38,767 nt of DNA from Desulfobacterales bacterium (GTDB lineage: Bacteria > Desulfobacterota > DSM-4660 > Desulfatiglandales > Desulfatiglandaceae), in assembly GCA_027024445.1 (NCBI GenBank), contig JALVSJ010000265.1:1-38767 (forward strand), given 5' to 3'. This document shows, piece by piece, positions 1 through 38,767 of the stretch. The position numbers and the translations under genes are program-made. How positions within the stretch are numbered: position 1 is the stretch's first letter; every line of letters begins with the position of its first letter. Below the pieces are notes generated by a model that was not told the DNA's origin, ran no database searches, and saw only the letters and a list, made by a program, of their open reading frames with translations.

Positions 1-524
1 CCAGGATTCAAGGATTTTCTTACTGCCCGTATAGTAGTTATGAGTTGAGACAATCCCTCTAAGGCGTAATACTCACACTGAAGAGGCACCAGCACCTCGT
101 CGGATGCGACCAGGGCATTTATGGTAAGAAACCCCAGAGAAGGGGGACAGTCGATGAATATAAAGTCATACTCCGTTTTGATCTGCCGCAGCTTGTCCCT
201 AAGCCTGAATTCCTTGTAGGGAAGCCCCACGATTTCTACTTCTGCCCCCACCAGGCTCGTTGTGGACCCTATCAGGAAAAGACCAGGCAACACCGTCGGC
301 TTGATGAAGCCCTTGCCCCAACCATCTCCCATCAAAAGATCATAGACTCCGTGACTCAAGCTGGACTTATCAAAGCCGAGACCGGTCGTAGCATTTCCCT
401 GAGGGTCACAGTCCACCAGGAGGCACTTCTTCTGTGCTACCGAAAGAGAAGCAGCCAAATTTATGGCAGTTGTAGACTTTCCCACGCCACCCTTCTGATT
501 AGCAATACAAATAATCTTGCCCAT
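1..524 (-). CDS. parA: ParA/Soj family chromosome-partitioning ATPase (partial, C-terminus off the left edge)
   Basis: Translating the minus strand from the ATG at 524 gives about 174 residues starting MGKIICIANQKGGVGKSTTA, the deviant Walker A (KGGVGKST) of ParA/Soj/MinD ATPases. Further in are LLVDCDPQGNAT (Walker A') and FIFIDCPPSLG (Walker B), so the fold is unambiguous. The reading frame is still open at base 1, so the last third is missing. An in-frame TAG lies directly upstream of the ATG, which fixes the start; the ribosome-binding sequence is weak. In the cell ParA forms ATP-dependent nucleoid-bound dimers that pull ParB-parS complexes apart. A parS palindrome at 714-729, about 190 bases upstream, supports a chromosomal Soj role rather than a plasmid one. 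parB would be expected just outside the left edge. Confidence 0.95.
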   Translation of the reverse strand, partial: MGKIICIANQKGGVGKSTTAINLAASLSVAQKKCLLVDCDPQGNATTGLGFDKSSLSHGVYDLLMGDGWGKGFIKPTVLPGLFLIGSTTSLVGAEVEIVGLPYKEFRLRDKLRQIKTEYDFIFIDCPPSLGFLTINALVASDEVLVPLQCEYYALEGLSQLITTIRAVRKSLNP

Positions 525-693
525 ATCCTAATAGCGGCAGGTGTAATTTTGCCCCAAACTTTGTCCCGACTCGCCTTCCACTAAGGGAAAATATCCAGGC
601 TGCGGCCCACCATTTTCCATCACTCCATTCGGTTGAGGCCATTGCGACCGAGCTCACCGCCATATCATCGATTTGGATAACACAAAAACATTA

Positions 694-710
694 CTTTGAA
701 AAGTTCAAAG
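694..710. repeat. Inverted repeat CTTTGAA-AAG-TTCAAAG next to parS
   Basis: A perfect 7-base inverted repeat with a 3-base spacer ends four bases before the parS palindrome. There is no T-tract after it, so it does not read as a terminator. It could be an operator for the divergent parA or hypE promoters. The rest of the 525-908 gap holds no ORF that I can support. Confidence 0.4.
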
Positions 711-713
711 CAA

Positions 714-729
714 TGTTCCACGTGGAACA
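714..729. promoter_or_regulatory. parS centromere-like site
   Basis: TGTTCCACGTGGAACA is a perfect 16-base palindrome. It differs from the Bacillus-type consensus TGTTTCACGTGAAACA by one symmetric T-to-C / A-to-G change; from memory, Myxococcus uses the same variant. It lies in the 384-base non-coding stretch between parA and hypE. Its role as the ParB loading site is inferred from sequence and position. I saw no second copy in the window. Confidence 0.88.
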
Positions 730-908
730 ACTTGTTGTCTTTTTGCCTTGACACCGTTTAGCCCCCTTCCCTATTTTACCCTGAGATTGTCGCCAAGACC
801 CGTTTCATTTCTGGTTCAAGGGCCATTCAAGGACAAAGGCTTTGGGCGGCCCTCCCATCACAGGGACGAACATGGGGTTTTCCCTTTAGCTCTTACGAGG
901 AGAGGAAG

Positions 909-1919
909 ATGGAAATCCAAAAAATAACCCTTGACCATGGCAGCGGGGGTCAGGCCTCCCAAGAATTGATCCGAAAAATCTTTTTGAAACATTTTGACAA
1001 CGAACTTCTGGCCAGGATGGACGATAGTGCCGTTTTACCTTCTATTCATTCTTCAATTGCGATGACCACAGACTCCTATGTGGTAGATCCTATTTTTTTC
1101 CCCGGAGGGGATATAGGATCTCTTGCAGTTCACGGCACAGTGAACGATCTTTCCATGCAAGGAGCAACTCCCATGTATCTAACCGCCGGCATTATCCTGG
1201 AGGAGGGATTTCCCTTGGATCAGTTGGATCGTATTGCCCGTTCTATGGCGGAATCGGCACGGCAAGCAGCGGTGAAGATAGTAGCCGGGGACACGAAAGT
1301 CGTGCCCAGAGGACATGCTGACAAGATATTCATCAATACTTCAGGCATAGGCCTTGTTCCAGACGGACTCGACGTTGGGGCACACAACGCGAAACCTGGC
1401 GACCTGATACTGATAAACGGGCCAATAGCCGACCATGGGATCACCGTACTTACTCACCGTGAAGGACTAGATCTCCAAAGCGAGCTTACCAGCGACTCCG
1501 CCCCCCTGAATTCACTCGTGGCTGAAATACTATCGGGATCAGACAAGATCCATGTGCTGAGAGATCCCACAAGAGGGGGTATAGCATCGGCTCTGAATGA
1601 AATTGCAGAGCAATCGGGCATCAGTATAGAACTCTTTGAAGACAAGATCCCTATAAGGAAAGAAGTTCAGTCTGCCTGTGAGATACTGGGCTTAGATCCT
1701 CTGTACATCGCAAACGAAGGGAAAGCTCTTGTGTTCGTAGCGCCAGAAGATGCGGATAACGTGTTGAAATTGATGCGGGAAAATAGTCTCGGAAAAAATT
1801 CTGCCATAATCGGCAACGTAGTGGAGGACAATGCTCCAAGGGTATTGTTGCGGACCCGGGTGGGGGGGACTAGGATAGTGGCCATGCTCGCTGGAGAGCA
1901 ACTACCAAGAATCTGCTGA
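909..1919 (+). CDS. hypE: Hydrogenase maturation protein HypE (carbamoyl dehydratase)
   Basis: 336 residues, the usual HypE length. HypE dehydrates the carbamoyl group on its C-terminal cysteine to a thiocyanate and hands the cyanide to HypCD for the NiFe-hydrogenase active site. The protein begins with the family signature LDHGSGGQASQ and LARMDDSAVL (PurM-like ATP-binding half). It contains the VAGDTKVV and DPTRGG motifs and ends in PRIC, keeping the terminal Cys336. A GAGGAGAGGA ribosome-binding sequence sits just ahead of the ATG. The other hyp genes (A, B, C, D, F) are absent on both sides, so this is an orphan copy. Its last 18 bases overlap the 3' end of the convergent ddl gene. Confidence 0.95.
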   Translation: MEIQKITLDHGSGGQASQELIRKIFLKHFDNELLARMDDSAVLPSIHSSIAMTTDSYVVDPIFFPGGDIGSLAVHGTVNDLSMQGATPMYLTAGIILEEGFPLDQLDRIARSMAESARQAAVKIVAGDTKVVPRGHADKIFINTSGIGLVPDGLDVGAHNAKPGDLILINGPIADHGITVLTHREGLDLQSELTSDSAPLNSLVAEILSGSDKIHVLRDPTRGGIASALNEIAEQSGISIELFEDKIPIRKEVQSACEILGLDPLYIANEGKALVFVAPEDADNVLKLMRENSLGKNSAIIGNVVEDNAPRVLLRTRVGGTRIVAMLAGEQLPRIC

Positions 1920-2846
1920 GTCTTCTAGAGACAATTGCACGAGCTTGTCCACAAGGTCTGAAAGGCTCATACCCCCTGCCCTTGCCGCCTTTGGAAACAG
2001 GCTATTAGGCGTCATTCCGGGAATAGTATTTGTTTCGAGCACTACAATACGCCCTCCGCTTATTATCATATCTGTGCGGCTCCATACTCTGCACCGCAGC
2101 GCCCTGTGTGCGAGCTTACCCATTTCCTCCACCCTCGCACATACGCTCTGCTCGATGGGAGCTGGGCATATCTCTTCAGTTGCCCCCGGCTCATACTTCG
2201 CTTCATACGTGAAGAAAGGGTAAGAAGGACCGGGCCGTATCTCTATCAAAGGGAGCACCTTCAGATCTTTGCGGCCCATTACGCAACAGGTCACCTCAGT
2301 GCCCTCCACATATTCTTCAACCAACACCTCGTCATCTAGCTCCAAGGCATTCTTCACCCCCGCCACTATATCCTCCTCCCCCGTGCACAATGACATCCCA
2401 TAGCTTGACCCCTCCACTGCGGGCTTGACCATAACCCTGTGGCCCAGCTCCGAGATAATTTTTTGCCCGTCTACAAGTTCTCCCTTTCTGATCACTATGT
2501 CTTTTGGCACATCCAGCCCCACCACCCTGTATATTTCTTTGGCCGCCTTCTTATTCATGGCAAGCGCGCTTGCCAGCACACTTGACCCCACAAAAGGAAT
2601 GCCTAGAATCTTGAGCATCCCTTGGATACAGCCGTCCTCCCCGAATCTGCCATGCAAAACGGGAAAAGCAATGTCAATGGCGCTAGCCTCCTCAATCAGT
2701 TTCCCGAGTTCCTTGGCTGGGTCGTAAAACCGGACCAAGTACTTATCCCGTGGAAGGTTGTCCATTACCGTGCGCCCGCTGCTGAGGGACACCTCCCTCT
2801 CAGAGGACCACCCCCCCGCAATAACAGCAACATTGATCTTTCTCAT
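1902..2846 (-). CDS. ddl: D-alanine--D-alanine ligase
   Basis: 314 residues, standard for the family. The enzyme joins two D-alanines using ATP to give the dipeptide for peptidoglycan precursors in the cytoplasm. The N-terminus carries the GGWSSEREVSLSSG loop (Ddl signature HGGxSxEREVSLxSG), followed by FPVLHGRFGEDGCIQGML. The ATP-grasp core has MVKPAVEGSSYGM and VLVEEYVEGTEVTCCVMG, and the C-terminus has LETNTIPGMTPNSLFPKAA. It is not in a mur/fts cluster here. It converges on hypE with an 18-base overlap, so neither gene has a 3' untranslated spacer. Its promoter should lie in the AT-rich gap to its right. Confidence 0.96.
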   Translation of the reverse strand: MRKINVAVIAGGWSSEREVSLSSGRTVMDNLPRDKYLVRFYDPAKELGKLIEEASAIDIAFPVLHGRFGEDGCIQGMLKILGIPFVGSSVLASALAMNKKAAKEIYRVVGLDVPKDIVIRKGELVDGQKIISELGHRVMVKPAVEGSSYGMSLCTGEEDIVAGVKNALELDDEVLVEEYVEGTEVTCCVMGRKDLKVLPLIEIRPGPSYPFFTYEAKYEPGATEEICPAPIEQSVCARVEEMGKLAHRALRCRVWSRTDMIISGGRIVVLETNTIPGMTPNSLFPKAARAGGMSLSDLVDKLVQLSLEDSADSW

Positions 2847-3463
2847 CTCTCCTCCATCCGTGATTGATCAGACCACAGAGACCTGTCAATCCAAATAACA
2901 CAGATAGGGCCTGGCGCGCAAACCCTTTTGCGCCTCGTGAGATTTTTGAGTTCGCTCCGTAAAACACCTTATTTCTAGGACACGTTTTCGGTGAAATTTC
3001 TAATTTTGTGAAAATTTTCTTACCATAATTAAGCAATCATTAAGAAAACTTTGGACCACTCTGTGGCGAAATCCGAAAAATTCATACAAAAAAAATGATT
3101 TTTTGAGAAAAAAGGAGAAATCAGAAGAATTTTTGAGATCAACATTGTTGAAAAAATATTTAACAAAGACGGTCGAGGGGCCTAACCCCTATTTATGACG
3201 AAGGGTTTGGCCGATCTTCTTTTCTCCTTTAACTGTAACAGGTTATGAGAGCCCCCCAAAAAAACCTTTGCATAGTTATAGGTTAGCCATTGTCGAAATC
3301 TACATGCAACTTAAGTTTTACTCTGGGACTTACCCCTTTGACATAAGATCAACGTTTCTATACAAGTGCCTCCTGTTGGCAGCCGATATAGTATTTCCCT
3401 CAACTTCGGCTTTGGCTTCTCTAAACCACAAACTGCACCATTACCATTGAGACAGGAGGTCCT
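2847..3463. other. 617-base AT-rich non-coding region upstream of dnaA1; candidate origin or regulatory region
   Basis: No ORF here looks real. The region holds long A/T runs (about 2990-3170), three near-copies of ATTTTTGAG (2942-2950; 3098-3107 with one extra T; 3129-3137), an imperfect hairpin at 2913-2934 (GGCGCGCAAA / TTTTGCGCC) and a small hairpin at 3176-3190 (AGGGG-CCTAA-CCCCT). It separates the divergent ddl and dnaA1 genes. I found no cluster of the consensus DnaA box TTATNCACA, so calling it an origin is inference from position and composition only. Confidence 0.35.
3338..3364 (+). promoter_or_regulatory. Possible sigma70-type promoter of dnaA1
   Basis: TTGACA at 3338-3343 is followed by a 15-base spacer and TATACA at 3359-3364. 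The -35 is perfect, but the spacer is short and the -10 matches only four of six bases. It would start transcription about 90 bases before the dnaA1 start codon. Confidence 0.35.
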
Positions 3464-4813
3464 ATGAAAGAGATCTGGGAAGAGATCAAAAATGAACTTC
3501 GTGCGGAGCTTCCCAAGAATACCTTCTCTCTCTGGATTAGTCCTCTAAGCCTGGTTGAAAGACGCAACGGTACCATTGTGCTGGGCTGCCCCAATAGATT
3601 TTCAAAAAACTGGGTGGCAGAGAATTACAGAGGACTTATTGCTCAGAAGCTGGACAAAGCCGGAATTGGTGCCACAAAAATAGAATTTAGGGTTCAGTCC
3701 AGCCCCCCCGACAAGCTATTAACACTACCCAATGAAATGCCCCAGCAGTTGTGTCTACCGAATATGGGCACACGCCCTCCACGGGGGTATATCAACCTCA
3801 ACCGCAATTTCACATTTGAGAGATTCGTAGTAGGACCCTGCAATGAATTTGCTTACTCTGCTTCTAAGGCCATGGCGCAAGACTTTGCCTGGGGTTACAA
3901 TACCCTGCTTATGCTCGCCGGTACCGGGCTGGGTAAAAGCCATCTGTCTCAAGCCATGTGCCGTAAAATCCTAGAGTGTTTTCCCAACAAAAGGGTATAC
4001 TATATAACAGCTGAGGATTTCACTAACGAGATGATTTCCTGCCTTAGAGGCGGACGAATTGAGGAATTCAAGAAAAAATACCGCCAGGCGTGCGATGTCC
4101 TGTTGTTGGAAGAAGTGCATTTTTTAAGTGGTAAAGAAAAGACGCAAATGGAACTGGGTCATACCCTGGATGCCCTATTTAATGACAAGAAAAAGATCAT
4201 ATTCACAAGTTCCTTGCCTCCCAAGGACATTCCCTCGCTGTCCCAAGATTTATCATCTAGGCTAACCGGCGGGCTTGTCACCACCATAGAGAGACCAGAC
4301 TTTGAAACCAGGGTAAAAATAATCCGAAAAAAGGCCTCTGAACTGAAACTTTCCTTACCAGGGCCTGTAGCAGAATTGCTTGCGGAGAAATTGACAAAGG
4401 ACATCAGGCAGATGGAAAGCGCACTGAACTGTCTGAAGGCCAAATCTGAACTGCTCCATGAAAGAATAACCCAAGATCTTGCCAGGGAGGTCCTAAGATA
4501 TTTGACCAGCCCGGGTGATCTTGCGGACATGGAAGGAATAAGGCAACTGGTGTGCAAATACTACAAAATCAGTCCACAAATCCTTGCCTCAAAATCCCGC
4601 AAGAAGATTCATACACATCCACGGAATATTTTTATTTACCTATGCAGAACACATACCGAAGAAACTTTAGAGACCATCTCTAGAGCAGTTAACCGCAGCC
4701 ACTCCACGGTGCTGTATGCCTTTGAAACGGTGGAGAAAAAGATTCGAGCGGAGTCCAAGATCAGAAAAGAGGTGGAATTCCTAAGCCAAAAAATCAAGGA
4801 AGGGACCCTGTGA
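3464..4813 (+). CDS. dnaA: Chromosomal replication initiator DnaA, first copy (dnaA1)
   Basis: 449 residues with the full DnaA plan. Domain I (1-65, WEEIKNELRAELP...F..WI.PL) is followed by a short linker. The AAA+ domain starts at about 108 (NFTFERFVVGPCNEFAYSA), and the DNA-binding domain IV spans about 350-449. Walker A is A152-GTGLGKS159. The Walker B acids are both Glu (LLLEEVHFL, E216-E217) instead of the usual Asp-Asp. The sensor 2 arginine is kept (R315 in IRQMESALN), as is an arginine-finger SRL. The helix-turn-helix signature reads NRSHSTV (410-416) in place of GRDHTTV. An AGGAGGT ribosome-binding site lies at 3454-3460. The gene is not beside dnaN; it stands between an AT-rich region and a small membrane-protein gene that it overlaps by four bases. 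Of the two DnaA copies it has the better-preserved ATPase. Confidence 0.93.
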   Translation: MKEIWEEIKNELRAELPKNTFSLWISPLSLVERRNGTIVLGCPNRFSKNWVAENYRGLIAQKLDKAGIGATKIEFRVQSSPPDKLLTLPNEMPQQLCLPNMGTRPPRGYINLNRNFTFERFVVGPCNEFAYSASKAMAQDFAWGYNTLLMLAGTGLGKSHLSQAMCRKILECFPNKRVYYITAEDFTNEMISCLRGGRIEEFKKKYRQACDVLLLEEVHFLSGKEKTQMELGHTLDALFNDKKKIIFTSSLPPKDIPSLSQDLSSRLTGGLVTTIERPDFETRVKIIRKKASELKLSLPGPVAELLAEKLTKDIRQMESALNCLKAKSELLHERITQDLAREVLRYLTSPGDLADMEGIRQLVCKYYKISPQILASKSRKKIHTHPRNIFIYLCRTHTEETLETISRAVNRSHSTVLYAFETVEKKIRAESKIRKEVEFLSQKIKEGTL

Positions 4814-5067
4814 GACACGAGCGAACACTTTCATCCAGGGTGGCAATATCCCGCATCGCAAAGGTTGTGGTGACACTGATTTTCGCAGCCCTTTGCTTTC
4901 TCGCTGTCCTTACCTTTTGGATAGGTTATATCAACAGGAAAGTGCCTGGCGCGTGGATGCCTCTTATTCTGCCAGCAGTAGCCATGCCGCCGCTTTTCCG
5001 TGCGTGGCTTGGCATATCCAGAACCTTATCGAAACAAGCTCGCAAAAAAGACCTCTTGGAGCTATGA
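4810..5067 (+). CDS. Small membrane protein of unknown function, overlapping dnaA1
   Basis: 85 residues starting at a GTG whose GTGA overlaps the dnaA1 stop codon, a typical translational-coupling arrangement. Two hydrophobic stretches (about residues 18-40, VVVTLIFAALCFLAVLTFWIG, and 47-64) predict two membrane helices with a basic N-terminus and a basic C-terminus (KQARKKD). I do not recognise the family. The tight junction with dnaA1 argues for co-transcription. No domain suggests a replication role, and a chance ORF cannot be excluded. Its last six bases overlap the convergent gene at 5062-5268. Confidence 0.55.
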   Translation: MRHERTLSSRVAISRIAKVVVTLIFAALCFLAVLTFWIGYINRKVPGAWMPLILPAVAMPPLFRAWLGISRTLSKQARKKDLLEL

Positions 5068-5268
5068 GGCAGTCTTTTTACTGTCGTGGCATTTGTCTTC
5101 GGTGTAGAACGATACAAGAAAGTTCTCCTCTTTAGGGGAGAGGTTAAATTTTTCCGAAGCTAAGGGAATCATGTCTCTAGGCGTCTTTTGCGGGTTTTCT
5201 TGGAGCATTTCAGAAATCCATTTCACGGCCTTCCTTAGCTTTTCTCCCTTCGGCATTAGGGTTGCCAT
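5062..5268 (-). CDS. Small conserved protein (KAVKWISE type)
   Basis: 68 residues, predicted soluble and mostly helical. The start is supported by an AAGGAG ribosome-binding sequence eight bases upstream. The pattern MPKGEKLRKAVKWISEM, then ASEKFNLSPKEENFLVSFY, resembles a short hypothetical family I recall from Desulfobacterota genomes, which is why I treat it as a real gene. The function is unknown. It faces the membrane-protein ORF tail to tail with a six-base overlap. Confidence 0.72.
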   Translation of the reverse strand: MATLMPKGEKLRKAVKWISEMLQENPQKTPRDMIPLASEKFNLSPKEENFLVSFYTEDKCHDSKKTAS

Positions 5269-5356
5269 TGATTAACTCCTTTCTCTCATCTCTAGTTTGC
5301 CTTTTGGCCTTGACAAAAGGGGCAAAAATACATTCATAATGGGCCCCAATTAGTAG

Positions 5357-5396
5357 TTTAGCATATTCGCCATGGCCCAGGGCCTGGTAGGCTAAA
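5357..5396 (+). other. Possible structured leader upstream of the first usp gene
   Basis: TTTAGC (5357-5362) can pair with GCTAAA (5391-5396) around an inner GC-rich stem CCATGGCCCAGGGCCTGG (5370-5387). No T-tract follows. It lies within the 173-base gap before the Usp gene and could be an mRNA leader structure or an operator. Confidence 0.3.
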
Positions 5397-5441
5397 AATA
5401 TATACATAACAAAAACCTTTACGGGTTGAAAGGAGAAACAC

Positions 5442-5906
5442 ATGGCCGCGATAAAAGTATTGGTCCCTTACAATTTCGCCACCCAGGAAGAAAAGGCTCT
5501 CGACTTTGTGGTGAATGTTTTTTCCCACGTAAAAGATGCAAAGATTACTTTATTCAACGCCTACCCTGCGCTGCCCAGTGTAGACATGGGCGCCTCTCCT
5601 GAGCTGTCTAAAATGAAGGGTCCGATTGCCTCTTTATCCAAAGAACTGACAGAGCGTGAAGAAGGCCTCAAGTCTATTCGCCAGCACCTCATAGACAATG
5701 GGTTTGAGCCGGACAGAGTTGATTACATATTCAAAGAACGGAAGAAATCTGTGGCAGAGGAGATAGCAGACATGGTTGCGACCGGCCATTACAGGGTAGT
5801 GGTGTTAAGCCGCCAACCAGTGAAGGTGACCCGCCTCTTTGGCAAGGGCGTGCACTCAAGGCTTCTTTCTGCCCTGAAAAATGTTACCATCTGCATCGCC
5901 ACTTAA
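5442..5906 (+). CDS. Universal stress protein (UspA superfamily), atypical
   Basis: 154 residues with the alpha/beta plan of Usp proteins: KVLVPYNFATQEEKALDFV at the N-terminus, ITLFNAYP in the second strand, a charged helix around 65-85, and YRVVVLSRQ ... VTICIAT at the C-terminus. The usual ATP-binding motif G-2x-G-9x-G-S/T is not intact (the corresponding segment is FGKGVHSRLLSALK), so it may not bind ATP. A GAAAGGAG ribosome-binding site precedes the ATG. The GAF gene follows after 29 bases, probably in one operon. The function is probably stress or energy-state related, which is inference from the family. Confidence 0.8.
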   Translation: MAAIKVLVPYNFATQEEKALDFVVNVFSHVKDAKITLFNAYPALPSVDMGASPELSKMKGPIASLSKELTEREEGLKSIRQHLIDNGFEPDRVDYIFKERKKSVAEEIADMVATGHYRVVVLSRQPVKVTRLFGKGVHSRLLSALKNVTICIAT

Positions 5907-5935
5907 CACAAAAAAACGCTACCAGGAGGAAACCC

Positions 5936-6508
5936 ATGAATGAAGAGCACAAAATTACTATAGAAACATTCAAGACTGTCACCAAGGCTATTGCTCACTC
6001 CAATAACCTTGAGATTATGACTGCACACCTGAGCCAGCTCTTGGTGGCTGCTCTGAACATAAAGGCATGCGCCATCTACGTGCTGGATCTGGAGACCAAG
6101 CGCCTTGAAATCTTAGCCAGTTTTGGACTCAGTCCGAAATATTTATCAAAAGGCCCGGTCATGGCAGACAAAAGCATCGCTGCCAATTTGGACGGACAAG
6201 CAGTGATTGTTGAAGACGTATCAAAGGATGACCATATCCAATATCCCGAAGAAGCAGCAAAAGAAGGAATAAAGGCCATTCTCTCTATCCCCATCACAGT
6301 CTCTGGATCCGTGTTGGGCGCTCTCAGGCTTTATCATAGCGAGATCTGGAGGATATCTGAAGAAGACCTCGACTCTCTTCACCTACTGGCAGAGTGGGTG
6401 GGGCTTGCCATGACCCACATTAGCCTTTTGAAGGCCATTTACTCAATCGATGAAATCATTCATCTGGAATTACCCATAAATATAGCGCCGCGAGTGCCCA
6501 AGCGCTAG
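5936..6508 (+). CDS. GAF-domain protein
   Basis: 190 residues consisting almost entirely of one GAF domain (about 20-170). Recognisable pieces are HLSQLLVAALNIKACAIYVLD, LEILASFGLSP, GQAVIVEDVSKDDHIQYPEEAAKEGIKAILSIPI and GSVLGALRLYHS, then a closing helix LLAEWVGLAMTH. No output domain (kinase, HTH, GGDEF) is attached, so it is a free-standing small-molecule sensor or partner protein. An AGGAGGAAA ribosome-binding site precedes the ATG. It probably forms an operon with the preceding Usp gene. Its stop shares the four bases CTAG (6505-6508) with the stop of the convergent dehydrogenase gene. Confidence 0.85.
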   Translation: MNEEHKITIETFKTVTKAIAHSNNLEIMTAHLSQLLVAALNIKACAIYVLDLETKRLEILASFGLSPKYLSKGPVMADKSIAANLDGQAVIVEDVSKDDHIQYPEEAAKEGIKAILSIPITVSGSVLGALRLYHSEIWRISEEDLDSLHLLAEWVGLAMTHISLLKAIYSIDEIIHLELPINIAPRVPKR

Positions 6509-7485
6509 GAATTGCCTTTTTTTACACGATCACAATTGAGGCAATCACGAGGTCTCTCATTACTCAGGGCGGCGAGGAGGTTGGTCACGGCTCGCTCGGC
6601 CATTTTCCTCCTCGTCTCTTTCGTTGCACTCCCCAAATGGGGCAGCAGCACCGTGTTTTTCATATTCAGAAGCTCAGGGTGAACATCTGGCTCGTGCTCA
6701 TATACATCGAGTCCGGCACCTGCAATAATCCCCTGCTTCAGGGCCCTTACAAGGGCTTCCTCTTCCACAACGGCCCCCCTCGACGTATTGATCAGAAACG
6801 CCTCTCGTTTCATAGCCGCAAGCTCTGAGGCACCTATCATGTGGTAAGTCTCTTTGGTTAGAGGTACATGCAGAGAAACAAAGTCCGACTGCCTCAGTAG
6901 ATCTATGAACTCAGTATATTTGATGTTAAGGTGAGCCTCCTCTTCGCGAGAAATCCTATTTCGTTTATAATATAGCACAGTCATCGAAAAACTTTGCGCC
7001 CTCTTGGCGAGTGCTTTGCCTATTCGCCCCAGACCAATTATCCCAACCGTCTTTCCACAAACATCAGTACCAAGAAAACCAAATGGGGTCCAGGCGTGAA
7101 ACCTCCCCTCTCTAACCCTTGCATCCCCTTCCACAACCCGGCGAGCTACGGCCAAAATCAAAGCCATTGTTAAGTCGGCTGTGGCATCGGTGAGGACATC
7201 AGGTGTGTTGGTAACAAGGATTCCTTTTTTCGTGCACTCCTCCACGTCAATGTTATCGTATCCAACGCCGTAGTTGGCCACTACTAAGAGACTGTCTGCC
7301 TCTTTCAGAAGCCCTTTGTCCACACGATCCGTAATGGTGCAGAGCAGTCCATGCTTCCCTTTTATGAGAGAACGAAGTTCTTCAGCTGGCATGGGCAAAT
7401 TGCCAGAGGGCGTCGTAACATTGTGCTGGCGTCTAATCTTTGCCAAAAGATCGTCGGGTAATTCTATAGTCACAAGGACTTCCAT
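6505..7485 (-). CDS. D-isomer-specific 2-hydroxyacid dehydrogenase (glyoxylate/hydroxypyruvate reductase-like)
   Basis: 326 residues, normal for the family. The NAD(P)-dependent enzyme interconverts a 2-oxoacid and a D-2-hydroxyacid. Visible are the substrate-domain GVGYDNIDV, the Rossmann motif GLGRIG, and the catalytic triad elements NTSRGA (Arg), DVYEHEP (Glu) and LPHLGSAT (His). The order and spacing fit GyaR-type reductases better than SerA, since there is no C-terminal ACT domain; the exact substrate cannot be read. The C-terminus DCLNCDRVKKGNS has two cysteines after the fold. An AGGAGGAAA ribosome-binding site fixes the start. It is convergent with the GAF gene. Confidence 0.9.
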   Translation of the reverse strand: MEVLVTIELPDDLLAKIRRQHNVTTPSGNLPMPAEELRSLIKGKHGLLCTITDRVDKGLLKEADSLLVVANYGVGYDNIDVEECTKKGILVTNTPDVLTDATADLTMALILAVARRVVEGDARVREGRFHAWTPFGFLGTDVCGKTVGIIGLGRIGKALAKRAQSFSMTVLYYKRNRISREEEAHLNIKYTEFIDLLRQSDFVSLHVPLTKETYHMIGASELAAMKREAFLINTSRGAVVEEEALVRALKQGIIAGAGLDVYEHEPDVHPELLNMKNTVLLPHLGSATKETRRKMAERAVTNLLAALSNERPRDCLNCDRVKKGNS

Positions 7486-7648
7486 CTTGGTTTCCTCCTA
7501 ATCAACAAAGCGTAACCACCATTTATGATTTCTCAATTTTCACCTATCTTGAAGTTCATCAGTCCCATAAATAAGCCATTGTGAGGTCGGCTGACCCAAT
7601 GAAATCAAAAGGATAAGGTCTATGAAACATTACCTAGAGACCCAGGAC

Positions 7649-7666
7649 TTAGGTAGAAATACCTAA
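7649..7666. repeat. Perfect hairpin TTAGGTA-GAAA-TACCTAA
   Basis: A 7-base perfect inverted repeat closes a GAAA tetraloop in the 281-base gap between birA and the 2-hydroxyacid dehydrogenase gene. No T-tract is present on either strand. It could be an operator for the dehydrogenase gene or an RNA hairpin at the 3' end of the birA message. Confidence 0.4.
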
Positions 7667-7766
7667 ACCCTTGCGCCTTATGCCATGGACTTTTTTTCAC
7701 ATGCCCCTTCAGGCCCCCAGCTTTTCTTGTCTTGAAAGGCGATCTTACACAAGTGTGGGCCAAAAA

Positions 7767-8594
7767 TCATATACGCACAGATACATCTCCCCATCTCACA
7801 GATTTGCGCAGGCCATCCCCAGAGATCAAGGTGAGACTACCATCAATAGCAATGTCATCAGCTATACCCCTTATGGTCTCTCCATCTTCAATGATCTCCA
7901 CTTCGCGCCCCAGCACGATGGAGTTATCCTTATAGGGGTTGAGTATCCTGTGTTCTTGACCGCTGCCGAGCAGTCGATATTTAGCTTCAAAGCACACCAG
8001 AATACTTCCCAACAATCTGGTGCGACAAATTTGTTGTCCCGTCTCCTCCTGTATACAAGTGGCACCCCTTTGGCCTTCTTCAATGTTCCGCGGAGACCAG
8101 TAAACATTAAGGCCAATGCCTAGGACAACGTAATCAAGTTCCCCCTCTGCCATCGAAAATTCTCCTAAAAGCCCTGCAAGCTTCTTGCTGCCCACATAAA
8201 TATCATTGGGCCACTTTATCCCGGCCTTCAACCCTAATTCTGAGAAAAGCACTTTCACTATGGCCAACGAAGCAGCACAGTTCAGAAGAAAAAGCAAACC
8301 TGGGTCGTTTCCTGGTCTCAACACAATGGAAAAAAGCAGATTCGATCGGGGCTCAGCCAGCCATTTTCTACTCTTCCTTCCCCTGCCCGCGCTTTGATAC
8401 TCAGCCACTACCACTGTGCCTTCAGGAGCTCCTTGCTCACACAACGCTCTAGCATACCTGTTCGTAGAATCGAGTTTCTCCCGATAAACAATACGCCTGC
8501 TAAACATCGAACCACTGAGAATATTGTTGAGAAGGGCTATATCAAGGGGCTTATATGTGGAGGTTGATCGAATCAAGGCATGAACTTCTCTCAA
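7767..8594 (-). CDS. birA: Biotin--[acetyl-CoA-carboxylase] ligase
   Basis: 275 residues. The enzyme activates biotin with ATP and attaches it to the biotin carrier domain of carboxylases. Hallmarks are KLDSTNRYA, the biotinyl-AMP loop SAGRGRKSRKW, KWPNDIYVGSKKLAGLLGE and GIGLNVYW, with a C-terminal SH3-like part (GREVEIIEDGETIRGIADDI). There is no N-terminal HTH, so this is the monofunctional type without repressor activity. The start is uncertain: the frame opens after a TAG two codons upstream, and the only candidates are TTG at 8594 or TTG at 8576; neither has a strong ribosome-binding site. It lies downstream of gpsA in the same direction. Confidence 0.93.
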   Translation of the reverse strand: MREVHALIRSTSTYKPLDIALLNNILSGSMFSRRIVYREKLDSTNRYARALCEQGAPEGTVVVAEYQSAGRGRKSRKWLAEPRSNLLFSIVLRPGNDPGLLFLLNCAASLAIVKVLFSELGLKAGIKWPNDIYVGSKKLAGLLGEFSMAEGELDYVVLGIGLNVYWSPRNIEEGQRGATCIQEETGQQICRTRLLGSILVCFEAKYRLLGSGQEHRILNPYKDNSIVLGREVEIIEDGETIRGIADDIAIDGSLTLISGDGLRKSVRWGDVSVRI

Positions 8595-8682
8595 TGGCTA
8601 TGTCCATCTATAGTAACTATCCTGATTTCACTGCTTCTAAGACCCTCGCAAGTCCAAGCAGGCCCCCCTGAAAGCTTCAGAA

Positions 8683-9693
8683 TCAAGAATACACTTCCGG
8701 CTTGAGAGTCCTCGTCATCAGGTCCTTTACAGCAACCTTTGGGTCTTTTCCTTCATATAGGATCTGATATACCTGTTCCGTAATGGGCATCTCAACTCCA
8801 TGGCGCTTGGACAATGCGTATGCAGATTTGGCAGTCCTCACCCCTTCAGCCACCATGGTCATGGAGCGGGTGATCTCCTCTATGTTCTTGCCTTTGCCTA
8901 TCTCAAAACCAACAGTCCTATTTCTACTTAACTCTCCGGTACATGTAAGAACCAGGTCTCCCATCCCGGCAAGCCCGGAAAATGTTAACGGATTTGCACC
9001 CATGGCGATGCCCAGGCGGGCTATTTCGGCCAAACCTCGGGTGATTAGGGCTGCTCTGGCATTGTGTCCGAACTTCAGTCCATCCGAGGCCCCTGCTGCA
9101 ATGGCAATTACGTTTTTCAGCGCTGCGGCCAGTTGTACACCAATGAGATCATCGGATACGTAGATCCTGAAATATTTCCTGTACAGGAACTGTTGCAAGT
9201 CCTTGGCCCTATCCTGATTCTTGCATGCAATGGTTATTGCCGTAGGATAATGCCTTGAGACCTCTTTGGCAAAACTAGGCCCAGCGAGGCACGCAAAATG
9301 GTCTTCGGGCAGTTGGGGAACCACCTCGTGCGCTATCTCTGACATCAACATAAGGGTTTCATTTTCAATGCCCTTGGTAGCACTTAAAATTACCGCTTCC
9401 TGTCCAATGAAGCTTCCAAGCCTCTCGAACACCTCTCTGAACACGTGGCTCGGAACCACCATCAGGATGAGGTTCTTTCCTTCAACAGTGCTTTTCAAAT
9501 CATTTAGCGCCCGAATATAATCTGATAGCCTGACCCCAGGGAGAAAGGTAGTATTCATGCGCTCGTTATTTATCTGGGCACATACTTCTTCTTCCCTTAC
9601 CCACAGGTCAACACTATTGCCCTCTTCAGCAATCAGGTTTGCGAGAGTTGTTCCCCAGCTCCCCCCGCCTATTACCGCTACCCTGTACTTCAA
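8683..9693 (-). CDS. gpsA: Glycerol-3-phosphate dehydrogenase [NAD(P)+]
   Basis: 336 residues, typical. It reduces dihydroxyacetone phosphate to sn-glycerol-3-phosphate for phospholipid synthesis. Seen are the dinucleotide motif [29 protein letters not shown], the catalytic-region [30 protein letters not shown], and [12 protein letters not shown] near the C-terminal helices. The start codon is TTG: its bases overlap the gyrA stop codon as TTGA (9690-9693), so the gene is translationally coupled to gyrA and in the gyr operon. Confidence 0.96.
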
Positions 9694-12110
9694 TCTTCCA
9701 CAACCTTTGCCAGCCCTACAACTCGCTGGCCTTCTTCTAGGTGTATAAGTTTTACGCCTTGGGTGTTACGGCCTATGACGGAGATGTCACCTGCTCTTAC
9801 CCTTATTATCATGCCGTGTTCAGTAACAATCATGATCTGATCGTGGTCTTTTACTTGGCATGAGCCAACAACAGGTCCATTCTTTGCGGTGCACTTGATC
9901 AAAAAGATCCCTTTTCCTCCGCGTGACTGAACTCGGAATTCCTCTAACTTAGTCCTTTTTCCATACCCATTCTCAGTAACCGTCAGTAGTGTGGGACCAT
10001 CCCCAAGGACCTCCATCCCTACCACTTCATCACCTTCGGCAAGTCTTATACCTATATTCCCAGCAGCGACTCGCCCCATAGGTCTTAGCTCTGTTTCATG
10101 GAATCTTATACACTTTCCATAACGTGTACTTAGCAGTATGTCTTGTTCTCCGTCGCTCAGACGCACGTCGATCAATTCATCACCTTCATTGATCTTGATC
10201 GCAGCAATACCCACAGACCTGGGCCTACTGAAAGCACTTAACTCGGTCTTTTTCACCAATCCTCTTTTTGTGGCCATCACAAGATATTTTGCTGCTCCAA
10301 AATCCCTGACAGACAATGTTGTGGCCACCCGTTCACCTTTCTTAAGGTTCAGCAGATTTACGATTGCTTTACCTCTTGCCGCCCTGCCTGCTTCTGGGAT
10401 TTCGTGAACCTTTTTCCAATGCACCCTCCCCTCTGTTGTGAAAAACAGCAGATAGTCATGAGAAGATGCAACAAAAAGATTTTCTACAAAATCCTCTTCT
10501 TTTATTTTCACTCCCATAAGGCCCTTTCCGCCCCTTCTCTGAGCCCTGTAAAGGGTAATGGGATTCCGCTTTATATAGCCCCGGTGACTTATTGTCACCG
10601 CCATGTCTTCTTCTGCAATCAGGTCCTCTAGATCAATCTCGGCTTCCTCATCCAGGATCTCCGTTCTCCTGTCGTCTCCGTACTCGCTCTGGATCCCAGA
10701 TACTTCATCTCGGATTATTTGCATTACCATAGCTGGACTAGAAAGAATGGCCTTGAACCTCTGGATATCCTTTATTAGGTCCTCATATTCAGAATTGATC
10801 TTTTCCCGCTCAAGCCCCGTCAACCTTTGAAGCCTCATATCCAAGATTGCCTGAGCCTGTATTTCCGAGAAATCGAACTCTGCCATAAGCTTCTGTTTCG
10901 CATCTTTTGGATCAGATGAGGCTCTTATCAATTCAATTATTTCGTCTAGGAAATCCAGGGCCTTCTTTAGCCCCTCAAGTATATGAGCTCGCTCTTCTGC
11001 TCTTTTAAGATCAAACCTTGTACGGCGCAGGACCACCTCTTTTCTGTGACTAAGGAACTCCTCAAGGATCTGCTTGAGATTGAGAACTAGGGGCCTGCCG
11101 TTGACCAACGCTAGGAGTATAATACCGTGGGATACCTCCATCTGGGTGTATTTGTACAACCTGTTCAGAATTACCATGGCATTGGCATCTCTCTTAATCT
11201 CTACGACAATTCTCATTCCCTCACGATCCGACTCATCTCTGATGTCCGAAATCCCTTCAATTTTCTTATCTCTGACCAACTCCCCTATCTTTTCCAGCAG
11301 CCTGGCTTTGTTCACCTGATAAGGAATCTCGCTAATTATAATGCGCTCGCGACTCCCCCCTACCTTTTCCACGTACGCCCGAGCCCTTATTTTTATCACG
11401 CCCCGGCCCGTTTCATAGGCTTCCATAATCCCCTTGCGCCCAAGTATAAAACCCGCCGTGGGAAAATCCGGGCCTTGGATGACTTCCATTAGCTCCCTGG
11501 AAGAAACATCAGGATTATCAATCAAGAGCTTCAACCCCTCGCAGATTTCAGTTAGATTATGTGGAGGGATGTTGGTTGCCATGCCAACAGCGATTCCAGC
11601 AGAACCGTTTATGAGTAGGTTAGGAATTGGTGTAGGCAAGACCACAGGTTCATTCAATGTGCCGTCATAGTTGGGAACGAAATCTACAGTTTCCTTTTCA
11701 ATATCAGTTAAGAAGTCTTGAGCCAGTTTGGTCATTCTGACTTCGGTATACCTCATGGCGGCCGGGGGATCACCGTCCACGGAACCAAAATTACCCTGCC
11801 CGTCTACAAGGGGATACCGCATTGTGAAATCCTGGGCCATTCTCACAATGGTGTCGTAGACGGCCGCATCACCGTGGGGATGATATTTTCCAATCACATC
11901 CCCAACCACCCTGGCAGACTTCTTAAAAGGCCTGTTATAAGTATTTCGGAGTTCGTACATACTATACAGCACTCGCCGGTGAACTGGCTTAAGCCCGTCT
12001 CTGACGTCAGGTAAGGCCCTGCCAACTATCACGCTCATGGAATACTCCAGGTAGGACCTCTTCATTTCATCTTCAATTCTTACCGACTGTGCCATGGCCT
12101 TATTGTCCAT
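9690..12110 (-). CDS. gyrA: DNA gyrase subunit A
   Basis: 806 residues. It is the breakage-reunion subunit of gyrase. The winged-helix/tower core contains [19 protein letters not shown] and [10 protein letters not shown] with the active-site tyrosine. The C-terminal beta-pinwheel starts after about 500 and has the GyrA box QRRGGKG, which marks gyrase rather than topoisomerase IV. The residue matching E. coli Ser83 is Ala ([10 protein letters not shown]), while the Asp87 equivalent is kept. An AGGAAGGGA ribosome-binding sequence precedes the ATG. It follows gyrB by 72 bases and overlaps gpsA by four. Confidence 0.98.
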
Positions 12111-12125
12111 AACTATCCCTTCCTA

Positions 12126-12150
12126 AAAAATAAAAAGCGCCGTAGGCGGC
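12126..12150 (-). terminator. Weak terminator-like hairpin between gyrB and gyrA
   Basis: On the minus strand GCCG-CCTA-CGGC is followed by GC and then a T-rich run (TTTTTATTTTTT). The stem is only four to five base pairs, so at most partial termination or attenuation between gyrB and gyrA is expected. Confidence 0.3.
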
Positions 12151-12182
12151 ATAGTATCATCATCTTTTTGGAGAATCTTAAA

Positions 12183-15691
<3,509 letters not shown>

Positions 15692-15889
15692 AGAGCTTTC
15701 TCCTTATGTTATTTGTTTATTAGTTCTCCAAGAAACATAATAACAGTAAGTATTGTAGAAATTTCTAAAACTCCAATAACCAGTGAATATACTGGGCATT
15801 TTATGCTGTGGTTTTCTGGGGTCAATTCCGGCAAAATAGACTGCAACAATAAGCACTATTCAATTCAAATATACCAGAAAATTTTAAAA
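15692..15889. other. AT-rich dnaA2-dnaN intergenic spacer
   Basis: 198 AT-rich bases between the stop of dnaA2 and the start of dnaN. It probably carries a dnaN promoter. In many bacteria the dnaA-dnaN gap is part of the origin, but I could not find consensus DnaA boxes or a convincing hairpin, and no ORF is supportable. Confidence 0.3.
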
Positions 15890-17209
15890 TTAACAATAGG
15901 TTATTATCTTTTTTAACTCTTCAACTTCTTGAGCCACTGTTTCATTATTTTCTATATCCTTTCGTATTTTTCTCAAGGCATACAGGACACTAGAATGAGT
16001 CATCTTACCGAAGGCCTCTCCAATTTCCTGGAGCCGGCAGCCTAAAATCTCTTTACATAGATACATGGCCACATGCCTACAACAACAGACTTGCCGCTGT
16101 CTAGACTGAGACCTGAGTTGAGAAGAATCAACACCGTAAAAGCGAGCTACTGAGTCCTGAATGTTTCTTATGTTTATATCTTTGTGTCTACCGAGCCCGA
16201 CCAGCCTCTTTACATGGGACAACTCGATGGGCTTGGTGTTATTAGTTGCATACTTAGAAATCTCGTCAGAATAAGATAAAAGTTCGCCAACATCGGTGGT
16301 GAGGTTAACAAGATAAAAGACAATATCATCCGTTACCGATACAGATTGTTTTGCCAGCCTGTTTCTTACAATTTTTGATCTTGTTTCCTGTTCTACCTTT
16401 GGTATTTCAGCCAGAATGCCTGACTGGAGTCTGCTTGAGAGGTGAGGGTCCATATCCTTGGTGGAGGTGGGAGACTCGGCTGAAGCGAATGCCATTGGTT
16501 TGTTATTGAGTTGGAATGTGTCGCAGATGGAATGAAGTATGGCCTGAGCCTTATGATTTCCTGAAAGTAGATGAATATCATCTAATATTAGAATGTCCAA
16601 TAGTAGTACGCAGTTTGTTAGGTCGCCTACTAATCCTTCCCGATGGTCTTGTCCCAGGATCCCTAATAGCTTGTTGGCATTTAGGTAAGCCGCGCGTGCC
16701 TCTGGGTTCCTCTGTTTTATTCTATTCCCTATTGCATGGAGTAAATGAGTTTTACCACAGGTAATGGAGCTAAAAATCACTAAAGGAGTGGTTGAGGTAG
16801 GTGTCTGAGCATCTGCTATGGACATGGCAGCAGCGTGGGCAAATCGATTGCTGTTATCTAGCACGAAGGAATCAAAAGAGTACTCGGGAATGAAGGGATG
16901 GAGTATTTGATCCCAAGAGTCAATATGCTCGGGCCCTGAATTGCCTGTGGTGATACAGGGGAGATTTGGGTATGAATATGTTATTTGTGGGTGGTAACCA
17001 CATACCTCAGCAAAAGCGTTTTGGAGGTCTTCTGTGAAGTGGTCCTTCAACCAGATAGCCACGAAACGGTTTGGTGCTTCAATAATTGCCTTATTCTGGT
17101 TAATGCTTTGTAATCTACTGCCAAAAAACCACGGTTCAATCTCTGCTTTTCCGTGAACTGACTGCAGAACTTTGATGATTTGCTTCCATATGTCTTTTTT
17201 TTTTGGCAT
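15890..17209 (-). CDS. DnaA-like replication initiator, second and degenerate copy (dnaA2)
   Basis: 439 residues that align with DnaA from end to end: domain I (1-65, WKQIIKVLQSV...IEAPNRFVAIWLKDHF), AAA+ from about 108 (YSFDSFVLDNSNRFAHAAAMSIA), and domain IV from about 345. It sits in the classical position ahead of dnaN-gyrB-gyrA. Key ATPase signatures are altered. The Walker A glycines are replaced (SSITCGKT, 147-154, for GGVGLGKT), the sensor 1 segment is ASAES for TSDRP, and the sensor 2 arginine position is Gly308 (DVGELLS for NVRELEG). Walker B keeps Asp210-Asp211, the SR finger (Arg260) is present, and domain IV keeps GKMTHSSVLYALRKI. The ATG is followed by a run of ten A and has no visible ribosome-binding site. 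It probably still binds DNA and may have lost normal ATP switching. Confidence 0.88.
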   Translation of the reverse strand: MPKKKDIWKQIIKVLQSVHGKAEIEPWFFGSRLQSINQNKAIIEAPNRFVAIWLKDHFTEDLQNAFAEVCGYHPQITYSYPNLPCITTGNSGPEHIDSWDQILHPFIPEYSFDSFVLDNSNRFAHAAAMSIADAQTPTSTTPLVIFSSITCGKTHLLHAIGNRIKQRNPEARAAYLNANKLLGILGQDHREGLVGDLTNCVLLLDILILDDIHLLSGNHKAQAILHSICDTFQLNNKPMAFASAESPTSTKDMDPHLSSRLQSGILAEIPKVEQETRSKIVRNRLAKQSVSVTDDIVFYLVNLTTDVGELLSYSDEISKYATNNTKPIELSHVKRLVGLGRHKDINIRNIQDSVARFYGVDSSQLRSQSRQRQVCCCRHVAMYLCKEILGCRLQEIGEAFGKMTHSSVLYALRKIRKDIENNETVAQEVEELKKIITYC

Positions 17210-17309
17210 AATTACAAAATTAAATCGGTGTGATCAACGTGGAAATGTGCTGCAATCTTATTAAAAGCACTAGACAATTTCAACTAAAATAACTCTGGAG
17301 GAAATCTTT

Positions 17310-18059
17310 ATGCACTCTATAGCCTTTGCAGGCAAAGGTGGGACAGGGAAAACAACACTGGCTGGGATCCTGATTCGTTATCTGGTGGAAAATGACTTAA
17401 CTCCTGTACTTGCTGTTGATGCAGACGCCAACGCAAACCTCAATGAGGTTTTAGGGCTGGAGGTAATTGAGACCCTGGGCGAGGCAAGAGAGCAGATGAA
17501 AAAGGGTGTGGCCAGTGGAATGACCAAGGATGTATTCATGGAAATGAAACTGCAGGAGGCCGTCGTTGAATCCAATGGCTTTGACCTTATTGTCATGGGA
17601 AGACCAGAAGGCGCTGGCTGTTATTGTGCTGCCAATTCTTTGCTTACGCAATATCTCGAAAAGCTAATAGGTAATTATAGGTATATCGTGATGGACAATG
17701 AGGCAGGGATGGAACACCTCAGTAGACTCACAACAAATAATATTGACGCCCTGCTTGTGGTTTCAGATCCTACCAGGAGAGGACTTCAGGCCGCATCAAG
17801 AATAGTTAATCTAGCTGAAGAGCTTAACCTGAATATTAGAGATAAATATGTGCTTGTTAACCTAGCAAAAGAGGGGCAAGCAAAGGAAATTAAAGATGTT
17901 GCTGCCAGTTTTAGTCTCGAACTCATAGGTATTATACCCGAAGATGAAGAAATAAGGACGTATGATCTAAAGGGTATCCCAACCATGGAGCTTCCATCTA
18001 ATAACAAAGCGCTTAATGCTGCCTTTGAAATTTTCGAAAAGCTAATTTCTTCACTCTAG
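17310..18059 (+). CDS. cooC: CooC-type nickel-insertion ATPase for CO dehydrogenase/acetyl-CoA synthase
   Basis: 249 residues, MinD/ParA-like deviant Walker A GKGGTGKTT at 8-16, AVDADANANL as the A' region, and IVMDNEAGMEHLSR as the Walker B/switch region. A GCYC motif at about residues 104-107 matches the CxC that binds metal between the two CooC subunits. CooC/AcsF proteins use ATP to help load nickel into CODH or acetyl-CoA synthase. A TGGAGGAAA ribosome-binding site precedes the ATG. It diverges from dnaA2 across 100 bases and heads the acs gene group, 318 bases upstream of acsD. Confidence 0.92.
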   Translation: MHSIAFAGKGGTGKTTLAGILIRYLVENDLTPVLAVDADANANLNEVLGLEVIETLGEAREQMKKGVASGMTKDVFMEMKLQEAVVESNGFDLIVMGRPEGAGCYCAANSLLTQYLEKLIGNYRYIVMDNEAGMEHLSRLTTNNIDALLVVSDPTRRGLQAASRIVNLAEELNLNIRDKYVLVNLAKEGQAKEIKDVAASFSLELIGIIPEDEEIRTYDLKGIPTMELPSNNKALNAAFEIFEKLISSL

Positions 18060-18186
18060 AATGATCGAAGGTGGTGAGAAATTAAAAAAGTAGTACCTGT
18101 CAGCTGGATATCAATATGTAGTATTCAATTAGTTTGTAACACTATATATAGTATGTGATATGTGCTTAAAATAATGTAGAATTTCC

Positions 18187-18215
18187 TTGACAAGCCTAGA
18201 CACATCGTCTATTTT
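18187..18215 (+). promoter_or_regulatory. Possible promoter between cooC and acsD
   Basis: TTGACA (18187-18192), a 17-base spacer and TATTTT (18210-18215) fit a sigma70-like promoter, with a start expected near 18222. That start would be only a few bases before the terminator-like hairpin at 18226, so its use to drive acsD would require readthrough or another promoter further down. Confidence 0.4.
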
Positions 18216-18225
18216 ACTGCTTCGG

Positions 18226-18250
18226 TTACCTCTCCTGAGGTAATTTTTTT
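18226..18250 (+). terminator. Intrinsic terminator or attenuator between cooC and acsD
   Basis: TTACCTC (18226-18232), loop TCCT, GAGGTAA (18237-18243) and seven T (18244-18250). It could end the cooC transcript or attenuate transcription into acsD. The 318-base cooC-acsD gap also holds an AT-only palindrome (ACTATATATAGT, 18141-18152) and, further down, an inverted repeat GCACCT...AGGTGC around 18300-18320. No ORF is seen in the gap. Confidence 0.6.
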
Positions 18251-18377
18251 GTAGTGCTTTGTTATATTTTTCACAACATTAACACCAACCTGGTTAAGAT
18301 GCACCTGCCAGGTGAGGTGCGTTTATGTCAGAGTTTATTTTCGGACCATGAATAACCTAAAGTAAGGAGGGCTAAAA

Positions 18378-19967
18378 TTGGCTTTTCAAATCCCCAAACA
18401 GAGCTATTCTGGGAGTATTAGAGAGGTAGTAATTGGTGCTGGCGATGCTGTAATAAAATTGGGTGGTCAGACCTCATTTCCTTTTCATACCTTCGAAGGA
18501 GAGATGCCAAATCCACCAAAAATTGCTATGGAAGTATGGGATTATGACCCATCGGAAGAGTGGCCAAAAGCAGCACTGGAGCCATTCAAGGATGTGGTAT
18601 CCTCCCCCGAGGCCTGGGCTAAGAAATGCGTGGAAGAGTATGGGGCTGATTTGATAGTCCTTCAACTTAAGAGTACCGATCCCAATGGTATGGACAGACC
18701 CGCTGAGGAGGCCGCTGAGGTAGCTAAAAAGGTGGCTGATGCCATTAATGTACCACTTGTTGTATGGGGCACTGCCAATAACCAAAAGGACGAAGAAGTC
18801 TTACGGAAGATTTGTGAGGTTTGTGAGGGTAAAAATGTGGCATTGGCACCGGTGGAAGAAGGTTGTTACAAGGGAGTAGGGGCTACGGCGCTGGCTTATC
18901 ACCACACCGTTGTTGCTTCGACGCCTATTGATGTTAATCTCGCAAAACAACTCAATATACTTCTTGAAAATTTAGGGGTTTCCCTGGACAATATTATTAT
19001 TGATCCCACCACTGGTGGATTGGGCTACGGGCTGGAGTACAGTTACTCGGTGATGGAAAGAATCAGGATGGCAGCCCTTACCCAAGAAGACGACAAACTT
19101 CAGTCACCAATAATCTCTAATCTGGCTAATGAGATTTGGAAGTGTAAGGAGGCTGGTGAAAGTATTGAGGATGCGCCGACAATGGGTGATCCCGAAAAAA
19201 GGGGTATACTCATGGAGGTTGTAGCTGCGGTGTGCTACTTAATGGCAGGAGCAGATGTAGTGATACTGCGCCACCCTGAAAGTGTGCGCATGATCCGTTC
19301 TTTTATTGATTTAATGGTGGAAGGCGGAATGGCTACCGATATTGGAGAGATTTCCAAATTACTCCCCTACGAAGAGGCGGACCTTGTGGCTATTTCCCCA
19401 GAGCCTAACCTAGAATTCGGAGGTGAGGCTGAACCTGCTAAGAAGGAGGTGAAGAAGGCACCTAAGCAACCAGAGGCCAAGGAAAAACCCAAAGCACCAC
19501 CAAAGAAAGCTAAGCCTAAGGCTGAAGCTAAGCCAGAGAAAAAGGTGGTTGAGTTGAAGCCAAAGGAGGAGAAGAAAGAAAAACCGGCTGAAAAGCCAAA
19601 ACCTGCTAAAGTGAAGGCTGAAGAGGCGAAGGCCAGGGCCGAAGAAGCAAAAGCCAAAGCAGAGGCAGAGGCTAAAGCAAAGGCTGAGGAAGAGGCAAGG
19701 AAAAAGGCAGAGGAGGAGGCCAAGAAAAAGGAAGAAGAAGCAAAGAGAAAAGCCGAGGAAGAAGCCAAGGCCAAAGCAGAAGCAGAGGCCAAAGCCAAGG
19801 CAGAGGCTAAGGCGAAGGCTGACTTGGAAGAGCTTCGCAAGAAGAGAGCTAAAGCCAAAAAGGCGGTTACACCAGAGAGGAAAGAGCCTGAGGTGGCTGC
19901 TGTGGCCGGACTGAGTCAATTAGAGAAATTTATTGCCTATTTGGATCATATCCATAGGAGGGTGTAA
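18378..19967 (+). CDS. acsD: CODH/ACS corrinoid iron-sulfur protein small subunit (delta) with long Lys/Ala/Glu tail
   Basis: 529 residues. Residues 1 to about 350 match the TIM-barrel delta/AcsD subunit: IPKQSYSGSIREVVIG, GGQTSFPFHTFEGEMPNPPKIAMEVWD, LKSTDPNGMD, LAPVEEGCYKGVGATALAYHH, IIIDPTTGGLGYGLEYSYSVMERIR. With AcsC it carries the cobalamin that moves the methyl group to AcsB. The usual length is about 310-325 residues, so the remaining roughly 180 are extra: a low-complexity run of Lys, Ala, Glu and Pro (about 350-510), then a short amphipathic end LSQLEKFIAYLDHIHRRV. The start is TTG at 18378, with AAGGAGGG six bases upstream. acsB follows after 60 bases. Confidence 0.93.
   Translation: MAFQIPKQSYSGSIREVVIGAGDAVIKLGGQTSFPFHTFEGEMPNPPKIAMEVWDYDPSEEWPKAALEPFKDVVSSPEAWAKKCVEEYGADLIVLQLKSTDPNGMDRPAEEAAEVAKKVADAINVPLVVWGTANNQKDEEVLRKICEVCEGKNVALAPVEEGCYKGVGATALAYHHTVVASTPIDVNLAKQLNILLENLGVSLDNIIIDPTTGGLGYGLEYSYSVMERIRMAALTQEDDKLQSPIISNLANEIWKCKEAGESIEDAPTMGDPEKRGILMEVVAAVCYLMAGADVVILRHPESVRMIRSFIDLMVEGGMATDIGEISKLLPYEEADLVAISPEPNLEFGGEAEPAKKEVKKAPKQPEAKEKPKAPPKKAKPKAEAKPEKKVVELKPKEEKKEKPAEKPKPAKVKAEEAKARAEEAKAKAEAEAKAKAEEEARKKAEEEAKKKEEEAKRKAEEEAKAKAEAEAKAKAEAKAKADLEELRKKRAKAKKAVTPERKEPEVAAVAGLSQLEKFIAYLDHIHRRV
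19440..19870 (+). repeat. Low-complexity repeat encoding the AcsD Lys/Ala/Glu tail
   Basis: Purine-rich DNA built from repeated GCC/GCT-AAG/AAA-GCA-GAG/GAA units. It keeps the acsD frame open throughout and translates to many AKAEAEAKAKAEEE-like units. Such DNA can expand or contract by slippage. It also creates long spurious open frames on the opposite strand. Confidence 0.8.
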
Positions 19968-20027
19968 AACACCCGGTTCGATGTTATCGGATTAAGAATA
20001 ACCTCTTAAGAAGGGAGGAAGTTTTTT

Positions 20028-22244
20028 ATGTCAAAGTTAGTAGCGTTTGCAGCGATTCAGGGAGCCTATAACATAGTCTCAAAAGCAGAGGGTAAATATA
20101 AAAGGGCACTTGAGGCTTACGGTGGGAGCCAGAAGCTGGAGTTTCCTAACACAGCTTACTATTTACCCATCATCTATTCTCTCACTGGGATAAAGGTGAC
20201 AGATATGGACTCGGCGCGCAAACCTCTTGAGTTGGCGCGCAAACTGTTGCCCCCGCATCTTAAGAAGGATTGTCACGTTCCATACTTGGGACCAGTACTG
20301 GACGCGGGTATGGCAGCACTTTTTGCAGAGGAAATAGTAGAAGCAATTCGATATGTAGAAGATCCGGATTTTTACCAGCCCGGAGTTGAAGACCCAGATG
20401 TTGACAACGGTAAGATCTGGCTTGGGGCCGCTGATGATACAATCATGAGAAAGCGCGGTGTGGAATTTGTGGATGGAACAGCCCCAGGATTCGCGGCAAT
20501 AGTAGGTGCAGCCCCTGATCCCGAGACGGCCAAAAAGATAGCCGAGGAATATCAGGTAAAAACGATTTATGTATTTATGGCGGCGAACCAGTACGGCACC
20601 ACTTTTGCTGAGCAGCTCATTGAAGCAGGCGTACAAATAGGCTGGAATACCAGGTTGGTGCCCTTTGGTCCTGATATATCTGCGGCCGTGTTCGCCCTGG
20701 GTTTTGCAAACAGAGCCGGCATGGCATTTGGTGGTATTCAGCCTGGTGACTACAAAAAACAATTGGCATACCAGAAAAACCGAATTTTCGCTTTCGTAAA
20801 TGCTCTGGGCGATGTTAATGCGGAATGGGCAGCAAATGCAGCAGGTGCCATCAACTGGGGTTTCCCAACCATAGCGGATACGGACATTCCCGAAATTCTT
20901 CCTACGGGCGTTTGTACCTATGAGCACGTGGTGGCCAATGTTCCCCATGACCAAATTGTCTCAAAGTCTATTGAAATTCGGGGCCTCAAGGTCACCGTTG
21001 CCAAGGTGGATATTCCCCTTGCATACGGTCCTGCATTTGAGGGCGAGAGAGTGCGCAAAGACGACCTCTATCTCGAGATGGGCGGCGGAAAGACCCAGTG
21101 TACAGAGTTGTGTAAAATGGCAGAGATGAACGAGATAGAGGACGGAAAGGTGGAAGTCATCGGTCCGGATGTAAAGGACGTGAAAGAAGGCGATAAGCTG
21201 CCGTTGGGCATCTTTGTGCAGGTGGCTGGAAGAAAGATGCAGCCTGATTTTGAGCCTATTCTTGAGAGACAAATCCACCATTTGATCAACTATGCCCAAG
21301 GGATAATGCACATAGGGCAGAGGGATATTTCCTGGATTCGAGTGAGCAAATCAGCCATCGAAAAAGGTTTCACCCTGAAAGACATAGGAGTGATCCTTCA
21401 CGCGAAGTTCCATCAAGACTTTTCCAACATATTAGATAAGGTGCAGGTTACCCTTTATACCAAGAAAGAAGACGTGGATGAGCTTACGAAAAGGGCTAGA
21501 GAGGAATACAGGATCAGGGATGAGCGCGTGGAAAAGATGACCGACGAGACCACGGAAATATTTTATTCCTGCACCCTCTGCCAGTCTTTTGCTCCTACCC
21601 ACGTATGCGTGGTGAGTCCTGAGAGGACGGGGCTGTGTGGGGCGTACAACTGGATGGATTGTAAGGCCTCCTACGAGATCAATCCTACAGGACCAAACCA
21701 GCCCGTTGAAAAAGGTGAGGTAATTGACGAGAAACTCGGCCAATTTAAAGGAGTCAATGAGTTTGTTTATAAAGCCTCTCGCCAGGCCATAGATCATTAC
21801 AATTTCTATAGCGTGGTCCACGATCCCATGACCACATGCGGTTGCTGCGAATGTATTTGCGCTGTGCTTCCTGGTTGTAACGGTGTGATGACGGTTCATA
21901 GGGACTATACTGGAGAGACTCCCTGTGGAATGAAATTCACGACGCTCGCTGGAATGATTGGTGGAGGTCAGTCGACCCCTGGGTTTGTGGGCCACTCCAA
22001 GTTTAATATTACTCAGCGAAAGTTCATAAAGGGCGATGGAGGACTGCTCAGGATGGTCTGGATGCCAAAGTCCTTGAAGGAGGAGATTCGCGAGAGACTG
22101 ATCAAACGCGGCGAGGAGTTAGGTGTACCCGATCTAATCGACAGGATTGCCGACGAAACGGTGGGTACCACAGAGGAGGAGATTCTCCCGTTCCTGAAAG
22201 AAAAGGATCATCCTGCACTAAAGATGGAACCTATTGTTGGATAA
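20028..22244 (+). CDS. acsB: Acetyl-CoA synthase (CO-methylating), alpha subunit
   Basis: 738 residues, the full-length bacterial form with the N-terminal CODH-contact domain. It condenses CO, the AcsCD-bound methyl group and CoA into acetyl-CoA at the nickel-containing A-cluster. The six A-cluster cysteines are visible: C515, C518, C527, C537 (in CTLCQSFAPTHVC and RTGLC), then C604 and C606 (TTCGCCEC). Their spacing equals that of the Moorella enzyme (506, 509, 518, 528, 595, 597, from memory) with a constant shift of nine. A GGGAGGAAG ribosome-binding sequence precedes the ATG. It lies between acsD and acsC. The partner CODH subunit acsA is not nearby. Confidence 0.97.
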   Translation: MSKLVAFAAIQGAYNIVSKAEGKYKRALEAYGGSQKLEFPNTAYYLPIIYSLTGIKVTDMDSARKPLELARKLLPPHLKKDCHVPYLGPVLDAGMAALFAEEIVEAIRYVEDPDFYQPGVEDPDVDNGKIWLGAADDTIMRKRGVEFVDGTAPGFAAIVGAAPDPETAKKIAEEYQVKTIYVFMAANQYGTTFAEQLIEAGVQIGWNTRLVPFGPDISAAVFALGFANRAGMAFGGIQPGDYKKQLAYQKNRIFAFVNALGDVNAEWAANAAGAINWGFPTIADTDIPEILPTGVCTYEHVVANVPHDQIVSKSIEIRGLKVTVAKVDIPLAYGPAFEGERVRKDDLYLEMGGGKTQCTELCKMAEMNEIEDGKVEVIGPDVKDVKEGDKLPLGIFVQVAGRKMQPDFEPILERQIHHLINYAQGIMHIGQRDISWIRVSKSAIEKGFTLKDIGVILHAKFHQDFSNILDKVQVTLYTKKEDVDELTKRAREEYRIRDERVEKMTDETTEIFYSCTLCQSFAPTHVCVVSPERTGLCGAYNWMDCKASYEINPTGPNQPVEKGEVIDEKLGQFKGVNEFVYKASRQAIDHYNFYSVVHDPMTTCGCCECICAVLPGCNGVMTVHRDYTGETPCGMKFTTLAGMIGGGQSTPGFVGHSKFNITQRKFIKGDGGLLRMVWMPKSLKEEIRERLIKRGEELGVPDLIDRIADETVGTTEEEILPFLKEKDHPALKMEPIVG

Positions 22245-22256
22245 GAAGGTTAAAAA

Positions 22257-22280
22257 CTAGCAGCGCCTACCAGTTGCTAG
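22257..22280 (+). repeat. Intercistronic hairpin between acsB and acsC
   Basis: CTAGCA (22257-22262) and TGCTAG (22275-22280) can pair across a 12-base loop just after the acsB stop. There is no T-tract, so it is more likely an mRNA stability or processing element than a terminator. Confidence 0.35.
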
Positions 22281-22331
22281 ACCATGAGATGGGATGCGTG
22301 ACTTGGTAACTACAGACATGAGGAGTGCGAC

Positions 22332-23678
22332 ATGGGACTAACAGGAATTCAAATTTTTAAGATGCTACCCCAAACAAATTGCGGCGAATGTGGAGTGCCC
22401 ACCTGCCTTGCTTTTGCCATGAACCTTGCCTCCGGTAAGGCCGAACTGGATGCCTGCCCATATGTTTCTGATGAGGCAAGAGAGAAGCTGGCAGAGGCCT
22501 CAGCTCCTCCCATTAGGCCTGTTGCCATAGGAGCAGGTCCAAGGGCCTTTAAAGTAGGTGGTGAACTGGTGCTTTTCCGCCATGAAAAGACCTTTTACAA
22601 TCCTACCGCCTTGGGAGTGCTGGTTGAATCAGACATTTCAGCCGAGGATCTGGACACAAAATTGAAAATCTGGAATGCATATCAATTTGAGCGTGTGGGG
22701 CTGAACCTGAGGCCGGAGTTGGTGGCTGTGAAAGACGTAAATGGTGACAGCGGGGCCTTTGTTGCCACAGCCAAGAAAGTGGCTGAGGAGAGCGAGTTTG
22801 GCCTGGTGCTGATGAGTGATAAGACGGATGTGCTCAAAGAGGCAGCTGAGGCAACCGCCTTCAAACGACCCCTTCTCTATGCAGCCACCGCGGAAAACGT
22901 CGAAGATATGGGGAATCTGGCAAAAGAAACGGGTCTTCCCCTTGCTGTAAAAGGAAAGGATATAGAGGATCTCATTGGTCTCAGTGACAAGCTAACTGGC
23001 ATGGGTCTTAAAGATCTCGTTTTAGACTCGGGTTCCAGAGAACTTAAAAAGGTCTTTGAGGATCAGGTGGCCATACGAAGGGCGCCTCTTAAAGAGGGAA
23101 ATCGCTCCCTAGGATTTCCTACCATTACGTTTCCTTGTGAGATGGCAAGCAATCTGGATGTGGAGACCATGATAGCATCCATGCTGATCGCCAAATACGG
23201 GGCCATAGCGATTCTTTCAGATTTTAAGGGGGAGAGTCTGTTTCCACTGCTGGTGGAGCGGCTTAACATCTTCACAGACCCCCAGAGACCAATGACCGTC
23301 ACAGAAGGTATCTACGAAATAGGAAACCCTGATGAGAACTCACCGGTCCTAGTAACGACGAATTTCTCCCTCACTTACTTTATTGTGAGCGGAGAGATTG
23401 AGGGAAGCAGGGTGCCAAGTTGGCTGCTGATTATGGATACCGAAGGGCTGTCGGTGATGACCGCGTGGGCAGCCGGAAAGTTCGTGGGCGATGCCGTGGG
23501 GATGTTTGTCAAGAAGTGTGGGATTGCAGACAAGATTTCCCACAGGAAAGTTATAATACCCGGATATGCAGCTGCCATAGTTGGAGACATGGAGGAAGAA
23601 TTGCCGGATTGGGAGGTTATTGTCGGGCCCAGAGATGCCTCTTTAATCCCCAAGTTCCTCAAAGAAATGGTAGGCTAG
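22332..23678 (+). CDS. acsC: Corrinoid iron-sulfur protein large subunit (gamma)
   Basis: 448 residues. The N-terminal domain binds the low-potential [4Fe-4S] cluster through Cys17, Cys20, Cys25 and Cys42 (CGECGVPTC ... DAC). The middle is a TIM barrel (FRHEKTFYNPTALGVLVE onward), and the C-terminus is the cobalamin-binding Rossmann-like domain (about 330-448). With AcsD it accepts the methyl group from AcsE and delivers it to AcsB. A GAGGAG ribosome-binding site precedes the ATG. acsE follows after 45 bases. Confidence 0.96.
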   Translation: MGLTGIQIFKMLPQTNCGECGVPTCLAFAMNLASGKAELDACPYVSDEAREKLAEASAPPIRPVAIGAGPRAFKVGGELVLFRHEKTFYNPTALGVLVESDISAEDLDTKLKIWNAYQFERVGLNLRPELVAVKDVNGDSGAFVATAKKVAEESEFGLVLMSDKTDVLKEAAEATAFKRPLLYAATAENVEDMGNLAKETGLPLAVKGKDIEDLIGLSDKLTGMGLKDLVLDSGSRELKKVFEDQVAIRRAPLKEGNRSLGFPTITFPCEMASNLDVETMIASMLIAKYGAIAILSDFKGESLFPLLVERLNIFTDPQRPMTVTEGIYEIGNPDENSPVLVTTNFSLTYFIVSGEIEGSRVPSWLLIMDTEGLSVMTAWAAGKFVGDAVGMFVKKCGIADKISHRKVIIPGYAAAIVGDMEEELPDWEVIVGPRDASLIPKFLKEMVG

Positions 23679-23723
23679 AACGAATACGGGTCTAATACAA
23701 AAACTTACCAGAGGAGTGGACTC

Positions 23724-24608
23724 ATGTTATTGATTGGAGAAAACCTAAATGTCATCAACCGCGTAATAGGTAAGGCCTTTAAGGAAAGGGATCCTGGTCC
23801 AATAGTGGAAGAGGCAAAGAGGCAAAAAGAAAAGGGCATGGACTGGATCGACGTGAATTTGGGACCTGCCAGGAAGGGTGGCCCAGAACTTATGGAATGG
23901 GTTGTGAAAACCATTCAAGACGAGATTGGTGATACCCCACCACTCTGTCTGGACACATCTAACATTGAGGCCATGGAAGCGGGTCTGGCAGTGCATAAGG
24001 GAAAGGCTATCATGAATTCCATCATGTGTCGCCCAGAGCGTTACGAAAAGATGATTCCCTTGGCAGTCAAGTACAATGCCCAGTTTATCGCACTGATGTG
24101 GGGTCCGGAAGGTCTTCCTAGAGACGAGAATGAAAGGGCGGCCCTGGCTGTGGAATTGATATATGCAGCAAATGAGGCTGGTATCCAAAACGAGGATATA
24201 TTTGTAGATGGTGTTGTGACGCCTGTCAACATCCAGCAGCCTCAACTTATGAGCTTACTGGCTTTTCAAGAGATGCTCCAGGATATTGCTCCGGGTGTTA
24301 AATCCACCTGTGGGCTGTCAAACTGCTCAAACGGGGCACCGGATCACCTGAGGCCCATATTGAATCAGACCTACATGGTGATGCTGGAGCGCAAAGGCAT
24401 GTATTCGTGTATTGCGGATGCATATGATGACAAACTCCATGCCATCGCGAGAGGCCAACGGCCTGATATTGTTGAGGTTATTCATAAAGTAATGGATGGG
24501 GAAGAAATCGATATGGATTCCCTCTCAAAAGAACTGCAGGATTATGTAAAGACTGCCAGGGTGCTGCTTGGCCACACACTTTACTCGGATTCCTGGCTGG
24601 AGTTGTAA
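23724..24608 (+). CDS. acsE: Methyltetrahydrofolate:corrinoid iron-sulfur protein methyltransferase
   Basis: 294 residues forming a single pterin-binding TIM barrel. Seen are LLIGENLNVINR at the first strand, GMDWIDVNLGPAR, LCLDTSNIEAMEAGL, IMNSIMCRPERY, and STCGLSNCSNGAPDHLRPILNQ. It moves the methyl group of 5-methyl-tetrahydrofolate to the cob(I)amide of AcsCD, linking the folate branch to acetyl-CoA synthesis or running in reverse in acetate oxidation. Tetrahydrofolate use marks the bacterial rather than the archaeal version of the pathway. An AGAGGAG ribosome-binding site precedes the ATG. Confidence 0.95.
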   Translation: MLLIGENLNVINRVIGKAFKERDPGPIVEEAKRQKEKGMDWIDVNLGPARKGGPELMEWVVKTIQDEIGDTPPLCLDTSNIEAMEAGLAVHKGKAIMNSIMCRPERYEKMIPLAVKYNAQFIALMWGPEGLPRDENERAALAVELIYAANEAGIQNEDIFVDGVVTPVNIQQPQLMSLLAFQEMLQDIAPGVKSTCGLSNCSNGAPDHLRPILNQTYMVMLERKGMYSCIADAYDDKLHAIARGQRPDIVEVIHKVMDGEEIDMDSLSKELQDYVKTARVLLGHTLYSDSWLEL

Positions 24609-24657
24609 CTTAGCAACGCAAGATATGTAGATAGCTTTGTCAGGATCCGTTACAAGG

Positions 24658-24694
24658 GCCTCCTTCGCAGGTGGATATGTGGGGGAGGCTTTTT
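24658..24694 (+). terminator. Possible terminator after acsE
   Basis: GCCTCC (24658-24663) pairs with GGAGGC (24684-24689) across a 20-base loop, followed by TTTTT (24690-24694). The large loop makes it weaker than usual; partial readthrough into the NifX-like gene 46 bases later is plausible. Confidence 0.5.
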
Positions 24695-24740
24695 CCTGTT
24701 TGCAATAAATAAACTGTAAGGATTTTGGAGGTATATTGAG

Positions 24741-25124
24741 ATGAAAAATGGGAGAATAGCAATCCCGTCCATGGCTCCAGGGGGCCTAGAGGCAAAACGC
24801 TCCGGACATTTCGGCCACTGTGACGTTTTTACCCTGGTGGACGTTGAAGACGGCCAAATTACAAACGTTACAATACTGCCCAATCAGGGTCACGTTCAGG
24901 GGGGATGTATGGTGCCGGTCAACTTATTGGCACAGCACAACGTAGATGCTCTTATTGTTGCGGGCATGGGGATGAGACCGCTGATGGGTTTTCAACAGGT
25001 AGGAATCAAGGTCTATTATGATGGGGAGCGTCCTGAGATTAAGCCCGTCGTAGAGGATCTCATTGCCGGGAAGCTGCCTCAGATGGGAGAGGAACAGGTC
25101 TGTGGAGGCGGTATGCAACACTAA
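24741..25124 (+). CDS. NifX/NifB-type iron-molybdenum cluster-binding domain protein (first copy)
   Basis: 127 residues of the dinitrogenase iron-molybdenum cofactor family (NifX, NafY, VnfX, C-terminal NifB, MTH1175-like). The pattern IAIPSMAPGGLEAKRSGHFGHCDVFTLVDVEDG, then GGCMVPVNLLAQHNVDALIVAGMGMRPLMGFQQVGIKVYY, is typical, with the family GxGxRP-like turn. The C-terminus CGGGMQH adds a cysteine and histidine that could bind metal. No nif genes are seen in the window, so a nitrogenase role is unlikely. Being placed just after acsE and before a NifU-like scaffold gene suggests metal-cluster handling for the acs enzymes; that is inference. A TTGGAGGT ribosome-binding sequence is present. 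Confidence 0.85.
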   Translation: MKNGRIAIPSMAPGGLEAKRSGHFGHCDVFTLVDVEDGQITNVTILPNQGHVQGGCMVPVNLLAQHNVDALIVAGMGMRPLMGFQQVGIKVYYDGERPEIKPVVEDLIAGKLPQMGEEQVCGGGMQH

Positions 25125-25161
25125 AGTAAAAATGAGGCCAGGAAAGGGGGCTTTTTATAAG

Positions 25162-25599
25162 ATGGCAGACGATATTTATGAAATGCTTTCCAAATCAGGC
25201 TACTCTGACAAAGCCATAGAATACTTTAAAAGTCGTGAAAGTATTGGTGAATTGGCCGAAGCTGATCAGGTTACAGACCTCACGGGCCCGTGTGGCGATA
25301 ATATGAAGATTTATTTAAAGTTTAATGGAAATAAGATAGATGATGCTAAAATTCAGGTACTAGGTTGTCCCGGTGCCGTGGCTTCAGCCTGCGCCGTGGC
25401 CACCCTTGCCAAAGGTAGAACACTTGAGGAAGCAAGAAACATAGATCTGGATGCCCTTTACAAAGAGTTGGAGAAGCTTCCAGACAAGAAAATCCATTGT
25501 GCTCGCCTTGCAGTGAAAACACTTCAAAAGGCCCTTGAAGAGTATAGTTCAAAAGGGAATATACAACAAAACCAACAGGCTGGAGGAGGCAATCGATGA
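25162..25599 (+). CDS. NifU/IscU-like iron-sulfur cluster scaffold
   Basis: 145 residues from the chosen ATG. The three ligand cysteines of IscU/NifU scaffolds are all kept in context: GPCGDNMKIYLKF (with the neighbouring Asp), GCPGAVASACAV and KIHCARLAVKTL. It therefore looks able to assemble a transient [2Fe-2S] or [4Fe-4S] cluster. The N-terminal helix ADDIYEMLSKSGYSDKAIEYF replaces the usual IscU start, and the C-terminus is a Gln/Asn/Gly tail. The start at 25162 is preferred because GGAAAGGGGG lies upstream; an in-frame ATG at 25132 is possible but has no such site. Its last codons overlap the next gene by ATGA, so the two are coupled. Confidence 0.85.
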   Translation: MADDIYEMLSKSGYSDKAIEYFKSRESIGELAEADQVTDLTGPCGDNMKIYLKFNGNKIDDAKIQVLGCPGAVASACAVATLAKGRTLEEARNIDLDALYKELEKLPDKKIHCARLAVKTLQKALEEYSSKGNIQQNQQAGGGNR

Positions 25600-25955
25600 A
25601 AATTGCCGTAACATCCAGAGACCCAGACTTGCATTCCGAAGTGGACCCACGGTTTGGAAGGGCGCCTTACATTTTGGTAGTGGATTCTGACTCCATGGAA
25701 TATGAGGTTATAGACAACAGAGAAAACGCGGAATCTTTGAAAGGGGCCGGGATTCAGGCCGCCAGCTCCGTAAGCAAGAAGGGAGCTCAAGTGCTCATTA
25801 CGGGTCACTGTGGCCCCAACGCCTTTAGGGCCCTTCAGGCTGCTGGGATAAAGGTAGTTAACGGGGCAGAGGGAACTGTGGAAAAGACCATTAATGATTA
25901 TCTGGAAGGCAAGCTCAGAGAGGCTGAGGAGCCCGATGTAGAGGGCAGGTGGTAG
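25596..25955 (+). CDS. NifX/NifB-type iron-molybdenum cluster-binding domain protein (second copy)
   Basis: 119 residues: MKIAVTSRDPDLHSEVDPRFGRAPYILVVD, then GAGIQAASSVSKKGAQVLITGHCGPNAFRALQAAGIKV. The RFGRAPYF-like and GxCGPNAF motifs are those of the single-domain NifB/NifX group common in anaerobes. It differs clearly from the first copy, so this is not a recent tandem duplicate. It overlaps the scaffold gene by four bases and is closed by a strong terminator, making the end of the acs-linked transcription unit. Confidence 0.87.
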   Translation: MKIAVTSRDPDLHSEVDPRFGRAPYILVVDSDSMEYEVIDNRENAESLKGAGIQAASSVSKKGAQVLITGHCGPNAFRALQAAGIKVVNGAEGTVEKTINDYLEGKLREAEEPDVEGRW

Positions 25956-25995
25956 AGCGAAATACTCAGATGGTAGTCTCCAAGTCAAGTTGTCC

Positions 25996-26027
25996 AAGCC
26001 TCGCCGGGCCCAAGGCGAGGCTTTTTT
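25996..26027 (+). terminator. Strong intrinsic terminator
   Basis: GCCTCGCC (25998-26005) and GGCGAGGC (26014-26021) form a perfect 8-base stem, extended by two A-T pairs, followed by TTTTTT. It ends the acs / NifX-NifU-NifX unit before the TRAP transporter genes. Confidence 0.92.
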
Positions 26028-26193
26028 GTGCTCCTGCAATAGGACACAAAAAATGGGGTTGACCGGCCACCCCTAGCTCGACTATAAAAGAGTGAAAAAG
26101 AAAGGGGGTGAAAAAAGGCCCTGGAAAAATCAATGATCGGCGAGTAACAATCGGGATCCAGCCTAGAACTAACACAATAGACAGGAGGTAATT

Positions 26194-27177
26194 ATGAAGA
26201 AGATTATCGCCATTGGCATATCGCTGATGTTTGTTCTGGTTTGTGTAGCATTAATGGTACCAACAACCGCCCAGGCCAGGACCACATTTGTTACCATTGG
26301 CACGGGTGGAATCACGGGTGTTTACTACCCAACGGGGGGCGCCATTGCGAAGATGGTGAACAAAAAAAGGAAGATCTATCATATTCGAGCCACAGTGGAG
26401 TCCACTGGTGGATCAGTATTCAACATAAATGCGGTTTTGTCCGGCGACCTCACGTTTGGTATTTGCCAGTCTGATCGACAGTACCAGGCCTGGCATGGCT
26501 TGGCCGAATGGAAAGATAAGGGCCCGCAGAAGGACCTTAGAGCTTGTTTCAGTATTCATCCTGAGTCAGTAACACTGGTGGCGGCTGATGACGCAGGGAT
26601 AAAGACCATCCAGGACCTCAGAGGCAAGAGAGTCAACATAGGAAATCCTGGCTCAGGCCAAAGACAAAACTCCATTGATGCACTGACCAGTGCTGGTATT
26701 GATTGGAGGAAGGACATAATAGCAGAAAGCGCCAAGGCTGCAGAGGCGCCGGGGCTCCTTCAGGACGGCAGAATCGATGCCTTTTTTTACACCGTTGGGC
26801 ATCCCAGTGGTGCTATCAAGGAAGCAACAGCAGGCAAACGAAAGGTTCACTTTGTGCCTATCACAGGCCTTGATAAGTTGCTAGCCAAGTATCCTTATTA
26901 TGCACGGGCATATATTCCGATCAAATTTTATCCTTCTGCCACCAACAAAGAAGACGTTCCCACCTTTGGTGTTAAGGCAACATTTGTTACCTCGATTAAG
27001 ACACCCGAGAAGATAGTGTATGCCATTGTTAAGGAGGTTTTCGATAACTTTGAGACCTTCAAGAAGCTCCATCCCGCTTATTCTGTCCTGACAAAAGAGA
27101 ATATGCTCGAAGGCCTCACAGCCCCGTTCCATCCAGGGGCCTTGAAGTACTTTAAAGAGGTGGGGCTCATAAAGTAA
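26194..27177 (+). CDS. TRAP transporter solute-binding protein, TAXI family
   Basis: 327 residues. The N-terminus (1-28) is a signal peptide with KK, a hydrophobic core and a TAQAR cleavage region, so the protein is periplasmic. The TAXI signature FVTIGTGGITGVYYPTGGAIAKMVN follows directly, then VESTGGSVFNINAVLSGDLTFGICQSD and LRGKRVNIGNPGSGQRQNS. TAXI proteins deliver organic acids or amino acids to sodium- or proton-driven TRAP permeases; the substrate cannot be read here. An ACAGGAGGTAATT ribosome-binding site precedes the ATG. The permease gene follows after 235 bases that include a stable hairpin. Confidence 0.94.
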   Translation: MKKIIAIGISLMFVLVCVALMVPTTAQARTTFVTIGTGGITGVYYPTGGAIAKMVNKKRKIYHIRATVESTGGSVFNINAVLSGDLTFGICQSDRQYQAWHGLAEWKDKGPQKDLRACFSIHPESVTLVAADDAGIKTIQDLRGKRVNIGNPGSGQRQNSIDALTSAGIDWRKDIIAESAKAAEAPGLLQDGRIDAFFYTVGHPSGAIKEATAGKRKVHFVPITGLDKLLAKYPYYARAYIPIKFYPSATNKEDVPTFGVKATFVTSIKTPEKIVYAIVKEVFDNFETFKKLHPAYSVLTKENMLEGLTAPFHPGALKYFKEVGLIK

Positions 27178-27196
27178 CATAGGAGTTTGCAATTAT

Positions 27197-27231
27197 GGGC
27201 ATTTAGAGGTTATCTGAACCTCTGAATGCCC
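27197..27231 (+). other. Stable intercistronic hairpin between TAXI protein and permease genes
   Basis: GGGCATTTAGAGGTT (27197-27211) pairs with AACCTCTGAATGCCC (27217-27231) over 15 positions with one G-U pair and a five-base loop. No T-tract follows (TTCTCACAA). This suits an mRNA-stabilising or processing hairpin that raises binding-protein output relative to permease, though partial termination is possible. Confidence 0.7.
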
Positions 27232-27412
27232 TTCTCACAATGACCATTTCCTTGTATTCGGGGATGTCCATGGCTCATATCTTCCCTTTGCTTTTCTTCT
27301 TTTCCTTTGAGTTGATCATACCAAATTCTTACAAATCTATTGCCCAACCGGCTCCAAGGGTATGGGCAGATAGCCTGATAGGGGCATACTGAAGCCTCTA
27401 GCGGAGTTTTAA

Positions 27413-29494
27413 ATGAACAAAATAGTGGAAGAACACCTTGATGAAGGTCTGGAAAAGGCGAGGCGGCTTGCTGAAGAGGAAGCCGGTATTTCCCGTAAAC
27501 CGCTGGGCCCAGCGCGGTTTGTGATCCCCACGATAGGTGTGCTGTGGTGTCTGTTCCAGCTATCCATTGCTAGCTGGCTGATAATTGACACCGTGCTTAT
27601 CCGGGCGATCCACTTAGGCTTTGCCTTTTTAATTGTTTTCTTGAACTATCCGCTTTTCAAGAAGAGGAGATGGGGACTGGACTTTCTCTCTGCTAAGGAT
27701 AGAATTCCCATACCTGACTATTTTATTGCAGCCATTGCATGTCTGTCCGCGGTTTATATTGCCATAGATTACGCAGGCATAAGTGCGAGATATGGAGCCC
27801 CGATCACCCGGGATGTTGTTATTGGTCTCACTTTGCTTGTATTATTGCTAGAAGGATCCAGAAGGGTTATCGGGCCCGCCCTATCAATTATTGCCATATT
27901 CTTTTGCGCATATGCCTTTCTCGGGCCTTATATGCCGGATATCCTGGCGTTCAAAGGGGTTTCCTTAAATAGATTCATAGGCCAGATGACTATGTCCACA
28001 GAGGGTATATATGGTATTCCCTTGGATGTATCTGCCACTGTGGTGTTTCTGTTCGTCCTGTTTGGCTCCATGCTTGAGCGGGCTGGCGCTGGAGAGTACT
28101 TCATCAATCTTGCCCTGAGCCTTCTGGGGGGATTCAAGGGTGGGCCTGCAAAGGCTGCCGTGCTGGGCAGTGGGTTGACAGGCCTTGTCAATGGATCAAG
28201 TATCGCGAACATCGTGACTACGGGCACATTTACCATCCCGCTGATGAAACGGGTGGGCTACCCGCCAAAAAAGGCCGCTGCCGTGGAGGTAGCAGCAAGC
28301 ACAGATGGACAGATAGCGCCGCCAATAATGGGTGCTGCGGCATTTATCATTGCCGAGTATGTAAACGTACCCTACATTGAGGTCATAAAGGCTGCGGCCA
28401 TCCCAGCCTTTGCCTCCTATGCCGCGCTTCTATATATTACTCACATAGAGGCGTCGAAACTTGGTTTGAAAGGGATCCCCAGAAGTGAGTTACCCCCGTT
28501 TTTCAGGACCTTTTTGAGCGGACTCCATTATCTTATCCCTCTCTTTGGCCTGCTTTATGAACTCATCATTCTGCGTCACTCGCCTGAGCTTGCCGCCTTT
28601 CACGCGGTGTGGATCCTAGCTGTGGTAATGCTGTTACAGCGACCTGTTAAGGCCTATTTTAAGAACCAGCCTGTTGTGCCAGCGCTCAAGCAGGGTGTGG
28701 TTGATATATTTACCGGCATGGCCAATGGGGCCCGCAACATGTGTGCAGTTGCAATGGCAACTGCGGCAGCAGGAATTATTGTTGGCGTTGTGGCCATGGG
28801 CCTGGGCCAGCTTATCACAGAGATTGTGGGTGCTCTGGCAGGGGAAAACGTCTATCTTTTGTTAATAATCACAGCCTTTGCCAGTCTGATTATCGGTATG
28901 GGGCTGCCCACTACTGCCACTTACATTGTCATGGCCTCTTTGACGGCCCCCCTAATAGTTGAATTGGGCTCTGAGATGGGATTCGTGGTACCACTTATGG
29001 CAGCACATCTTTTTTGTTTCTTTTTTGGGATTTTGGCTGATGACACCCCTCCGGTAGGGCTTGCGGCCTATGCAGCAGCGGCCATTGCAAAGTCTCCCCC
29101 CATCCCAACGGGGTTGCAGGGTTTCATGTATGACATCAGGACAGCTATCCTGCCCTTCATGTTCATCTTCAATGCTGACCTTATTCTCCACAATATAAAC
29201 AGTTGGTCAGTGGCGTTTCTTATCTTCGCCATGGCGTGCATTGGCAATTTTGCCTTTGCCTCAGCCACCCAGGGTTGGTTCATAGCTCGAAACAGGTTCT
29301 ATGAGATCCCACTGCTTCTTGCAGTAACTTTCATCCTCATGAGACCAGACGCGGTGGCTCGTTACTTGGGAGTCCCTCATGAGCAGCGCTACTGGATGTA
29401 TCTTATAGGTCTCGGCATTTTCGGCCTTGTCTATGTGTTGCAGAGGCCTAGGAGTCCAGGCAGATCAAAGCTCAAAACAGCCGCTTTTGCATAA
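27413..29494 (+). CDS. TRAP transporter permease, fused small (4TM) and large (12TM) subunits
   Basis: 693 residues, mostly hydrophobic, with a cytoplasmic charged start (1-35). The first membrane helices (about 36-170) correspond to the small DctQ-like part and the rest to DctM. The DctM region has VFLFVLFGSMLERAGAGEYFINLALSLLGGFKGGPAKAAVLGS, the conserved GSSIANIVTTGTFTIPLMKR and IIGMGLPTTATYIV. TAXI-type systems usually have this fused form. A weak GCGGAG ribosome-binding sequence precedes the ATG. It works with the TAXI protein encoded just upstream in importing an unidentified organic anion. Confidence 0.95.
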   Translation: MNKIVEEHLDEGLEKARRLAEEEAGISRKPLGPARFVIPTIGVLWCLFQLSIASWLIIDTVLIRAIHLGFAFLIVFLNYPLFKKRRWGLDFLSAKDRIPIPDYFIAAIACLSAVYIAIDYAGISARYGAPITRDVVIGLTLLVLLLEGSRRVIGPALSIIAIFFCAYAFLGPYMPDILAFKGVSLNRFIGQMTMSTEGIYGIPLDVSATVVFLFVLFGSMLERAGAGEYFINLALSLLGGFKGGPAKAAVLGSGLTGLVNGSSIANIVTTGTFTIPLMKRVGYPPKKAAAVEVAASTDGQIAPPIMGAAAFIIAEYVNVPYIEVIKAAAIPAFASYAALLYITHIEASKLGLKGIPRSELPPFFRTFLSGLHYLIPLFGLLYELIILRHSPELAAFHAVWILAVVMLLQRPVKAYFKNQPVVPALKQGVVDIFTGMANGARNMCAVAMATAAAGIIVGVVAMGLGQLITEIVGALAGENVYLLLIITAFASLIIGMGLPTTATYIVMASLTAPLIVELGSEMGFVVPLMAAHLFCFFFGILADDTPPVGLAAYAAAAIAKSPPIPTGLQGFMYDIRTAILPFMFIFNADLILHNINSWSVAFLIFAMACIGNFAFASATQGWFIARNRFYEIPLLLAVTFILMRPDAVARYLGVPHEQRYWMYLIGLGIFGLVYVLQRPRSPGRSKLKTAAFA

Positions 29495-29522
29495 AATCAG
29501 GGCAGTGGAAAGGAGGAAGTGA

Positions 29523-30014
29523 ATGGCTTTTCAAAAGGCGATCCTGGCAGTGATAATGACAACCACTTTATGCATTGCTGCAAATGCCTGGGCTGGCGAG
29601 CGTTTCATTGACAATGGAGATGGGACGGTGACTGACACAGAATTGGGGCTTATGTGGAGTCAGACAGACAACCAGGGTGATATCGATTGGAAGGGGGCGC
29701 AGCGTTGGGCAAGGTATACTTTTCCTCTTCTTGTCCCCCCAGAGAAGAGGCAAGGATGGCGACTACCTAGACTGGAGGAACTAAGAAGTCTTTATGTGCG
29801 AGACAAGAAATTTAAAGGCTATGAGTCGGACTGCGGGTTAAAGGTAAAGATTGCACCGCCTATCAGGATAAGCTGTGGATGGATATGGTCATCGGAGCGG
29901 AGGTCTATTACCGCAAGGGTGTTTAATTTCCAGCGAGGCTATGCATACACTGATCGTATGGTCCACAAAAGGGGATACAGGGCCTTGGCAGTCAGACCCT
30001 TGAAGATGAGGTAA
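29523..30014 (+). CDS. Secreted DUF1566 (Lcl C-terminal) domain protein
   Basis: 163 residues. Residues 1-25 form a signal peptide (KAILAVIMTTTLCIAANAWAG), so the product is exported. The mature part starts with the DUF1566 hallmark RFIDNGDGTVTDTELGLMWSQ, then WKGAQRWARY, GWRLPRLEELRSL and SSERR...RVFNFQRGYAY...GYRALAVR. These domains resemble formylglycine-generating-enzyme/lectin-like folds but their function is not established. Two cysteines in the mature part could form a disulfide. An AAAGGAGG ribosome-binding site and a 28-base gap to the TRAP permease suggest the same operon. Confidence 0.85.
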   Translation: MAFQKAILAVIMTTTLCIAANAWAGERFIDNGDGTVTDTELGLMWSQTDNQGDIDWKGAQRWARYTFPLLVPPEKRQGWRLPRLEELRSLYVRDKKFKGYESDCGLKVKIAPPIRISCGWIWSSERRSITARVFNFQRGYAYTDRMVHKRGYRALAVRPLKMR

Positions 30015-30029
30015 AAAGGAGAACAGCCT

Positions 30030-30485
30030 ATGAGACAGGTAAAGAGGATAATGGCAGCTATTGCCTTTTCAAAGTACTCTCAGGGAATCCTCGAGTTTGC
30101 AGCCCAGCTCACTCGTCGCCTTGATTGCGAGCTTGTGGTGGTGAATGTGATAAACATCAGGGATATGCAGGCTGTGAGCGAGATAGAATCCATGGGCTAC
30201 CAGGTTGACGCCCAGGAATATGTAAGGGGAGTGGAGACGGACCGCCGAGCGGAACTGGAAAAGATGCTGAAAGGGGTGCAGATCCACCCTGAGAAAGTAA
30301 AAGTAGTGTTCCATGTGGGCCATCCTTTGGAGATGTTGCTTAAGACCGTTGATGAGGAAAAAATAGACATGGTAGTGATGGGACCCAAGGGGCGGACAGA
30401 TTTACGCCATGTGCTTGTGGGTTCAGTGGCAGAGAAAATGTTCAGGCATTGCCCCGTACCGCTGGTTTCATACCGTATGAAATAG
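30030..30485 (+). CDS. Universal stress protein (UspA family), ATP-binding type
   Basis: 151 residues. It has IMAAIAFSKYSQGILEFAAQLTRRLDCELVVVNVI at the start and the ATP-binding signature GPKGRTDLRHVLVGSVAEKMFRHCPVPL (G-2x-G-9x-G-S) at the end, intact unlike in the first Usp of this window. It lies 15 bases after the DUF1566 gene with an AAAGGAG ribosome-binding site, in the TRAP gene group. In Halomonas, the Usp TeaD sits in and regulates the TeaABC TRAP system, so a similar regulatory role is a reasonable inference. Confidence 0.9.
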   Translation: MRQVKRIMAAIAFSKYSQGILEFAAQLTRRLDCELVVVNVINIRDMQAVSEIESMGYQVDAQEYVRGVETDRRAELEKMLKGVQIHPEKVKVVFHVGHPLEMLLKTVDEEKIDMVVMGPKGRTDLRHVLVGSVAEKMFRHCPVPLVSYRMK

Positions 30486-30621
30486 GCAGACAAATCTTTT
30501 CAATAACCTGTGCCTTCCTTATTTCACTCCGAGGATGTGCGCGGGTTGTTTTTTGGACAAATTCCTGCGGGAATATCAGCTTCTAATCCCTTTTATGATT
30601 ATGAACTCTCAGGGGGAAGAA

Positions 30622-31404
30622 ATGGATTTTGAATGCATTATCTATGAAAAAGAGGGAGAAATTGCTGTTATAAAGCTTAACAGGCCCCATGTTCTCAATG
30701 CCATGAATAAGCAGCTATGGCTGGATCTGCAGCAAGCGATGGAGGATGCTAGGATAGATCCAGGTATCAAAGCAGTCATTATTACAGGCGAGGGCAGAGC
30801 GTTTTCTACAGGGGCTGATTTGAAAGAGTCAAAAACAAGAAGTATTGAGGAATATCGAGACTATCTCAACGAGCTTCAAGAAGCCTCGAGGAAGATCATA
30901 CGATTTGAAAAACCCACCATTGCCGCCATCAATGGTTATGCCCTGGGGTCCGGTTATGAGCTAGCCCTGGCCTGTGACATTCGAATTGCAGCTGAAGAGG
31001 CACAGATAGGCTCACCTGAGGCTAAGGTAACCTCATCTGTTACGGGAGGAGCTATGAGACTTATTCAGGATCTGGTTGGTCCAGGCAAAGCCAGGGAACT
31101 TTTGTTCACCGCTGAATACATTGATGGAAAAGAGGCTGAAAGAATTGGACTTGTTAACAAGGCCGTAGCACAGGATCGGCTGATGGATGAGGCTAAAGCC
31201 ATGGCAGCAAAGATCGCAAAAAACTCGGCCTTCTCTCTCAAAATGATAAAACGGGGCCTGCTTATAGCACAAGAAGGAGTGAGCCTTGAAGCCCTCATGG
31301 ACTATGAAGTGGAGGCATGTCTGGCCTGTGTGTCTACAAAGGAACGTCAGGTGTCGCTAAAAGAATTTGAAAACAGGAAAAAAGGGGATTCGGCCAAGCG
31401 CTAA
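30622..31404 (+). CDS. Enoyl-CoA hydratase/isomerase family protein
   Basis: 260 residues from the chosen ATG at 30622 (AGGGGG ribosome-binding sequence five bases upstream; in-frame ATGs at 30601 and 30535 would add residues that do not fit the family). The crotonase fold shows VIKLNRPHVLNAMNKQL, the oxyanion-hole segment GRAFSTGADLKES, and NGYALGSGYELALACDIRIAAEEAQIGSPEAKV with a conserved acidic residue. The C-terminal segment is GPGKARELLFTAEYIDGKEAERIGLVNKAV. It acts on a CoA thioester, but the exact reaction cannot be assigned. It follows the TRAP genes, so it may act on the imported substrate; that is inference. Confidence 0.9.
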   Translation: MDFECIIYEKEGEIAVIKLNRPHVLNAMNKQLWLDLQQAMEDARIDPGIKAVIITGEGRAFSTGADLKESKTRSIEEYRDYLNELQEASRKIIRFEKPTIAAINGYALGSGYELALACDIRIAAEEAQIGSPEAKVTSSVTGGAMRLIQDLVGPGKARELLFTAEYIDGKEAERIGLVNKAVAQDRLMDEAKAMAAKIAKNSAFSLKMIKRGLLIAQEGVSLEALMDYEVEACLACVSTKERQVSLKEFENRKKGDSAKR

Positions 31405-31416
31405 TCAGGATCTCTG

Positions 31417-32328
31417 TTATCGCCTTTCAATATAATAGTTTTCCAGCTTGGTCAGTTTTTGCAGATATTCAGGTTGGAATTCCAGGTCGTGATAATGGCT
31501 GATTTCTCTTTTTAGTGAAACCACAATGGGGTAAATGTCTATTCCGTAACTATTCACCCCCCGCCTGTCGGCCTCGTGCAAGATCAGGAGGCAGTAATAG
31601 GTGGCCAGAAGCCTGATACGGTTGTCCCGTCTTGATAAACACGCCCTTCCTCCTATGGTATTCACTAGAAACCCTGCATACTTATAAAGCACATCGAAAG
31701 AGGGGCGAAGCCTTAGTCGATCAGGACACTTATCCCCCTCCATAACCCATCTGTAAAGAATATCTAGATTTATCTCCATAGAGTCCTGTTCATTGAGCAG
31801 TATTTCTCGCACCAGCCTAATCCCTCTTAACCCTAGGGTCCTGTAAAGATGGTAAATGTTTTTCGTTAGGATTGTTGGATTGATACCCTCGCCTGCAGGC
31901 ACAGGAGGGTGTGCTGATAGTTGCCTTACCATTTCTCTCGAATACTCTAGCAGGGATTTGCCAAGCTCCAGGTGCTGTATATAAGGCTTGCGATCAAGGT
32001 AAGAGAAGAAATCTCTCACATCATTTTCCAACTGAGTGCAGTAATCTATTTTCTGCTTGGCCTGTTGGCTCGCCGCGGGTGTGTGGGCAGAGGAAGGGCT
32101 GGTCGGCATCTTAGGAGCTTCGCCAGAGGCTTTTGCCGATGGCATTGCGGGCTTGCCAGAACTTGTTGGCAAAGGTGGTCGTTTTCCTCTTGCCTGTTCT
32201 GTGGTTTTCTGTGGGGAAGCCACATGATTTCGAGCAAGCTCCTTTTTCAGAACATAACCCAAAAGAATCGCTAATATTATAGCCAATAGGACCCACCAGA
32301 ATACGCCTTTTCTTTTTTGTTTTTTCAT
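31417..32328 (-). CDS. Membrane-anchored protein of unknown function
   Basis: 303 residues. A basic start (MKKQKRKG) and one membrane helix (about 9-27, VFWWVLLAIILAILLGYVL) make it an inner-membrane anchored protein with the bulk outside. Residues 30-90 are a Pro/Ser/Ala/Lys-rich linker. Residues 92-303 form a compact, mostly helical domain starting DYCTQLENDVRDFFSYLDRKPYI, with four cysteines in the domain. I do not recognise the domain; the overall look is of a conserved deltaproteobacterial hypothetical. It lies 36 bases downstream of fumarase beta, on the same strand, and could be co-transcribed. Confidence 0.8.
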   Translation of the reverse strand: MKKQKRKGVFWWVLLAIILAILLGYVLKKELARNHVASPQKTTEQARGKRPPLPTSSGKPAMPSAKASGEAPKMPTSPSSAHTPAASQQAKQKIDYCTQLENDVRDFFSYLDRKPYIQHLELGKSLLEYSREMVRQLSAHPPVPAGEGINPTILTKNIYHLYRTLGLRGIRLVREILLNEQDSMEINLDILYRWVMEGDKCPDRLRLRPSFDVLYKYAGFLVNTIGGRACLSRRDNRIRLLATYYCLLILHEADRRGVNSYGIDIYPIVVSLKREISHYHDLEFQPEYLQKLTKLENYYIERR

Positions 32329-32364
32329 GCGGCACCTGCAGATTGGGTAATGTTTGTTGTTTTC

Positions 32365-32928
32365 CTAAGCGGTTTCGTACCTCTTTCTTCCTTCTGCGTA
32401 AAGATCATTTCCGTAAATATCATAGACAACTATAGTAGGAAGTTTTTCCACCTTCAGTCGACGAATGGCCTCAGGCCCTAAATCCTCATAGGCTATAATT
32501 TCCGCTTCCTTGACGGCTGTTGCCATTAGGGCGCCCGCACCCCCTATGGCAGCCATGTACACAGCCTTATGCTTCACTATCGCCTCTTTGACTTCTTGGG
32601 AACGTTTGCCCTTTCCAATCATCCCCTTTAATCCCAACTCCAAGAGCTTAGTTGTATATGGATCCATCCTATAGCTGGTCGTAGGGCCTGCTGCCCCTAT
32701 TACTCGGCCAGGAGGGGCTGGTGAGGGGCCGACATAATATATAACCTGCCCCTGCAAGGAGAAAGGAAGCTCCCCGTTGGCATCAATCAATTCCACTAGC
32801 CTCTTGTGTGCAGCGTCTCTCGCTGTATAGACAATGCCGCTGATCAGGACTCGATCTCCCGCCCTAAGTCCCTCAACGTCTTTGTCATTAAGGGGCGTAA
32901 AAAGCTCTATAGGGCTGCTGGATGTCAT
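32365..32928 (-). CDS. Class I fumarate hydratase, beta (C-terminal) subunit
   Basis: 187 residues. It corresponds to the C-terminal half of single-chain class I fumarases and pairs with the upstream alpha subunit to interconvert fumarate and malate. Diagnostic parts are LRAGDRVLISGIVYTARDAAHKRL, GPTTSYRMDPYT, GLKGMIGKGKRS and YMAAIGGAGAL. A related L(+)-tartrate dehydratase beta cannot be fully excluded, but fumarase fits the carbon-metabolism context. A GGGAGTGGGAAG ribosome-binding sequence precedes the ATG. It follows the alpha gene by 16 bases. Confidence 0.9.
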   Translation of the reverse strand: MTSSSPIELFTPLNDKDVEGLRAGDRVLISGIVYTARDAAHKRLVELIDANGELPFSLQGQVIYYVGPSPAPPGRVIGAAGPTTSYRMDPYTTKLLELGLKGMIGKGKRSQEVKEAIVKHKAVYMAAIGGAGALMATAVKEAEIIAYEDLGPEAIRRLKVEKLPTIVVYDIYGNDLYAEGRKRYETA

Positions 32929-32944
32929 GGTCTTCCCACTCCCT

Positions 32945-33784
32945 TTATAGCACTATCTCCCGATGGCGATTTGCGTGACACTGAATGTTTACAGCAACGG
33001 GTAGGCTAGCGATGTGGCAAGGCATCATGTTTATGTGAACTGCGAGGGACGTGACTCTTCCCCCCAACCCCTGGGGACCAACGCCACTTTTATTGATCTC
33101 ATCCAAGACTTCTTGCTCCTTAGAGGCCAGATCCGGGTCTTGGTTGGGGGAGCCCACTGGCCTCAGAAGGGCCTTTTTCGCCATCAATGCACACTGCTCA
33201 AAGTTACCGCCTATACCTACCCCTATGATGGTTGGGGGGCAAGGGTTTGGTCCGGCCTTGACAACCGTTTCTACCACCTTCTCCTTTACTCCTTCCCAAC
33301 CGGCAGAAGGGGGAAGCATATACAAAGCACTCATATTTTCACTGCCTCCGCCCTTGGGAACCACCCACATTCGGAGCCGGGATCCTGGGACCAGCTCGAG
33401 GTGGATTATCACTGGAGTGTTATCACCCGTATTTTGTCTGCTGAAAGGATGGCAAACTGATTTGCGCAGATATCCTTCTTCATAGCCCTGTCTTACACCT
33501 TCTTCAACCGCCTCACGGAAATCTCCATTAACTACTACGACCTCCTGACCCAGTTGGGCAAAAATGACCACCAAACCAGTATCCTGACATATGGGGATCC
33601 CCTGGCTCTCTGCGAGCATTGCGTTTTCCAGCAATCGCTCAAGGATGTCTCTTCCGACTTCAGATTCCTCCACATCTCGCGCCGTTCGCAGGGCTTCAAC
33701 CATGTCAGGGCCGAGGATAATATTAGCGGCGACCACCTCCTTCCTGATGGCCTCGACAATCATTTTCACAGAAATCTCGCGCAT
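32945..33784 (-). CDS. Class I fumarate hydratase, alpha (N-terminal, iron-sulfur) subunit
   Basis: 279 residues. It carries the oxygen-sensitive [4Fe-4S] cluster. The expected cysteines are seen in QGIPICQDTGLVVIF, KSVCHPF and GNFEQCALMAKKALLR, and MWVVPKGGGSENMSAL is present. With the beta subunit it forms the split fumarase common in anaerobes. A GGAG ribosome-binding sequence lies about 10 bases ahead of the ATG. It is the first gene of an alpha-beta operon, perhaps continuing into the membrane-anchored protein gene. Confidence 0.92.
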   Translation of the reverse strand: MREISVKMIVEAIRKEVVAANIILGPDMVEALRTARDVEESEVGRDILERLLENAMLAESQGIPICQDTGLVVIFAQLGQEVVVVNGDFREAVEEGVRQGYEEGYLRKSVCHPFSRQNTGDNTPVIIHLELVPGSRLRMWVVPKGGGSENMSALYMLPPSAGWEGVKEKVVETVVKAGPNPCPPTIIGVGIGGNFEQCALMAKKALLRPVGSPNQDPDLASKEQEVLDEINKSGVGPQGLGGRVTSLAVHINMMPCHIASLPVAVNIQCHANRHREIVL

Positions 33785-33834
33785 AGGAAAGAACTCCGAA
33801 CGTGATTGACTTCCTTATGGGATCGCATTAAAGA

Positions 33835-34044
33835 TTATTTTTTCGAACCATCCAAAGATGAGCCAGAAAGTTCTTTTGTTTCATCATCATCCAAGGGAAA
33901 AGCCTGAGCTTCTACAACTGAAATGAGCGGTTTTTTGTCCTGGGTTTTTTGTGCCAATTCTTTGCAATGCTGAGCTGCTGGTGTTATATACAAGAGAATT
34001 GGATTAATGGCAATCAAATAACATAACCACGTAGCTAGTACCAC
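33835..34044 (-). CDS. Possible small membrane protein (weakly supported)
   Basis: A 69-residue frame from a GTG, with a hydrophobic start (LATWLCYLIAINPILLYI) and an acidic tail (FPLDDDETKELSG). No ribosome-binding site is visible and the family is unknown. It fills most of the 304-base gap between the divergent fumarase alpha and surE genes, so the fumarase and surE promoters would have to fit around it. The ORF may be chance; otherwise I see nothing in this gap. Confidence 0.22.
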   Translation of the reverse strand: MVLATWLCYLIAINPILLYITPAAQHCKELAQKTQDKKPLISVVEAQAFPLDDDETKELSGSSLDGSKK

Positions 34045-34088
34045 AGAAACGGGGTATCGACTTGGTGTGAGGAGATAAGATTAAGCCC

Positions 34089-34886
34089 ATGAGGATACTG
34101 CTGACCAATGATGATGGCATTAATGCTCCAGGGTTGTTTGCTCTGTGCAAAGAATTTTCGAAGGACAATGAGGTGCATGTCGTAGCTCCTGAGACCGAAA
34201 TGAGTGCTGTTGGCCATGCTATCACACTCACATCTCCCCTCCGAGTGTGGGAGATAACAAGAGACGGCATGTTTTACGGGTACGCGGTTAGTGGTACACC
34301 GGCTGATTGTGTGAAGATTGCTGTAAAAGAACTATTGGAGGCACCCCCTGACGTGGTGGTCTCAGGGATAAATCCAGGCCGCAATGTGGGCATGGACATT
34401 CTATATTCGGGAACCGTATCTGCAGCTACAGAGGCGGCGTTCCTCGGGTATAAGGCCGCCTCCGTATCCATTGACACCCGAAAAGATCCTGCCTATGGGT
34501 TTGCGGCCAGAGTGGCACGTGCAGTTGTTGAATTTATTATGGAAAAAGGACTCCGGGACGGCACAGCTCTTAACGTTAATGTCCCCGGGCTACCACCGGA
34601 GCAGATTAGAGGAATCGTTTTTGCGAGACAAGGTTTGTCACGGTTCGAAGAGCGTTTTGAGCGACGAAACGATCCAAGAGGAAATACCTATTACTGGCTG
34701 GCAGGAGAGACAATAGTTGAAAACGGCTCACCTGATACTGATTTCGTAGCGCTCAAAAGTGGGATGATTACGATAACGCCCATTCATTATGACCTGACCT
34801 GTGAGGAAGAGCTGCACAGGCTTCAAAGGCTTGGCCCGCCCAGTGTGGAAGATTTATCAGACAGAGCAAAGGTCCCAATGGGCTGA
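34089..34886 (+). CDS. surE: 5'/3'-nucleotidase SurE
   Basis: 265 residues. SurE is a metal-dependent phosphatase of nucleoside monophosphates linked to stationary-phase survival. The metal site is in MRILLTNDDGINAPG, with VVAPETEMSAVGHAITLTSPLRV, GTPADCVKIAV and SGINPGRNVGMDILYSGTVSAATEA following, all family signatures in the right order. The C-terminus is a little longer than usual. A GAGGAGAT sequence lies roughly 10-13 bases before the ATG. It is convergent with nifJ, with 32 bases between stops. Confidence 0.95.
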   Translation: MRILLTNDDGINAPGLFALCKEFSKDNEVHVVAPETEMSAVGHAITLTSPLRVWEITRDGMFYGYAVSGTPADCVKIAVKELLEAPPDVVVSGINPGRNVGMDILYSGTVSAATEAAFLGYKAASVSIDTRKDPAYGFAARVARAVVEFIMEKGLRDGTALNVNVPGLPPEQIRGIVFARQGLSRFEERFERRNDPRGNTYYWLAGETIVENGSPDTDFVALKSGMITITPIHYDLTCEEELHRLQRLGPPSVEDLSDRAKVPMG

Positions 34887-34918
34887 ATGCCTTTGAGCGG
34901 GCAAGCCTCTTAGCTCAT

Positions 34919-38571
<3,653 letters not shown>

Positions 38572-38767
38572 ATGAGTAGACAATATCCTTCACTTCCTAT
38601 TCCTGCAGTGGCCGCAGTGATATTCCAAGGCCATAGTGTATTGCTAGCCAAGAGGGCTAGCGAGCCTTCCAAGGGGCAATGGTCCTTACCTGGAGGGATA
38701 ATTGAGGTGGGAGAGACCCACAAAGCTGCACTCAAAAGGGAGATTAGAGAGGAGACAGGTCTAGAAA
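38572..38767 (+). CDS. NUDIX hydrolase (partial, C-terminus off the right edge)
   Basis: 65 codons are visible from an ATG preceded by GAAAGGAAA. The translation runs MSRQYPSLPIPAVAAVIFQG, LLAKRASEPSKGQWSLPGG, and the Nudix box GIIEVGETHKAALKREIREETGL is complete (G5xE7xREUxEExGU). Such enzymes hydrolyse nucleoside diphosphate derivatives; the resemblance is to the MutT/ADP-ribose pyrophosphatase-like group, but the substrate cannot be told from this fragment. Confidence 0.9.
   Translation, partial: MSRQYPSLPIPAVAAVIFQGHSVLLAKRASEPSKGQWSLPGGIIEVGETHKAALKREIREETGLE

Follow-up and report, generated by a model that had tools for sequence, protein, structure and literature searches.

What does a set of small metal-cluster carrier genes do when it lies directly behind an operon for acetyl-CoA synthase? 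The question arises in a 38,767-nucleotide stretch of DNA from a Desulfobacterales bacterium (the window), where three consecutive small genes on the + strand follow a run of acs genes on the same strand. This run starts with a gene for a cooC-like P-loop ATPase (17310–18059) and continues with acsD (18378–19967), whose product has a TolA-like low-complexity C-terminal extension, acsB for acetyl-CoA synthase (20028–22244), acsC (22332–23678) and the methyltransferase gene acsE (23724–24608). The cassette itself consists of nifX1 (24741–25124), nifU (25162–25599) and nifX2 (25596–25955). In a sequence-only reading, it had been described as two NifX-family proteins flanking a NifU/IscU scaffold with all ligand cysteines, and it was suggested to assemble or store a cluster precursor for acetyl-CoA synthase (ACS) and carbon monoxide dehydrogenase (CODH).

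The description of the genes held up. NifX1 (127 residues) is a stand-alone PF02579 (Di-Nase) protein (Pfam E 9e-20), NifU (145 residues) is an NifU_N/IscU-type scaffold (PF01592, E 4e-24) and NifX2 (119 residues) is again a PF02579 protein (E 7e-27). The two NifX proteins scored 71.2 and 94.0 bits against a PF02579 gathering score of 26.3. The start of nifU is the ATG at 25162 and not a TTG upstream, and nifU and nifX2 overlap in an ATGA, as had been described for the last two genes. The assignment to metal-cluster carrier and scaffold families, rather than to a nitrogenase set, was likewise borne out by the family matches. The cassette is best regarded as a new variant arrangement in which Fe-S parts of the ORP family are combined with a NifU scaffold.

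NifX1 forms a tight orthologous group. A copy with 56–91% identity was present in 35 of 61 relatives, one per genome, and other family members in these relatives were at most 39% identical. Over 31 aligned members C27, C56 and C121 were invariant, with a mean column identity of 81%. The sole NCBIfam match of NifX1 was to the C-terminal part of MrpORP, a fusion of an Mrp ATPase with a Di-Nase domain (Orp9 of Desulfovibrio; NF041136; PMC6345978). At 50.8 bits against a cut-off of 450, NifX1 is not a member of this family, and judged by its alignment the homology is at the domain level only. The HFGHC motif and a C-terminal VC motif are common to NifX1 and the MrpORP Di-Nase domains of relatives; among 14 domain-bearing sequences (two of them from one genome), C27 was found in 12 and C121 in all 14, and C56 was absent. 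NifX1 hence differs from MrpORP in being free-standing, i.e., without an ATPase domain, in its identity of only about 30–39% and in having its own third cysteine, C56. The isolated MrpORP domain contained about 3.2 Fe and gave an EPR signal assigned to a [3Fe-4S] cluster (PMC6345978). For NifX1, the one protein of which the PF02579 fold was checked, an AlphaFold model (pLDDT 86.7) was nearest to TM1816, PH0822 and ORP, and fold matches to NifX and NafY were weaker. In one genome of the same genus, nifX1 (L036:12001–12381 of genome G001) carries, at residue 86 (Gln in the window), an in-frame TAG that may reflect an error, decay or suppression.

NifU has the residues expected of an Fe-S scaffold. 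C44, D46, C69, H112 and C113 were invariant in 26 orthologues, i.e., the three ligand cysteines and the aspartate of the NifU_N/IscU type (C44, D46, C69, C113) are all conserved. The protein shares its fold family and every ligand residue with the N-domain scaffolds of IscU and NifU (PDB 4eb5, 7c8m). However, it scores too low for any of the curated NCBIfam scaffold equivalogs, and in place of the LPPVK motif of HscA-dependent IscU it reads LPDKK, with P and the last K retained in the orthologues. NifX2 has the orange protein ORP (Orp8, PDB 2wfb) as its best solved relative (E 4e-25), aligned over nearly its full length. The ORP family carries a Mo-Cu-sulfide cluster. The one invariant cysteine of NifX2, Cys72, is a valine in the aligned ORP, in contrast, and cluster binding by NifX2 is putative.

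The cassette was said to be attached to the acs genes and to end in a strong terminator. The latter was recovered downstream of nifX2 (25996–26023, + strand, −20.2 kcal/mol, z = −2.9). Adjacency to acsE also holds, but co-transcription is not plain, because an equally strong predicted terminator, absent from the earlier description, lies between acsE and nifX1 (24654–24693, + strand, 16-pair stem and T-run, −24.5 kcal/mol, z = −4.0). "Attached" thus means adjacent. In each of the 15 acs-linked loci that were examined, acsE is likewise followed, ahead of the next gene, by a terminator-like hairpin with a T-run (−15 to −36 kcal/mol). As a general scan for terminators gave 16 sites compared with 15.2 in shuffled sequence, the evidence for termination comes from the z-score and from recurrence at this place. 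A search for sigma-70- and sigma-54-like promoters between the acsE terminator and nifX1 was negative, and one consensus pattern for a sigma-54 promoter had no match upstream of the cassette. It is hence possible that expression of the cassette partly depends on read-through from the acs operon.

We then compared genomic contexts in 80 named genome loci picked by similarity to NifX1. In 47 of these, nifX1 lies beside orp3/orp4, in 12 behind acs genes and in one opposite an orp cluster; eight were free of both orp and acs genes over at least 4 kb upstream, and a further 12 were not judgeable. The ORP-type loci, which include those of Desulfosarcina widdelii and Desulforapulum autotrophicum, often have the order sigma-54 regulator, third Di-Nase gene, receiver protein, orp3, orp4, nifX1, nifX2. 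The nifX1-nifX2 orthologues stand directly behind the genes for the Orp3/Orp4 ATPases in most named loci. The window locus, by contrast, is not linked to orp3/orp4, MrpORP or a sigma-54 regulator and has nifU inserted; orp3, orp4 and the sigma-54-type regulator of this genome are on another contig (C491). After removal of duplicates, nifU lay between the nifX genes in 16 of 16 acs-linked loci versus 2 of 50 ORP-linked ones. All 16 distinct acs-linked loci belong to one family, nine genera of which have retained the placement next to acs. The frequent gene order in this family is cooC-acsD-(cooS)-acsB-acsC-acsE-[hairpin]-mrp-nifX1-nifU-nifX2, as part of a wider stretch dnaN-dnaA2-acs-mrp-...-orf303-fum-surE.

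In a midpoint-rooted tree of NifX1 plus NifX2 with moderate support, copies linked to acs or accompanied by nifU were placed among the ORP-linked ones. Identity of NifX1 was 76% between the two groups and 78–79% within them, and at a 75% threshold no alignment column of NifX1 or NifX2 held a residue separating them. Co-occurrence of NifX1 with orp4 was weak among the 61 relatives (P = 0.10). Full-length ACS-type CODH genes were observed at two ORP clusters (L129:10859–12916 and L065:1673–3685; 72–73% identical to acs-linked cooS), inside or directly behind orp and with no acs genes nearby; in L129 the gene lies 88 bp behind nifX2, and the other one is inside the orp cluster of genome G057.

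We favor the explanation, at a probability of roughly 0.66, that the cassette is a relocated ORP-family scaffold and carrier module for Fe-S (or mixed metal-sulfide) clusters, joined with NifU, that serves general anaerobic traffic and is not specific to ACS/CODH. NifU would assemble a cluster on C44/C69/C113, NifX1 and NifX2 would act as two cluster carriers, and P-loop ATPases in trans (Orp3/Orp4, MrpORP or Mrp) would move the cluster to its clients, probably including the ORP system. In an ancestor of the family, the nifX1/nifX2 pair may have left, or been copied from, an orp cluster and come to flank nifU. The resulting nifX1-nifU-nifX2 unit would have landed behind acsE-mrp, and the genus of the window would later have lost that mrp. 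With nifU between the carrier proteins, the cassette ties the anaerobe-specific and poorly understood orange-protein cluster to Fe-S scaffold biology.

The main competing explanation is a maturation line for ACS/CODH, in which an Fe-S precursor of the A- or C-cluster would be built on NifU, stored by NifX1 and NifX2 and handed over by an Mrp ATPase. The claim that the cassette stands beside acs genes is correct. The place behind acsE is common to 16 distinct loci, and in the usual order no terminator-like hairpin was found between mrp and nifX1. The two ORP clusters with a full-length ACS-type CODH gene and the lack of a promoter-like site before nifX1 point the same way. Kept in nine genera, and with CODH genes in two ORP clusters, the association looks like more than chance, although this is a post hoc impression. 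However, the hairpin that follows acsE in each examined cassette locus (15 of 15) speaks against such a line, and so does co-occurrence. With a NifX1 match threshold of E at most 1e-25, 345 genomes of the phylum comprised 50 with both NifX1 and acsB, 24 with NifX1 only, 173 with acsB only and 98 with neither, which is co-occurrence at chance (odds ratio 1.18, P = 0.59, uncorrected for relatedness). A stricter NifX1 set gave 16/8/207/114 (P = 1.0, likewise uncorrected for relatedness), and the counts of 32/3/23/3 for the 61 relatives supported no association either.

Single genomes fit this picture in both directions. In G042 and G045 (98% complete) acsB was not found, and nifX1-nifX2 are present inside the orp cluster. 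The sole prismane-family gene of these genomes has the shorter length of a hybrid cluster protein, from which we infer that they have no CODH; next to dnaN-dnaA2, the site of the acs operon in other genomes, they retain an mrp. Conversely, NifX1 was not found in G047 and G049, with an acsB 91–92% identical to that of the window, and many further acsB genomes are without the cassette. The sequence-only reading had named occurrence mainly away from acs genes, or in genomes without ACS/CODH, as evidence against its proposal. Both were largely found, i.e., most orthologues are in acs-free orp clusters and G042 and G045 keep nifX1-nifX2 without acsB or a CODH-sized gene; the two ORP clusters with an ACS-type CODH gene run counter to this. 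The outer two genes normally belong to an orp cluster, which makes it unlikely that the cassette is dedicated to acetyl-CoA synthase, and we regard the maturation line as a rather improbable alternative. The acs run itself opens with a cooC-like gene of the CODH/ACS maturation ATPases (CooC, AcsF type), to which the cassette is unrelated and, unlike them, it has no ATPase. In the window's genus the run (17310–24608) is without a CODH gene (acsA/cooS), which relatives have between acsD and acsB; a CODH-length gene of the window's genome is on another contig (G000:C476). A literature search for NifX/NifU beside acs genes matched only a cyanobacterial nif paper; a paper on the genomic context of CODH did not mention NifU or NifX, and a study of how acs evolved in Desulfobacterota named none of NifU, NifX and Mrp.

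The gene contexts point to Mrp, more than to the cassette, as the probable constant Fe-S partner of acs in this lineage. A distinct Mrp ATPase (63–100% identical to the query) is encoded a few kb downstream of acsB in 20 of 20 relatives that have both on one contig, and the cassette follows it in seven of these, lies elsewhere in seven and is lacking in six. As Mrp is present with or without the cassette, it is the constant acs neighbor. This favors a delivery line to ACS/CODH, but the window's genus does not conform: an acs-side Mrp had no match at E 1e-80 in the window's genome, and the acs-side mrp is absent in this genus and in one second genus. Because Mrp follows acsE whatever the cassette does, and some ORP clusters hold an ACS-type CODH gene, an Mrp-type ATPase, at times with an ORP-derived nifX1-nifU-nifX2, might conceivably supply the CODH/ACS of Desulfobacterota with Fe-S clusters by a route that has so far gone unrecognised, which we consider doubtful. 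These proteins are nevertheless concrete candidates for Fe-S cluster supply to CODH/ACS. In genome G023 (L178) the order is acsE-mrp-nifU, without nifX1 and nifX2, and this nifU is possibly a remnant of the cassette.

Less probable still is an accident of neighborhood, in which the cassette would be a carrier unit for Fe-S clusters in general and remain by acs merely because dnaN-dnaA2-acs-mrp-...-orf303-fum-surE rearranges slowly, so that its position is uninformative on function. The flanking order is indeed kept together with the cassette, G053 keeps acsE-mrp-orf303-surE without it and G023 retains nifU alone at the spot. Slow rearrangement, however, leaves unexplained the constant nifU of the acs-linked copies and the CODH genes of two ORP clusters. 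It is compatible with the relocated ORP-family module that we prefer, not opposed to it, and gene adjacency by itself can mislead.

A FeMo-co (nitrogenase cofactor) module is implied by the names NifX and NifU, and the Pfam families are the same; NifX and NafY were also fold matches, though weaker ones. Such a module is very improbable given that ORP/TM1816 are nearer in sequence and fold than either of these two proteins and that nifD was found neither in the window's genome nor in most cassette-bearing relatives. The window's genome (G000, 91% complete) was searched family by family, and a true or near nifD was present in about 6 of the 61 relatives. The earlier statement that nitrogenase genes are missing nearby agrees with this search, and a role in nitrogenase cofactor biosynthesis was rejected, as this genome yielded no nifD among the nif structural genes.

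Two further features of the window concern the acs run and its upstream flank. In AcsD (18378–19967) the C-terminus, residues ~350–514, matches TolA. Moreover, the window encodes two DnaA homologues (15890–17209 and 3464–4813), of which the copy beside dnaN and the acs run is divergent in sequence (28–40% to relatives) but conserved in position.
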